DNA of 57,218 nucleotides from Fibrobacterota bacterium. GTDB taxonomy: Bacteria > Fibrobacterota > Fibrobacteria > UBA11236. The stretch lies in NCBI GenBank assembly GCA_019509785.1, contig JAEKLQ010000048.1:1-57218 (forward strand), read 5' to 3'. A program made the translations under genes and the position numbers. Below, one piece after another: positions 1 through 57,218 of the stretch (positions within the stretch are counted from its first letter, which is position 1; each line of letters starts with the position of its first letter). Under the pieces are notes generated by a model. That model was not told the DNA's origin. It saw only the letters and a list, made by a program, of their open reading frames with translations, and did not search any database.

Positions 1-91
1 TGATGAGCCAACCCAGATTGAGGAAGGCCAGCCATTGATTGGATTTAGCGGGATCGTCCCCGTCAGGGACGGATGGGTCAGCGCTTTTCAT
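1..91 (-). CDS. AtpI/AtpZ-like membrane protein, N-terminus only
   Basis: This is a partial gene cut by the window edge; only the first 30 codons are visible. Reading from the ATG at 91-89, the peptide begins MKSADPSVPDGDDPAKSNQW and continues into a hydrophobic start (LAFLNLGWLI). A polar leader followed by a helix is how AtpI/AtpZ proteins (small two-helix proteins encoded ahead of F0F1 ATP synthase genes) begin. It overlaps the end of the bactofilin gene by 14 bases, so it is probably translationally coupled. The family call rests on layout and the short hydrophobic start, so it is tentative. Confidence 0.35.
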   Translation of the reverse strand, partial: MKSADPSVPDGDDPAKSNQWLAFLNLGWLI

Positions 92-422
92 CCATCTGCA
101 TGGAGCAATTGCCTTGGAACATCGCCCCCTCGTTAATGACCAACTCCCGCGTCTGGAGATCGCCGACCAAGGTCGACTTGGGCTCGAGCACTATTTTCTC
201 CTGCGCATGCAGGTTCCCCAGGATTTGCCCCGCCACCGTCGCCGAGCGCACCTGGACCTGGCCCTCGATTTTCCCCGTCGGACCCAGGATCAGCATCCCG
301 CCCACGTCCACGGTCCCTTTCAGGAATCCGTCCACGCGCAAATCGTGCTCCACCTTGACATCTCCCAGGATCTGGGTGCCCTCGGAAATGAAGGTCTGGA
401 CGGTGGCGATGTTTTTGGACAT
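78..422 (-). CDS. Bactofilin-family cytoskeletal protein
   Basis: A 114-residue protein made almost entirely of the bactofilin beta-helix domain (short beta-turn repeats such as GDVKVEHDLRVDG, GTVDVGGMLILG and GKIEGQVQVRSATVAGQ). Bactofilins polymerise into membrane-associated filaments and often act as scaffolds for cell-wall enzymes. The ATG at 422 is preferred over the in-frame GTG at 434 because a GAGG lies about seven bases before it. The gene sits directly downstream of an M23 peptidase, the classic bactofilin-peptidase pairing, so it probably localises that enzyme. Family membership is clear; the exact cellular role is inferred from this pairing. Confidence 0.88.
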   Translation of the reverse strand: MSKNIATVQTFISEGTQILGDVKVEHDLRVDGFLKGTVDVGGMLILGPTGKIEGQVQVRSATVAGQILGNLHAQEKIVLEPKSTLVGDLQTRELVINEGAMFQGNCSMQMDEKR

Positions 423-430
423 GGGTTTCC

Positions 431-1318
431 TCACTTCAGGTATTGTTCGGGGTCTACGGCTTTGCCTTTGATCAGGATCTCGTAGTGCAGGTGCGGGCCG
501 AAGCTATTGCCGGTGTTTCCCACCGCGCCGATGGAAACGCCTTTTTCCACATGGTCCCCCGCCTGCACGAAGCTCCGGGACAAATGCGCATAGAGGGTTT
601 GCACGCCATGATCGTGATCGATTTTCACGAAGCGCCCCAAGTCCCGGTCTTGGCCTGCTTGGATCACGATTCCCGCCGCCGCCGCCGCGACCAGGGCGTT
701 GCCTTCGGCGATGATATCGACGCCGTCGTGGCGCGCCTCCGCGGAAGCGACCGCTTCCCCCGGGGCTGCGCCTTCGGATGCGGCCGCTCCGGCCGCCGCC
801 GATTGGCCGGGAGTCGACCCGGCGTTGAACTTCTGGCTGATGATGCCGGCCGTGGGCCAGATGTCGGGAATCTGATCGCGCGCGGGGAACGCTCCCGAGC
901 CGCGGCGCTTGCGATCCAAGGCGCGCACTTGCGAAATGAACTTGTCGATGTCCGCCGCCGACATGCGCGTACCCGCGTTCCCGTCGCCTGTGGTATCGGC
1001 CCCTTTTTCGGCGATGAAGGTCTGGAGGATCCCGCGGATCTTCCGCTCCTGTTCCGCCATCTGGTCCAATTCCTTTTCCAGCAAGGTCATCTTCTGCTGC
1101 CTCTGCCGGAGCTCGCGGTTGATGACGGCCAGATGGTTGGCGGCGAACACTTTCCCGTTGATCTCGGTGATCTTGACCGCGGCCAAGGCCGTAGCGAACA
1201 GGGCCAGGATGATGGCGTAGAAAAGGAACTCGAAAAAGCGATAGCGCAACTTGATGGTCCAGACCGCGCTCGAATCGTCGGGCAGGATTTGGATGGTGAT
1301 GTAGCGCTTCTTATTCAT
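431..1318 (-). CDS. M23-family (LytM) peptidoglycan endopeptidase, membrane anchored
   Basis: 295 residues. A cytoplasmic N-terminus precedes one membrane helix (about 30-48), followed by a coiled coil (about 60-100), a low-complexity Ala/Gly linker (170-195) and a C-terminal LytM domain. The zinc site is intact: H197 and D201 in HDGVD, and H278 in the PHLHYE motif, with H245 and H276 as the other conserved histidines. The enzyme should cut peptide cross-links of peptidoglycan in the periplasm. The long stalk between membrane and catalytic domain suggests partners regulate it, and the adjacent bactofilin gene suggests it is positioned by that filament. It lies in the same direction as parA-parB, about 60 bases after parB. 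Confidence 0.9.
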   Translation of the reverse strand: MNKKRYITIQILPDDSSAVWTIKLRYRFFEFLFYAIILALFATALAAVKITEINGKVFAANHLAVINRELRQRQQKMTLLEKELDQMAEQERKIRGILQTFIAEKGADTTGDGNAGTRMSAADIDKFISQVRALDRKRRGSGAFPARDQIPDIWPTAGIISQKFNAGSTPGQSAAAGAAASEGAAPGEAVASAEARHDGVDIIAEGNALVAAAAAGIVIQAGQDRDLGRFVKIDHDHGVQTLYAHLSRSFVQAGDHVEKGVSIGAVGNTGNSFGPHLHYEILIKGKAVDPEQYLK

Positions 1319-1377
1319 GGGTCGGGGCGAAGGGCGGGGGAAAGGGCTCAGGTCCGGTCCGGCGAGGGCGGCTTCGT

Positions 1378-2232
1378 TCAGCCGTGGGCCAATTGCGCCC
1401 GTTCTATCATCTCGGCGAAAGCTTCCAGGTCTCCGCGCTGCATGAAGTGGATCTCCAGTATGCCCTTGGCATCGTTCCCGCGCAGGGTCACCTTGGTGCC
1501 CAGCAACAATTGCAGTTTTTCCAGGAAGGCCTGGGTGTTCGGATTGCGTCCCGATTTCGTTGCATCCCGTTTCGTGCCCGACTTCTCGGCTTTGCGCACG
1601 TTGAGATGATCCTCGACAATTTTGTGGGCCAGTTTCAAGCGCTTATTCGGTTCCGCCTGGAGCAGGGCGCGGCCGTGCCCGGCCGTCAGCTTCCCTTCCC
1701 GGATCATTTCCAAAAGGGGATTCTCGAGTTTAAGCAAGCGCAAGGTATTGGTGATGGCCGAACGGCTCTTCCCCAGCTTCTGGGCCAGCTCATCGTGGGT
1801 GATGCCGCAGGTATTGATGAGCTGCTCGTAGGCCATGGCCTCTTCGATGGCATTCAGCTGCACCCGCTGGATGTTCTCGATCAAGGCCATTTCCATCATG
1901 TCGCGATCGGAAAGGTGATCGCGCACCAGGGCCGGGATGGTTTTCTGGCCCAAGCTCTGCACCGCGCGATAGCGGCGTTCGCCGGCTACGATCTGGTAGC
2001 CATCGTGGTGCTTACGCAGCAAGATGGGCTGGAGCAATCCTTTTTCGCGGATCGAGGTCGCCAGTTCCGCGATCTCTTCCGGACCGAACTCGGTGCGCGG
2101 CTGGAAAGGATTTGGAGTTATTTTGGAAAGTTCAATTTCTAGGGTCGCGCCGCCGGTCTTGGGATTGACGACTTCGGTGCCCAGGTTGCCGAAAATGGCT
2201 TCCAGGCCCTTACCCAAAGCCTTCCTAGTCAT
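1378..2232 (-). CDS. parB: Chromosome partitioning protein ParB (CTP-dependent clamp)
   Basis: 284 residues with the standard ParB/Spo0J order. A short Lys-rich N-terminus that usually contacts ParA (KALGKGLEAIFG) comes first. The N-domain follows, with the CTP-binding box GERRYRA at 84-90 and the ENIQR motif at 119-123. A helix-turn-helix at about 143-168 binds parS, and a C-terminal dimerisation region ends the protein. It loads at parS and slides along DNA to organise the origin region. The start overlaps the end of parA by eight bases, so the two are co-translated. Two parS sites lie about 1.5 kb upstream. Confidence 0.96.
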   Translation of the reverse strand: MTRKALGKGLEAIFGNLGTEVVNPKTGGATLEIELSKITPNPFQPRTEFGPEEIAELATSIREKGLLQPILLRKHHDGYQIVAGERRYRAVQSLGQKTIPALVRDHLSDRDMMEMALIENIQRVQLNAIEEAMAYEQLINTCGITHDELAQKLGKSRSAITNTLRLLKLENPLLEMIREGKLTAGHGRALLQAEPNKRLKLAHKIVEDHLNVRKAEKSGTKRDATKSGRNPNTQAFLEKLQLLLGTKVTLRGNDAKGILEIHFMQRGDLEAFAEMIERAQLAHG

Positions 2233-3004
2233 TCTGCAGAATCTCCTTGGCCAACTCCATATAGCGCATCGCGCCCATGCTCATGGCATCGTACAGGATG
2301 ATGGGCTGACCGAAAGAAGGGGCCTCGGACAATTTCACGCTGCGAGGGATGATGGTCTTGAACACCTTTTCCGAAAAGGTATTCTGCACGTCCTCGGCGA
2401 CCTGCTTGGAGAGGTTCAACCGGCTATCGTACATGGTCAGCAGCGCGCCTTCGATGGACAATTTCGGATTCAGATTCTGCTGCACCAGGCGGATGGTGTT
2501 CAAGAGTTCGGCCAGACCCTGCAAGGCGTAGTACTCGCATTGGATCGGAATCATCACGGTATCCGCGGCCGTGAGAACGTTCAAGGTCAGCATGCTCAGG
2601 GAGGGAGGCGAGTCGATGAAGATGAAATCATAGTCGCCGCGGATTTGTTCCAGCACCCGGGTCAGGCGTTTTTCCCGCATGGGCTGGGTGATGAGTTGCA
2701 CTTCCAGGCCCGCCAGGGATCGGGAACAAGGCAGGATGGAGAGGAAGGGCATGCTGGTGGGGCGGATGAAATGCCGAACTTGGTCCGCCGTGACCGCCTT
2801 ATCCGCTTCGGCCAGGATATCGGAAATGTCTTCTTCGAATTCCTTGGGATCGAAGCCCAACCCTTGGGTCGCATTCGCCTGAGGGTCCATGTCCACCAAC
2901 AGCACCTTTTTTTCCATGGCCGCCAGAGCCGAGGAGGTGTTTACGCAGGTGGTGGTTTTGCCTACGCCGCCCTTCTGATTGCAGGCTGCGATTATACGGC
3001 TCAC
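2225..3004 (-). CDS. parA: Chromosome partitioning ATPase ParA/Soj
   Basis: 259 residues, a deviant Walker-type ATPase with KGGVGKTT at 11-18 (signature lysine K11) and the downstream motifs VDMDPQANAT and FIDSPPSLSML. ATP-bound dimers coat the nucleoid, and ParB stimulates hydrolysis to move origins apart. Its ATG overlaps the stop of rsmG by four bases (ATGA), and parB starts inside its last codons. This gives the tightly packed rsmG-parA-parB operon found next to many bacterial origins. Confidence 0.96.
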   Translation of the reverse strand: MSRIIAACNQKGGVGKTTTCVNTSSALAAMEKKVLLVDMDPQANATQGLGFDPKEFEEDISDILAEADKAVTADQVRHFIRPTSMPFLSILPCSRSLAGLEVQLITQPMREKRLTRVLEQIRGDYDFIFIDSPPSLSMLTLNVLTAADTVMIPIQCEYYALQGLAELLNTIRLVQQNLNPKLSIEGALLTMYDSRLNLSKQVAEDVQNTFSEKVFKTIIPRSVKLSEAPSFGQPIILYDAMSMGAMRYMELAKEILQND

Positions 3005-3600
3005 ATCTCTCCCGTTTTGTATGCGATGACGATGAAATACTTCCGGGGATTGCCAGGGAGATGGTAGGGGTGGTTTTCGACCTTATCATAACCGGGAGGG
3101 GTGGTGTTCTCTTCCGAGGCCTTGAAGGTCATGAACAGTCCGCCCGGCTTCAGCATCTTATAGGCGAGTCGCGCATCCCTGGTGAACTCCCCGAAGGCGC
3201 GGCAGCACACCACGTCCATATGAGATAGAAAAACCTTCTCGACCCGCTCGTTGAGCACATGCAGGTTGGGGATGCGGATCTCGCGGATCAGCTCTTGCAT
3301 CAGAACGCTTTGCTTCTGTTTCGGTTCGACCGCGAACACATCGATGTCCGGGCAGGCGATGGCGATGGGCACCGCGGGTAGTCCCACGCCGCTCCCCATA
3401 TCCGCCAACTTATTCACCTCTTTGAAGAAGGGCATCAGTTGGACCGAGTCCACGATATGCCTTTCCCAAACGGTCGGCTCATCCTTCTCGCTTACGAGAT
3501 TGATGTTCTTGTTCCATTTCCGCAGGAAATGTTCGACTTCCCTGAGTTTTTGTAGGGTTTTATCGTCGAATTTCGACGGATCCTGGAGCAGATTTTCCAT
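3001..3600 (-). CDS. rsmG: 16S rRNA (guanine-527 N7) methyltransferase RsmG
   Basis: 199 residues, a normal length for RsmG/GidB. The SAM-binding loop is visible as ADMGSGVGLPAVPIAI (GSGVGLP at 69-75), preceded by the family motif WERHIVDS and followed by the CRAF segment. It methylates G527 in the 530 loop of 16S rRNA, and loss in other bacteria gives low-level streptomycin resistance. It is the first gene of an operon with parA and parB, and its stop overlaps the parA start. Confidence 0.94.
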   Translation of the reverse strand: MENLLQDPSKFDDKTLQKLREVEHFLRKWNKNINLVSEKDEPTVWERHIVDSVQLMPFFKEVNKLADMGSGVGLPAVPIAIACPDIDVFAVEPKQKQSVLMQELIREIRIPNLHVLNERVEKVFLSHMDVVCCRAFGEFTRDARLAYKMLKPGGLFMTFKASEENTTPPGYDKVENHPYHLPGNPRKYFIVIAYKTGEM

Positions 3601-3672
3601 AGGGCAAGTAAATGTACGAAGGGATTTTTGGATTTCAAGACTTCAGGATATCTCGGACCCTCCATACCTGAA

Positions 3673-4578
3673 TTATGGCGGCGCGGATCGGCTTTCCAAT
3701 TCGGGCGAGATCTTGGTTTCACGTGAAACAGTGCGGCTGTTTTCACGCCATCCATCTCCTGTTCCTGCTGATGTTTCACGTGAAACACCCGCAAGGGATT
3801 TTAAGGGCGGCGATTCCAGGAATCGACGATGAGCCATACCGTACCACCATGTGGGGTGCATGCGGATCAGAACCTCTAAGACTCGATGGTAGCGCCGGGC
3901 CAATCGAGCTGGAGTAAGCGAGACCGAGGGGGATGCGGTTGGCGCCGCCAGGAGCAGAAGGCGGAAGGTTCCATCGGGAAGCAGGGTCCCGAACCAAACC
4001 TCAACCGACCGATGCCGGAGGAGGAAGAGGGGTAGGGGATCGACCCCCAAAGGCTGATCGAAAAATGCGGCGCGGACAGAAGAGGCTTGGGCGCGCTGAT
4101 CCCAGAGCATTCCAAAACAACCGCCGTGCTCCAGGTGGTGAAGCGCCCTGCGAGGAATCCGATCGGAGACGGTTGCCAGGCCGAGACGGCTTCTCATCCG
4201 GATGAGAAGCCGTTGCGCATATTGATGGGCCATTGGCCGCGCCGCACTGAGTAATCCAATCCCTTGAGCGGTCATCCAGGCCCCCATCAGCTCCCAATGA
4301 TGGAAGTGGGCGGTCAGAAATACTGCGGGTGCGGACTTGAGCTTTTTTAGTTTTTCGGCATCCTGAGGTCGAGTGCGAATGGTCTGGCCATAGCGGCCAT
4401 GCGTCAATCGGACGAAATCGAGGGCGGCATGGGTGCAGAAGCGCAAGCGAAAGAAGGGCTGCCGAATGCCGCAGCGCTGTACATTCTCGCGCAGAATCCT
4501 CCTTTTCCATCCCCCTATATATAGGAGAAGGCCCAAGGGAAGGGCTAAAATCCGGAGATAGAGGCTTTGCGGCTTCAT
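3673..4578 (-). CDS. LpxL/HtrB-like lipid A acyltransferase
   Basis: 301 residues. An N-terminal hydrophobic helix (about 5-25) anchors it to the inner membrane. The acyltransferase signature H-x4-E is seen as HFHHWE (H91, E96), followed by family-type segments including MLWDQRA. These enzymes add a secondary acyl chain to the lipid A precursor. The ATG at 4578 is chosen because AGGGA lies a few bases upstream and it gives a normal N-terminus; an in-frame ATG at 4677 has no ribosome site. The last 40 or so residues are a non-conserved tail whose two VSRET segments are parS sites translated in frame, so the tail is constrained by DNA function. Substrate specificity is not shown by sequence. 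Confidence 0.78.
   Translation of the reverse strand: MKPQSLYLRILALPLGLLLYIGGWKRRILRENVQRCGIRQPFFRLRFCTHAALDFVRLTHGRYGQTIRTRPQDAEKLKKLKSAPAVFLTAHFHHWELMGAWMTAQGIGLLSAARPMAHQYAQRLLIRMRSRLGLATVSDRIPRRALHHLEHGGCFGMLWDQRAQASSVRAAFFDQPLGVDPLPLFLLRHRSVEVWFGTLLPDGTFRLLLLAAPTASPSVSLTPARLARRYHRVLEVLIRMHPTWWYGMAHRRFLESPPLKSLAGVSRETSAGTGDGWRENSRTVSRETKISPELESRSAPP
3715..3730. promoter_or_regulatory. parS site, one mismatch
   Basis: GGTTTCACGTGAAACA matches the conserved 16-base parS palindrome (TGTTTCACGTGAAACA) at 15 of 16 positions. It lies inside the 3' end of the LpxL-like acyltransferase gene, about 1.5 kb from parB. ParB should nucleate here. Confidence 0.9.
3772..3787. promoter_or_regulatory. 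parS site, perfect
   Basis: TGTTTCACGTGAAACA is an exact match to the consensus parS palindrome. It is 57 bases from the other site, centre to centre, and also lies within the acyltransferase reading frame. The pair marks an origin-proximal centromere. Confidence 0.96.
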
Positions 4579-4665
4579 AAGAGTCCCTAACAGAATCCGG
4601 CCGCAGCCGAGTCTCCATCCGATGAGGGACTCTAAGCATGGGTATTTCACGATCGAGTCTAACCC

Positions 4666-4695
4666 TTGATCTGGCAACAGGATGAAAGCTAAATT
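4666..4695 (+). promoter_or_regulatory. Possible promoter of the rpmH operon
   Basis: TTGATC at 4666-4671 and TAAATT at 4690-4695 are 18 bases apart, with transcription expected near 4702, about 25 bases before rpmH. This is a weak match and no other good candidate is seen in the short divergent gap. Confidence 0.3.
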
Positions 4696-4726
4696 GATCC
4701 CCTCATCTTAAAATCGGATTTCCAGT

Positions 4727-4888
4727 ATGAAGAGAACGTTCCAGCCCCGTAATCGTAAACGCGTGAACAAGCACGGTTTCCGTGCCCGCATGGCGACCAA
4801 GGATGGCCGCGATGTCTTGGCGCGCCGCCGGGCCAAGGGTCGCCATCGCCTGACGGTGAGCGACGGGATGGCGTACAAGGACATTTGA
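4727..4888 (+). CDS. rpmH: Large ribosomal subunit protein bL34
   Basis: A 53-residue, very basic protein starting [18 protein letters not shown], with [20 protein letters not shown] further on. This is the complete bL34 signature except for a slightly longer C-terminus ([12 protein letters not shown]). It is part of the 50S subunit. It heads the conserved rpmH-rnpA-yidD-yidC-mnmE block and is followed by rnpA after 30 bases. The ATG at 4727 is the only sensible start. Confidence 0.97.
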
Positions 4889-4918
4889 TTCTTCCGTCCC
4901 GGGAGCGGGGGAGTTAAC

Positions 4919-5305
4919 GTGCCTGCACGCCCGACCCCGTCTCCTGATCCGGATCAACCGGAGCATCTGCCTCCTCGCGAGCGCAGGCTCCGCACGCCCC
5001 AGATGTATAAGCGGGTTTTCGAAACCGGAAGGGCGCTCCGCAGCGCCCCGCTGACGGTGCGTTTTGCGCGCCTCGCCCCGGAACGCACGCGGGTAGGTTT
5101 CATCATCCGTAAGCGTAGCGGTAATGCGCCGCTTCGGAACGCCATCCGCCGCATACTCCGCCAATGTTTCTTCGAGGCCCTTCCCTCCTTGTCCGAAGGC
5201 ACCTGGGTGGTTTTCGACGTGCCGGAGCGGGCGTCCCGCTTTAGCCGCACGGAAATGCGATCCCAAGCCCGGCAACTGCTCGCCGCCATCGCGGAGGGCA
5301 AATGA
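4919..5305 (+). CDS. rnpA: Ribonuclease P protein component
   Basis: 128 residues starting at GTG. The RNA-binding RNR motif of the family is seen as [13 protein letters not shown] (R73-N74 to R81), after the usual SAPLTVRFA and [13 protein letters not shown] strands. It assists the catalytic RNase P RNA in trimming tRNA 5' leaders. The first 20 residues are a Pro-rich extension not needed for the fold, so a later start cannot be excluded. Its stop overlaps the yidD start (ATGA). Confidence 0.92.
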
Positions 5306-5607
5306 GCGGAGCCGCGGCCCGCGTGGCGCAAACGCCTTTCCTGATCTTGATACGCGCTTACCAGGCTTTGCATGGATCTTTCTTCCACGGGGTGTGCCGT
5401 TTCCATCCCACGTGTTCCCAGTACGCTTATGACGCCATCGAGACCCGCGGCCTGGCCATGGGACTGATCCTGGCGGCCTGGCGTATCCTCCGCTGCCAGC
5501 CTTTAGCCCGCGGCGGATTCGATCCCGTTCCACCGGCCCGACCGCCAACGCCCTTCCGGGCTTGGCCTTCGCGTCGTCCCCGAATATCACTGAGGAGACT
5601 CTCTTGA
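5302..5607 (+). CDS. yidD: Membrane protein insertion efficiency factor YidD
   Basis: 101 residues. The diagnostic segment [15 protein letters not shown] with its invariant cysteines is present, followed by the [17 protein letters not shown] core. YidD is a small inner-face membrane protein that helps YidC-dependent insertion. The C-terminal 20 residues are an Arg/Pro-rich tail. It overlaps rnpA by four bases at its start and the yidC start codon at its end, so all three are translationally coupled. Confidence 0.93.
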
Positions 5608-7379
5608 ATAAGAACACGATCGTGGGCTGGATCCTGCTGTTGGGGCTGATGCTCCTGTGGACCGGCTATCAGCAGAGACAGCATTCCAAGGAGCAGGCGC
5701 AGAAGTCGGCGCAGCAAAAGACCGACTCCCTGGAAAAGGCCAAGACCCTCGCTGCCGCGGCTGCCGATTCGGCGGTGCGCGCGGCGCGTACGCCCGCGCA
5801 GAACGGTGCACTCTCCGACTCAGGAAAAGCCGCCGCCGCTTCGGCAGTGGCGCATACGATGTTGATCGTGGAGACCAATCGTTTCACGGTGACCGTGGAT
5901 AACCAAGGCGCGCGCCTCGCCAAGGTGACCTTGAAGGAGTTGGCCGGGCACAAGCCATTGAACCCGGATATCATCCAGGGGGATGGCGGCGCCTTGACCC
6001 TGACGGTGGACAACCAGGACTTGACGCGGCAATTATGGATCCCGGATACGAAGGATAGCGTGCTGGATGCGCGCCAGGCGCCGGCCACCGTGCACTTCAA
6101 GCTGATCGCGCCGGACGGGAAGCGGACCTTGGATCGCAGCTTCACCTTCTATCCCGACAGCGCGAAGATCGTCCAGCATTTGGAATCCTCGACACCGCTC
6201 GGATCGTATTCCCTGGGTTGGAACGCGGGCCTGTCCGAAACGGAAAACATCGTGCATGGCAAGGGCGTAGGGCTCATGAGCGGCTACTTCAGCGAGCTTA
6301 TCTACGACAATGGCGTGAACGTGGAGCGGACCGCCTTCGTGGGCGATAAGGTCCTGAACGCCGAGAGCGGGGTGCTGAAATGGGCGGGCCTGCGCCGCAA
6401 ATACGTGGCCGGGGTGATCAACTTCAATCACGAGACCAACAACAAGGTGGTGGCGAAGGGGAGGGTGGCCGAGAATGAGGACAAGAGCTATCCCCACGAT
6501 TACGAGCTGCTGATCTCGGCGAGCAATGTCGAGGACAAGACCTTGGACTTCGATTTCCTGATCCTGCCCTTGTCCTATGATCAGCTGCTGGCCTACCATC
6601 AGAACTACGAGAAGATCATCTTCAGCGGCTACGAATCCTTCTTCCGCGCCGACATATGGTATCCGGCCCTGTGCGGGCTGGTGCTGCATACCCTGAAGTT
6701 CTTCAATGGGTTCGTGCATAATTACGGCCTGGCCATCATCCTCCTCACCTTGCTGGTGCGGACCCTGACCTTCCCCTTGACCATCGCGCAGACCAAGCAA
6801 GGCGTGAAGATGCAACAGCACATGCCCGCCATCTCGAAGATCCGTGAAAAGCATAAGGGCAACCCCCAGAAGGCCAATCTCGAGATCATGGAATACTACA
6901 AGAAGGAAGGCGTGAATCCCTTGTCCGGGGTGATGGGCTGCTTCCCGGTGTTCCTGCAGATGCCGATCTTCATCTCCCTCTTCAACGTGCTGGGCCGTTC
7001 GGTGGAATTGAAAGGGGCTCCTTTCTTCGGTTGGGTCCATGACCTGGCCCGGCCGGACGTGGTCTACGACGCGCTGAAGCTTCCTTACCTCTTTCCCTTG
7101 GGCGTGACCATCCTGCCTTTCTTCATGGCCGCCAGCATGTTCTTCCAGATGAAGATGTCCGTCAAGGATCCGAACCAGAAGATGATGGTTTGGATGATGC
7201 CGGTCATGATGTTCGTCTTCTCGTGCTCCTTCCCGTCGGGCCTCGTGCTTTACTGGACGGTCTCCAACCTCTTCACCATCGGCCAGACTTACTTTTACAC
7301 CAACCGTTTGCGGCCCGCCGGCGCGGCGGTAGTGACGACCCCCGCCAAACCGACCCGCAACAAGCCGGCGAAGACCTGA
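5604..7379 (+). CDS. yidC: Membrane protein insertase YidC
   Basis: 591 residues. An N-terminal helix ([16 protein letters not shown]) is followed by a Lys/Ala-rich linker and the large periplasmic beta domain typical of Gram-negative YidC. The five-helix C-terminal insertase core (about 350-575) includes [15 protein letters not shown] and the [11 protein letters not shown] segment. It inserts and folds inner-membrane proteins with or without SecYEG. A TTG start at 5604 is preferred because GAGGAG lies seven bases upstream and the N-terminus is then canonical; the longer frame from 5562 would overlap yidD without a ribosome site. The TTG overlaps the yidD stop. Confidence 0.96.
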
Positions 7380-7412
7380 ACCGATGAACGCGGCGAGCGG
7401 GGAACCATGAAT

Positions 7413-7456
7413 GCGACGAGCGTGGAGTTTGCCTGAGCAAACTCCAGAGCGAGGAG
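7413..7456. repeat. Dispersed palindromic repeat, copy A
   Basis: A 44-base element between yidC and mnmE with a 9-bp stem (GGAGTTTGC, loop CTGA, GCAAACTCC at 7424-7445) flanked by GCGACGAGCG and GAGCGAGGAG. The same element occurs in opposite orientation at 12661-12705. The GAGGAG at its end also serves as the mnmE ribosome site. Confidence 0.7.
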
Positions 7457-7462
7457 CCTAAC

Positions 7463-8851
7463 TTGGACACAATCGTCGCCTGCTCCACCCCGCCCGGCAC
7501 TTCCGGGCTGGCCGTACTTCGCCTCTCGGGGCCCGCCTGCCGCACCGTGGCCGCCGCCTGCCTGGGCCGGCCCGACCCCTTGCCGCGCCATGTCTATCAC
7601 GGCCCCTTCCGGGTCCCGTCGACCGGGTCCGGTTCCCATTCATTAGCCGTCGTCCCCGGGGAAATCCTCGACCGCCTGAACTTCGTTTTCTTTTCCGCTC
7701 CCGCCAGCGCCACCGGCGAAGACGTCCTGGAGATTTATCCCCATGGCAATCCGCTCCTCATCGGTAGGATCCTCGCCGTCCTGAGCTCGATAGCGGGCGT
7801 GCGTCCCGCGGCGCCGGGGGAATTCACCCGGCGGGCCTTCGAGCAGGGCAAGATCGATTTGCTTCAAGCCGAAGCCGTCGGCCAACTCATCCATGCCGAA
7901 ACGGTGGAAGCCTTGCGCAACGCGCGACGGGTGGCGGAGGGCGCCTTGAGCGCGCCGCTCAAGGCCTTGCGGGAGGGGTTGGTGGACCTTTCCGTTAGGC
8001 TGGAGTTGGACGTGGATTTTTCCGAGGAAGAGGCCGACCCGGATTACGGCTCCTGGGTCCCGCGCCTGGAAGCGATGCGCCGCCGATTGGACGACCTGGC
8101 AGCCGGCTTCGAAAAAGGGCGGGGGCTGGGCCGCGCGCCGCGGGTGGCCATCCTGGGCGCGCCCAACGCGGGCAAGTCCAGCCTGGTCAACGCCCTGGTG
8201 CGCGAGGATCGCCTGATGGTTTCCGCCGTCCCCGGGACCACCCGGGATTGGGTGGAGGTAACGTTGACGTTACCCGGGGGCCGCGTGCAACTGGTGGACA
8301 CGGCGGGTTTGGGCCGTCCCGTGGACGACCTGGACGCCATGGCCATGGAAAGGACGCGTCGCCAATGGGGCGAGGCGGACGTACGGGTATGGGTGGAGGA
8401 CGGTACGCGCGAAGCCGTCCCGGCGCCCTTGCCGGGCATGGAATCCATCGGAGGCGAAGCGGCCGAAGCGCCGGCCCGCAATGCCGTGGACCTGCGCGTG
8501 CGCACCAAGGCCGATTTACCGGGTTTCCATCCCCTGCCCGATGCGCTTTCCGTTTCCAGCCCGACCGGCGATGGCTTGGAGGCCCTGCGAACCCGGTTGG
8601 AAGCGGCCGCCTTCCGAGGCCGCGGCACCGGGGAAGATCCCCTCCTCACGACCGAGCGGCAATTCCGCGCGGTCATGGCCGCCCGCGATCGGGTAGACGC
8701 GGGTCTGGCAAGTTTACGCCGCAAGCCGGCCATCGAGATCCTCGCCTTCGAGATCCGCGAAGCGGCCGGCCATCTAAGGGAACTGCTGGGAGAGATCGCT
8801 CCCGACGAAGTGCTGGGCCGCATCTTCGCCGGATTTTGCATCGGGAAGTAA
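7463..8851 (+). CDS. mnmE: tRNA modification GTPase MnmE
   Basis: 462 residues from a TTG start with GAGGAG seven bases upstream. The N-terminal tetrahydrofolate-binding domain (DTIVACSTPPGTSGLAVLR) is followed by a helical domain that is interrupted by the G domain. Visible G motifs are GAPNAGKSS at about 232-240, GTTRDW near 258, DTAGLG near 279 and TKAD near 347. The C-terminal CIGK motif is intact. With MnmG it installs the 5-carboxymethylaminomethyl group on U34 of certain tRNAs. MnmG is not in this window. Confidence 0.96.
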   Translation: MDTIVACSTPPGTSGLAVLRLSGPACRTVAAACLGRPDPLPRHVYHGPFRVPSTGSGSHSLAVVPGEILDRLNFVFFSAPASATGEDVLEIYPHGNPLLIGRILAVLSSIAGVRPAAPGEFTRRAFEQGKIDLLQAEAVGQLIHAETVEALRNARRVAEGALSAPLKALREGLVDLSVRLELDVDFSEEEADPDYGSWVPRLEAMRRRLDDLAAGFEKGRGLGRAPRVAILGAPNAGKSSLVNALVREDRLMVSAVPGTTRDWVEVTLTLPGGRVQLVDTAGLGRPVDDLDAMAMERTRRQWGEADVRVWVEDGTREAVPAPLPGMESIGGEAAEAPARNAVDLRVRTKADLPGFHPLPDALSVSSPTGDGLEALRTRLEAAAFRGRGTGEDPLLTTERQFRAVMAARDRVDAGLASLRRKPAIEILAFEIREAAGHLRELLGEIAPDEVLGRIFAGFCIGK

Positions 8852-8868
8852 TCCGCGGATTTCCGGGA

Positions 8869-9342
8869 TCACTCGAGTTCCAGCGTATAACCCTCCAACC
8901 CCAAGCTCTCGGGAATCCCGTCCAGGAAGGGCGTCAGCCTCGCCGCCTCGTAGCGCCCGAAGCCGGAGGATTTCCCATGAAGCCGCAAATGATGCAGCCA
9001 ATGCTGGATGACGTAATGCCCGCCCCCGTGCACGGTCCATTCCGGCGATAGGATGCGGCAGCCCGATGCGGATGCGCCTTCGACCCGGCCGCGGCCTTCG
9101 ACCTGGAGATACTGGCGCACGATGTCGGCATGATAGGGGGTGAAGGCCACCGGCGATAGCACAAGATGGATTTCTTCCCGGCGGCGAAGGATCACGAACT
9201 TGCCCGACTCCTCATCGCCCCCGCCAGCCGCGGCGGTCGTTGCATCGGCCGGATCCGGGGCGGAGGGGAATTCGCGGTAGATGCGGACGAAAAAGCGGGT
9301 CGCCGGGTTTCCGGACGGGCCGCCGGGCTTTTCGCCGCTCAT
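8869..9342 (-). CDS. Possible Janus/Ocnus-type phosphohistidine phosphatase
   Basis: 157 residues. I do not recognise a standard bacterial family, but the order of motifs resembles the eukaryotic PHPT1/Janus/Ocnus fold. An N-terminal strand GKFVILRR comes first, then PYHADIVRQY (PHPT1 has EYHADI, with its catalytic histidine). After it come GCRILSPEW and HGGGHYVIQHW, where PHPT1 has GGGRI and a YG-x-x-x-H strand. The histidine in YHADI is conserved here. If correct, it would remove phosphate from phosphohistidine. The first 40 residues are a low-complexity extension. Its start overlaps the hldE stop by four bases (ATGA), so it is co-expressed with heptose synthesis. The family call is inference from motifs only. 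Confidence 0.45.
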   Translation of the reverse strand: MSGEKPGGPSGNPATRFFVRIYREFPSAPDPADATTAAAGGGDEESGKFVILRRREEIHLVLSPVAFTPYHADIVRQYLQVEGRGRVEGASASGCRILSPEWTVHGGGHYVIQHWLHHLRLHGKSSGFGRYEAARLTPFLDGIPESLGLEGYTLELE

Positions 9343-10781
9343 GCCGAAGCGCGGATGCGCGCGAGCAGATCGGATGTGGAGAGTCCCGGGATTTTCCCTA
9401 CGATGTGGATGCGTCCCCCGTGGGCCTTCACCGACGGCGCTTCGATGCAGTCAGGTCCGTATTCGGACCCGTTCACGTGCACGTGCGGTTTGATCTCGGC
9501 CAGGAAGGGCATGGGCTCGCTCTCATCGAAGATATGCACGAAGTCCACGGCCCGCAAGGCGAGGAGCATACGGGCCCGTTCCGCCTCGGGAACGATGGGC
9601 CGGTTTCCGCCCTTGTAGGCCTTCACCGAAACGTCGCTATTGAGCCCGACGATGAGTACGTCGCCTTGGGCCTTGGCCTCCTCCAGGATATGCAAGTGGC
9701 CGGCATGCAACACGTCGAATGATCCGTTGATGGTTACGACGCGCTTGCCTTCCGCTTTCAGGCGTTGGGACAACTCCGAGAGTTTCCCCCGCGCGACCAA
9801 GTGGGTGTTCCCCCGTTCGCCCTCCAGCAATTCTTCGCGCGTCACCGTGGCCGTGCCGAACTTGCCCACCACCACGCCGGCCGCCTTGTTGGCGATGCGC
9901 ACCGCATCCTCGAGTCCCGCGCCTGCCGCGCGCGCCAGCGCGAAGGTGGCCACCACGGTATCGCCCGCGCCGCTCACGTCGAACACCTCGCGCGCCTGGG
10001 TCGGCAAGTTGAAATGCGAACCCGTCTCCCGATCGAAAAAGGTGATGCCGCGCGCGCCCAAGGTCAGGATCACGTGCGCGCCCAAGCGCTGCCGCAGCGC
10101 CAGGCCGTTCTCCACGATAAGCCCGTCGGTGGGATCGCATTCGGCCTGGCCCAAGAGCCCTTGCGACTCTTTCCAATTCGGCGTGATGTAATCGCAACCC
10201 ACGTAGTAGTCCGCGTGCTGCGGACGCGGATCGATAAGCACTTCCTTGCCGGCGGCATGCGCTTCGCGCAGGATGGCTTGCGTCGTTTCCCGGGTCAGGA
10301 ATCCTTTGGCGTAATCGGACAACACCACCATACCCGCCCCTGGCAGGTGTCTGCGGAAGGCGGTGAGAATGGCCGCCGAAGCCACCGGCCCGGCGCTCGG
10401 GGTCTCTTCGTAATCGAGTCGCAAGAGTTGTTGGCCTTGTCCCACCAAACGCGTCTTGCGCATGGTGGGCCTTCCGTCCTGTACCCGCTCGTAGGCGATG
10501 CCCAAGGTTTCCGCCAGGATCTCGAATTGCCGGCCATGCCAGTCGTCCCCGGAAATGCCGATCAGTACGGCTTTGGCCCCGAGGGAAGCGACATTGGCGG
10601 CGGTGTTGGCGGCGCCGCCCAGAACGCGGCGGGTGCGGGCCTCGTCCACCTTGAGTACGGGCACCGGTGCCTCGGGGGAAAGGCGGGAGCAATCGCCGCT
10701 CACGAACTCGTCCAGAAACACGTCGCCGAGGACCAAAACGCTCCGGGACGGAAAGCGGGACAATAATTCGGCGGTTTCCAT
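9339..10781 (-). CDS. hldE: Bifunctional heptose 7-phosphate kinase / heptose 1-phosphate adenylyltransferase
   Basis: 480 residues. The N-terminal PfkB/ribokinase domain (to about 320) has GGAANTAANVASLG and the C-terminal kinase motif DVSGAGDTVVATFA. The second half (from about 345) is a nucleotidyltransferase with NGSFDVLHAGHLHIL (HxGH motif). It makes ADP-heptose for the lipopolysaccharide inner core, evidence for a diderm envelope. The ATG at 10781 is taken as start; an upstream in-frame TTG at 10820 lacks a ribosome site and adds a non-conserved leader. It is co-transcribed with the downstream 157-residue gene. Confidence 0.94.
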   Translation of the reverse strand: METAELLSRFPSRSVLVLGDVFLDEFVSGDCSRLSPEAPVPVLKVDEARTRRVLGGAANTAANVASLGAKAVLIGISGDDWHGRQFEILAETLGIAYERVQDGRPTMRKTRLVGQGQQLLRLDYEETPSAGPVASAAILTAFRRHLPGAGMVVLSDYAKGFLTRETTQAILREAHAAGKEVLIDPRPQHADYYVGCDYITPNWKESQGLLGQAECDPTDGLIVENGLALRQRLGAHVILTLGARGITFFDRETGSHFNLPTQAREVFDVSGAGDTVVATFALARAAGAGLEDAVRIANKAAGVVVGKFGTATVTREELLEGERGNTHLVARGKLSELSQRLKAEGKRVVTINGSFDVLHAGHLHILEEAKAQGDVLIVGLNSDVSVKAYKGGNRPIVPEAERARMLLALRAVDFVHIFDESEPMPFLAEIKPHVHVNGSEYGPDCIEAPSVKAHGGRIHIVGKIPGLSTSDLLARIRASA

Positions 10782-10876
10782 GGTGTAACCCGGCTCCAGG
10801 AATAACGAACGTAACGGCAATCCGGCTTAATTGTAGAATGCGCGGCCACCCTGAGGACACCCCCTTCACATAACTG

Positions 10877-10905
10877 TTGTTACAGAAGTCGTTATAACGT
10901 ATATT
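10877..10905 (+). promoter_or_regulatory. Promoter giving a leaderless pirin mRNA
   Basis: TTGTTA at 10877-10882 and TATATT at 10900-10905 are exactly 17 bases apart. The pirin ATG begins at 10912, seven bases after the -10 box, so transcription would start at or next to the start codon. No ribosome site is present. A GTTATAAC palindrome (10891-10898) lies in the spacer and could be an operator. Confidence 0.55.
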
Positions 10906-10911
10906 AAGATT

Positions 10912-11778
10912 ATGAAAAGCAAATCTGTCGAATCCGTAATCGCGCCGCCTCCGGCCCATATGGTGGGGGACGGCTTCAAGGTGCATAACTTTTTCCCCGG
11001 CCGATTGGGGATGACCCGCATGAGTCCTTTCTTCCTGATGGACTACGGCCCCAAGACCCGTATTCCCCCGAGCGAAACCCCGCGCGGGGTCGGCGCGCAT
11101 CCGCATCGCGGCTTCGAGACGGTGACCCTCGCGTTCCACGGCCGCGTGGCCCATCATGACAGCGCGGGCAACAGCGGCATCATCGGCGAAGGCGATGTGC
11201 AATGGATGACGGCGGGCTCCGGCATCTTGCATAAGGAATACCATGAGAAGGAATTCGCCCGCTCCGGCGGATTCATGCAGATGGTGCAATTGTGGGTGAA
11301 CCTGCCCGCGCGCGATAAGATGACGGCTCCCCGTTACCAGGAGATCAAGCAGGCCGACATGGGCGCGTATGATTTGCCGGATGGGCAGGGCAGGGTTGAA
11401 GTGGTGGCGGGCGAGTACCGCGGTGCCAAGGGTCCCGCCAAGACGCACACCCCGGTGCAACTGTACAAGGCGCGCTTGGCGACCGGCGCTGCTTGGGATT
11501 TGGAATTTCCGTCGAACCACAATACGGGCTTGCTGGTGATCGAAGGCGCGGTGGAAGCGAATGGCCGCTCGGTGCCGGCCAATCATTTCGCCCTCTTCGG
11601 GAACGATGGGGAAGGCGTCACGGTGAAGGCGACGGCGGATAGCCGGCTGCTGGTCCTGAGCGGCGCGCCCATCGACGAGCCGATCGCCGCCTATGGACCC
11701 TTCGTGATGAACACGCAAGAAGAGATCTACCAGGCGGTGGAGGATTTCCAGTCAGGGAAATTCGGTCGCTTGGAGTGA
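10912..11778 (+). CDS. Pirin-family bicupin protein
   Basis: 288 residues with two cupin domains. The metal site is visible in the N-terminal cupin: H63 and H65 in AHPHRGFETVT, then H107 and E109 in ILHKEYHEKEF, matching the human pirin ligands in spacing. The motif MTAGSGILH is typical. Bacterial pirins bind Fe(II); some have quercetinase activity and others modulate partner enzymes, so the substrate here is unknown. It is divergent from hldE, has its own promoter and seems to be translated from a leaderless transcript. Confidence 0.9.
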   Translation: MKSKSVESVIAPPPAHMVGDGFKVHNFFPGRLGMTRMSPFFLMDYGPKTRIPPSETPRGVGAHPHRGFETVTLAFHGRVAHHDSAGNSGIIGEGDVQWMTAGSGILHKEYHEKEFARSGGFMQMVQLWVNLPARDKMTAPRYQEIKQADMGAYDLPDGQGRVEVVAGEYRGAKGPAKTHTPVQLYKARLATGAAWDLEFPSNHNTGLLVIEGAVEANGRSVPANHFALFGNDGEGVTVKATADSRLLVLSGAPIDEPIAAYGPFVMNTQEEIYQAVEDFQSGKFGRLE

Positions 11779-11828
11779 ATCCGATCGCCGCGAGGCTTCG
11801 CCGGGGATAAATACTTATCCTTTCCGGA

Positions 11829-12626
11829 ATGCGGCCTTCGGAGATCCTGCCCGCGGCGTTTCTTGCCGCCCTGGCCACCGCAGCCTTCGGCCGTTCCTAT
11901 ACGACGGTCTTCCCCGCTAGCGAAGCCCCCATCTCCGAAAGCGGCGCGTGGCTCAATGGGGCCAAGGACGGCCTCGATTGGGGGGACATCTCGACAACCT
12001 TGGGCAAGACCCATCCGCATCCCGGGCCCGCGCGTTATGCCGATGCCACCGCTCTATTGGCGGGAACCTGGGGTTCGGATCAATCCGCCGAAGGCACGGT
12101 CTGGACGGGCGACCCACATAACTACCCCGAGGTTGAGTTGCGCTTGCGATCGACCTTGTCCCCCCATGCCTGCAACGGTTATGAGATCACGTTCTCTATC
12201 GCGCCTAACGCCTACCTGATCATCGTTCGGTGGAACGGTCCGCTGGGCGACTTCACCTACCTCGCCAATATCAACGGTTCGCAATACCAGGTGAAAGCGG
12301 GCGACGTGGTCAAGGCCACCATGGTGGGCCACGTTATCACCGCTTATAAGAACGGGGTAATGATGGGCCAGGCCATTGACTCGGTATACGCGACGGGGCG
12401 TCCGGGCATGGGATTCAACGAGCAGGAGAACGGCGATTACGGCTATACCAGATTCACCGCTACGGATGAAGCGGTTTCGATTCTTAGGCCGTCTCCTAGG
12501 CGGCTCTCCCTCTTCGGACTCGGCTCCCCGGGAACCGCCGCTATCCCCTGGCGGGATGCCTTAGGCCGACCCTCGCATGGGCCCGATCTCATTCTGTTCC
12601 CCGCCGCTTCCGCCGTCTCCCGATAA
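11829..12626 (+). CDS. Secreted protein of unknown function, possible jelly-roll fold
   Basis: 265 residues. An N-terminal signal peptide (about 1-21, hydrophobic AAFLAALATAAFG) precedes a region rich in beta strands and aromatic residues. Segments such as YEITFSIAP, LIIVRWNGP and VVKATMVGHVITAYKNG resemble concanavalin-like domains that bind or cleave polysaccharides. No catalytic residues can be assigned. The C-terminal 40 residues are Pro/Arg-rich and unconserved in appearance. It stands alone about 50 bases after pirin, and a role in the envelope or extracellular carbohydrate binding is only a suggestion. Confidence 0.55.
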   Translation: MRPSEILPAAFLAALATAAFGRSYTTVFPASEAPISESGAWLNGAKDGLDWGDISTTLGKTHPHPGPARYADATALLAGTWGSDQSAEGTVWTGDPHNYPEVELRLRSTLSPHACNGYEITFSIAPNAYLIIVRWNGPLGDFTYLANINGSQYQVKAGDVVKATMVGHVITAYKNGVMMGQAIDSVYATGRPGMGFNEQENGDYGYTRFTATDEAVSILRPSPRRLSLFGLGSPGTAAIPWRDALGRPSHGPDLILFPAASAVSR

Positions 12627-12660
12627 TCCTATAGCGAGGCGACCTGACTGGCTTCGGACA

Positions 12661-12705
12661 CTCCCCGCTCCTGAGTTTGCCTGCGGCAAACTCAACGCTC
12701 GTCGC
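12661..12705. repeat. Dispersed palindromic repeat, copy B (inverted)
   Basis: The reverse-complement copy of the element at 7413-7456. The stem is GAGTTTGCC (12673-12681), the loop TGC, and the other arm GGCAAACTC (12685-12693). The flanks CTCCCCGCTC and CGCTCGTCGC match copy A in inverse order. Confidence 0.7.
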
Positions 12706-12735
12706 TTTTCAAAGGGAACTCCCTTCTCAGGGATC

Positions 12736-12775
12736 AAAAAAAAGAGGCCCCGGGAGAAAGGGGCCTCTTTTGACC
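12736..12775 (-). terminator. Rho-independent terminator of the sigma factor gene
   Basis: The stem AAAAGAGGCCCC / GGGGCCTCTTTT with a short GGGAGAAA loop ends, on the minus strand, in a run of eight T (12743-12736). It lies about 55 bases after the sigma factor stop. With four T on the plus side it could also work weakly for the plus-strand gene. Confidence 0.85.
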
Positions 12776-12829
12776 GTTCCGCGGAGGGCGAACTCCGCAT
12801 CACGGCTTTTGGATTAACGGGTTCGCTGC

Positions 12830-13687
12830 TTATCCGGCTACGGCAAGCTCCTGGGCGTCTTCCATGCTGCGCAGGTTGGCCAGGCCCTTTTCCTTGATCT
12901 GGCGCACGCGCTCCTTGGACAGCCCGATGATCTCGCCGATCTCCTCGAGGTTGAGGGCCTCGTGGTAGTTGATGCCGAAGTACATCGACAACACGGTACG
13001 TTCCTGATCGTTCAGCTTATGCAGCATGCGGGAGACGAACTGCTGCCGCGACGACACGGTGGTCCGCACGTCCGGGGCCTCGGTATGGGTGTCCTCGATG
13101 ACGTCCATGATGGTCGAGCCTTCTTCGCCGTTGATCTGCTCGTCCAGCGAAGCGTGGCGCAGTCCCATCTCCATGATCTTCTCGATCTGGCGGCCGCTGT
13201 AGCCCATCTTGCCGCCCAAGGCGTCGGTGTCGATCTGGGTGCCACCCCCGACCACTTGGCGCATGGGGACGTTGTACTTGCTGAACCGGCGCAGGATCAG
13301 TTCCTTTTCGGCCGAGATGCGGACCATACGGGCCCGTTCCGCGATGGCGCGGGTGATGGCCTGGCGGATCCACCAGACGGCGTAGGAGATGAACTTCAGC
13401 TTGCGGTTCACGTCGAAGCGCTTGGCCGCCTCGATGAGGCCGATATTGCCTTCATTGATGAGCTCGGGCAGGGAAAAGCCCTGGTTCTTGTACATGAAGG
13501 CCACGTTGATGACGAATTTCAGGTTGGCGCAAACCAGCTTATGGATCGCGCGCTGATCCCCCGCCTGGATTTTCTTCAGGACTTCGATCTCCTCGTCCTT
13601 CTTCAGGAGTGGGTACTTGGAGATGTCCTTGATATATTGGTAGTAGAGCGAAGCTCCCTCCCAAGATTCCACCGATTGGTGAGTCAT
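12830..13687 (-). CDS. Sigma-70 family RNA polymerase sigma factor (group 2-like)
   Basis: 285 residues from the ATG at 13687, which has AAGGAA seven bases upstream; the frame extends further but without support. Region 1.2 starts near YYQYIKDISKYPLL. Region 2 has NLKFVINVAFMYKNQG and the -10 recognition segment FDVNRKLKFISYAVWWIRQAI. Region 3 follows, and region 4 ends with the helix-turn-helix NLEEIGEIIGLSKERVRQIK. It lacks region 1.1 and the large non-conserved domain of housekeeping RpoD, so it resembles RpoS-like or short principal sigma factors. It may be a stress or growth-phase sigma, but its regulon cannot be read here. Confidence 0.9.
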   Translation of the reverse strand: MTHQSVESWEGASLYYQYIKDISKYPLLKKDEEIEVLKKIQAGDQRAIHKLVCANLKFVINVAFMYKNQGFSLPELINEGNIGLIEAAKRFDVNRKLKFISYAVWWIRQAITRAIAERARMVRISAEKELILRRFSKYNVPMRQVVGGGTQIDTDALGGKMGYSGRQIEKIMEMGLRHASLDEQINGEEGSTIMDVIEDTHTEAPDVRTTVSSRQQFVSRMLHKLNDQERTVLSMYFGINYHEALNLEEIGEIIGLSKERVRQIKEKGLANLRSMEDAQELAVAG

Positions 13688-13990
13688 GGCATATTCCTTA
13701 GTTGAGTTTGCTGTTTCAATAATACCCCCGACCCGGAAGCGTTTTGTCACGGTTGTGTCATACACGGGTATTTGTTTGAACAGCCAATTTCCTGCGAAAT
13801 CCTCTTAATATCGGCAGTTTCTAGGTGGAAATCGCGCGAATGCGACGGCTTCGGCGACACCGTCCGATTCCGCTCCAGGCACCCGGGCAAATTCCTACTT
13901 TTCCCTGCCTCGCCGGGCCTTTGGCCCGGCTATGGAAGGTAACCCGTTGCAAACCAGGGCCCTTCCCCGCTTTTTTACCGGGAGTCGCAC
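13688..13990. other. Divergent intergenic region, sigma factor / tex
   Basis: No gene is seen in these 303 bases. They hold the ribosome site of the sigma gene (AAGGAA) and the GGGAG before the tex GTG. A short TATTAT lies near 13720 on the minus strand, but no convincingly spaced -35 box was found. An inverted AAGGCCCGGCGAGGC-type stretch around 13910-13932 could form a hairpin. Confidence 0.4.
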
Positions 13991-16372
<2,382 letters not shown>

Positions 16373-16734
16373 GGCGGCCGGCGCGGTCGCTAGGCGGCCT
16401 CCCAGGCCGTTGCAGCCGGGCTAATCCCTACGATCGGGCCAGCCAGCCCAATCGTGGGGGCCGGCCGGCGGCCGGCGCCTTGGTTTCGCTTTTTTAGGGA
16501 TTTTACCCGTCAGCCGGTACAACGGCGGAATTTACAGGAACCAAGTTTCCTAGTCTCGCGCTTCGGGAAATCGGCAGGGCATTCCTATAAACGGCCATAG
16601 GATGGCCGGGAAAATGGAATGTTTGGTACAATAGGGCCGTCGGATCGCCGGAGAAACCGGCCATCGTAAAGGCTTTGGGGGAACGGGTGGAGTACGGAAA
16701 CCTTAAGGTCCAGGCAGGGCATCCGGCAAGTCCG
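16373..16734. other. Intergenic region tex / dehydrogenase
   Basis: The first 130 bases are GC-rich and dominated by hairpins (the tex terminator at 16430-16495); the rest is less structured. An outer AATCCCTA / TAGGGATT pair (16423-16430 and 16494-16501) brackets both hairpins. No gene or clear promoter was recognised. The upstream in-frame extension of the dehydrogenase frame (16675-16734) lies here. Confidence 0.4.
16430..16495 (+). terminator. Double-hairpin terminator after tex
   Basis: The first stem is ACGATCGGGC / GCCCAATCGT (16430-16455, one mismatch). The second is GCCGGCC-GGC-GGCCGGC (16460-16476). A T6 run follows at 16490-16495, thirteen bases after the second stem, so the spacing is long for a textbook terminator. 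Confidence 0.5.
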
Positions 16735-19476
16735 ATGTCCACGGGGTGGCTCAGGTTGGCTTGGTTCCTGACCCTGACCCTTTGGGCGCTCGGAATGGCC
16801 CGGCCTCAAGCCGCACTTCCTACCAACATCACCTTTACCAAGATCATGGGCACCGATTCCGCCGCAGGTCGTTTTACCCGGATCACATGGATGGGGGAAA
16901 TGCCCGGCCAGGCGGGAACCTTCCTGGTGGTCGAACGCGGATCTTTCGCATCCTGGGACGTGGATAGCGCGCATGTGTGGAAGGTCGCGAAGGATAATCA
17001 GGGGCATTGGACCCGCAGCATCTTCCTTACCCTCGGCGGGATATGGCAGGAGACCCAAGAGGCCGGGGTGCTATCCTTGGCTTTCCATCCCGACTTCGCA
17101 TCGAACCGGCTCTATTACCTCTTCTACACGCCCCTAATTTCGGGCGCAAGGTATTCGGTGATCCAAGAGCGCAAAGCCGCCGCCGATTTTTCCCAGGACG
17201 GAGGCGATGCGCCGCGGACCCTGCTGCAAGTGGCGCGAGGTTCCTCCAACAATTACGGCCAGCATAACGGCGGATGCCTGGCCTTCGGCCCGGACGGCTA
17301 TCTCTATGCCGGCTTCGGCGATAATCTGCAACAGACCCCGGCCCAGGATTCCACATCCTTCCTGGGCAAGATCATCCGGATAGACGTCAACTCTTCCGAT
17401 CCCGGTCTCGCTTACCACATCCCGGCCGATAACCCTTTCTATGCGGGGACCAAGGCCGGGCTGCGCAAGGAGATTTGGGCCCTGGGCTTCCGGAATCCTT
17501 GGCGCTTCTCTTTCGACGGTTCCGATCTCTGGGTCGGCGAAGTGGGCGAGAATACCTATGAGGAGATCGATCGCGTTGCGAAGGGCGGCAATTACGGCTG
17601 GCCGTGCCAGGAAGGCAATTCCGGTTCCGCGTCCGGTTGCCCCAACGCCCTGCCGCCGTATTACCAGATCGTCCACGACGGAGGCATTTCGATGTCCGAT
17701 ATCATCGGCGGGATGATCTTCCGCGGCAACGCGGCTTCGCCCGTATACGGGCAATACATCTACGCCGATCACGTGTCCGGAAGCGTTTTCGCGATGACGA
17801 TGGACGGTTCCGGACCTACCGGAACCGTTAAGCTGGGCACGGCGCCCCGGCGCATTTCCCACCTGACCGCCGACTCGAAGGGCCGTCTATACGCGGTGGG
17901 TTACGGCAACTCGTCGGACGATGAGAGCGAAATCTACTTGCTCGACAATCCGGCCCTGCTGCCCGATACCGTCAGCGTTCCCTTGGCGTTCACCACCTCG
18001 TCTCTACCGGCGGGCCGGGCCAACAGCGACTACTCGGCCACCTTGCAGGCGAGCGGAGGCACCCCGCCTTATACGTTTACGGTAACGGCGGGGGCGCTTC
18101 CCGCGGGCCTCGCCGTCTCGGGGACCCGCATCTCGGGGAAGCCTTCCGCCGCCGCCGCATCCGTCGACCTGGAACTCACGGTTTCCGACGCGGCCGGGCA
18201 TAGCGTCGCGAAAACCTTGAACCTGGCCATCGCCGCCAATCGGGCCCCGCATCTCAGCTCGGCGACGAGCGCGACGATCAACGCGGGAACGGAACTGGTA
18301 TACACGGCCGCCGCGTCCGACTCGGACGGGAACACCGTAACCTACGCGTTTCGGTCCTTGCCCGCGTGGATGGCTGCGTCGGGCGCGACCGCGCGGGGCA
18401 CGCCGCATGCCGCCGACGGGAACGCCGCCTTCTGGGTCGTCGCGAGCGACGGGGCCCTGGCCGATTCGCAACAGGTCTCTATCAAGGTGAATCACCGGCC
18501 CCCGCATCTCACTTCCCCCGCCAGCGTGATGGCCACCGAGGGATCGGAATTTCTCTATGTCGCCGCAGCCGTCGACTCCGACGGGAACGCGCTGACCTTC
18601 ACCTTCCGATCCCCACCCGCGTGGATTACGGCGACAGGCGCCTCGGCGCGTGGCACCCCGGGCGCATCCGACGGGAATACGACCTTCCGGGTGGTCGTGA
18701 GCGACGGGATACAGGCCGATTCCCTACTCGTCTCCATCACCGTCAACCACACCAACCACGCGCCCCTGGTCGATTCCTCTTTTACGAATAATACGTCCCT
18801 CGCCGAAGGGGACAGCGCCTCGCTCCGGATCGTCGCCCACGATCCCGACGGCGATAGCCTCGCTTACGCATGGATCCTCGATGGGGGTACGCCCGCGGCG
18901 GGCACGGCGCGCTTTAATTACAAGCCCGGCTACCTGGCCGCGGGAGTTCATCACTTGGTCGCGCGGGTGACCGATCCCGGCGGCGCTTCGGCCACGCAAT
19001 CCTTCGATTTCACGGTCACCAACGTAGCGCTTCCTCCCGCGTGCCTGCACGCGCCGGGCGCGGTTGCGACAGGGGAGCCTTTCCTTTGGGGTTGGGAAGG
19101 ACAGCGGGATCCGGATTTGGATACGGCCTCCTTGCGCTTCCGGGTCGCCGCCTATCGCGATTCGGCGCTGACGCAATCGGCCCTGGCCCGCGATAGCCTT
19201 TCCTCCGATCGCCTGAACGATGGGGACCGCGCGGCGCTGGCTAAGGGAATCGATCTCTTCGTGCGCGTAGCGGCCTTCGATCTTAAGGGGCATACGAGCG
19301 GTTTCGGCCCCGTGCGGAAGTACGTATTCGCGGTGCCCGTGGCGGTCGTTCCGGATCGGGAGCGGGCCCGCAAGGTGCGGGCCTTCGGCCTGGCTACGCG
19401 GCCGGGACGGGTGGATAAGGATGCGGAGAAATGGGCGGAGCAGTGGTTCGATGCGCGAGGGCGGCCGGCGCGCTGA
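16735..19476 (+). CDS. Secreted PQQ-type sugar dehydrogenase with Ig/cadherin-like repeats
   Basis: 913 residues from the ATG at 16735, where a typical signal peptide begins; the open frame extends to a TTG at 16675 and the start is unsure. Residues about 30-425 are a six-bladed glucose/sorbosone dehydrogenase-like propeller, with GGCLAFGPDGYLYAGFGD, LGFRNPWRFSFD, WVGEVGENTYEEID and GGNYGWPC. After it come a putative Ig module (TPPYTFTVTAGALPAGL), two nearly identical 84-85 residue cadherin-like repeats and a PKD-like module. Related soluble quinoproteins oxidise sugars extracellularly using PQQ. The repeats probably bind carbohydrate or anchor the enzyme. The substrate is unknown. Confidence 0.8.
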   Translation: MSTGWLRLAWFLTLTLWALGMARPQAALPTNITFTKIMGTDSAAGRFTRITWMGEMPGQAGTFLVVERGSFASWDVDSAHVWKVAKDNQGHWTRSIFLTLGGIWQETQEAGVLSLAFHPDFASNRLYYLFYTPLISGARYSVIQERKAAADFSQDGGDAPRTLLQVARGSSNNYGQHNGGCLAFGPDGYLYAGFGDNLQQTPAQDSTSFLGKIIRIDVNSSDPGLAYHIPADNPFYAGTKAGLRKEIWALGFRNPWRFSFDGSDLWVGEVGENTYEEIDRVAKGGNYGWPCQEGNSGSASGCPNALPPYYQIVHDGGISMSDIIGGMIFRGNAASPVYGQYIYADHVSGSVFAMTMDGSGPTGTVKLGTAPRRISHLTADSKGRLYAVGYGNSSDDESEIYLLDNPALLPDTVSVPLAFTTSSLPAGRANSDYSATLQASGGTPPYTFTVTAGALPAGLAVSGTRISGKPSAAAASVDLELTVSDAAGHSVAKTLNLAIAANRAPHLSSATSATINAGTELVYTAAASDSDGNTVTYAFRSLPAWMAASGATARGTPHAADGNAAFWVVASDGALADSQQVSIKVNHRPPHLTSPASVMATEGSEFLYVAAAVDSDGNALTFTFRSPPAWITATGASARGTPGASDGNTTFRVVVSDGIQADSLLVSITVNHTNHAPLVDSSFTNNTSLAEGDSASLRIVAHDPDGDSLAYAWILDGGTPAAGTARFNYKPGYLAAGVHHLVARVTDPGGASATQSFDFTVTNVALPPACLHAPGAVATGEPFLWGWEGQRDPDLDTASLRFRVAAYRDSALTQSALARDSLSSDRLNDGDRAALAKGIDLFVRVAAFDLKGHTSGFGPVRKYVFAVPVAVVPDRERARKVRAFGLATRPGRVDKDAEKWAEQWFDARGRPAR
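18238..18744 (+). repeat. Tandem domain duplication inside the dehydrogenase
   Basis: Two adjacent units (18238-18489 and 18490-18744) encode closely similar domains. Both contain the order PHL, SDSDGN or VDSDGN, AW, GA, ARGTP, DGN, F, VV, SDG, ADS and VSI-VN. The high similarity points to recent in-frame duplication. Confidence 0.8.
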
Positions 19477-19546
19477 ATTCCCGCCGGCCTCCGGCATCGA
19501 ATAATTATTACTTTTCCTTCCCTGGCCAGGCCGAAGCGGAATTCGG

Positions 19547-19623
19547 GGCGGGTTAGCTCAGTTGGTTAGAGCAGAGGAATCATAATCCTTTTGTCCGGGG
19601 TTCAAATCCCTGACCCGCTACCA
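19547..19623 (+). tRNA. tRNA with CAT anticodon (probably elongator Met)
   Basis: A complete 77-base cloverleaf with encoded CCA. The acceptor arms are GGCGGGT and ACCCGCT with a G-U first pair. The D stem is GCTC/GAGC. The anticodon stem is GAGGA/TCCTT with loop ATCATAA. The T arm is CGGGG-TTCAAAT-CCCTG. The anticodon CAT could mean elongator Met, initiator Met or Ile2 (lysidine-modified). The anticodon stem lacks the three G-C pairs of initiators. The overall sequence resembles elongator Met more than Ile2, but these two cannot be separated with certainty by eye. Confidence 0.93.
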
Positions 19624-19954
19624 TTTCCGGCCTCCTTTTTTAATCCCACCCTCCTCTCCTTTTCACTCTTCTCTCCCCGGTCCCGGCCATGAATTCCTCT
19701 AGAGCCGACCAAGATGGCTGCTCGGTCTGAAAGGATGGATTTCCATCCCCCGGATGAACTTGTTCCAGTCCCGGAGTTTTTGGCGGGTTCGATCGTGCCT
19801 AAGGGGTCTTAATGGCGGCTTCTCATGGCCGGGAACGCCGAAAAAGTACCGATTCTCCGCTTGTTTTGTACTCCTGGCGCCCTTACTATCCCCATGGGTT
19901 GGCGGGAACGGATTGCCGAACCGCGTTCCGTATAAGTCCGCAAATGGAGGTGGT
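19624..19954. other. Region between tRNA and GH30 gene
   Basis: No gene is supported here. The GH30 frame stays open back to 19754, but the part before 19955 has no ribosome site, no signal-peptide layout and an unlikely composition. A pyrimidine-rich stretch just after the tRNA (CCTCCTTTTTT and onward) may help end its transcript. Confidence 0.4.
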
Positions 19955-21514
19955 ATGCGATTTACATCGCCCAGGAAGGCGTTGTCGCGGGGAATGGCGT
20001 TGGTTTTGGCGAGCCTGGTCACTTACGCCGCGGCCGGCGATTGCACCGTCCAATTCAATAGCCTCCTGCAGCACATGTCCGGGTTCGGCGGATCGACGGC
20101 ATGGAAGAACGGGCTCACGGATTCGCTCATCACCCGGCTCTTTTCCACCACCCAGGGATGCGGATTAAGCCTGGTGCGCATGCACATCAATGGCGACGGA
20201 ACCATCGGCTCGGGAGAGCTCTCCATCGCCAAGAAGGCGTATGCCCTGGGGGCCACGCTTTGGGGGGCGCCTTGGTCGCCGGCCGCCAATTACAAGGACA
20301 ACAACGACGTCAATAATGGCGGATCCCTGCTGCCCTCCCATTACCAGGATTGGGCCGATAAATTGGCCGCCTTGGCCAAGAAGATGGATTCCCAGGGAAC
20401 GCCCCTGAGATGGATCTCGGCGCAGAACGAGCCGAACTGGACGGCCACCTACGAGTCCTGCATCTATACCGCCGCGCAAATGACCACTTTCGTTGGCCAA
20501 TACCTGGGACCCACCCTGGAGAAGGCGGGAGTAAAGACGCGGGTCATTGCCCCCGAAGTCATCAACTTCGGGGCGCTCAAGCCCTTCGGAGACGCTTTGC
20601 TCAACGATGCCAACGCCGTGAAATACTTGGACGTGATCGCCTCCCACCAATACGGCAGCGGGCCGACCGGCACGGGCTGGCCGTATAAATTGGTGGCGGA
20701 CAAGGGCAAAGAGCTGTGGGAGACGGAGCACGGCATGGACAATTACGCCGGCGACGAATCCATGAAGGGCGGGATCCCGCTGGCGAAGGAAATGCATCAG
20801 GACATCGTAAACGGGCCCGTGAGCGCATACCACGTGTGGTGGATCATTCCCGCGGATGGCGAGACCGGCACGGCCTCGAACGGGTTAATGATGAAGGGGC
20901 ACATCTGCCAGCGGGGCTACGTGATGGGGAACTATAGCCGCTTCGTGCGGCCCGGATCCTTCCGCATAACGGCAACCGATGCCCCCACCGCCGGGATCAG
21001 CGTAACCGCCTACCGCAACGATTCCTCCGGAACCTTGGCCATCGTCGCCTTCAACGAAACCTCGGCGGCGGTGACCCAGAAGTTCGTCTTGAGCGGCGTT
21101 AGCGTGCCCACGGTAACGCCGTGGGAAACCTCGGATGCGGTGAAGCTGACCGCCCGCGATCCCGTTACCGTTTCCGGGGACGGGTTCAGCTGGTCCATCC
21201 CGGGCATGAGCGTGATCACCTTCGTCGGGAAATACACGCCTTCCGTGATCGGGGTGAGGGCGGCGCGGGCCGGGGAAAAACCGTATCGCGGGTTGAGCCT
21301 GGGCCGGAATGCCTTGACGGCGGAGATCCGTGAAGCCGGGGAGTACACCCTCGCCGCGTACGACGCGGATGGCGCGCTGCTAGGGTCCTACTCGGGCAAG
21401 GGAGCGGGAAGGCGCACGGTGGCCATGCGCCCCGGGCCGGCCGGAATGGTGCTTGTGAAGTTCGTCGCGGCCGGGCAGCGTTCTTTCGAAGAACGCGTGT
21501 TCCGCGGCGAATAA
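19955..21514 (+). CDS. Secreted glycoside hydrolase family 30 (glucuronoxylanase/xylanase type)
   Basis: 519 residues. The ATG at 19955 is preceded by GGAGG and starts a signal peptide (about 1-30, ending YAAAGDC). The catalytic TIM barrel follows (HMSGFGGSTAWK, LVRMHINGD, WGAPWSPAANYKDNND). The acid/base glutamate is E159 in SAQNEPNW and the nucleophile is probably E258 in WETEHGMDNY. A side beta-sandwich domain ends near 430. GH30 enzymes of this kind cut glucuronoxylan or related glycans. The last 80 residues (EAGEYTLAAYDADGALLGSY) resemble a C-terminal sorting-type module shared with other secreted proteins here. It indicates use of plant polysaccharides. Confidence 0.88.
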   Translation: MRFTSPRKALSRGMALVLASLVTYAAAGDCTVQFNSLLQHMSGFGGSTAWKNGLTDSLITRLFSTTQGCGLSLVRMHINGDGTIGSGELSIAKKAYALGATLWGAPWSPAANYKDNNDVNNGGSLLPSHYQDWADKLAALAKKMDSQGTPLRWISAQNEPNWTATYESCIYTAAQMTTFVGQYLGPTLEKAGVKTRVIAPEVINFGALKPFGDALLNDANAVKYLDVIASHQYGSGPTGTGWPYKLVADKGKELWETEHGMDNYAGDESMKGGIPLAKEMHQDIVNGPVSAYHVWWIIPADGETGTASNGLMMKGHICQRGYVMGNYSRFVRPGSFRITATDAPTAGISVTAYRNDSSGTLAIVAFNETSAAVTQKFVLSGVSVPTVTPWETSDAVKLTARDPVTVSGDGFSWSIPGMSVITFVGKYTPSVIGVRAARAGEKPYRGLSLGRNALTAEIREAGEYTLAAYDADGALLGSYSGKGAGRRTVAMRPGPAGMVLVKFVAAGQRSFEERVFRGE

Positions 21515-21533
21515 GGCCAAGGCCGCGGGAAGG

Positions 21534-23885
21534 TCAGAGGCGCGGCCACCAATTCCAACGCCCGGCCAATTTCATCAATGCCGGCAGGAGCAGAACGCGG
21601 ATGAGGGTGGCATCCACCAGCACCGCCACCGCCAGACCCAGCCCGAGCATTTGCGCGACCACCACCCGGGCGAACGCGAAGGCCCCGAATACGGCCGCCA
21701 TGATGAGGGCGGCGTTGGTGATGATGGGCCCGGTGGCCGCCAGGCCTTCGGAGACGGCGCGGGAATTGTCGCCGTGGGCGGCGTACGCCTCGCGTATGCG
21801 GCTGATGAGGAAAACCTCATAGTCCATACTCAGGCCGAAGAGGATGCAGAAGAGCAGAAGCGGAATGGTCAGGGGGACCACCAGGGAAGGACCGGGCGTC
21901 CCGAACAACGCATGGCCATGGCCGAGTTGGAAAACGAACACCACCACCCCGTAGCCGGCCAACACGGAAAGGCCGTTCAAGATCAAGGCCTTGATCGCGA
22001 CCAAAGGGGAACCGAAGAAGAGCAGCAGGGCGGCGAAGCTGACCACCAGCACGAAGGCGATGGTGGGAAGATAGGCCGAGCGCATGGCCTTATCGAAGTC
22101 ATTGTAGTAGACGGCTTGTCCGCCAATCTCCAAGCGCAATCCCGGGACCCGCATCCGGTCCGGGATGTCCCGGGCCAGGCGTTTGGCGTCTTCCAGGCCC
22201 ACCCCGGGCTTATAGATGATTTGCATGAGCAGGGATCGCCCGTCCCGGCTCAGGAAGAAATCCCCGATGGCGGGAATCCTTTCCAAGGCCGCGGCCGGAT
22301 CGGCATAGAGCTTCCGGTATTTTTCCGGCGGCCAATGATCGGCCAGGTCCACGGGGCCGAAGATGCGGGCCACGGCGGAATCGGAGCGCAGGCGCGAGGA
22401 GAAGGCCAGCAAGTCCGGGATGCGGCCCGGCGTCAGGATGGCGTCGCCGGCGGTGAGGATCACGTTCACCGGGGCGATCAATCCCCCCAACCGCATGTCT
22501 TCGAGCATGCGCAGCCCGCGCATGAATTCCAGTTCGGCCGGAAGGAACGCCTCTTCGGGAAATCCGAAGCGGGTCAGCCGGCCCGGCCAAGCCATCGCGG
22601 CGATCAGGGCCGCGCCCGCCAAGGCGCAGAAGGGGGCGCGGCGCATCACCCAGCCGGACCAGCGTTCCCAGCCGCCGCCCCGGGCGGTGGCGGTGAAGCG
22701 GCGGGACCAGGCGGCCGGCCAATCCAAGGCGGGTCCCAGGAGCACGAGCGCGGCGGGAAGGAAGGTGAGGGCGCAAGCCACGGAAGCCAGCACCACCGCG
22801 CAGCCGCCCCATCCGATGGATCGGGTTTCCATGAGGGGGGTGAACAACAGGCCTCCCAAGCCGATCAGCACCGTGAGCCCGCTATAGAAGACGGCCTTGC
22901 CCGCCGTGGCTATCGCCGCGGCCATGGCTCGCTTCCGCCTCGCGAGGCTGGCGTCCGAAACGGCCGTGGCGTCCGAAACGGCCGTGGCGTCCGAAACGGC
23001 CGCGGCGTCCGGCGAAGGCTCGGCGGCCGGAAGCGTCGGCAGGATTTCGCGATAGCGATGGATGATAAGGAGGCTGTAGTCGATGCCTACGGCCATGCCG
23101 ATCATGCCGGAAATGTTCTGAGCCAGGTTGGACAAGGGCATGTGCCTGGCCAGCACGCCCAGGGCCGCCAAGCTCAGGGCGGTGGTGAAAATCCCGATTA
23201 GCAAAGGGGCGCCGGCCGCGGCCAGGGAACCGAAGGCCAGCAGAAGGATGATCAAGGTCAGGGGTAACACGCGCGTTTCGGCACGGGAGACGTCCTTGGC
23301 GTTGAACAGGTTGAGGTCGTAGGTCAGGGCCGAGCGCCCGGTGACGGCCCATTCCAGCCCCGGGTCCGCCGATCGGGCCGGAGCGAGGATCGCTTCCGCC
23401 GCGGCCCTAACCTTGGGGATGGCCTGTTCGGCTTCGTGTACGGAGGCGGCCTTGATCCCGATCATGACAACGGCCCCCGAGCCGGGAGCCGGACGCAGGC
23501 GCGGATCCAGGACATCGGGGGAAGCCTGCGCGGCGGCCACATCCGGAAGGCGGGTGAACGCTTGGGTGAGCTTTGGCAGCAAGGATGAGGAATCCCATTC
23601 CGCCGTCCGGCCCCCGCGCAATGCCAGGATGAGCAGTTGCGAATAGGGCGTAGGAAAGTCGGCGCGTAGAAGCCGGTCGGCCCGCAGGGACGCGCTACCG
23701 GCGATGTCCCCGGAACCGCTTTGCAAAAGCGAGGGCGCGCGCCGCGCGGCCGGCAAGGCGAGAATGAGCAAGCAGGCCCAGGCCGCGAGGGTGAGCCAGG
23801 GCTTCCGCAATGACAAGGCGGCTACGAACGCGAACAGCCGATCGATCACTTTCCCTTTCGCGGGCGGCCGGGAACCGGCCCTCAT
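21534..23885 (-). CDS. MMPL-family RND transporter
   Basis: 783 residues with the two-fold MMPL layout: a helix near 30-50, a large periplasmic loop, then five or six helices, with the pattern repeated in the second half. The charged motifs GMAVGIDYSLLIIHRYRE and GLSMDYEVFLISRIREAY in each half are diagnostic. MMPL proteins export lipids or hydrophobic compounds using proton motive force; the substrate is unknown. A cytoplasmic loop near 295-312 is made of six-residue tandem repeats (VSDATA). The ATG at 23885 lacks a ribosome site. A GTG at 23849 preceded by AAAGGGA may be the real start. Confidence 0.9.
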   Translation of the reverse strand: MRAGSRPPAKGKVIDRLFAFVAALSLRKPWLTLAAWACLLILALPAARRAPSLLQSGSGDIAGSASLRADRLLRADFPTPYSQLLILALRGGRTAEWDSSSLLPKLTQAFTRLPDVAAAQASPDVLDPRLRPAPGSGAVVMIGIKAASVHEAEQAIPKVRAAAEAILAPARSADPGLEWAVTGRSALTYDLNLFNAKDVSRAETRVLPLTLIILLLAFGSLAAAGAPLLIGIFTTALSLAALGVLARHMPLSNLAQNISGMIGMAVGIDYSLLIIHRYREILPTLPAAEPSPDAAAVSDATAVSDATAVSDASLARRKRAMAAAIATAGKAVFYSGLTVLIGLGGLLFTPLMETRSIGWGGCAVVLASVACALTFLPAALVLLGPALDWPAAWSRRFTATARGGGWERWSGWVMRRAPFCALAGAALIAAMAWPGRLTRFGFPEEAFLPAELEFMRGLRMLEDMRLGGLIAPVNVILTAGDAILTPGRIPDLLAFSSRLRSDSAVARIFGPVDLADHWPPEKYRKLYADPAAALERIPAIGDFFLSRDGRSLLMQIIYKPGVGLEDAKRLARDIPDRMRVPGLRLEIGGQAVYYNDFDKAMRSAYLPTIAFVLVVSFAALLLFFGSPLVAIKALILNGLSVLAGYGVVVFVFQLGHGHALFGTPGPSLVVPLTIPLLLFCILFGLSMDYEVFLISRIREAYAAHGDNSRAVSEGLAATGPIITNAALIMAAVFGAFAFARVVVAQMLGLGLAVAVLVDATLIRVLLLPALMKLAGRWNWWPRL
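22951..23004. repeat. 18-base tandem repeat in the MMPL gene (three units)
   Basis: Three units of GCGTCCGAAACGGCCGTG (the last with one change) lie at 22951-22968, 22969-22986 and 22987-23004. The length is a multiple of three, so copy number can vary without breaking the frame. The units encode the Asp/Ser/Thr-rich loop between the two transporter halves. Confidence 0.9.
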
Positions 23886-23970
23886 GGCCGGTCATGGCCC
23901 GATCTTCGACGAACGGATGCGGGGTTTCGGGAACGTGGGGCGCGCTTAGAAGCGCTGGCCGACCCGCTGC

Positions 23971-25152
23971 TTAAGCGTTAATGACGCTCTCGGGCACGTC
24001 CGCGGCATAGTCGACGCCCGGATAGGCGAAGCCGTAGAGCCGGTGGAAATCCCCGCGGTAGCCGGCGATATCGGCCATGCCGCCGCCGTTCCCGGTATCC
24101 ACCGTTTCCCAAAGCTTTTCCACCGCGGCTTGCACGTCGTCACGCAGCTCCCAATCGTCCATGCGGATGCGATGCTCGGCATCGACGGGAATGGCCTGGC
24201 CGGAATAGAGCTTGGTGCGGAACAGGCGATCCATCTGCTCCATGCATCCCTCATGGATGCCCTTTTCCTTCATCACCTTATACAGCAGGCTGATGTAAAG
24301 CGGCATGAAGGGGATGGCGGAACTGGCTTGGGTCACCAGGGCCTTGTTCACGGAAATGAAGGCCCGTCCGCCTGAAGCCTGCAAGCGCTCGTCCAGCTTG
24401 CGCGCGGTCTTCTCCAGATGATCCTTGGCGGTGCCGATGGTGCCGTTGCGGTAAACCGCTTGGGTCACCTTGGGGCCGATGTAGGAATAGGCCATGGCGA
24501 TGCATCCGGGGGCGAGCAATCCTTCGTCGCGCAGCCGATCCATCCACAGCATCCAATCGTCCCCGCCCATCACGCCCACGGTATGGCGAACCTCTTCTTC
24601 GCTGGCCGCCTCCAGGGTCACCTGGGTGACCGCGCCCGTATTGAAGTCCAGGGTCTTGTTGGTGTAGCTCTTGCCGATGGGCTTAAGCGTGGACTTGTAG
24701 ACCTCGCCGGTTTTGGGGTCGACGCGGCGCGGCGCGGCCAGGCTGTAGACGACCAGATCCACCGGACCGATCTCCTTGAGGAGCGCGATCGCCTGGTTCT
24801 TGATGTCTTCGGAAAAGGCATCGCCGTTCAAGCTCTTGGCCCACAATCCGGCCTCATGCGCGGCGCGCTCGAAAGCCTTGGTCTGGTACCATCCCGGCGA
24901 TCCCATTCGGCCCTTTTCGGGAGGGCGCTCGAAGGCGAGGCCGAGGGTGGCGGCGCCGCTACCGAAGGCGGCGGCGATGCGGGAGGAAAGGCCGAATCCC
25001 GCGGAGGACCCGATGATGAGGGCCTTCTTAGGGCCTTTCGGGATGGGTCCCTTCGATTTCACGTACCGGATCTGTTCCCGGACGGCGTGTTCGCAGCCGA
25101 TGGGGTGAGTGGTAGTACAAAGAAAGCCGCGGATTTTCGGTTCTATTATCAT
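23971..25152 (-). CDS. fabV: Enoyl-[acyl carrier protein] reductase FabV / trans-2-enoyl-CoA reductase
   Basis: 393 residues, the normal FabV length and larger than FabI. It starts with MIIEPKIRGFLCTTTHPIGC, has the NADH-binding segment KALIIGSSAGFGLSSRIAAA, and has the Y-x8-K catalytic pair in YRNGTIGTAK. The family motif SYTNKTLDFNTG is also present. It reduces enoyl-ACP (or crotonyl-CoA in relatives) with NADH, the last step of fatty-acid elongation, and is usually triclosan-insensitive. It is divergent from dnaN across a 169-base gap. Confidence 0.96.
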   Translation of the reverse strand: MIIEPKIRGFLCTTTHPIGCEHAVREQIRYVKSKGPIPKGPKKALIIGSSAGFGLSSRIAAAFGSGAATLGLAFERPPEKGRMGSPGWYQTKAFERAAHEAGLWAKSLNGDAFSEDIKNQAIALLKEIGPVDLVVYSLAAPRRVDPKTGEVYKSTLKPIGKSYTNKTLDFNTGAVTQVTLEAASEEEVRHTVGVMGGDDWMLWMDRLRDEGLLAPGCIAMAYSYIGPKVTQAVYRNGTIGTAKDHLEKTARKLDERLQASGGRAFISVNKALVTQASSAIPFMPLYISLLYKVMKEKGIHEGCMEQMDRLFRTKLYSGQAIPVDAEHRIRMDDWELRDDVQAAVEKLWETVDTGNGGGMADIAGYRGDFHRLYGFAYPGVDYAADVPESVINA

Positions 25153-25321
25153 GGTAAGGGAAAAAGTTAGCTCCCGGATGGGCCGATTGTCAGCCGGGCG
25201 CTATCCCGGGCCCCGGCCGGACTTGGGTCCCGGAGGCTCCCCGAGGACGGCGTTCGGCGCGGCAAAAGCTATCTTTCGGGCCCCGCGACCGCGGCGCTCG
25301 CGGCCGGTAGGAAGGGACGGT

Positions 25322-26440
25322 ATGAAGTTCGAAGCCAGCAAACCGGTGTTCCTCGACGCCTTGCAGATGGCCGCCAATGCCTCCCCGACCAAGACCACTT
25401 TGCAAATCCTCTACAACCTGTTGCTGAAGCTCGAGGGCAATACCCTGGAGATCCGCGCCACCGATCTGGACATGACCATCGTGTTGCGCCTGCAAGTAGA
25501 GGGCCATGAGGATGGCGACATCGTCATCAACTCCAAGAAGCTGCTCGAGGTGGTGAAGGAACTTCCCGATTTCCCCGTCCTCATTTCCGTGGACGATTAT
25601 CTCGTGACCATCAAGTCCGAGTCGGGCTTCCAGTGCAACCTCACCGGCTTCGACGCCAGCGAATATCCCGCCCTTCCCGATCTGGGATCGTCGAAAACCT
25701 TCCAGGTGCCGCTCAAGGATCTCCGCTTCCTCGCGGAGAAAACCGCCTTCGCCGTCTCCAGCGATTACAGCCGCATGAGCCTCACCGGCGTGTTCTGCGA
25801 ATTCAAGTTGGACGCCTTGCAGATGGTGGCCACCGATGGGCATCGGCTGGGGAAGGCCTTCACCGCCGCGCCCGGCGTGCACGTGCAACCGGGTGTGATC
25901 CTGCCTCCCAAGGCGCTGACGCAAGTGCTGCGCATGTCCGAAGACGCCGAGCAGCAGATCCAAGTCGACATCGGCCCGGCCAACGCCCGCTTCTCCACCG
26001 ACACCATCGTCGTCTTCACCAAGCTCATCGAAGGGCCCTATCCCAACTACGAGAACGTGATCCCGAAAGACTTCTCCAAGAAGATGAAGGCGAACCGCGA
26101 GCATCTCGCCTCGGTGATCCGGCGCGTGGCGACCATGGCCAACGCCAAGACGCGATTAGTGGTGTTCGGGTTCCAGGATCGCCAACTTGCTTTGTCGGCG
26201 AAGAACCAGGATTTGGGCGGGGACTCGGAGGAAGCGCTCCCGGCCGAATACAGCGGCGATCCGGTGGAAGTGGGCATCAACGCCAACTACGTTCTGGAGG
26301 TTTTCCGGCTGATCCAGACGGAAGAGGTCCTTTTCAAGTTCAATAATCCCCTGGGCGCGATTATCGTCGAGCCCGTAATGGAGAACCCGAATTACTTTTT
26401 CATAGTAATGCCGTTGAGGATCCTCAAAGAGGGGCAATAG
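25322..26440 (+). CDS. dnaN: DNA polymerase III beta sliding clamp
   Basis: 372 residues forming three clamp domains. The N-terminus MKFEASKPVFLDALQMAANA and the motifs LEIRATDLDMTI, LVTIKSESGFQCNL and ATDGHRLGKA are characteristic, as is the C-terminal MPLRI. The ring tethers the replicative polymerase to DNA. The ATG at 25322 is chosen for its AGGAAGGGA and for family length; the open frame extends upstream to 25109. Unusually, recF is not next to it: about 8.5 kb of secreted and redox genes lie between. Confidence 0.97.
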   Translation: MKFEASKPVFLDALQMAANASPTKTTLQILYNLLLKLEGNTLEIRATDLDMTIVLRLQVEGHEDGDIVINSKKLLEVVKELPDFPVLISVDDYLVTIKSESGFQCNLTGFDASEYPALPDLGSSKTFQVPLKDLRFLAEKTAFAVSSDYSRMSLTGVFCEFKLDALQMVATDGHRLGKAFTAAPGVHVQPGVILPPKALTQVLRMSEDAEQQIQVDIGPANARFSTDTIVVFTKLIEGPYPNYENVIPKDFSKKMKANREHLASVIRRVATMANAKTRLVVFGFQDRQLALSAKNQDLGGDSEEALPAEYSGDPVEVGINANYVLEVFRLIQTEEVLFKFNNPLGAIIVEPVMENPNYFFIVMPLRILKEGQ

Positions 26441-26447
26441 CCCCTCT
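26428..26447 (+). terminator. Hairpin spanning the dnaN stop codon
   Basis: A perfect 8-bp stem, AGAGGGGC-AATA-GCCCCTCT, contains the dnaN TAG in its loop and arm. No T run follows, so it may be an attenuator, an mRNA stabiliser or a weak terminator between dnaN and the next gene, which starts 34 bases later. Confidence 0.5.
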
Positions 26448-26474
26448 CTGTCCATCCTCGGTAGGAGTTCTCCC

Positions 26475-27152
26475 ATGCGCCGCTTCCTGATCGCGATTGC
26501 CGCCTTAAGCCTGGTTTCCATGTCCTGGGGACATTTCACGCCAGGCTCGCTCAAGTTCTCCCGTCCCAGCCCCTACCATCCCGGCGATACGGTTACGGTG
26601 TCCTACGCCGTAGAGGTCGTGCATGGCGTCATCGATATCGATTTTTCGCTGAACGGAAAAACCTGGACCTCGGTCAAGTCCGGCATCGCCGCGAAAAGCA
26701 AGATGACCTACACCTACAAGTGGACGGTGGGACAAGACACGACCAGCCATGGAAAGCTTCGGATCTGCCAAGAGAACGGGACCAAATGCACCAATGCCGA
26801 TACGACCAATGATCCGAGTGGCGCCATAAACGGGGCCCGCTACGTCCTCATCAGCCCTCTCATATCCATCGTGGCCCCGACTTCGAACCTATCCCAGTTC
26901 GCCTCCGATGCCGCCCCGACCCTGCGCGAAGTCGGGCCCGGTTCGCTGGAGCTGGGCTTCTCCCTGGCTTCCGAAGGCCCCGTCAGCCTGATCGCATACG
27001 ATGCCCAAGGACGGGAAGCGGCCCTCCTGTTGCGGGATCGGTTTTCCGCCGGCGCGCATCGCTTTTCGCTCTTCTCCCAGGCCCTGCGCGAGCACCCCGC
27101 CTGGCTCTTGCGCCTGAACGTGGCCGGGCAAAACCAACCGCTCGGTCGCTGA
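26475..27152 (+). CDS. Secreted His-first paralog family protein, member 1
   Basis: 225 residues; no named family recognised. A signal peptide (MRRFLIAIAALSLVSMSWG) would be cut before HFTPGSLKF, leaving histidine as the first mature residue. The roughly 110-residue N-domain is beta-rich (GDTVTVSYAVEVVHG, NGKTWTSV, TSHGKLRICQENGTKC). It shares GSL, VTV, a Ser/Asn-Gly-x-x-W turn and a C-x6-C pair with the proteins at 29720 and 33491. Its three histidines (first residue, VVHG, SHGK) are matched in 29720. The C-terminal domain (VSLIAYDAQGREAALLL, AGAHRFSLFS) is the shared module also found alone at 28704. It starts 34 bases after dnaN. A role in metal binding or carbohydrate interaction is inference. 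Confidence 0.7.
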   Translation: MRRFLIAIAALSLVSMSWGHFTPGSLKFSRPSPYHPGDTVTVSYAVEVVHGVIDIDFSLNGKTWTSVKSGIAAKSKMTYTYKWTVGQDTTSHGKLRICQENGTKCTNADTTNDPSGAINGARYVLISPLISIVAPTSNLSQFASDAAPTLREVGPGSLELGFSLASEGPVSLIAYDAQGREAALLLRDRFSAGAHRFSLFSQALREHPAWLLRLNVAGQNQPLGR

Positions 27153-27230
27153 CGCCGCGGCGACAGGATCATTCCCAGAGGCGCCCTTATGATTGCGCCC
27201 TCCTAAGCCGAGGGCCTATAATCCGGGGTG

Positions 27231-28625
27231 ATGCCCCGTCTTCCCGTTTGCGTTCCTTTCCTATTCGCCGCCCTCCTGGCGGCTCCCGCCTTTTGGGCGA
27301 CCCCCCTCTTCGCCCGTCCCAGCTTACCTGAATTACCTCTCGGCACCGCTTCCGCCTCCTTCGCGGGCGGCGGTGCGGCCCATGCCGCCGGAGTCGGGTC
27401 CATCTTCGTCAATCCCGCCGCCTTGTCGGTCCACGATGCCTTCCAGGCCGAGACCGGATTGATGGGCATTTCCGCCGGGCCATCGCCCTACTTACTGTTC
27501 GGCGCGCCGGCCGGAGAGCATTCCTCTTACGCATTGGGCTACTGGTACGATTCGCGGCCGGGCGATCCCGCTTCGCCCCAGGCGCCGAGGCAAGGTTTGG
27601 TAGCGGGGGCGGCTTGGGAGGGCCTCTCCTTCGCCTCGGTCGGCGGCATGCTCAAAAGCGCGGGGACCGGCGATGGCATCGGCCGCGATGGCTTCGGAAT
27701 CGATGCCGATGTAGGCGCCTTGCTGCGTCCTTGGAAAGCGGCTTGGCTGGGCCTGGTACTGCACGATGCCATGGAATCGGGAGTGGGACAGGAGCCGGGC
27801 GGATTCCGGACGCACCGAAGTTATGCCGCCTCCCTCGGCACGGGCCTTTCGGGTTTCCGCTGGGCGGGAATCGATTTCCACGATCCCGATGCCTATTATG
27901 AACTGCGCTCCCAGGGTTTGCTTCCCGATGCCCGCATGGAGCATGCCTTTTCCGCGGCGGCGGCGTTCTTTCCGGGCGGAAGGCTGGGTTTCCGGGGGAC
28001 GCTGGCCGTGCCGCAGGCCGGTTCGGCGGCCTTCGCTTGGGGGACCTTCCTCAACCTCCCTTTAGGGGACGGGGCGCTGGTGGTGGCTTACGTGATCCAC
28101 GCCGGCGATAGCCCGGAAACGGGCGAAGGGGAAACCTCCCATTCCCTATCCTTGAATTTCCGCATGGGGGGCCGGCTCGATCCCTTGCCTCCCACGGTGG
28201 AGGTGACCGCGGATAAGCCGACCCTGGTTTTGGGCGACTCGACAGGCGAACTCTTCCGGCTTTCCGCGCGCGACCTGACCTATGTGCACGGCCGTTCGGA
28301 AGCCCCGGTCGCGGACGCGGAATCCCGCTGGGGGGGACGTCAACCGGCCTTGGACGAGGGCCGTTCCTTGGCGGAAGGCCGCATCCGCGCTTGGAGCCTT
28401 AGCATTTGCGGGACCGGGACGGACGGAATGGCGGGGCCCCTTCTGAAAACCTTCCAAGGCAAAGATTTGCCTCCCAGGATAATCCGATGGGATTTGGATA
28501 ACGATTCCGGCGGCAAAGTACCCGCCGGCTTCTATGCCTACCGAATGGAAGCGGAGGATGCCGCCGGAAACGCCGCTGCGACAGGTTGGCAATTGGTCCG
28601 CATCGAGACGCCCCCCTCTCCCTGA
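27231..28625 (+). CDS. PorV/FadL-like outer-membrane barrel protein with FlgD-type Ig domain
   Basis: 464 residues. A signal peptide (to about 29) is followed by ASFAGGGAAHAAGVGSIFVNPAALS, the typical N-terminal plug of PorV/UPF0164-type barrels. Alternating aromatic strands then run to about residue 315. The C-terminal region contains a FlgD-like immunoglobulin pattern (RIIRWDLDNDSGGKVPAGFY followed by AYRMEAEDAAGN). Such barrels occur in FCB bacteria, some being accessory to the type IX secretion system. A GTG directly before the ATG is also possible as start. It lies between two of the secreted paralog genes and could serve as their outer-membrane partner, which is only inferred from position. 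Confidence 0.6.
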   Translation: MPRLPVCVPFLFAALLAAPAFWATPLFARPSLPELPLGTASASFAGGGAAHAAGVGSIFVNPAALSVHDAFQAETGLMGISAGPSPYLLFGAPAGEHSSYALGYWYDSRPGDPASPQAPRQGLVAGAAWEGLSFASVGGMLKSAGTGDGIGRDGFGIDADVGALLRPWKAAWLGLVLHDAMESGVGQEPGGFRTHRSYAASLGTGLSGFRWAGIDFHDPDAYYELRSQGLLPDARMEHAFSAAAAFFPGGRLGFRGTLAVPQAGSAAFAWGTFLNLPLGDGALVVAYVIHAGDSPETGEGETSHSLSLNFRMGGRLDPLPPTVEVTADKPTLVLGDSTGELFRLSARDLTYVHGRSEAPVADAESRWGGRQPALDEGRSLAEGRIRAWSLSICGTGTDGMAGPLLKTFQGKDLPPRIIRWDLDNDSGGKVPAGFYAYRMEAEDAAGNAAATGWQLVRIETPPSP

Positions 28626-28703
28626 ACCGCGACGCTTTTCTCCGGTTTATTGCCAACCCCGCCGGGTAAACCGGCGATATATTGCACTCCGGAGGTTACC
28701 CCT

Positions 28704-29051
28704 ATGCCGTTGCAGCGAATGGGTTTAGCGGTCTTGTGCGCGCTCGGAACCGCCCTGGCGGGCGGCGATCGATCCGGGACCGAACATGACGCCTGGTTCT
28801 CGCCCACCCTTCGCTGGGAAGGGGGTAGCTTGGATGTTACCTTCGGGATGGATGAGGCCGCGCAGGTCTCGCTGCTCGCCTTCGACGCCCAAGGCCGGGC
28901 CCTGGCGACCTTGGTGGAGGGCCCGCAACCGGCGGGGTACCACCATCTTTCCTTGTTCAGCAACCGCTTGCAGTGCCTGGACGGCCGCGCCTATTTCCAA
29001 TTGCGCGCCGGCAGCCGGGTGCTCGCCGAATTGCGCCCGCGGGCCATTTAG
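28704..29051 (+). CDS. Small secreted protein consisting of the shared C-terminal module
   Basis: 115 residues. The ATG at 28704 has GGAGG eight bases upstream and begins a signal peptide (MPLQRMGLAVLCALGTALAG). After a linker of about 25 residues the rest matches the C-terminal module of the neighbouring paralogs: VSLLAFDAQGRALATL, then AGYHHLSLFSNRLQ and FQLRAGSRVLAEL. It lacks the His/Cys N-domain. It may be a free-standing version of an anchoring or sorting domain, or a degraded paralog; the strong ribosome site argues that it is expressed. Confidence 0.65.
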   Translation: MPLQRMGLAVLCALGTALAGGDRSGTEHDAWFSPTLRWEGGSLDVTFGMDEAAQVSLLAFDAQGRALATLVEGPQPAGYHHLSLFSNRLQCLDGRAYFQLRAGSRVLAELRPRAI

Positions 29052-29057
29052 ATCCCA

Positions 29058-29561
29058 TCACTTTCCCGGGAATTGGCCTTCCACCAAGGCTTCCATTTCC
29101 TTTTCATGGGCGGAAGTGTATTCGGGCATGGCTTTGAGGAGCTTTCCGTTACGGCCGAACACGTAGACGGAAGGCAGCCCCTCGAAACCGAACACCTTGG
29201 ACTGGGTGTCGTCGGCGTCCCAGAGCACCTGGTAGGGAATCTTCATGGCATGAACGAACTTGGCCACTTTTTCCTTAGGGCCTTTATCGGTGGAGACGCC
29301 GGCTACTACGAGACCCTTGGGGCCGTATTTGTCATGCAGGCGCGCGAGCACGGGAATGGTCTCCCGGCAAGCGACGCACCAGGTCGCCCAGAAATCGATG
29401 ACGACTACCTTGCCCTTCCATTCCTTGGATTCATGGGGCTTGCCTTCCAAATCCGGCAAAGCCAAGGGAGGCAGGGCCGGCGGAGGGGAGGCGAAAATCG
29501 GCGCCGTAAGCGCGGCGAAAACCAGGAAAACCGGGCCGGAGAAAGGTTGGGATTTGCGCAT
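29058..29561 (-). CDS. TlpA/ResA-like periplasmic thioredoxin
   Basis: 167 residues with a signal peptide (about 1-24), then a redoxin/TlpA domain. The active site is WATWCVACRETIP (CxxC), followed by the family's GVSTDKG segment and the cis-proline segment LPSVYVFGRNGKLL. Such proteins reduce disulfides outside the cytoplasm, often for cytochrome c assembly or copper-site proteins. That fits the neighbourhood, which has two triheme lipoproteins and Cys-pair secreted proteins. It is convergent with the small module gene, seven bases away. Confidence 0.9.
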   Translation of the reverse strand: MRKSQPFSGPVFLVFAALTAPIFASPPPALPPLALPDLEGKPHESKEWKGKVVVIDFWATWCVACRETIPVLARLHDKYGPKGLVVAGVSTDKGPKEKVAKFVHAMKIPYQVLWDADDTQSKVFGFEGLPSVYVFGRNGKLLKAMPEYTSAHEKEMEALVEGQFPGK

Positions 29562-29719
29562 ATGCCATTTATATACTCAATCCGGGCCTTCCGGTTTCCC
29601 CAATTCTGCGTGAAACGTTTTCGCCGGGAGGGGGGACAAAGGGTACAAAGGGCCCGACGAGGGGACCGGGTCTATCCGGGCGTCAGGTTTAGGGCGGTTT
29701 AACTTCAAGGAGCGATACT

Positions 29720-30403
29720 ATGCGATTTCCCAACAACGGGATTACGGGGATGATTGTTCTGGCGGCGGCCGGATGGGCGGGGGCGCATTTGTCGGCGGGA
29801 AGCCTTACCCTCTCTCCCGCGGCGCCTTTTACCTCCGGCGCTCAGGTGACGGTAGGATGGAAAGTCGATGTTTCCCATGGCTTCCCGATTAACATCGATA
29901 TGTCCAGCGATGGCGGTACCACTTGGAAGCCGGTCAAGGCCGGACTGACGGACGCGAGCGGCACGGCTAGCTACAAAATGACCATGCCGACCGACGCGAC
30001 CACTCACGGAAAAATCAGGGTGTGCCAGGGATCGGCTTCCGATTGCGCTAGTATCAAGGTATCGCAGCCTGGTGCCGCGCCTTATACCCTCGTGAGCAGC
30101 GAGTTCACCATTACGGGGAGCACGGCGATCGTCGCCGCTTCTCAGCGGGCATACGCCTTGGGTTTCGAGCCGGCCTCCGGTAAGTTCGTGGCCAACTTCG
30201 ATCTGCCCCGCGATGAAAACGTGCTTCTGCAAGCCTTCGACTTCCAGGGTCGGCTCCAGGCTACCTTGTTGCAGGGAGCGTTCCAAGCGGGACAACACAA
30301 GCTCGCGGTTTCCCTGCCTCAGGCCCTCGCCGCTTCTCCCGCCATGGTGGTCCGCTTGACGCTTGGCGAAGCGGTCCATACCCAGGCCTTCACTCGCCCA
30401 TAA
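29720..30403 (+). CDS. Secreted His-first paralog family protein, member 2
   Basis: 227 residues with AAGGAG eight bases before the ATG. The signal peptide ends AAAGWAGA, an A-x-A site, directly before HLSAGSLTL, so the mature protein should start with histidine. The N-domain parallels member 1: GAQVTVGWKVDVSHGFPINI, DGGTTWKPV, TTHGKIRVCQGSASDC (C-x6-C). The C-terminal module is present (VLLQAFDFQGRLQATLL, AGQHKLAV). A clear terminator follows. The three conserved histidines and the disulfide-like pair suggest an extracellular metal site, but no enzyme family can be claimed. Confidence 0.7.
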   Translation: MRFPNNGITGMIVLAAAGWAGAHLSAGSLTLSPAAPFTSGAQVTVGWKVDVSHGFPINIDMSSDGGTTWKPVKAGLTDASGTASYKMTMPTDATTHGKIRVCQGSASDCASIKVSQPGAAPYTLVSSEFTITGSTAIVAASQRAYALGFEPASGKFVANFDLPRDENVLLQAFDFQGRLQATLLQGAFQAGQHKLAVSLPQALAASPAMVVRLTLGEAVHTQAFTRP

Positions 30404-30469
30404 GACCCCTTTGTTTTAAGGGCGCTTAGTCCAAGGCCTCCTGCCGGCCCTCAGGCGCCGGCAGTGCCT

Positions 30470-30513
30470 GCCGGGCCCGGAATTTCAGCATCCGGGTCCG
30501 GCTTTCTTTTTTT
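30470..30513 (+). terminator. Rho-independent terminator
   Basis: An 11-bp stem GCCGGGCCCGG / CCGGGTCCGGC (one G-U pair) with an 11-base loop, followed by TTTCTTTTTTT. It ends the transcript of the secreted paralog at 29720 and stands just before the convergent DUF3570 gene. Confidence 0.88.
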
Positions 30514-30544
30514 GGCCTCGCGGGTACTTTTTTCCAACGCCCTG

Positions 30545-31747
30545 CTACAGGTCGAACGACAATCCCAGCATGAACGTCCCCTCTTGATAATGCTCGTCCG
30601 TGGGAAACAGCTGGGTATGGAACATGGGCGTTACCCCGTTCTTCTCGCCTTTGGTGCTGCGGATCCCGTGATCGTAGCTTAAGTCCCAACGGTCCGGCAG
30701 CCAGGCGGAAGAGGCCCAGCTATCCGGAAAGGTCGAGCCGATCTTGAGTCCTACCAACAAGGACGAGAAGGCGTAGTAGCGGATGTCCCCCGTGCGATAG
30801 AGTTCGTTCCCGTCGTAGGCCGGGCGCGCGAAGGCGGCGGCGCTTTGCTTATAGCCCCGGGCCCGTATACGTACGTAGGTGCCTTCCCGCAAGTACTGGT
30901 ACCATTGCAGATCGGCCGTACCCGAATGCAACTTCCAATCGTCCTGATACCAGCGCGTATCGAGATGGAAGGAGGCTAGCTTGTCGCCAAGCCGGACGCC
31001 CTGGATGAGTTGCCCCGACAGGGCCCAGGCGGTTTTGCGATTGGGCAGATTCTCCAGGATATCGTCCCCGGAATCGGTGACGACCGGGGTATAGGGATGC
31101 CCCAGGAAGCCGGAGCTATGGATGACGTTGAGGGTGATTCCCGCCAGGGTCAACGGAGAGAGCGTTTGGGACAGGCTGGCGCCCAAGGAAATGATGCGGC
31201 GGTCCCCGCCCAAGCCCGTGAATGGCCCGGTGGGATGCATGTTGTCGAAGAAGACGGCGGCCGATCCGCCCAGGGTGGTGTTGCGCTCGTTGAAATCAAG
31301 CGAGCCGGAGACGGAGGGCGAGTAGGAGGTATAATCGTTTTCGTCGCTGAAGTAGAAGGACGCCGAAGCCGCGCGGCCGGCCTGGGAGTAGGCGCCGGTG
31401 ACCTGCTCGGAGTGGCGGATCTCGCGGCGCGATGCCCCCGAGATGCCGTCCAGGACTTGATCGTGATCGGCCAAGGTGCCGACATTGCGCAGTCCCAGCC
31501 TGCGCGAAGCGCCGGACACGTAATCGAGTTCCTGATCGTATTGCAGCTTCCAGGACGAAGCCAACTTGCGGAAGAAGGACAGGGCGGGGGTGTGGTTCCA
31601 CACCTGGTTCTTGTCCCAGTAGTACATGTATTTGAAATCCAGGCCCTGATCGCCTTCCGCGGCTCGGAGGGGCGAGGGTAACATCAGGGTTACTGCCGCC
31701 AAGCCGGCGGCCAAGGCGCGGCGCCCGGGAGTCTTCAGCATCCGCAA
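30545..31747 (-). CDS. DUF3570-like outer-membrane protein
   Basis: 400 residues. A signal peptide (to about 29) precedes a protein made of amphipathic beta strands with many Tyr/Trp residues. It ends in FMLGLSFDL, a terminal-phenylalanine-type strand of outer-membrane barrels. Segments FKYMYYWDKNQVW, QYDQELDYVSGASRR and PSVSGSLDFNERNTTLGG fit the DUF3570 family as I know it. DUF3570 genes often sit directly after DUF4266 genes, as here (13-base overlap). It probably forms the pore or anchor of this redox operon. The function is not established. Confidence 0.7.
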   Translation of the reverse strand: MRMLKTPGRRALAAGLAAVTLMLPSPLRAAEGDQGLDFKYMYYWDKNQVWNHTPALSFFRKLASSWKLQYDQELDYVSGASRRLGLRNVGTLADHDQVLDGISGASRREIRHSEQVTGAYSQAGRAASASFYFSDENDYTSYSPSVSGSLDFNERNTTLGGSAAVFFDNMHPTGPFTGLGGDRRIISLGASLSQTLSPLTLAGITLNVIHSSGFLGHPYTPVVTDSGDDILENLPNRKTAWALSGQLIQGVRLGDKLASFHLDTRWYQDDWKLHSGTADLQWYQYLREGTYVRIRARGYKQSAAAFARPAYDGNELYRTGDIRYYAFSSLLVGLKIGSTFPDSWASSAWLPDRWDLSYDHGIRSTKGEKNGVTPMFHTQLFPTDEHYQEGTFMLGLSFDL

Positions 31748-31986
31748 CCGCCTCCCGAGCCCGCGCTGCCGCCCGCCGAGCCTTCGCGGCGCGGCAGGTT
31801 ATGCGCTTCCATCCCCGCGCCCTGCGGATCCGGCGTATGCTGCATGATGGGATCGGCCAGGTATTCCCGGTCCTTCTGCTTGACCATGGCGCAGCCGGAA
31901 AGCCCGGACAATGAGCAGGAAAGAAGCCCCATGCAGGCGAGCCAGGCGAAAGCCTGGCGTAGGGATAACGGTTGCGATGGCTTCAC
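31735..31986 (-). CDS. DUF4266-like small lipoprotein with Gly/Cys tail
   Basis: 83 residues. The lipobox LSGC places the lipidated cysteine near residue 32. The conserved core VKQKDREYLADPIM and a C-terminal tail of Gly/Ser ending GGGCGC are the features of DUF4266. The tail cysteines could bind metal or be modified. The start overlaps the stop of the upstream triheme gene (ATGA) and the end overlaps the DUF3570 start, so the three are translationally coupled. Confidence 0.75.
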   Translation of the reverse strand: MKPSQPLSLRQAFAWLACMGLLSCSLSGLSGCAMVKQKDREYLADPIMQHTPDPQGAGMEAHNLPRREGSAGGSAGSGGGCGC

Positions 31987-32666
31987 GGCGTCTCCTCGGG
32001 CAATGCGGGCAGGCCCTTATGCGGCGCGGCCCAACGATAGTCTTTCCCGCCCGGGTGGCAGGCCACCGCCGAGCAGGTTTCCGATTCCGGATTGAAGCTT
32101 GCCGAATCGCCGCCGTATTGGGCGGGATCGGAATTGCGGGGATCGAAAGCGACGTCCACGGTCCCATTCAGATGCGCCAGGGTCGTCACGTATTCTTCGA
32201 AGAGAGGGTGGGCTCCGGGGCGCTCCGTTTGGGCGATGGGATGGTTTTGATGCAGGGAATCCACGCGCAACAAGGACAAGCTGCGAATGGGCGTGCCCGC
32301 GGGCGTGATGTCCCCGGAATGCGGATGCTGCGAAGAGAAATATTTCGAGCCATCGGTGTCCTGGAAGACGGTGTCGATGACGATCACCATCTCGCTTCTG
32401 ATGGATCGGGTATGGCAATCCAGGCAAGTGATGCGGCCGTTGAGCAGGCGGTTGGCGCTGGCGGTGGTGAGATGGTAGTCGTGGTTGCGATCGGTGAGAG
32501 GGTAAGCGTGGCAAGCATCGCAAGCCATCCCCTGGGGGGAAGGGCCGGTGCGGGCGGTAAGCGCCGCCGGGGCCGCATTCCAGTCCCCGCATGCCGTGAT
32601 GAGTAGGCAAAAGCCAATGCCTGCGAGGGCTAGGAAAGGGAACATCACCGACCGCTGCCTAGCCAA
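31983..32666 (-). CDS. Triheme c-type cytochrome lipoprotein 1
   Basis: 227 residues from a TTG; starting there keeps a basic n-region (MARQRS) before the hydrophobic segment and the lipobox LITAC. An ATG at 32645 is possible. Three heme-binding motifs are seen: CDACH, CLDCH and the longer CSAVACH (C-x4-CH), a type known from CxxxxCH/CxxCH proteins of metal-reducing bacteria. Several further histidines could be distal ligands. It should carry electrons on the periplasmic or outer-membrane surface. It is paralogous to the next gene (HAYP, LAHLNGTVD, FDP, SDPA, ETCSAV in both). Confidence 0.82.
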   Translation of the reverse strand: MARQRSVMFPFLALAGIGFCLLITACGDWNAAPAALTARTGPSPQGMACDACHAYPLTDRNHDYHLTTASANRLLNGRITCLDCHTRSIRSEMVIVIDTVFQDTDGSKYFSSQHPHSGDITPAGTPIRSLSLLRVDSLHQNHPIAQTERPGAHPLFEEYVTTLAHLNGTVDVAFDPRNSDPAQYGGDSASFNPESETCSAVACHPGGKDYRWAAPHKGLPALPEETP

Positions 32667-32679
32667 GTCACGCGTGCCC

Positions 32680-33336
32680 CTATTCCTTGAGGCCCGGTAG
32701 CCCTTTGCGGGGCGCGGCGAAGCGGTAGGGATCGTTTCCCGGATGGCAGCTGACCGCCGAACAGGTTTCTTCTTTGGCGTTGTAGCTCGCGGAGGCTCCG
32801 GCGAAGCGCGCGGGATCGGAGGACTTGGGGTCGAAAATGATATCCACCGTCCCGTTCAGATGGGCCAGGCCCGTCATGTATTCGGCCAGGCCCGAGTCGG
32901 GGACGGGTCGGCCGGTTTGGAGCCGGGGATGGGATTGATGCCTGACCACGATGCTATCGATGGGCCAGCCGCGGACGCGGGTTTCGAAGGTATCGGCGGG
33001 CGAGCTTACGGGAGCGTTCATGCTGGACACGTAGGGGATATCGCCGAGCGGATCGGGATTGCGGAAGAAGGTGTCCGGCAGGGCGACCTCGGTGGCGACC
33101 AGGGAATTGCGATGGCAGGCCAGGCAGGTGATCGCGCCGTCCTTGAATTTATCCGGGACGGTCGCGTACAAATGGTACAGATGATTGGAGTCTTGCGGAG
33201 GGTAGGCATGGCAATTGGCGCATCCCATGCCCGCGCCGGGCGTACTCCGCGCGGTCAAGGCGGCGGGATCGGTCTTCCAGTTCCCGCAAGCCATCAGGAG
33301 GCAGGCGAGAATGAAAGCGGCCAGGCCGATGCGCAT
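32680..33336 (-). CDS. Triheme c-type cytochrome lipoprotein 2
   Basis: 218 residues from the ATG at 33336; longer starts at 33387 or 33420 would add a basic leader and cannot be excluded. A lipobox (LLMAC) is followed by CANCH, CLACH and CSAVSCH, the same spacing as in lipoprotein 1, and the shared segments HAYPPQDSNH and GLAHLNGTVDI. This is the first gene of the operon triheme 2 - triheme 1 - DUF4266 - DUF3570, divergent from the secreted paralog at 33491. A role in extracellular or cross-envelope electron transfer is inferred from the hemes and the neighbours. Confidence 0.82.
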   Translation of the reverse strand: MRIGLAAFILACLLMACGNWKTDPAALTARSTPGAGMGCANCHAYPPQDSNHLYHLYATVPDKFKDGAITCLACHRNSLVATEVALPDTFFRNPDPLGDIPYVSSMNAPVSSPADTFETRVRGWPIDSIVVRHQSHPRLQTGRPVPDSGLAEYMTGLAHLNGTVDIIFDPKSSDPARFAGASASYNAKEETCSAVSCHPGNDPYRFAAPRKGLPGLKE

Positions 33337-33490
33337 GACGGGAAAGCTAAAAAAGTGGAACCGCCGGCGTCGGGAATTCGAACCCATTCCCGCTCGCGAT
33401 GGCTTATATTGCTGTCGCACCCTTTCGCGCCGGACGCTCGTCGACCGGCCCTTTCATTTCATCGCGGCCCCAGGCCGTTCGGAGGATATG

Positions 33491-34168
33491 ATGCGTACGA
33501 TCATCCGTTTGTCCATTGCCCTTGCGCTGTGCGCTTTGGGCGCGCAGGCGCAATTGAAAGACGGCAGCCTGAGCATCAAGGGCGGCGAAACCTTCACGGT
33601 GGGCCAGAAGGTCACGGTGACCTTGACGCAGACGAAGCCGGGCACCGGAACCAGGGCGGGAAAGTACGACTTTTATATTTCCGTCAACGGGGGAACTTCC
33701 TGGACGGAAATGATCGGGAACTGGCAGGGGCCGACGGGGGACAATGCCACCGTCACTTGGGATTGGAACGTGACCCAAAAGCCCACCACGACCGGGGTCT
33801 TTCGCGCCTGCCTGTTGTCGGGCGGGGAATGCACGGACCCGACCTACACCTTGAAGAGCGGGAACTTCACCATCGCCGCTTCCACCGCCCTCGCTCCCCG
33901 GGCGGCCGAATCCGCGGGCAAGGTGGAATTCCAAACCGCCACCGGCGGCTTGGCCATCGGTTTCTTCTTGGCGAAGCCGGCCCGGGTCACCCTGCAAGCC
34001 TTCGATTCCGAGGGCCGCCTGTTGGCCGTCTTGCTGGATGGCGATCACGCCGCCGGCGATCATTCCCTTTCCCTCTTCTCCAACCGCCTTCAGGCCATGC
34101 ATGGATCGGTGGCCTTCAAGTTGGCATGGGGCGGCGCATCGTTGACCCGTTCATTCGTTCTGCCCTGA
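33491..34168 (+). CDS. Secreted paralog family protein, member 3 (histidines lost)
   Basis: 225 residues. Of two adjacent ATGs the second (33491) has better spacing from GGAGG. The signal peptide ends CALGAQA before QLKDGSLSI, so the mature start is Gln, not His. The N-domain keeps GSL, GQKVTVTL, SVNGGTSW and the C-x6-C pair (RACLLSGGEC). It lacks the HG and THGK histidines of members 1 and 2. The C-terminal module is well conserved (VTLQAFDSEGRLLAVLL, AGDHSLSLFSNRLQ). It is probably a structural or binding paralog without the putative metal site. Confidence 0.7.
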   Translation: MRTIIRLSIALALCALGAQAQLKDGSLSIKGGETFTVGQKVTVTLTQTKPGTGTRAGKYDFYISVNGGTSWTEMIGNWQGPTGDNATVTWDWNVTQKPTTTGVFRACLLSGGECTDPTYTLKSGNFTIAASTALAPRAAESAGKVEFQTATGGLAIGFFLAKPARVTLQAFDSEGRLLAVLLDGDHAAGDHSLSLFSNRLQAMHGSVAFKLAWGGASLTRSFVLP

Positions 34169-34185
34169 AGGTTCCGATCGCAAGG

Positions 34186-34203
34186 GGCTCGCTGCGGCGA
34201 GCC
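34186..34203 (+). terminator. Hairpin after the secreted paralog gene
   Basis: GGCTCGC-TGCG-GCGAGCC forms a 7-bp stem 17 bases after the stop at 34168. No T run follows, so it is only a weak terminator candidate. Confidence 0.35.
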
Positions 34204-34227
34204 AAAGGCGTTAGCTAATATTCCCCC

Positions 34228-34902
34228 ATGCCCTCCCGCCAACCTCCGTCCTTGTTGGTCTATACCCAGACCGCCGGCTATCGGCATGGATGCATCCCTA
34301 AAGCCATCGCGGCCGTGCGCCGCTTGGGCCGGGAGAACGGATTCGCCGTGGTCGCCACCGAGGATCCCGCCCGCATCCGGCGGGGATTCCTGAAGGACTT
34401 CGGCGCCTTGGCCTTCGTGAACACCTCGGGCGAGGTGCTCGACCCCGCGGGGCGGAAGGCCGTGCGGGCCTTCGTGGAGGCGGGCGGCGGCTTCGCGGGG
34501 GTGCATTCCGCCTGCGATACCGGATACGCATGGCCTTGGTACGGGGGCCTGGTCGGCGCCTGGTTCCAGTCCCATCCCCTGCAACGGCAGAACGCCATGG
34601 TGCGCGTCGAGGACAGGGGGCATCCTTCCACGCGGGGTCTGCCGAAGCATTGGAAGCGTTGGGATGAATGGTACGATTACCGCGCGAATCCGCGGCCGCA
34701 CGTGCGCGTGCTGGCGCGCTTGGATGAGGCCACCTACAAGGGCGGGAAAATGGGAAAGGATCATCCCATCATGTGGTGCCATGAAAACGCGGGCGGCCGC
34801 AGTTGGTATACGGGTTTGGGCCATACCGGACGCGCTTTCTCCGATCCCTTGTTCTTGCGGCATCTCCGGGGCGGCCTGCTGTGGGCTTTGGGCCTCGCCT
34901 GA
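34228..34902 (+). CDS. ThuA-like domain protein
   Basis: 224 residues, a single ThuA-type class I glutamine amidotransferase-like fold. Motifs seen are LLVYTQTAGYRHGCIPKAI, FVEAGGGFAGVHSACDT and HENAGGRSWYTGLGHTGRAF, all typical of the family. ThuA proteins are linked to disaccharide (trehalose, sucrose) oxidation products in other bacteria, but many members have no proven role. There is no signal peptide. Its TGA shares an A with the recF ATG (TGATG), so recF is translationally coupled to it. Confidence 0.85.
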   Translation: MPSRQPPSLLVYTQTAGYRHGCIPKAIAAVRRLGRENGFAVVATEDPARIRRGFLKDFGALAFVNTSGEVLDPAGRKAVRAFVEAGGGFAGVHSACDTGYAWPWYGGLVGAWFQSHPLQRQNAMVRVEDRGHPSTRGLPKHWKRWDEWYDYRANPRPHVRVLARLDEATYKGGKMGKDHPIMWCHENAGGRSWYTGLGHTGRAFSDPLFLRHLRGGLLWALGLA

Positions 34903-36098
34903 TGCGCCTATCGGCCTTGAGCTTGCTCCACTTCCGCAATTTCGCGGAGCAGGAAGCGGAGTTCAGCCCCGGCCTCAATCTGCTCACGGGCCCCAACGGC
35001 CATGGGAAGACCAATCTTTTGGAAGCGATCCATTACGGCTGCCTGGCCCATTCCCAGCGCACGCGTAAAGACAAGGAACTCATCCGCTGGGGCGCCTCCG
35101 CTTTCGTGCTGCGCCTGACCGGCGAGATCGGCGGGCTTCCCCATGCGCAATCGGTGCAATATTCCGAGACCGGCCACAAGCGGGTCAAGGTGGACGGGCG
35201 CGAAAGCAAGCGGTTGTCCGATCTGCTCGGGAACTTCTCCGTGGTCGCCTTCAGCCCGGAAGATCTGGACCTGGTGCGGGGCGGCCCCCAGTTACGCCGG
35301 CGTTACCTGGACGTGCTGCTCTGCCAATTCTCCCGCGATTACCTGGAGGCCCTGCGGCATTACAACGGCGCCCTGAAGCAGCGGAACAGCCTTTTGAAGC
35401 AGATGGGCGGCCGGCGGGGAGGCGGCCCCGGGCCCGCGGGGGAGGCTTTAGAAGCGGTGGGCGAGGAAGGCTCCGACAGCGAGACCGGCGACGAGGGCTT
35501 GGCCGAAGCCCCGTCCCGCTATGGCTCCGACGTGCTCGACGCTTACGACGGTCCGCTGGTCGAATATGGCGCCCGCATCACCCTGCTGCGCCGGCGCGCC
35601 TTGGCCGAACTGGTTCCCCTCGCGGCGGAGAATTATCGCTTCATCTCGGACGCTGGGGAAGAACTTTCCCTAAGGCTGGCGGGCAGCGTTTCGCCGGCCG
35701 AAGAGGAAGCCGAATTGAAGGCCGCTTTCCGTCGCAAGCTCCTTTCCCTGCGCGGCGCCGAACGCGAAACGGGCCAAACCCTGGCCGGTCCCCACCGCGA
35801 GGATCTGGCCATCGACCTGGCGGGCCGCCCCGCGCGCGACTTCGGATCGCAGGGCCAGAAACGATCGGTGGCCCTGTCCCTGAAGCTCGCCTCGGCCAGC
35901 CTGCTCGAAGCCAAACAGGGATCTCCGCCCATCCTCTTGCTCGACGACGTGTTCGCCGAACTCGATGAAACCCGGCGCCGGCGCATCGGCGATCGGGTGC
36001 GGGAGAAAGGCCAGGTTTTCATCGCCAATCCGCGCGCGGCCGACCTCCCTTTCGAGCCCGAAAAAACCCTCCACGTACGCCAGGGGACCCTCTCCTGA
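34902..36098 (+). CDS. recF: DNA replication and repair protein RecF
   Basis: 398 residues from the ATG overlapping the thuA-like stop. Walker A is GPNGHGKTNLLEA, the ABC-type signature appears around FGSQGQKRSVALSLKLA, and Walker B is ILLLDDVFAELD. RecF loads RecA at gaps with RecO and RecR. The protein is longer than the usual 360 or so residues because of an insertion (about 170-210) rich in Gly, Glu and Ser after LLKQMGGRR. It is followed by the dciA-like gene and gyrB, the usual origin-region order. Confidence 0.95.
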   Translation: MRLSALSLLHFRNFAEQEAEFSPGLNLLTGPNGHGKTNLLEAIHYGCLAHSQRTRKDKELIRWGASAFVLRLTGEIGGLPHAQSVQYSETGHKRVKVDGRESKRLSDLLGNFSVVAFSPEDLDLVRGGPQLRRRYLDVLLCQFSRDYLEALRHYNGALKQRNSLLKQMGGRRGGGPGPAGEALEAVGEEGSDSETGDEGLAEAPSRYGSDVLDAYDGPLVEYGARITLLRRRALAELVPLAAENYRFISDAGEELSLRLAGSVSPAEEEAELKAAFRRKLLSLRGAERETGQTLAGPHREDLAIDLAGRPARDFGSQGQKRSVALSLKLASASLLEAKQGSPPILLLDDVFAELDETRRRRIGDRVREKGQVFIANPRAADLPFEPEKTLHVRQGTLS

Positions 36099-36107
36099 AG
36101 GCCAATA

Positions 36108-36134
36108 TTCACGGGGGCTCCAAGGCCCCGTGAA
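36108..36134 (+). terminator. Hairpin after recF
   Basis: A perfect 9-bp stem TTCACGGGG / CCCCGTGAA with a 9-base loop lies ten bases after the recF stop. No T run follows directly; a TTTTT occurs about 20 bases later. Confidence 0.5.
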
Positions 36135-36216
36135 TTCGACGGTTAGGGTGGATTTTTCTACTATTGGAATACGATTTTCCGGTTCGCTTTTCGCTTCCTG
36201 ATGGGGCGGAGAACGG

Positions 36217-38629
<2,413 letters not shown>

Positions 38630-38639
38630 AGGCTCCGAG

Positions 38640-38655
38640 GGCCCCTTTCGGGGCC
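38640..38655 (+). terminator. Hairpin after gyrB
   Basis: GGCCCC-TTTC-GGGGCC, a 6-bp stem about 11 bases after the gyrB stop. No T run follows. Confidence 0.4.
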
Positions 38656-38767
38656 GCGAATTCGCACACCAATTTGGTTGGTGTTCCGGTATATTCCCAA
38701 AGCCGGAGGATAGCCCGAATCCGGCGGATGTTCGATGAAGCGGCATCCAAACGATGAAGGATGACCC

Positions 38768-39487
38768 ATGCCGTACGCGATCCTGGCCTTATCCATCCTG
38801 TTCTTTTCATCCATAAGCGCGCAACCGATCAAGGGATATGGCGTCGATTCCCTGGTTTTGCGGGAGATCGCCGATTCCCTCCACGTTCCCATCACTACCA
38901 ATACGGCGTGGGTGGAAGGCGGACGCGTCACCCGGCTTTCGATTTTCTATGGAAACCAACATGGGGCCATTCCACCGGCCTTGGGAAGATTGGACAGCCT
39001 GCATTACCTTTTCATGGGCATCACCCGGGTGACCAGCCTGCCCCGGGAAATCGGCCTTCTGAAGCGCATGGATACCATCGATATCGGATCGTCCCTGATT
39101 GGGCCGGCCCTTCCCGAAGAGATCGGCGATTTACCCAATCTGCGCTACTTGAACGTATCGGTGTGCAGTTCGCTCAAATCGCTTCCGAAATCCCTCATGC
39201 GATTGAAAAAGCTGGAGTTCGTGAACTTCAGTCTCGATTCCATCTGCGGCGTAGACGATTCGCTGCGCAATTGGATCCTTGCGATAAACCCTAAGGCCTT
39301 GGACAATCAAGGTGAATGCGCGGCCACGGGGATTCGGGACGGGAAGTCTTTCCACGGGAATAATCCCCTTCGCAAGTTGGCTCCGGGCGAACGTTCCGGG
39401 CCTAACCGGGATCCGCAAGGAAAGATCCGCTATTATTCCCCGGCGGGCCGGCGCTTGCGGACGGAAAAAGCCGGTCCTGGCGTCTAA
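38768..39487 (+). CDS. Secreted leucine-rich repeat protein
   Basis: 239 residues with AAGGA seven bases before the ATG and a signal peptide (MPYAILALSILFFSSISAQ). Residues about 50-150 contain four or five LRR units (RLSIFYGN, LDSLHYLFMGI, LPREIGLLKRMDTIDIG, LPEEIGDLPNLRYLNVS, LPKSLMRLKKLEFVNFS). This is a plant-type or RI-like pattern used for protein binding. The C-terminal 70 residues are basic and unstructured, with YYSPAGRRL resembling the end of sorting modules. Function unknown. The next gene starts seven bases after its stop. Confidence 0.65.
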   Translation: MPYAILALSILFFSSISAQPIKGYGVDSLVLREIADSLHVPITTNTAWVEGGRVTRLSIFYGNQHGAIPPALGRLDSLHYLFMGITRVTSLPREIGLLKRMDTIDIGSSLIGPALPEEIGDLPNLRYLNVSVCSSLKSLPKSLMRLKKLEFVNFSLDSICGVDDSLRNWILAINPKALDNQGECAATGIRDGKSFHGNNPLRKLAPGERSGPNRDPQGKIRYYSPAGRRLRTEKAGPGV

Positions 39488-39493
39488 AGTACC

Positions 39494-40717
39494 ATGAGCA
39501 AGCCCCGCCTGATGCGACAACGCTTCCCGATCTCCTTCGCTCTCGCCGCCCTCTTCGCCTTCAATGCCGCCATGCCCGTCTTCGCCGACGGTACGGCGGC
39601 CCTCGATCTGCCGCCCATGCGGTCTACCGCTCCCGGCATCGCTTCCCTTCCCGCCGGTCTCCTTCCGACCGATGCCGTTCCCATCGGTCCTTCCGAGGCG
39701 CGACTGCGCGCCGCCTTCCCCGATCGAAAACTGCAACGCATGGACCCGGAAGACTTCCAGGCCTTGGTAAGCGCCCATGCCGGAGAAGGGCGGCTGTTAA
39801 GCGGGATCGAATTGGCGGCCGTAATGGATCGCCACCCGACCACCACCACCGGAACGCCTTGCGATACCCTCGCCTCCCTGGCGCGCTCGCGCTGCCTCGA
39901 TTCCCTCGCGCGCAACAGGGAAGCCCGGCCCGTGGAAGCGACTCCCGATTCGCAAGCGGTGTTCGGAAATCCTCCGGCCGTGGGGCAGGATCAGAATCAG
40001 AGCGATGCCAGCGCCGTCGACAAGGAGGAGGCCAAGGGCTGGTTCTACAATCTGTTCGTCGATCTCCATAACGGCGGCTCCAGGAGCGGGGGCCTGGATG
40101 CGCATGATTGGGCCGTTCTGTTCTTCGTGGTGATCGGGTTCGTGGTGGTCGGCGCCTTCATCATCTACGGCGTGGAAACCTTGGCGGAAATAGCCCTCAA
40201 CCAGGATCATTATCCCCTCTTCCAGGAAGCGGGCCTGCGCCTTTCCTATTCCGGCGAAGCGTGGCAGGACGGGGTGGGAACCGATCTGTACCGCGACGCC
40301 TATCTGGCGGGCTTGCGCTACGCCATCGGGTTCGACCGGCCCGGCGCCGATGTCGGGCTGGCTCTCGAAGGCGGCTACATCGATATCCATCTTCGCCCCG
40401 CGGAGGGCCCGGGGAATGCCTTCGATTTCCGGGGCGCTTACTTCGTGGCCGGCCCGATTCTCCGTTTCGGCAGCTTCGATCCCGCCTGCTTCAGCCTGGA
40501 ATTCCTGAACGGCACGTCGAACCATCCTTCCATCGGTTGGATCAGCAAGGCGCGCATGTCCCTGCAATTCCGGATGGGGCGGCATCAGGCGATCGGCGCC
40601 GATTTGGGCGCGGTCTTCTACGACTTGGCCTTCTTGGATGGCCTGGCCTGGCGGCACGGCAATCTGAACCGCGACCTGAGCTTGATCGGCGGGTTGGATT
40701 TCGGCTGGGAATTCTGA
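39494..40717 (+). CDS. Envelope protein of unknown function with central helix and barrel-like C-terminus
   Basis: 407 residues, family not recognised. A signal-type N-terminus (FALAALFAFNAAMPVFA) precedes a Pro-rich region of about 170 residues. One strong membrane helix follows (AVLFFVVIGFVVVGAFIIYG, about 210-230). The C-terminal half has alternating aromatic strands ending in LDFGWEF, as in outer-membrane barrels. A helix and a barrel in one chain is unusual. The start lacks a ribosome site; an ATG at 39512 is possible. It is probably in an operon with the LRR gene. Confidence 0.5.
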   Translation: MSKPRLMRQRFPISFALAALFAFNAAMPVFADGTAALDLPPMRSTAPGIASLPAGLLPTDAVPIGPSEARLRAAFPDRKLQRMDPEDFQALVSAHAGEGRLLSGIELAAVMDRHPTTTTGTPCDTLASLARSRCLDSLARNREARPVEATPDSQAVFGNPPAVGQDQNQSDASAVDKEEAKGWFYNLFVDLHNGGSRSGGLDAHDWAVLFFVVIGFVVVGAFIIYGVETLAEIALNQDHYPLFQEAGLRLSYSGEAWQDGVGTDLYRDAYLAGLRYAIGFDRPGADVGLALEGGYIDIHLRPAEGPGNAFDFRGAYFVAGPILRFGSFDPACFSLEFLNGTSNHPSIGWISKARMSLQFRMGRHQAIGADLGAVFYDLAFLDGLAWRHGNLNRDLSLIGGLDFGWEF

Positions 40718-40783
40718 GCGGACGCCGGCCGCGCGGCCAGCCGCAGCCGAGCCGCCATCCTGTCAGGGTCCCTTTGGATACGC

Positions 40784-41518
40784 TTAGCGGCGGTACCATT
40801 TCGGCCCCCGGAAGGGCGTGGCCTCCCCGATCGATTGCATGGCTTGATCGAAAGCCTTCATCCAATCCCGGCCCTTCAGCTGGCCGCGGTACTCCAGCTT
40901 GGTCGTGAAGGGGCCTTGGGCGATGGCGCGGCCTTTGGAATAATCCCAAAGCAGGTACCAGCCCTGCAGGAGGATCCGGCTTTTCGTAATCGATCCGCCG
41001 AACTGGAAAGCTTGGAGTTCCTCTTCTTGCAGGGAGGCCTTAAGCGGCCCCACGCATAAGACGAGATCGGCTTTGATGCCATGCTCCTCCAGCCAGCCGC
41101 TGTCGGGGGCGGAATAGGTATGCATAGGCTGTCCGTGGCTGGTCGGCACGGTGAGGCGGACGCGCCGGCCTGTGGGCGCGGGCGGGACCGAGTCGGGCAC
41201 CCTTATCGGCAGCACGTAGTCCACGGCGGGAGCGAAGCCGGACCAGAAGGCATTCCCGAACTCCCGCGTCAGCACGGACCGGGAATTCTCTCCGGGCGGG
41301 CCAGGAAATTCATGGAGCAAAGAGTAGTCGAGGGCCGGGGCGCTCCCCAAAGTTGTCGAACCCGAATCGGGTAAGATGACCGCCAAGGTCCTACCGGCAT
41401 AGTCGCTCCCCGCTGGGCCGCCCTGCGCGGGTTCTTGCCGGCGCTCGCCGGCGCAACCGCAAAAGACGATGACGGCGCCGGCGATCAGCGGGAAAGAGGA
41501 ACGGAAAAGGACTTGCAT
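40784..41518 (-). CDS. Lipoprotein of unknown function
   Basis: 244 residues from the ATG at 41518, which begins a lipoprotein signal (MQVLFRSSFPLIAGAVIVFCG with a lipobox-like FCGC). The frame stays open to 41629 without support. The mature part contains LAVILPDSG, a central beta-rich stretch and KADLVLCVGPLKASL with ILLQGWYLLWDYSKGRAIAQG. That layout is common in periplasmic lipoproteins that measure or assemble envelope parts. No family is recognised. It is convergent with the envelope protein upstream of it. Confidence 0.55.
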   Translation of the reverse strand: MQVLFRSSFPLIAGAVIVFCGCAGERRQEPAQGGPAGSDYAGRTLAVILPDSGSTTLGSAPALDYSLLHEFPGPPGENSRSVLTREFGNAFWSGFAPAVDYVLPIRVPDSVPPAPTGRRVRLTVPTSHGQPMHTYSAPDSGWLEEHGIKADLVLCVGPLKASLQEEELQAFQFGGSITKSRILLQGWYLLWDYSKGRAIAQGPFTTKLEYRGQLKGRDWMKAFDQAMQSIGEATPFRGPKWYRR

Positions 41519-41782
41519 TTCGCAAACATAACTTCCGCCCGCCGCGCCTCGCGCCGCGGCTACCTCGGCAAGGCCCGGTCCTTCGGCAACTTGGAAACGA
41601 TCCACTACTTCCTCGCGTCGCGATGTCAAAGAACCCTCAAGCGCGTTGCCGTTTTTGGCGGCGCTCCGGCCTCTTGGGAAGGCAGGGGTTTTTGAAGTCT
41701 AAGCCGTTGATATGGAACTGGATCCGCGAAATCGGGCGCTGGTAGAATAGCCTTTGCCAACGCGCCAAACGATTCGGGGAAT

Positions 41783-42250
41783 ATGTTCAAACGCCATTCG
41801 GACGAAGACCTCTCCTTGCCCGCCAACGACTGGACCTCGGGGCTTGCCTCCGGGCCCGCCATGCCGGGCTTCCTCAGCCTGCGCCGCATCCTGCAACGGG
41901 ACCTGCCCGATCCGGAGGGCCTGTCCGAAGCGCGGGTCATCTCCACGCTCAACGCCGTGGAGTTGGAATTGCTCGAGCACGGCATCAAGGTGGACTTCCT
42001 GGATACCCTGCCCGCGCGCGTCGCCTATCGCGGCATCCTGCAAATGCTGGATACCCCCATCGAGGCCGCGTCCTCGCCTTACGCCGTCACCCACCTGGAC
42101 GGCTGCGATAGCGCATGCGAATCCTGCTTCCAGTTGGCCCATTGCTCCGTGGCCCGGGAAATCCTGGGGTCCGAATGGCGCGCCGCCGTCGACCAGGCGG
42201 GCATCAATCCCTCCTGGTCCGCCTTATTTGCCGCGGAAGAAGAGGATTAA
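41783..42250 (+). CDS. Small protein with a four-cysteine cluster, function unknown
   Basis: 155 residues, no signal peptide or membrane helix. A predicted helical region (ARVISTLNAVELELLEHGIK) is followed by a Cys cluster GCDSACESCFQLAHC (C108, C112, C115, C121; spacing x3, x2, x5) and a short C-terminal acidic end (AAEEED). The cluster could hold zinc or an Fe-S centre. The x3-x2 spacing recalls, but does not match, radical-SAM motifs, and there is no TIM barrel. It precedes purA by 140 bases in the same direction. Confidence 0.5.
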   Translation: MFKRHSDEDLSLPANDWTSGLASGPAMPGFLSLRRILQRDLPDPEGLSEARVISTLNAVELELLEHGIKVDFLDTLPARVAYRGILQMLDTPIEAASSPYAVTHLDGCDSACESCFQLAHCSVAREILGSEWRAAVDQAGINPSWSALFAAEEED

Positions 42251-42390
42251 GAGCCCGTATTGGCCTCGTCGCCCCTAATATCGGGGGCGCTTACCTCCCT
42301 GCCCCCCTTTCCCCTCACCCCCATCGTTTTTACCTTTCGCCACTTGGCCTCGGCCGTCCGGGGTGTTTTTTCGTATGGATTGGACCCAAG

Positions 42391-43671
42391 ATGTCGAATC
42401 GCGTGGTAGTGGGCGCCCAATGGGGCGATGAAGGCAAAGCCAAGATCGTGGACTTCCTGACCGAGGAGGCCGATCTCGTCATCCGCTTCCAGGGCGGGGC
42501 CAATGCGGGGCATACCGTCGAGGTGGGCGATCAGAAGTTCATCTTCCACCTGATCCCGGCCGGCATCATGCATCCAGGCAAGCAATGCGTGATCGGCAAC
42601 GGCGTGGTGCTAGACCCCGCCCAGGTTCTGAACGAGATCGACGAGGTGCGGGCCAAGGGCATCGACATGGACGGGCGCCTGTGGATCGCGGAGAACGCGC
42701 AGGTCGTATTGCCTTATCACAAGGTGATGGATCAGCTGAAGGAGAAAGCCGCCGGGGCTGCCGCCATCGGCACCACCGGCCGCGGCATCGGGCCGGCCTA
42801 TTACGATAAGGTCAACCGCAGCGGTATCCGCGTAGCCGATTTGCTGGAAGAGGACGGCCTGCGGGCCCAACTCATCAAGCAAGTGGCCGCCCATAACGAG
42901 ATCATCCAGAAGCTTTACGGCGGGCAGGCCCTCTCCCTGGACGCCATCTTCGAAGACTACCGTTCCCTGGGCAAGCGCCTCAAACCCTACGTCGCCGACA
43001 CCGTCGCCATCGTCAATTCGGCCTTAAGGCAGAAGAAGCGCCTCATCTTCGAAGGCGCCCAGGGCACCGTTCTCGACGTGGACCATGGCACCTACCCTTT
43101 CGTGACCTCGTCCAACACCGTGGCCGCCGCGGCCTGCATCGGCTCCGGCGTAGGCCCCACCGCCATCGATCAGGTCATCGGCGTGGTCAAAGCCTATACC
43201 ACGCGAGTCGGCAACGGCCCGTTCCCCACCGAAGAGATCGGCGACGTGGGCAAGGAGCTGCGCCTGATTGGGCATGAATACGGCGCCACCACCGGCCGCG
43301 AACGCCGCTGCGGTTGGTTCGACGCGGTGCTGGTGCGACGCGCCGCCATGGTCAACGGCCTCACCCATCTGGCCATCACCAAGATGGACGTGATGGACGG
43401 CTTCGACGAGATCAAGGTGTGCATCGCCTACGAAATCGACGGGCGCCGCATCGAGCAGTTCCCTTCCCAGATCTCGGTCCTGGAAAAGGTGAAGCCCGTT
43501 TACGAAACCTTGCCGGGCTGGAAGGCCCCCACGGTGGGCGTGACCGAGTGGCAGGCCCTGCCGGCGAAAGCCAAGCAGTATCTGGAGCGGGTCGCGGGGC
43601 TGCTGGATGTGCCCATCGGGCTCATCTCCTTGGGGCCGAAGCGGCATCAAACGGTACGGATGGAGATGTAG
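42391..43671 (+). CDS. purA: Adenylosuccinate synthetase
   Basis: 426 residues. Motifs in order are VVGAQWGDEGKAKIVDFLTE, GGANAGHTV, IGTTGRGIGPAYYDKVNRSG, EGAQGTVLDVDHGTYPFVTS, GATTGRERRCGWFD and TKMDVMDG. It joins IMP and aspartate using GTP, the first committed step to AMP. The glycine-rich loop reads GDEGKAK rather than the more common GDEGKGK, a Gly to Ala change. The ATG at 42391 is at the conserved start, and the open frame upstream is not coding. It is followed by a Crp/Fnr-type regulator. Confidence 0.97.
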   Translation: MSNRVVVGAQWGDEGKAKIVDFLTEEADLVIRFQGGANAGHTVEVGDQKFIFHLIPAGIMHPGKQCVIGNGVVLDPAQVLNEIDEVRAKGIDMDGRLWIAENAQVVLPYHKVMDQLKEKAAGAAAIGTTGRGIGPAYYDKVNRSGIRVADLLEEDGLRAQLIKQVAAHNEIIQKLYGGQALSLDAIFEDYRSLGKRLKPYVADTVAIVNSALRQKKRLIFEGAQGTVLDVDHGTYPFVTSSNTVAAAACIGSGVGPTAIDQVIGVVKAYTTRVGNGPFPTEEIGDVGKELRLIGHEYGATTGRERRCGWFDAVLVRRAAMVNGLTHLAITKMDVMDGFDEIKVCIAYEIDGRRIEQFPSQISVLEKVKPVYETLPGWKAPTVGVTEWQALPAKAKQYLERVAGLLDVPIGLISLGPKRHQTVRMEM

Positions 43672-43723
43672 TGGCCGGATCGTCCGGCCCCTCCTGGATT
43701 TTTTCACGCGGGAGACGCGCGAC

Positions 43724-44416
43724 ATGGCACTGAAAAACGAACTCCTCCGGGGCGTCGATCTCTTCTCCGCCCTCGACGATGCCCAAGTGGACACCCTGGC
43801 CTCGATGATCATCGAGAAGGGATTCAAGAAGGGCGAGATCATCCTCATGGAGGATGACGACACCAGCCAAAGCCTGTTCATCATCGCCAAGGGCGAGGTG
43901 AAAGTGGTGCTGACCGCCGAGGACGGGCGCGAGGCCATTCTGGCTTCCTTGAAGGAGGGCGACTTCTTCGGGGAGATGTCCCTTTTGGACGGCGAGCCGC
44001 GTTCGGCCACGGTACGCGCGGTGGAAGACTCCCGCCTCCTCACCATCCGCCGCGAGGACTTCCTTTCCGCGTTGCGCAAACAGCCCGATCTGGCCCTGAC
44101 CCTGCTCGGCGAAATGTCCAAGCGCCTGCGCCGGTCCAACCGCCAAATCAGTTCCCTGGCCCTGATGCGCGTCTACGGCCGCGTGGCCGCCACCCTTCTG
44201 CAGCTGATGGAAGAGCGCGGGATGCGCACCAAATCCAAGGACGGCCAAAGCATCATCGTGGTGAAGGACAGGCCCACCCAGCAATTCATCGCCGACATGT
44301 CTGGTACCACTCGGGAAACCGTTTCCCGGGTGCTGAATTACTTCCAGAAAAAAGGGTATATTGTCCTCGACGGAAAGGACCTCCTCATCTTGCAGGAGGA
44401 GGAACTTAAAACCTGA
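43724..44416 (+). CDS. Crp/Fnr-family transcription regulator
   Basis: 230 residues. An N-terminal cyclic-nucleotide-binding beta roll (about 10-125) contains KGEIILMEDDD, EGDFFGEMSLLDGEPRSATV and RLLTIRREDF. A dimerisation helix and a C-terminal winged helix (TQQFIADMSGTTRETVSRVL) follow. The E-M-S-L and R-S-A pattern resembles the cAMP-binding loop (FGE-L-x6-RSA), so a nucleotide ligand is possible; there are no Fnr-type cysteines. GGGAG lies nine bases before the ATG. Its targets are not visible. Confidence 0.9.
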   Translation: MALKNELLRGVDLFSALDDAQVDTLASMIIEKGFKKGEIILMEDDDTSQSLFIIAKGEVKVVLTAEDGREAILASLKEGDFFGEMSLLDGEPRSATVRAVEDSRLLTIRREDFLSALRKQPDLALTLLGEMSKRLRRSNRQISSLALMRVYGRVAATLLQLMEERGMRTKSKDGQSIIVVKDRPTQQFIADMSGTTRETVSRVLNYFQKKGYIVLDGKDLLILQEEELKT

Positions 44417-44447
44417 CCTTCCTCACCTGAAAGGGACCTCCTCGCCG

Positions 44448-45185
44448 GTGCTGGCCCGCTTCTTTTCCAGGCCCTTCTTCCTCGCGGTTCTACTGTGGGG
44501 ATTCGTCGGCGTCGTCCTATACCTCCTCATCAACCTGCTGGTCATGCCCTACATGGCGGGCAAATTCAAGGGCACGGTCAAGGTGCCCGCCTTGGTTCGC
44601 TTGCCCCCCGACCAGGCGAAGTCTATACTGGATAAAAACGAGCTGATCTACATGCTGGATTCCACCGGCGATTACTCCACCGACGTCGCCGCCGGCCGCA
44701 TCCTGACCCAGTATCCGGAGGCGGGGACCGAGGTCAAGCACGGCCGCCGCATCTGGGTCAAGATCAGCAAAGGGTTGAAGAGCGTGGAACTGCCCGCCCT
44801 GCGCGGCCTGTCCATGCGCCAAGCGGAGATCACCTTGCAGCAATTGGGCCTGAAAGTGGGTCGGGTACGGGAGGTCCGCAATACGACCATCCCCGCGGGC
44901 GCGGTAATCGGGACTTCTCCCGCCAAGGGCGCGAATCTGGAGAAGGGCCGCGAGGTCAACATCGAGTTGTCCCAGGGCACGGAGGCGCTGCCTGCGGGAA
45001 TGCCCTCCTTGCAGGGCCAACCGCTGAGCAGGGCCAAGGAGCGCATCAAGGACCTGGGGCTCAAGCTCGGCAAGGTGGCGTACAAGCGGGACCCGAAAAA
45101 CCTCCCCGGCACCGTACTCTCGCAATCGCCCGCGGCCGGGGCCGACTACAAAGGTCGCGCCGTGGACCTCGTGGTTTCCAAGTAA
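44448..45185 (+). CDS. Membrane-anchored PASTA-domain protein
   Basis: 245 residues from a GTG; the start is uncertain because the nearest AAGGGA is 13 bases away. A membrane helix (about 10-35) precedes three PASTA domains (about 45-110, 113-180 and 183-245). These have the typical LPPDQAKSILDK, LRGLSMRQAEITLQQLGLK and LQGQPLSRAKERIKDLGLK helices and VLSQSPAAG ends. PASTA domains bind muropeptides or beta-lactams and are normally on kinases or PBPs. Here there is no kinase or transpeptidase. It overlaps the next gene (TAATG). Confidence 0.82.
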   Translation: MLARFFSRPFFLAVLLWGFVGVVLYLLINLLVMPYMAGKFKGTVKVPALVRLPPDQAKSILDKNELIYMLDSTGDYSTDVAAGRILTQYPEAGTEVKHGRRIWVKISKGLKSVELPALRGLSMRQAEITLQQLGLKVGRVREVRNTTIPAGAVIGTSPAKGANLEKGREVNIELSQGTEALPAGMPSLQGQPLSRAKERIKDLGLKLGKVAYKRDPKNLPGTVLSQSPAAGADYKGRAVDLVVSK

Positions 45186-47035
45186 TGTTCGCCCTCTTCG
45201 CCTTCCTCGCCGCCGCCCTGCTGGCGGGATGCGCTTCCACCGGCAAGCCCGCCGCGACGCCGGCCCCGGCGGCCAAGAAGACGGAAGCCCACGACGATCA
45301 GCGCGCCTTCATCGCCCATGAATTCTTCCTGCGCGCGCGCCAGCAGGAGATGGAAGGCAACGACGCCGTCGCCCTTTCCTATTACCAGATCGCCTACGAA
45401 TACGATTCCAGCAGCCGCGATCTGTGTTTCCTTTTGACGGATAAGCTGAAGGGCGCCGGCCGACTGGACACGGCCCTGACCACGGCTTTGCGTTGCCTCG
45501 CCTTGCCCGGCCAGCCCGATAGCCGCGAGTACCAGATGGTCGCCGAGACCTATCTGCGCAAAGGGGACTTGACCTCGGCGCTGACCTACTACAACAAGGC
45601 CGTTGAGCTGGACGACCAGGATAAGGATCTGCTCTATACCCTGGCGACCCTCTACGAAAGCTTGAAGGATATCCCCCGCCACGTGGCGGTGATGGAGAAG
45701 CTGTTGCCGCGCATCGATTACCCGGTGCGCCTGGTGGAAAAGCAGGGCCAGAACTACCGCATGCTAGGGAAGATCGACTCGGTGGCCGGCCTCTACCGCA
45801 CGGCCTGGGACAAGACGGGCAATCCCCTGTTCGGCGAGAAGCTGGCGAGCTTCTACGAGGACCAGGAAATGTATTCCAGCCTGCTGGACGTGCTGCGCAA
45901 GCTGGCGGACGAGAATCCGGACAATCTCCAGTACGAACTCCAAAAGGCGCGGGCCCAGATCCTGGCGGGCCATCCGGATTCCGCCATGACCGCGTACGAG
46001 ACCCTCATCAAAAAGAACCCCGAAGAGCGGGAATTCTTGTCCCCCTACGCGACCTTGCTCTTCGATCGCGGCAAATACGCGGAGGCCAAGGTCCTCTTCC
46101 AGAAGCTGATCAAAGCCCAACCCGAGAATCCCATCTACCATTTCTTCCTGGGCTCCATAGGGATGGAGCTGAAGGAGCGCGCGCAGGCCGAGTCCGAGCT
46201 CAAGAAGGCGATCGATCTGGACGGCAAGGTGCCGGAATACTGGGCCAAGCTGGCGTCCTTCTATATCAAGGAAGGCCACGAGAAGAAGGCGCTGGACCTG
46301 CTGGACAAGATGGGGGAGAACGGCGCAGGCGATAAGGCCGGCGGGGTTAAATCCGATAGCGGCCGGGGCGATGCCAAGGACTGGTATGCCTACTACATCC
46401 GCGGCATCGTGTACACCCAGGTGGCCAAGAAACTGGAAGCTGACGCAAAGACGTCGCCCGACTCGAAGACGTCGCCCGACGCCAAGGCGTCGCCGGACTC
46501 GACCGCGCCCCTGTCGGCTTCGGCCGCGCAGGCCAGGCGATTCCGGGAGCAGGGCGTGGGGTATTACCGTAAGGCCTTGGAGCTGGAGGGCAACAACCGG
46601 CGCGTCCTCTTCGAGTTGGGCGTGGCGCTGGAGCAATTGGGAAAGCGCGGGGAATCCATCGAGGTGATGAAGAACCTGGTCAAGCTCGACTCGTCGGATG
46701 CGACCATCCTGAATTACCTCGGATACATGCTGGTGGAGGAAGGCCGGGAGCTCGATTACGCCTCGCAGTTGATCGACCGGGCCTTGACCTTCGAGCCCGA
46801 GAACGGCGCCTTCCTGGACTCTAAAGGTTGGCTGCTCTACAAGAAGCAGGACTTCCCCAGGGCGCGCAAGTTCATGGAGGATGCGGTGGCGCACATCCCG
46901 CAGGATACGACCATCCTGGAGCATTACGCGCTCATCCTGGAGAAGCTGGGCCTCTCGAACGAGGCCATGGAAAAGTGGCGGCAGATCCTGAAGTTGGATC
47001 CGACCCATGAGTTGGCCCACCGCAAGGTGAACTAG
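45185..47035 (+). CDS. TPR-repeat lipoprotein
   Basis: 616 residues. The lipobox gives C16 (MFALFAFLAAALLAGC). At least ten tetratricopeptide units follow, for example ALSYYQIAYEYD, ALTYYNKAVELD, AKVLFQKLIKAQPENPIYHF and YYRKALELEGNNRRVLFELG. A low-complexity insert (TSPDSK repeats) interrupts them near 420-440. Its best match in layout is the TPR gene upstream of lolB in Pseudomonas-type genomes. That suggests an original TPR-lolB pair now split by the AT-rich island. The start overlaps the PASTA stop. Confidence 0.85.
   Translation: MFALFAFLAAALLAGCASTGKPAATPAPAAKKTEAHDDQRAFIAHEFFLRARQQEMEGNDAVALSYYQIAYEYDSSSRDLCFLLTDKLKGAGRLDTALTTALRCLALPGQPDSREYQMVAETYLRKGDLTSALTYYNKAVELDDQDKDLLYTLATLYESLKDIPRHVAVMEKLLPRIDYPVRLVEKQGQNYRMLGKIDSVAGLYRTAWDKTGNPLFGEKLASFYEDQEMYSSLLDVLRKLADENPDNLQYELQKARAQILAGHPDSAMTAYETLIKKNPEEREFLSPYATLLFDRGKYAEAKVLFQKLIKAQPENPIYHFFLGSIGMELKERAQAESELKKAIDLDGKVPEYWAKLASFYIKEGHEKKALDLLDKMGENGAGDKAGGVKSDSGRGDAKDWYAYYIRGIVYTQVAKKLEADAKTSPDSKTSPDAKASPDSTAPLSASAAQARRFREQGVGYYRKALELEGNNRRVLFELGVALEQLGKRGESIEVMKNLVKLDSSDATILNYLGYMLVEEGRELDYASQLIDRALTFEPENGAFLDSKGWLLYKKQDFPRARKFMEDAVAHIPQDTTILEHYALILEKLGLSNEAMEKWRQILKLDPTHELAHRKVN
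46442..46495 (+). repeat. 18-base tandem repeat in the TPR gene (three units)
   Basis: Units at 46442-46459, 46460-46477 and 46478-46495 follow the pattern GAC-x-AAG-ACG-TCG-CCC and encode D-x-K-[TA]-S-P. The unit is a multiple of three and lies in a loop between TPR blocks. Confidence 0.8.
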
Positions 47036-47038
47036 CGA

Positions 47039-47659
47039 TTAATAATCGAAGCCGATTCCCTCGTTGGCATCGATAGGGCGGAAGTAGCCTTTAATGCTTC
47101 TTGGTGTCCTCACGCAGATTTGTATGTGGTTCTTTTCCTTAAATCCTGCGTTCGGATACAAATGATTGCCTTCGAAAAATACTCCTCGGACCGTATCGAA
47201 TTCTGGCTTCCCATTTTCTCGATTGGAAGCGTGCAGTAATTCAATCACTGCACAATCCAATGGGCGTAACAAGAGGTCAGCCCCATCCTCAATTGCCTTG
47301 TTCCTGGGCATCTCCCCATTTATGGATTCAATCATGGATTCAAGTGAAAAGTATCCCTGTTTAACAATCTGAAGATGGTCGTATTGGAGGAGATTCAGGC
47401 AGTTGCCAAGATCAATGATTGCGCCAATAACGAACGGATCCTGGATTATGGATTTAGACTTACCAGGATTCTTTTTTATGTGGTCCGCATATTCAAAGGC
47501 GCGTGCGGGATCGCTTTCCCAGAAATAAGCCCCGTTCCCGAGCCAATCATATTTATTCCGGCTAGGTTTGAGTTTATCTTTGCCCGATAGGATTTTCTCT
47601 CCTATGGATCTGTTACAACCATGGTATGCGAGGATGAAAGAAGAGAATGATCCCGACAT
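47039..47659 (-). CDS. PARP/ADP-ribosyltransferase-like protein, toxin candidate
   Basis: 206 residues. The N-terminal pattern follows the PARP-type catalytic core. LAYHGCNRSIGEKIL holds H13 (the first catalytic residue). It is followed by WLGNGAYFWESDPARAFEYA with Y45 (compare G-x-G-I-Y-F in PARPs). NHIQICVRTPRSIKGYF lies at the position of the third strand, where H178 or Q180 replaces the glutamate. Similar proteins occur widely in accessory regions. The gene is AT-rich (one 60-base line counts 25 G+C). It is preceded by a 63-residue gene with nine bases between them and no ribosome site of its own. Toxin activity is inference. Confidence 0.55.
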   Translation of the reverse strand: MSGSFSSFILAYHGCNRSIGEKILSGKDKLKPSRNKYDWLGNGAYFWESDPARAFEYADHIKKNPGKSKSIIQDPFVIGAIIDLGNCLNLLQYDHLQIVKQGYFSLESMIESINGEMPRNKAIEDGADLLLRPLDCAVIELLHASNRENGKPEFDTVRGVFFEGNHLYPNAGFKEKNHIQICVRTPRSIKGYFRPIDANEGIGFDY

Positions 47660-47668
47660 GGCCCGGGA

Positions 47669-47860
47669 TTAGCGGTACGGCTTCTTAAGTTGTCCCTTAG
47701 GAGTTGTGATGCCGGCCGAGGCCAATAATTTACGGGCCGCTGAAGGGGAAGCAGAAATTCTCTCGCCATAATGCTTCAGGTCAGTAGCGAATTTCTTTGC
47801 TTCGCTGGAGGTCATTTGCGAGTGCTGAGTTGGCCTTGTGGATTGATTTTTGTTGGCCAT
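47669..47860 (-). CDS. Small partner gene of the ADP-ribosyltransferase-like protein
   Basis: 63 residues, polar and basic, without a membrane segment. The centre (MTSSEAKKFATDLKHYGER) and the end (LLASAGITTPKGQLKKPYR) look like a compact helical domain. I recall similar small proteins beside genes of the kind that follows. The order, small gene first and then the putative toxin with a nine-base gap, is that of antitoxin-toxin operons. It may neutralise the downstream protein; there is no direct evidence. Confidence 0.5.
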   Translation of the reverse strand: MANKNQSTRPTQHSQMTSSEAKKFATDLKHYGERISASPSAARKLLASAGITTPKGQLKKPYR

Positions 47861-47920
47861 AGTTCGATTTTCCCGCCTATCCTATCAGGTATCAAGATTA
47901 AAATAACATATTAACCCGAC

Positions 47921-47958
47921 ACTCAAGTATGGAGGAGTGCGCCTTCTCACACTTGGGT
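47921..47958. promoter_or_regulatory. Hairpin in the divergent promoter region of the island
   Basis: ACTCAAGT (47921-47928) pairs with ACTTGGGT (47951-47958) with a G-U pair. It lies between the two divergent units and could be an operator for an island-encoded regulator or part of a transcript. Confidence 0.3.
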
Positions 47959-47985
47959 TGATCGAACCTCAAATGGCTATATAAC
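47958..47985 (+). promoter_or_regulatory. Promoter giving a leaderless mRNA for the antitoxin-like gene
   Basis: TTGATC (47958-47963) and TATAAC (47980-47985) are 16 bases apart. The ATG follows at 47991, so the transcript would start at or next to the start codon; no ribosome site is seen. Confidence 0.4.
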
Positions 47986-47990
47986 CAAAT

Positions 47991-48194
47991 ATGAAATCGC
48001 GCCTTCAACTAAGAATCGATTCGGAAGTTTTAAATAAGGCAAAAAGTTACGCCGATCGGGAAGGAATTGGCGTTTCCCGGTTGGTTTTGAACTTTTTCCA
48101 GGGGCTCTTCGAAGAAGAGAAGAACAAACCGAAAAGAGCACCGATTCCGAAAGTTCCCCGGGGGAAATCATCAAAAAATCTGTATTCCTCCTAG
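47991..48194 (+). CDS. Ribbon-helix-helix-like (DUF6364-type) antitoxin-like protein, no toxin partner
   Basis: 67 residues. The start MKSRLQLRIDSEVLNKAKSY matches the ribbon strand and first helix of DUF6364-type antitoxins. GVSRLVLNFFQGL follows as the second helix and then a basic, loose tail. Such genes usually precede a PIN-domain toxin gene; none follows here. The next frame is the LolB-like lipoprotein, which it overlaps by 25 bases. It could regulate its own and the divergent operon. Confidence 0.55.
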   Translation: MKSRLQLRIDSEVLNKAKSYADREGIGVSRLVLNFFQGLFEEEKNKPKRAPIPKVPRGKSSKNLYSS

Positions 48195-48955
48195 CCGCCG
48201 CCTTGCTCCTGGCCGGCTGCGCCACCGCGCCCCGTTGGCCCGAGGGCCGCTCCCTGGACCAAGGGGTAACGCCTTCGTTACCCAAGCCCCCGGACTCCCT
48301 GCGCGCTTCCCTGGAGCTCACGGCCCTGGCCGGCGGCCGCAAGTCCTCGGTGACCGCCGCCTTTTCCGCGCGGCCGGGACAGGCCTATAAGCTCGATCTC
48401 TTCGGTTTTCCCGGGGTGACGGCGGGCGGATTCCTATGGCGTCCCGACAAGTGGGACCTGGTCGTCTACGATCCCGGGGAGTACGTCGAAGGCGCGGGCG
48501 CGCGCGTCGACATCGGCCTGGCGGGGATAGGGCCCATTCCGGTGCATGATTTGTTTTCTTGGTTATGGGGCGACTTCTTCCCGGGCGATTCCGCGCAGGC
48601 GCGCCTTCCAGCAGGTTGGGCGCCCGCCGCCTCGGCGCCGGGCCCGAATCGTGGTTTCACCTACCCGGGGCTGGAAGGGACTTGGCGAGTGGAGTTCGAT
48701 CCCAAGACGGGACTTCCCCGCGCGGCCTACCGGACCGATTCGGCCTTTCGCATCGAGTTCACGGCCTGGCGCGTGGGCGCGGGCGCGGCCTCTCCCGATC
48801 GGCCGGTGCCGCGCCGTGTCCGCTTCTATCGCGCCGGCGAGCTCGTCCTGGAGATCAAGGTTTCCAGCGTGGAGGATGATCCGGCGTGGAAGCGCGATCC
48901 TTTCTTCCTGCGCATCCCCAATGGCTTCCGGCGCGTGGATCGATTGAAGAACTAA
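48170..48955 (+). CDS. LolB-like lipoprotein with ATC in place of the start codon
   Basis: 261 residues when read from the ATC at 48170. From there the sequence is a textbook lipoprotein signal ([I/M]KKSVFLLAAALLLAGC, C17). The only canonical start inside the frame is a TTG at 48203, which would leave an impossible six-residue signal. GGGGGAA lies about five bases before the ATC. The mature part (SLELTALAGGRKSSVTAAF, KLDLFGFPG, GFLWRPDKWDLVVYDPGEY) has the beta pattern of LolA/LolB or DUF4292 proteins. These carry or insert lipoproteins at the outer membrane. A TPR gene upstream of lolB is a known order. Either the ATC is used, or a point change or the island insertion removed the start. Confidence 0.6.
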   Translation: MKKSVFLLAAALLLAGCATAPRWPEGRSLDQGVTPSLPKPPDSLRASLELTALAGGRKSSVTAAFSARPGQAYKLDLFGFPGVTAGGFLWRPDKWDLVVYDPGEYVEGAGARVDIGLAGIGPIPVHDLFSWLWGDFFPGDSAQARLPAGWAPAASAPGPNRGFTYPGLEGTWRVEFDPKTGLPRAAYRTDSAFRIEFTAWRVGAGAASPDRPVPRRVRFYRAGELVLEIKVSSVEDDPAWKRDPFFLRIPNGFRRVDRLKN

Positions 48956-49036
48956 GCGAAGCATGGGCCAGGGACCGCGTCGGCGCGGTCGTCCCCTGGG
49001 TAGCGCCGGGGACGCTTTAGAGTGCGCCCGAGGCGC

Positions 49037-49097
49037 CCCGCATTCCCATACGCCCGCATTCCGATGCGCCCGCATTCCGATGCGCCCGCATCTCCCG
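49037..49097. repeat. 16-base tandem repeat (three and a half units)
   Basis: Units CCCGCATTCCGATGCG at 49053-49068 and 49069-49084 are identical; 49037-49052 differs slightly and 49085-49097 is partial. A 16-base unit is not a multiple of three, which argues that this stretch is not coding although the M6-like frame stays open through it. Confidence 0.8.
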
Positions 49098-49186
49098 CTG
49101 TCGCGCCACGCTCGTCCAGGTCGATGAGCTACCCCGGCCCGGGGCGAGTTTGTACCTTTGTCCACCGGATCAACATCGGATCGGGG

Positions 49187-52100
49187 ATGGCTGCGCGCGC
49201 GTATCGGATAGGTTTTCATCAAGGCCCATGGGGCATCGGGCTGTGGGCCTTGGGAGCCTGCGTCGCCCTGCTCGCGCCCGCGGCTTCGGCGCGCGCGGTG
49301 CCCAAGCCCCTTTTCAAGGCTTCGGCTGCGGCGCCGGCCTCCCCGGACACCCTGGAAGTCTACTGCCTCTACGTCCAGTTCCAGAACGAAACCGCCAACG
49401 GCGGCGACGATGAGCCGACCACGACGGGTTTGGGGACCTTCGGATCGATCAAGGCGGCGACCAAGGATGCGGAGTCGAAGAACAACTATACCCTCGATCC
49501 TCCGGGGCCGTGGACCCGGGATACCTCGTACCTGGGCAGGCATTTCGAGTTCGCCCGCAATTATTTCGAGAAGGTCTCCAATGGCCGCGTGACGGTGACC
49601 GCCAAGTTCTTCCCGCCGCCGGACAACCAGGGCTTGGTGACGCCCATCCAGCTCGACGGGCGCATGAAGCATTACAATCCTTCGGAACTGGACAAGGACG
49701 CCAAGCAGAAGATCAGCGACTTCAACGATCAGCGCGGCCAATTGCTGATGTCCTTCGTGGTGGAGACCTTGCGGAAGGCGGATAGGGCCGAGGACTCTTC
49801 GGCCAATCCCTTCAAGGCCGCCAAGGCGGACTCGCTCCGGAATCCCGGCAACGCCAAGAAACACCGGTGTTACCTCCTGTTCCACGCCGGCCACTCGCGG
49901 CTTTTGGACGGGGGCCAGCTCGGATCCTTCGGGGCCAATACGCCCAACGATTTCACCGATTTCTTCGTGACCAAGGATGATTTCAGCCTGTTGGATTCGG
50001 CCACCGTGGACGCGCGCCGGGGGGCCGGGGCCAAGGCCGATTCGGAATTGATCGCGGCGCGCAAGGGCTACAAGGCCAGCACCGGGGACACCGTCAGCGA
50101 GGTGATGATGCTGTCCGAGGCGGCCAGCCAGGATAAGGTGAACTGGGGGATCAACGGGATCCTGGTGAACCAGTTGGCGCGCAAGATGGGCATGCCCGAC
50201 ATGTTCGACGTGGTGCAAGGCATCTCCCAACTGGGCTCCTTCGACCTGATGGATTTCGCCGGCTACAATACCTTGAACGGATTCCTGCCGGTGTACCCTT
50301 CGGCTTGGGTGCGGGCGTACATGGGCTGGGACGATCCCGTGGTCGCGCGCAAGGGCGCGGGGCCTTCCAGCGACTACCCGATCTGGTCCCCGACCGAGAC
50401 GCCTCAGCCGGGCCACGCCACCTTGCTCAAGATCCCGATCAATGATCGCGAATATTTCCTGGTGGAGAACCGCCAGCGGGCGGGCGCCGACTCGATGGTG
50501 ACCATCCATTACGCCAAGCGGAAGGACGGCTCGGTCGAGTTCACTGACACCGCTTCCGTCCAGGTCCCCTTCGCCAAGATCGATTCCGTCTTCCTGGATT
50601 CCATCCCCGATCCGAAGGATCCCAAGTCCAAGAAGCTGATCCCCAATCCCGAAAAGCCCGAGGGCATCATCACCGGGGCCAGCAGCTATGATCTGGGGCT
50701 GCCGGGATCGGGCCTCCTGGTTTGGCACGTGAACGAATGGTTCATCTCCCAGTTCCTGAAAGCAGGGGCGGTGAACGCTTTCCTGGGGGATACCCTCAAG
50801 AGCCAGTATAAGGGCGTGGAACTGGTGGAGGGGGACGGCGTGCCCAGCATCGGCAAGGAGTTCAAGGACGCCCTGGGCCAACCCGCCTTCGATTACGGGA
50901 CCGGCGCCGACATGCTGCCGCACCTGCGCAAGAAGCGCCACAATCCCCCCAAGGACACTACCTGGGAAAGTTCCGTGGACACCTTGAACCAGATAGGCCC
51001 TTACGGCGCTTCCAGTACCAACGCTTGGAACGACGGGCGCACCCACTTGCGCCTGGAGGCGCCGGTTCCCGATCATCCCTTGCTCGAAAAAGGCCTATCC
51101 GCCATCCCCGAGGATTCGGTTTTCGACGTGCGCGATTCGGTGCTGACCCTGCGCGTGGTTTGGCCGGATAACAATACCGTGAAGCAGGATAGCGGCTGGG
51201 CCTGGCCGGTGCGGGTCGATCCCGGAGGCCTTCCGCAATCGCTCAACGTGGTGAAAGCGGCGGACGGGACGCCCTACGTGGTCGCCGTATCCGATCGCGG
51301 TTATGCCCAGCTCTTCGACGGCAAAGGCGGGGCCGCCCTCGCGCCCGATACCGTACTCAAGGGCCAGCCCGGCTACGATTCGGTCAAGACCTTGCTCCCC
51401 AGCGGCTTCACGCGCGACACCAGTAGCGTGCCGGTTACCTCGCTGGCGGGCAAGCTGGGCCCGCCTTCCGGCGCCGCCGTCTTGGGCGACTCGGCTTTGG
51501 CCGTGGCCGCGGGCCACAAGCTGGTGTTCATGCGGCTGCGCGCCTCGGGGCTGGGCGCTGCGGGCTCCCGTTCCCCGGATTCGGCCGCCCTAAGGGAGAC
51601 GGTGACGGTCTCGGTAGCGGTGGGACCGGTGGCCGCGGGCGATCGCTTCTGGGTCGTGACGACGGATCATGCGGCGCGCGCGTTTTCATCCGCGGGCGAG
51701 CCCATGGCCTCCATCGATTTGCCGGCGCTGGACTATACGGGATTGGCCGCATTTCCGACAGGCGGCTCGGGCCCCATGGATCTCGCGGTAGCCGCCAAAG
51801 GCGGGCAGGTGGTGCGGGTGAACGCGGCGGCCGGAACCGCCAGCGGCCTGGGTAAACCCTTCGGGGATCTGGCCCCGGACAAGGATGAGTCTTTCACGGT
51901 GAGCGCGGCCGATTTCGATCGCGACGGCAAGGTGGATTTGTTCCTCCTGGGCTCCAAAGGCGCGGCCAGCTTGATCGGCATCGACGGCGCCTCCCCGCGC
52001 ATCTTCGCGGGCTTCCCGCAACGCTTCCCGCGCAGCGTGCGCTTCGTCGATACGACCCGGAGCAGCAAGCCCGGCGCCAAGGACAGCATCGTGCAGATCC

Positions 52101-53017
52101 GCGACTTCATGAGCGACGATGCCAGCCCGCCGGCCTTGGCCGATCTGGACGGGGACATGCGCCCGGACATCATCTTCTCGGCCACCAATTCCATGTTCGC
52201 CATCGACTTCCGCGGGGCCGTGCTCCCGGGTTGGCCCTTCAAGCCCGAGGCCCGCCAGAACATCGGCTTCACCTACGGCAATCCCTACTATCCCGAGACG
52301 GCCGTGCGCAGCTCGCCCTTGGCCCTGTCCCTGGACGGCCATGCCACGGTGCTGTTGGGCTCTCCCGACGGCCTCATCTACGCCGTCGACAGCCTGGCCC
52401 GGCCGCTGAAGACCTCGTCCTTCGACGCCGCGCGGGACCGCAACTCCGGGGTGCTTTCCGCCGACGTCTCCGATTGGCCCCTGACCATGGGAGGCATCAC
52501 CCTCGATTCCAACGACAACCCCTACATCCATCTTTCGGCGGCGGATCTGGACGGGGACGGGACCTTGGAGCTGATGGCGCAATCGGGGGCCGGCAGCCTC
52601 AACGTATGGAGCCTGAAGAAGGCGGCCTTAGGCGCCCGCCAGGCCTGGGGCGCGCCCGGCGGCAACGGCGCGCGGTCCAACTTCCTGGACGTCTCGGTCT
52701 GGCCCGCGCCCCCGGCGCCGGGAAGCGCGGAAGAAATCCTGGAGTTCCATTTGTTCCCGAGCCCGGTGCGGGGGCCCGTCGCCACCGTCCACCTGAAGCT
52801 GGGAGCGGCGGCCAAGCAGGCCCGCATCCGGGTGTACGATTTGGCCGGCATGCCCGTGGTCGACCAGCGCTGGAACGATCTTCCCGAAGGCTTGCAGGCC
52901 TCCGACAAGGTCCTGGACCTCCGCCGCTTGGGCGCCGACGTCTATACCGCCCTCATCGAGGTCACCTTCCCCGGGGGGAAGAAGAAAAAGTGGACCCGCT
53001 TCGGGGTCATACGATAA
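49187..53017 (+). CDS. Large secreted M6-like protein with degenerate metal-binding motif
   Basis: 1276 residues from the ATG at 49187, where a long signal peptide begins (GLWALGACVALLAPAASARA); the frame is open back to 49022 but crosses a 16-base repeat. Residues about 40-560 follow the M6 (immune inhibitor A-like) peptidase fold: GMPDMFD, GSFDLMDF, PSAWVRAYMGW, YFLVENRQ and GLLVWHVNE. The active-site position reads NQLARKMG (N328, Q329, R332) in place of HExxHxxG, so zinc binding and catalysis should be lost. The second half has FG-GAP/integrin-like units (DFDRDGKVD, DLDGDMRPD, DLDGDGTLE). The end (FPSPVRGPVATVHL, RIRVYDLAGMPVVD) is a Por/FlgD-like sorting domain. It is likely a surface or secreted binding protein. 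Confidence 0.75.
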   Translation: MAARAYRIGFHQGPWGIGLWALGACVALLAPAASARAVPKPLFKASAAAPASPDTLEVYCLYVQFQNETANGGDDEPTTTGLGTFGSIKAATKDAESKNNYTLDPPGPWTRDTSYLGRHFEFARNYFEKVSNGRVTVTAKFFPPPDNQGLVTPIQLDGRMKHYNPSELDKDAKQKISDFNDQRGQLLMSFVVETLRKADRAEDSSANPFKAAKADSLRNPGNAKKHRCYLLFHAGHSRLLDGGQLGSFGANTPNDFTDFFVTKDDFSLLDSATVDARRGAGAKADSELIAARKGYKASTGDTVSEVMMLSEAASQDKVNWGINGILVNQLARKMGMPDMFDVVQGISQLGSFDLMDFAGYNTLNGFLPVYPSAWVRAYMGWDDPVVARKGAGPSSDYPIWSPTETPQPGHATLLKIPINDREYFLVENRQRAGADSMVTIHYAKRKDGSVEFTDTASVQVPFAKIDSVFLDSIPDPKDPKSKKLIPNPEKPEGIITGASSYDLGLPGSGLLVWHVNEWFISQFLKAGAVNAFLGDTLKSQYKGVELVEGDGVPSIGKEFKDALGQPAFDYGTGADMLPHLRKKRHNPPKDTTWESSVDTLNQIGPYGASSTNAWNDGRTHLRLEAPVPDHPLLEKGLSAIPEDSVFDVRDSVLTLRVVWPDNNTVKQDSGWAWPVRVDPGGLPQSLNVVKAADGTPYVVAVSDRGYAQLFDGKGGAALAPDTVLKGQPGYDSVKTLLPSGFTRDTSSVPVTSLAGKLGPPSGAAVLGDSALAVAAGHKLVFMRLRASGLGAAGSRSPDSAALRETVTVSVAVGPVAAGDRFWVVTTDHAARAFSSAGEPMASIDLPALDYTGLAAFPTGGSGPMDLAVAAKGGQVVRVNAAAGTASGLGKPFGDLAPDKDESFTVSAADFDRDGKVDLFLLGSKGAASLIGIDGASPRIFAGFPQRFPRSVRFVDTTRSSKPGAKDSIVQIRDFMSDDASPPALADLDGDMRPDIIFSATNSMFAIDFRGAVLPGWPFKPEARQNIGFTYGNPYYPETAVRSSPLALSLDGHATVLLGSPDGLIYAVDSLARPLKTSSFDAARDRNSGVLSADVSDWPLTMGGITLDSNDNPYIHLSAADLDGDGTLELMAQSGAGSLNVWSLKKAALGARQAWGAPGGNGARSNFLDVSVWPAPPAPGSAEEILEFHLFPSPVRGPVATVHLKLGAAAKQARIRVYDLAGMPVVDQRWNDLPEGLQASDKVLDLRRLGADVYTALIEVTFPGGKKKKWTRFGVIR

Positions 53018-53131
53018 TATAGGGGTGCCCCCAAGGCGCCCGCTTCGGCGTGATCCGCTAAAATAAACGGGGATTTGTAAATTTGCTCCCGCTAATGGGC
53101 CCCTGTGGCTCGCAAGGAGCGGACGGAAAGC

Positions 53132-53818
53132 ATGTACAAGTACATCATCATGGGCATCCAGGGTTGCGGCAAGGGCACTCAAGCCAAGCTCCTCTGCGAC
53201 AAATACGATTTCGTCCACATCTCCATCGGAGACATCTTCCGCTGGCACATCGCCAACCACACCAAGCTGGCGGCCAAGGTGAACCGCATCATCTCCAAGG
53301 GCCAGATGGTCGGCGACGATCTGGTGGCCAAGGTGGTTTCCGAGCGCATGACCTGGCACAATTGGAATTACGGTTTCGTGCTGGACGGTTATCCGCGCAA
53401 TTTCCCCCAGGCCGAATTCCTCTTCGAGAGCTACAACATCAACGGCGTGATCCATCTGGACGCGCCCGATAGCCTGGTCACCGAACGCGTGATGGCGCGC
53501 CGCGTCTGCTCGAAATGCGGCCTCGACTACAACCTCATCGGCCATCGTCCCAAGGTGGACGGCGTTTGCGACGTGTGCGGCGGCAGGCTGATGCAGCGCT
53601 CGGACGATCATCCCGAGGCCATCGAAAAGCGCATCGAGGACTACCACGTCAAGACCGAGCCCATGCTGGCCTTCTTTAGGCGCATCAATATCCTGCATAG
53701 CGTGGACGCCACCCGCGCCATCCCCGACGTTTTCGAAGCCATCCGGAAATCCCTGGGACTGCCCGAGAAGGAACGCCCGCTGAATTCCAACGCCCTGAGC
53801 ACCGAAGCGACGACCTGA
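53132..53818 (+). CDS. adk: Adenylate kinase / nucleoside monophosphate kinase with zinc lid
   Basis: 228 residues. The P-loop is IMGIQGCGKGTQAK, followed by the NMP-binding part (HISIGDIFRWHI, GFVLDGYPRNFPQAE). A LID domain carries four cysteines (CSKCGLDYN and CDVCGG), typical of zinc-containing adenylate kinases, and then RSDDHPEAIEKRIEDY. It balances ATP, ADP and AMP. The ATG at 53132 gives the standard N-terminus; a GTG at 53105 adds nine residues. The C-terminal 25 residues are an extra polar tail. A divergent P-loop leaves some doubt about nucleotide preference. Confidence 0.88.
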   Translation: MYKYIIMGIQGCGKGTQAKLLCDKYDFVHISIGDIFRWHIANHTKLAAKVNRIISKGQMVGDDLVAKVVSERMTWHNWNYGFVLDGYPRNFPQAEFLFESYNINGVIHLDAPDSLVTERVMARRVCSKCGLDYNLIGHRPKVDGVCDVCGGRLMQRSDDHPEAIEKRIEDYHVKTEPMLAFFRRINILHSVDATRAIPDVFEAIRKSLGLPEKERPLNSNALSTEATT

Positions 53819-53891
53819 TTGACCGCAAGCCCGACGCCGTCGGGCCGCCCGCGAGTTAAGCGGGCCTGGAATGCCAACCGAAGGGAGCCCC

Positions 53892-54758
53892 ATGAAAGGC
53901 ATTATTCTGGCGGGCGGGGCCGGCACGCGCCTCTATCCGCTCACGTCGGTGGCCAGCAAGCAATTGCTCCCCGTGTACGATAAGCCGCTCATCTTCTATC
54001 CCTTGGCCACCCTGATGCTGGGGGGCATCCGCGAATACCTCCTCATCTCCACGCCCGAGGACATCCCCCGCTTCCAGGCGCTTCTGGGGGACGGCTCGCA
54101 ATGGGGCATCCGCATCGAATACGCCGTGCAGCCCAAGCCGGACGGCATCGCGCGCGCCTTCATCATCGGGGAAAAATTCATCGGCAAGGATCCGGTGACC
54201 CTGGTCCTGGGGGACAACCTCTTCTACGGCGCCATGAAGCTGGACGAAACCATCGCCTCTTTCAAATCCGGCGCCAAGGTGTTCGGCTATTACGTGAAGG
54301 ATCCGGAGCGCTACGGCGTGGTGGAATTCGATGGACAAAAAAACGTGGTCGGCCTGGAGGAGAAGCCCAAGGTCCCGAAATCGAACTACGCAGTGCCGGG
54401 CCTGTACATTTACGATAACGAGGTGGTGGCCCGGGCCAAGGCGCTCAAGCCCTCGCCGCGGGGTGAGCTGGAAATCACCGACCTGAACATCGACTACCTG
54501 AAAGCGGGAAAGCTTTCGGTGCAATTGCTGGGCCGCGGCATCGCCTGGCTCGACACCGGCACCCATGCGAGCCTGTTGGAAGCCTCCACCTTCATCTTTA
54601 CTTTGGAAGCGCGCCAGGGCCTCAAAATCGCGTGCCTGGAGGAGATCGCCTTCCTGCGGGGCTTCGTCACCGCGGAGAAATTCAAGGCGACGGTGGACAA
54701 GATGCCCAAGTCCCCGTACCGGGATTATCTGCTGCAACGGTTCAAAGGGGAAATTTAG
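53892..54758 (+). CDS. rfbA: Glucose-1-phosphate thymidylyltransferase
   Basis: 288 residues from an ATG with AAGGGAG five bases upstream. Motifs are [56 protein letters not shown] and [13 protein letters not shown], the full RmlA set. It makes dTDP-glucose, the entry to dTDP-rhamnose and other sugars for surface polysaccharide. The rest of the rml set is not in the window. It is convergent with the glycosyltransferase gene, which it overlaps by four bases. Confidence 0.95.
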
Positions 54759-56620
54759 ACGCGCCGTTCCTGATCCAGGCGTTCGCGCACCCGCAATGCC
54801 TGGTCTTCCGGCAGAAAGGCCCGCGCCAGGACCAGGATGTCCTCCAAGAAGGCGATCAGGGCCGGCCGATCGCCGGATCGCACCAAGGCTTCCGCCAGCT
54901 TGTCCCATACCCTCGTGTCCAGCGGACGCTCGGCGAAGGCGGCTTCCCATTCCCGCTTCGCCCTTGCGGAGTCTCCGGCGGCCTCGGCCGCTTGGGCCCG
55001 GTTCGCGCGCACGTCCACGGAAATGAAAACCCGCTCCGGGATCGAATCGAGGCAGGCCATCGCCTCGGCGGCCCGGCCCAACGCGCATAATGCCTGGGCT
55101 TGCGTTTCCACGCACTGCGCCTGAAGGAGGCGCGCGAAGGCGCTATGGCCTTCGTCCCCGGCCCGCAGGGGACCGGCGGGATCTGGCGATGTCCCCAGGT
55201 CCTGTTGATAGGCGCGATTGATGTCGGTGTTGAATCCCTTTCCCAAATGGATAGGCGGATAGTAGCGGGAGTAAAGACCGCGCAATCGATCGATGCGATC
55301 GGCCGGCGATTCGGAGGCAGGGGCGCTAAGGGAATCCAAGATTTTCCCGCAGACCTCCGCCAGGGACAGGACCGCCTCCCAATGCCCGCGCCGGGCCTCC
55401 AGGCGCATGCGCAGGAAAGCGGCGATGGGCGCGGGTTGCCGTCCGTCGGAAAGCAGCCGCTCGATCACCGCCTCCGCCGCCGGCATGGGCTCGGACGAGC
55501 CTTCCAGCAAGGTAAGCAGGGTGGCGGGCAAGGTCTCGGCATCCAGGCCGGGCAAAGCCGGAGTCAGAGCCTGGATTTCGGCCACCGCTTCGGGCAGGGT
55601 ATAGGTCGAACCCAGTAAGCGGATTTTCGCCAGGGCCTTGGCGGAATGATAAGGTATCGCGTCCGGTACGGTATCGCCAGAGTTACCTTGGTCATCGCGG
55701 GGAACCGGGCCCGTGGCTCCGGCCTTGAGCCCAGGGGCTTCACGTGCGGCGAATTCCAGCAAGGATCGGATCTGGTCCGCCTTACTGTGCCGCGCCACCG
55801 CGATGCGCGCCGCATCGCCGACCGCCGCCAGGCGCGCCGGATCGGACAGCAGCTCGTCAAGCCGCGCTTCCAGACGGTCCGGATGGTAGCGGAAGTAATG
55901 CTTGCCTTCCTGGAACAGGATGGGGACTTCCTGGTTGGAGGCTTCCACCAAAGGCGCGGATCCGCAGGCCATGGCCTCGAACAGGCGCATGTTGGCTTCG
56001 CCGCGGATGGAGAAATTGAAGACCAGGCGGCTACGGTTGAGCACGTCCACATAGGCGCCATCGAAGGCTTGGCGCAGGTGGAGGGGCCGGTCCCCCGCCC
56101 ATCGCGCCACGCGCGCCAAAAGCCGGTTACGTTCCCCGTGGAGCCCGGCGTTCAGGTTCCCGCAAAAGGAAACGTCCAGGTTACGTCGGAGCCCGAAGGG
56201 CCGGAAGACCGCCGGATCATGCCCGAACAGGGGTTGATGGAAAACGTTTCCGATGCCGGCCCGGCGCAACATCCGGTAGCCGGGCCAATCGGTGAAGCAG
56301 AAATCGAAAAGCGGGCACAGGTCCGGCAGGAAGCGCAGGCAAACGTTCCAATCGGTGATGAGCAGGATTTTCATCCCCGGGAAGCCGGCCAGATCGGAGG
56401 GGATGGGCAGGTATTCCGGGCTGGCGATGATGAGGGCTTCGGGCCTTTCGGCGGCGGAAATCAGGGGCAGTATGTCCCGCAGGGCGCGGCGGGCGAACTC
56501 CGGATGCGGCGCGGATGGATCCGTTCCGGGAGGCAGGTAATCATGGAAGGCACGCAGAGCGATGCCGTCGGGCGAGGGCAGGGCCAGGTTGCTGAGGACG
56601 CGCGCGGGGGCGGGAGACAT
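54755..56620 (-). CDS. CgeB-like glycosyltransferase with C-terminal TPR-like region
   Basis: 621 residues. The N-terminal half (to about 310) resembles CgeB/GT-B glycosyltransferases. It has [38 protein letters not shown] and the donor-side part [20 protein letters not shown] followed by [23 protein letters not shown]. The rest is helical with TPR-like units ([20 protein letters not shown]). It may glycosylate a surface or secreted protein or polysaccharide; the acceptor is unknown. Proximity to rfbA fits surface-sugar synthesis. It has no signal peptide. Confidence 0.75.
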
Positions 56621-56968
56621 GGTAACCGATTATCCCACAATGCGATAGGGCGATGGGAGAGGCCAGGTCCTATTTCGACGATACTTCGCGTATGCAACGG
56701 CTAAAAAGAGAGGCAGGAACCTTTCCATCTTTACTGGCATTGGGGAACCGTTGAGTCGTTGTATGCCGAGATCTTTTTCGGCTGAGGCGGACGGCTTATG
56801 GCGGGAGGCATGTAGTAGGGATTCCGATTTTGATGAGCCATAAAACGGAAATCCAAAAGAAATTTTTTTGGTTAAGAGTCGAAAACAGATAGAGCGAAGG
56901 TAAATTTCAATTTTCCGCAGCTTCTACTCTAATGGTTTAAGCAGGCATTAAAAACTTAAGGGGGCACA
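56621..56968. other. AT-rich intergenic region before the last gene
   Basis: No gene is seen in these 348 bases. Composition falls sharply toward the right (a 60-base line near 56881 counts 21 G+C). A short hairpin GCCGA / TCGGC lies near 56782-56799. The ribosome site AAGGGGG for the last gene is at about 56957-56963. No well-spaced promoter boxes were recognised. Confidence 0.4.
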
Positions 56969-57218
56969 ATGAAGTTTATTGCACCGTTATTTCTGGCGGC
57001 TTTTTTCCCCGGACTCGCCTATTCGCAAACGTATGTTTCCCCGACTTATGGTACATACACCATCATTTCGATAGAACGGGATCCCGAAAAAATCCAATGT
57101 GGATCCCAGTGGTCGGATACGATCATGGCCATCAATCTGAAAAACGTAGCCGACAATTCGACGGGATGGGTTTGGGTAAGTACCAATAAACCCGCATACA
57201 AGGATGTGCTTACGATTT
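56969..57218 (+). CDS. Secreted protein, N-terminus only
   Basis: This is a partial gene running off the right edge with 83 codons visible. The ATG has AAGGGGG five or six bases upstream and begins a signal peptide (MKFIAPLFLAAFFPGLAYSQ). The mature part starts TYVSPTYGTYTIISIERDPE and contains a cysteine in QCGSQW and a WVWVS segment. No family is recognised. The gene is AT-richer than most of the window. Confidence 0.7.
   Translation, partial: MKFIAPLFLAAFFPGLAYSQTYVSPTYGTYTIISIERDPEKIQCGSQWSDTIMAINLKNVADNSTGWVWVSTNKPAYKDVLTI

Follow-up and report, generated by a model that had tools for sequence, protein, structure and literature searches.

A 57,218-nt stretch of a Fibrobacterota genome, hereafter the window, encodes three secreted paralogs, and the question raised by this locus is whether a histidine predicted at the mature N-terminus of two of them belongs to a metal site. 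Histidine braces are of few kinds, and both oxygenases and copper carriers are found among them. A sequence-only reading of the window had proposed a site made of three histidines, the N-terminal one and those of an HG and an HGK motif, that might, for example, resemble the copper site of lytic polysaccharide monooxygenases (LPMOs) or of CopC-like proteins.

The three genes all lie on the forward strand, with copy A at 26475..27152, copy B at 29720..30403 and copy C at 33491..34168. Their open reading frames were confirmed, as was their common architecture, composed of a signal peptide (19 aa in copy A), an N-domain and a C-terminal module. Copies B and C share 32-34% identity with copy A (tblastn E value of 1.2e-17 for A versus B), and the GSL, VTV and G-x-x-W motifs and both cysteines are invariant. 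Cleavage directly before His, as previously predicted for copy A (after SWG) and copy B (after AGA), agrees with the -3/-1 rule, and mature copy C begins at Gln (after AQA). His1 and the internal histidine, His31, are encoded at 26532-26534 and 26622-26624 in copy A and at 29786-29788 and 29876-29878 in copy B; copy C has neither but retains the cysteines. The C-x6-C spacing noted earlier occurs in all three window copies but varies from x4 to x9 among relatives, with both Cys invariant in 14/14 aligned members.

In silico analyses further indicate that the N-domain belongs to a known type. Three members from sister genomes exceed the gathering cut-off of PF10342 (24.6 bits), namely L068:8061 (32.3), L068:11815 (25.3) and L070:1955 (25.3); other family members match below it. 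Window copies A, B and C, taken alone, stay short of the cut-off and are assigned by homology only. On this evidence the N-domain is assigned to the Kre9/KNH-like Ig domains, which occur in many large proteins of the phylum. The earlier statement that no named family has this layout is mostly upheld, except that the N-domain itself is the known domain PF10342. The match begins at mature residue 8-9, so that the His1 stretch lies ahead of it. An AlphaFold2 model of copy B (N-domain mean pLDDT 91.2, pTM 0.84) displays seven strands (A 8-10, B 20-27, C 35-40, D 48-54, E 59-66, F 72-81 and G 101-110); His31 falls in the B-C loop, and the two cysteines, which could form a disulphide, lie next to the F-G loop. 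Judged by strand order in this model, His1 and His31 would occupy the same pole of the Ig fold. A structural search with the two-domain model brought up nothing more specific than generic tandem Ig folds. Sequence matches in the PDB were mostly to Asp-box (SxDxGxTW) repeats of sialidases and were discarded, as these are not whole-domain relatives.

Conservation was assessed in 15 members, 14 of them with His1, drawn from six genomes that belong to a single Fibrobacterota genus. A small residue at -3 and Ala or Gly at -1 of the His junction are found in 14/15 members. The expected covariation of His1 with His31 was recovered across homologs, since in the alignment each of the 14 members with His1 also has His31 and copy C is without both. 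Outside this family, other homologs of the phylum are devoid of His1, and 51/53 of them also lack His31, so that His occurs at column 31 in 14/14 His1 members versus 2/53 His1-less homologs (Fisher p about 1e-12, for rows that are not independent). Copy C nests within the His clade, where it is sister to a copy that has the histidines and comes from a sister genome (support 96/97), which indicates that the pair was lost secondarily. The proposal that its histidines had been lost as a set therefore holds for the His1/His31 pair but not for the HGK histidine. The latter (mature residue 74 of copy B, codon 30005-30007) is found in only 3/15 members, corresponding to copies A and B and one relative, the others having TGK, NAR, QAK, KAK or QGM at this position. 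Moreover, the topology of the AlphaFold2 model puts it at the beginning of strand F and would place it at the far end of the sandwich from His1 and His31. On both grounds, conservation and topology, its membership in the site, and with it a three-histidine site, were rejected. In divergent paralogs an internal His strictly accompanies the mature N-terminal His, a pattern that at the level of sequence marks an N-terminal metal site, and the histidine-brace-type site first suggested is well supported in its two-histidine form, as a putative pair of His1 and His31 in the B-C loop. None of the candidate third ligands is strictly conserved across members.

The family has a narrow distribution. While a single-protein scan of genome contigs gave no homologs, an alignment-based scan detected members in five sister genomes only. 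Among 392 genomes representing 253 genera, no His1 member was found outside the genus, and none of the best small candidates there begins with His; a plasmid tblastn search gave no match. Other DUF3570 loci (see below) yielded a single doubtful case of an N-terminal-His protein, an fn3 protein (L122), for which no matching second His was seen in the stretch. In the literature searched, no histidine brace was reported for a Kre9/KNH-like domain, no paper on Fibrobacteres combined N-terminal histidine and copper, and Kre9 together with LPMO retrieved only unrelated omics papers.

The genes in between the three copies are in part conserved neighbours. Copy A is followed on the forward strand by a PorV-like outer-membrane protein with a FlgD_ig-like end (27228..28625; weak matches only) and by a small secreted protein that corresponds to the C-terminal module alone (28650..29051), both conserved next to the family. 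A TlpA/ResA-like thioredoxin with a WATWCVAC motif (29058..29561, reverse strand; AhpC-TSA 1.5e-21) precedes copy B. Between copies B and C, four reverse-strand genes encode a DUF3570 (PF12094) outer-membrane protein with two SGAS motifs for ApbE flavinylation (30545..31741), a small DUF4266 (PF14086) lipoprotein ending in GGGCGC and thus in CxC (31735..31986), and two c-type cytochrome lipoproteins (31983..32666 and 32680..33420, the latter matching TIGR01904 at 8.8e-7), each having two CxxCH and one CxxxxCH. The ATG of the DUF3570 gene at 31741 overlaps the DUF4266 stop, and the DUF4266 gene in turn starts with a GTG that overlaps the stop codon of the cytochrome gene lying upstream. The TlpA protein, the cytochrome lipoproteins and a GH30 enzyme were located as initially reported; the DUF4266 gene was absent from the first list.

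Flavinylation of DUF3570 proteins, and their company of thioredoxin, DUF4266 and DsbD proteins, have been described (PMC8238504). The features that define such flavinylated modules, i.e. [ST]GA[ST] motifs in DUF3570, a CxC in DUF4266 and a thioredoxin-like protein, all occur here, and the locus is annotated from sequence as a flavin/haem electron-transfer module made up of DUF3570, DUF4266, TlpA and the triheme lipoproteins, which would carry electrons out of the cell. The locus differs from the ApbE/DUF3570/DsbD module in that ApbE and DsbD are non-adjacent (an ApbE gene is located elsewhere in the genome) and in that triheme lipoproteins and the putative brace proteins are added. The module is common to 5/6 genomes, with the order of DUF3570, DUF4266 and TlpA conserved; in sister genome G001, family copies occur at two sites without adjacent DUF3570. 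Gene linkage alone is no proof of electron transfer to the brace protein. Unrelated genes separate GH30 from the family, at a distance of about 5 kb, and its proximity is weak evidence, whereas the conserved genes next to the family are ones for electron transfer. Three haem-copper oxidase matches in the organism suggest that O2 is probably used and that the organism is probably aerobic.

As for export, the C-terminal module is common to other exported proteins. Its similarity to the T9SS type A signal (TIGR04183) stays under the cut-off of 23 bits, with 17.4 for one sister copy and no match for the window copies. The SprA type IX translocon is present, and the family would reach the cell surface perhaps via type IX secretion.

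Overall, we consider it rather probable that the family represents a putative copper protein of the histidine-brace type, which is exported and has a probable redox coupling to the flavin/haem module. At that pole of the Ig domain on which the N-terminus converges with the B-C, D-E and F-G loops, a single metal, most likely copper, would be coordinated by the amino group and imidazole of His1 and by the imidazole of His31. The DUF3570 flavin and the lipoprotein haems would give electrons to this copper, or take them from it. The protein would most likely serve as a redox-active surface copper protein, either in LPMO-like activation of O2 or H2O2 or in the reduction and capture of copper, and copy C would be a metal-less paralog. 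That the proteins are instead non-metal surface adhesins or structural Ig proteins, whose histidines have a role in folding, in sensing pH or in binding a partner, appears unlikely: Ig domains of the Kre9/KNH type are frequent as structural modules and copy C keeps fold and cysteines without the histidines, yet the coupling of His1 to an internal His is exact in divergent paralogs and nearly absent from other homologs.

Known families with an N-terminal His bear on whether a metal site would serve a carrier or an enzyme. LPMOs (AA9, AA10), CopC, YcnI/DUF1775 and X325/Bim1 resemble the family in having a beta-sandwich that carries an N-terminal His together with either another His or a different ligand. 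Membership in the LPMO or CopC families found no support in sequence: no Pfam profile match was obtained to CopC, YcnI/DUF1775, X325/Bim1, DUF4198 or DUF6702, and no Pfam LPMO family (AA9/AA10) occurs at E <= 1 among the matches listed for 14 members. An N-terminal His can act as a metal chelator, and proteins starting with it include the Ni binders DUF4198 and DUF6702 (PMC12537917). A non-catalytic carrier or scavenger of copper (or of nickel or cobalt) like CopC, YcnI, DUF6702 or anglerase, with the module reducing Cu(II) for uptake, is possible and is entertained tentatively. Bacterial brace proteins outside LPMOs are mostly associated with copper transport (PMC10952591), and some DUF3570 clusters elsewhere contain the ferrous iron transporter VIT1 (PMC8238504). 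A likeness is seen to DUF6702 (PF20420), a metal sequesterase whose modelled Ig-like fold bears His1, His28 and His32 and has helices that join strands 2 and 3 (PMC12537917), near the place of His31 in the window family. These helices and the third His also set it apart; kinship was discarded at an hhalign probability of 0.1, with no sequence relation, and DUF6702 is missing from the sister genomes. Besides, no copper or nickel transporter or permease was seen in the conserved neighbourhood, and several tandem paralogs with a surface-export tail fit a chelator less well. A true LPMO-like enzyme, a copper-brace oxygenase or peroxygenase that acts on cell-wall or plant polysaccharide with electrons from the DUF3570 flavin and the cytochromes, is somewhat doubtful. 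In its favour, besides the probably aerobic organism and the nearby GH30, SCE4755 (NCBIfam NF043005), a family named as polysaccharide monooxygenase-like, weakly matches several members from strand B through the His31 loop to strand C, with residues 14-48 (including His31) aligned to positions 44-78 in 5/10 members scanned singly (best 1.7e-4). The scores are nevertheless at most 21.7 bits versus a curated cut-off of 75, about 35/146 positions are matched and no SCE4755 member exceeds the cut-off in the 392 genomes searched. Similarly, an AA9 LPMO appears at rank 36 of the structural matches but with a TM-score of only 0.44, and at about 110 aa the domain is smaller than would be expected of an LPMO. 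The more specific proposal of a cell-powered LPMO-like system, in which a flavin/multihaem conduit would feed surface copper histidine-brace oxygenases whose brace has newly arisen on a Kre9/KNH Ig domain, is regarded as speculative and quite doubtful.

If the brace is confirmed, it would set on a new small scaffold the kind of copper site known in enzymes that activate oxygen and in copper-carrying proteins, and would have arisen in a common Ig domain of which His1-less homologs are abundant and alignable, with copy C as a natural brace-less paralog that offers an internal control. Electron transfer by a brace protein is listed as unknown in a review (PMC10952591) and the function of the DUF3570 flavin/haem module has been described as uncertain (PMC8238504); the family would then represent a brace protein tied to such an electron-transfer module.

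Three plus-strand ORFs are present where the sequence-only reading put them, starting at 26475 (copy A), 29720 (copy B) and 33491 (copy C), and encode proteins with two modules in common at 32-34% identity. Copies A and B are clearly homologous (tblastn E 1.2e-17); against B alone, copy C is more remote (tblastn E 3e-3), but it scores 115 bits against the family profile. Mature proteins are predicted to start with His in copies A (SWG/H) and B (AGA/H), and with Gln in copy C. This histidine (His1) and a second one (His31) are each found in 14 of 15 aligned N-domains, copy C being the sole exception for both, whereas the HGK histidine (mature residue 74 of copy B) occurs in only three. In the tree, copy C is nested in a His-bearing clade, as sister to a His-bearing copy at the matching place in a sister genome (support 96/97), and the His1/His31 pair has therefore been lost in this copy. 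The idea that three histidines were lost as a set thus holds for these two, which are kept and lost together, and fails for the HGK histidine. Among 53 phylum homologs lacking His1, mostly domains within larger proteins, a histidine occupies column 31 in two (Fisher p about 1e-12, the rows not being independent). Both cysteines are kept in every aligned N-domain except a divergent member in the sister genome G001 (L034:9050-9667, G001:C161), which carries His1 and His31 but neither the cysteines at their usual places nor the C-terminal module. Judged from this copy, cysteines and tail look dispensable and the histidines do not.

Each of the genus's five other genomes, all Fibrobacterota MAGs, carries 1 to 4 copies of the family, and a profile search of 392 genomes (253 genera) detected no member in any further genome. 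The lowest member scored 61 bits versus 53.5 for the top outsider; outsider alignments begin at model position 3 or later and, in the strongest small outsiders, read individually, no N-terminal His was found. When 14 N-domains were scanned singly, seven matched PF10342 (Kre9/KNH-like Ig domain), three of them over the cut-off, and six matched the NCBIfam "polysaccharide monooxygenase-like" SCE4755 over residues 14-48, His31 included, the best of them reaching 21.7 bits where the cut-off is 75. Among the Pfam families listed, no match to LPMO, CopC, YcnI, DUF4198 or DUF6702 was obtained, and profile comparison with DUF6702 was negative. The family thus resembles histidine-brace proteins in layout and, by sequence kinship, belongs to the Kre9/KNH-like Ig domains, outside known brace families.

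The AlphaFold2 N-domain model, built from 14 sequences, is confident (mean pLDDT 91.2, pTM 0.84), with strands at 8-10, 20-27, 35-40, 48-54, 59-66, 72-81 and 101-110. A PDB structural search returned generic Ig-like matches, none with E < 0.001, an AA9 LPMO ranking 36th (TM-score 0.44). In Ig-type sandwiches the N-terminus and the B-C, D-E and F-G loops share one pole. His31 lies in the B-C loop, the cysteines (residues 80 and 87) at the start of the F-G loop, and His74 begins strand F; this strand order would place His1, His31 and the cysteines at one pole and His74 at the opposite one.

The C-terminal module has 19 matches across the window genome, the top ones in this cluster; one tail from a sister genome has a weak hit to the T9SS type A sorting domain, at 17.4 bits below the cut-off of 23, and SprA is encoded in the window genome. 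Surface export of the family can reasonably be inferred. A tail-only secreted protein (28650-29051), made up of a signal peptide plus this module, is kept in sister genomes (L067, L068, L071).

The locus also encodes TlpA and a pair of cytochrome lipoproteins, each with two CxxCH motifs and one CxxxxCH, together with a DUF4266 protein ending in GGGCGC (31735-31986), not listed previously, and a DUF3570 protein with two SGAS motifs at the lower end (30545) of a minus-strand run. Adjoining cytochrome, DUF4266 and DUF3570 genes of this run (32666 down to 30545) have stop/start overlaps, as in an operon. ApbE has been shown to flavinylate DUF3570, which is usually accompanied by DUF4266 and a thioredoxin-like protein, and at times by DsbD (PMC8238504). 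The window genome encodes ApbE, has three haem-copper oxidase matches, and contains two more DUF3570 loci, both without His-brace proteins. Gene order is mostly conserved in sister genomes, running from dnaN through the genes for the PorV-like and tail proteins and TlpA to one or more His-brace genes, then DUF3570-DUF4266-cytochrome, a second His-brace gene, ThuA and recF; G001 departs from this order, and the family copies of genome G004 adjoin DUF3570. The ThuA-family gene (34228-34902; 1.1e-70) lies between copy C and recF, and near the same place in a sister genome (L068/L033). A DUF6807 (PF14100) gene, absent from the window locus, separates the tail-only gene from TlpA in two sister genomes (L067:1418-2683 and L068:4958-6286).

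At other Fibrobacterota DUF3570 loci, with DsbD and sometimes ApbE, small secreted fn3 proteins adjoin DUF3570 (L119:10353-10916, L110:5337-5897, L078:7933-8511 and L122:4944-5498). Near their mature N-terminus they carry DAVSAAS (DAMSGAS in L122), close to the ApbE flavinylation motif, which makes them possible new ApbE substrates. At another locus type (L079:5073-7307, G000:C25; also L113, L114 and L116), a protein of ca. 745 aa adjoins TlpA and DUF3570; it has two CxxCH and, as tested in L079, the middle domain of hydrazine synthase alpha (PF18582).

Established for the family are the conserved His1/His31 pair, the Ig domain, the export signal and the gene linkage. His1 and His31 would jointly bind a metal, likely copper, and the protein may exchange electrons with the flavin and haems; its role may be either catalysis or the carriage of metal. 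N-terminal-His beta-sandwich proteins can bind nickel or copper while having little or no enzymatic activity (PMC12537917), and electron transfer by brace proteins has been recorded as unknown (PMC10952591). Overall, the earlier observation is confirmed in part, and its metal-site interpretation finds support for two histidines and not for the third. The genomic context of the family is unusual and open to testing.
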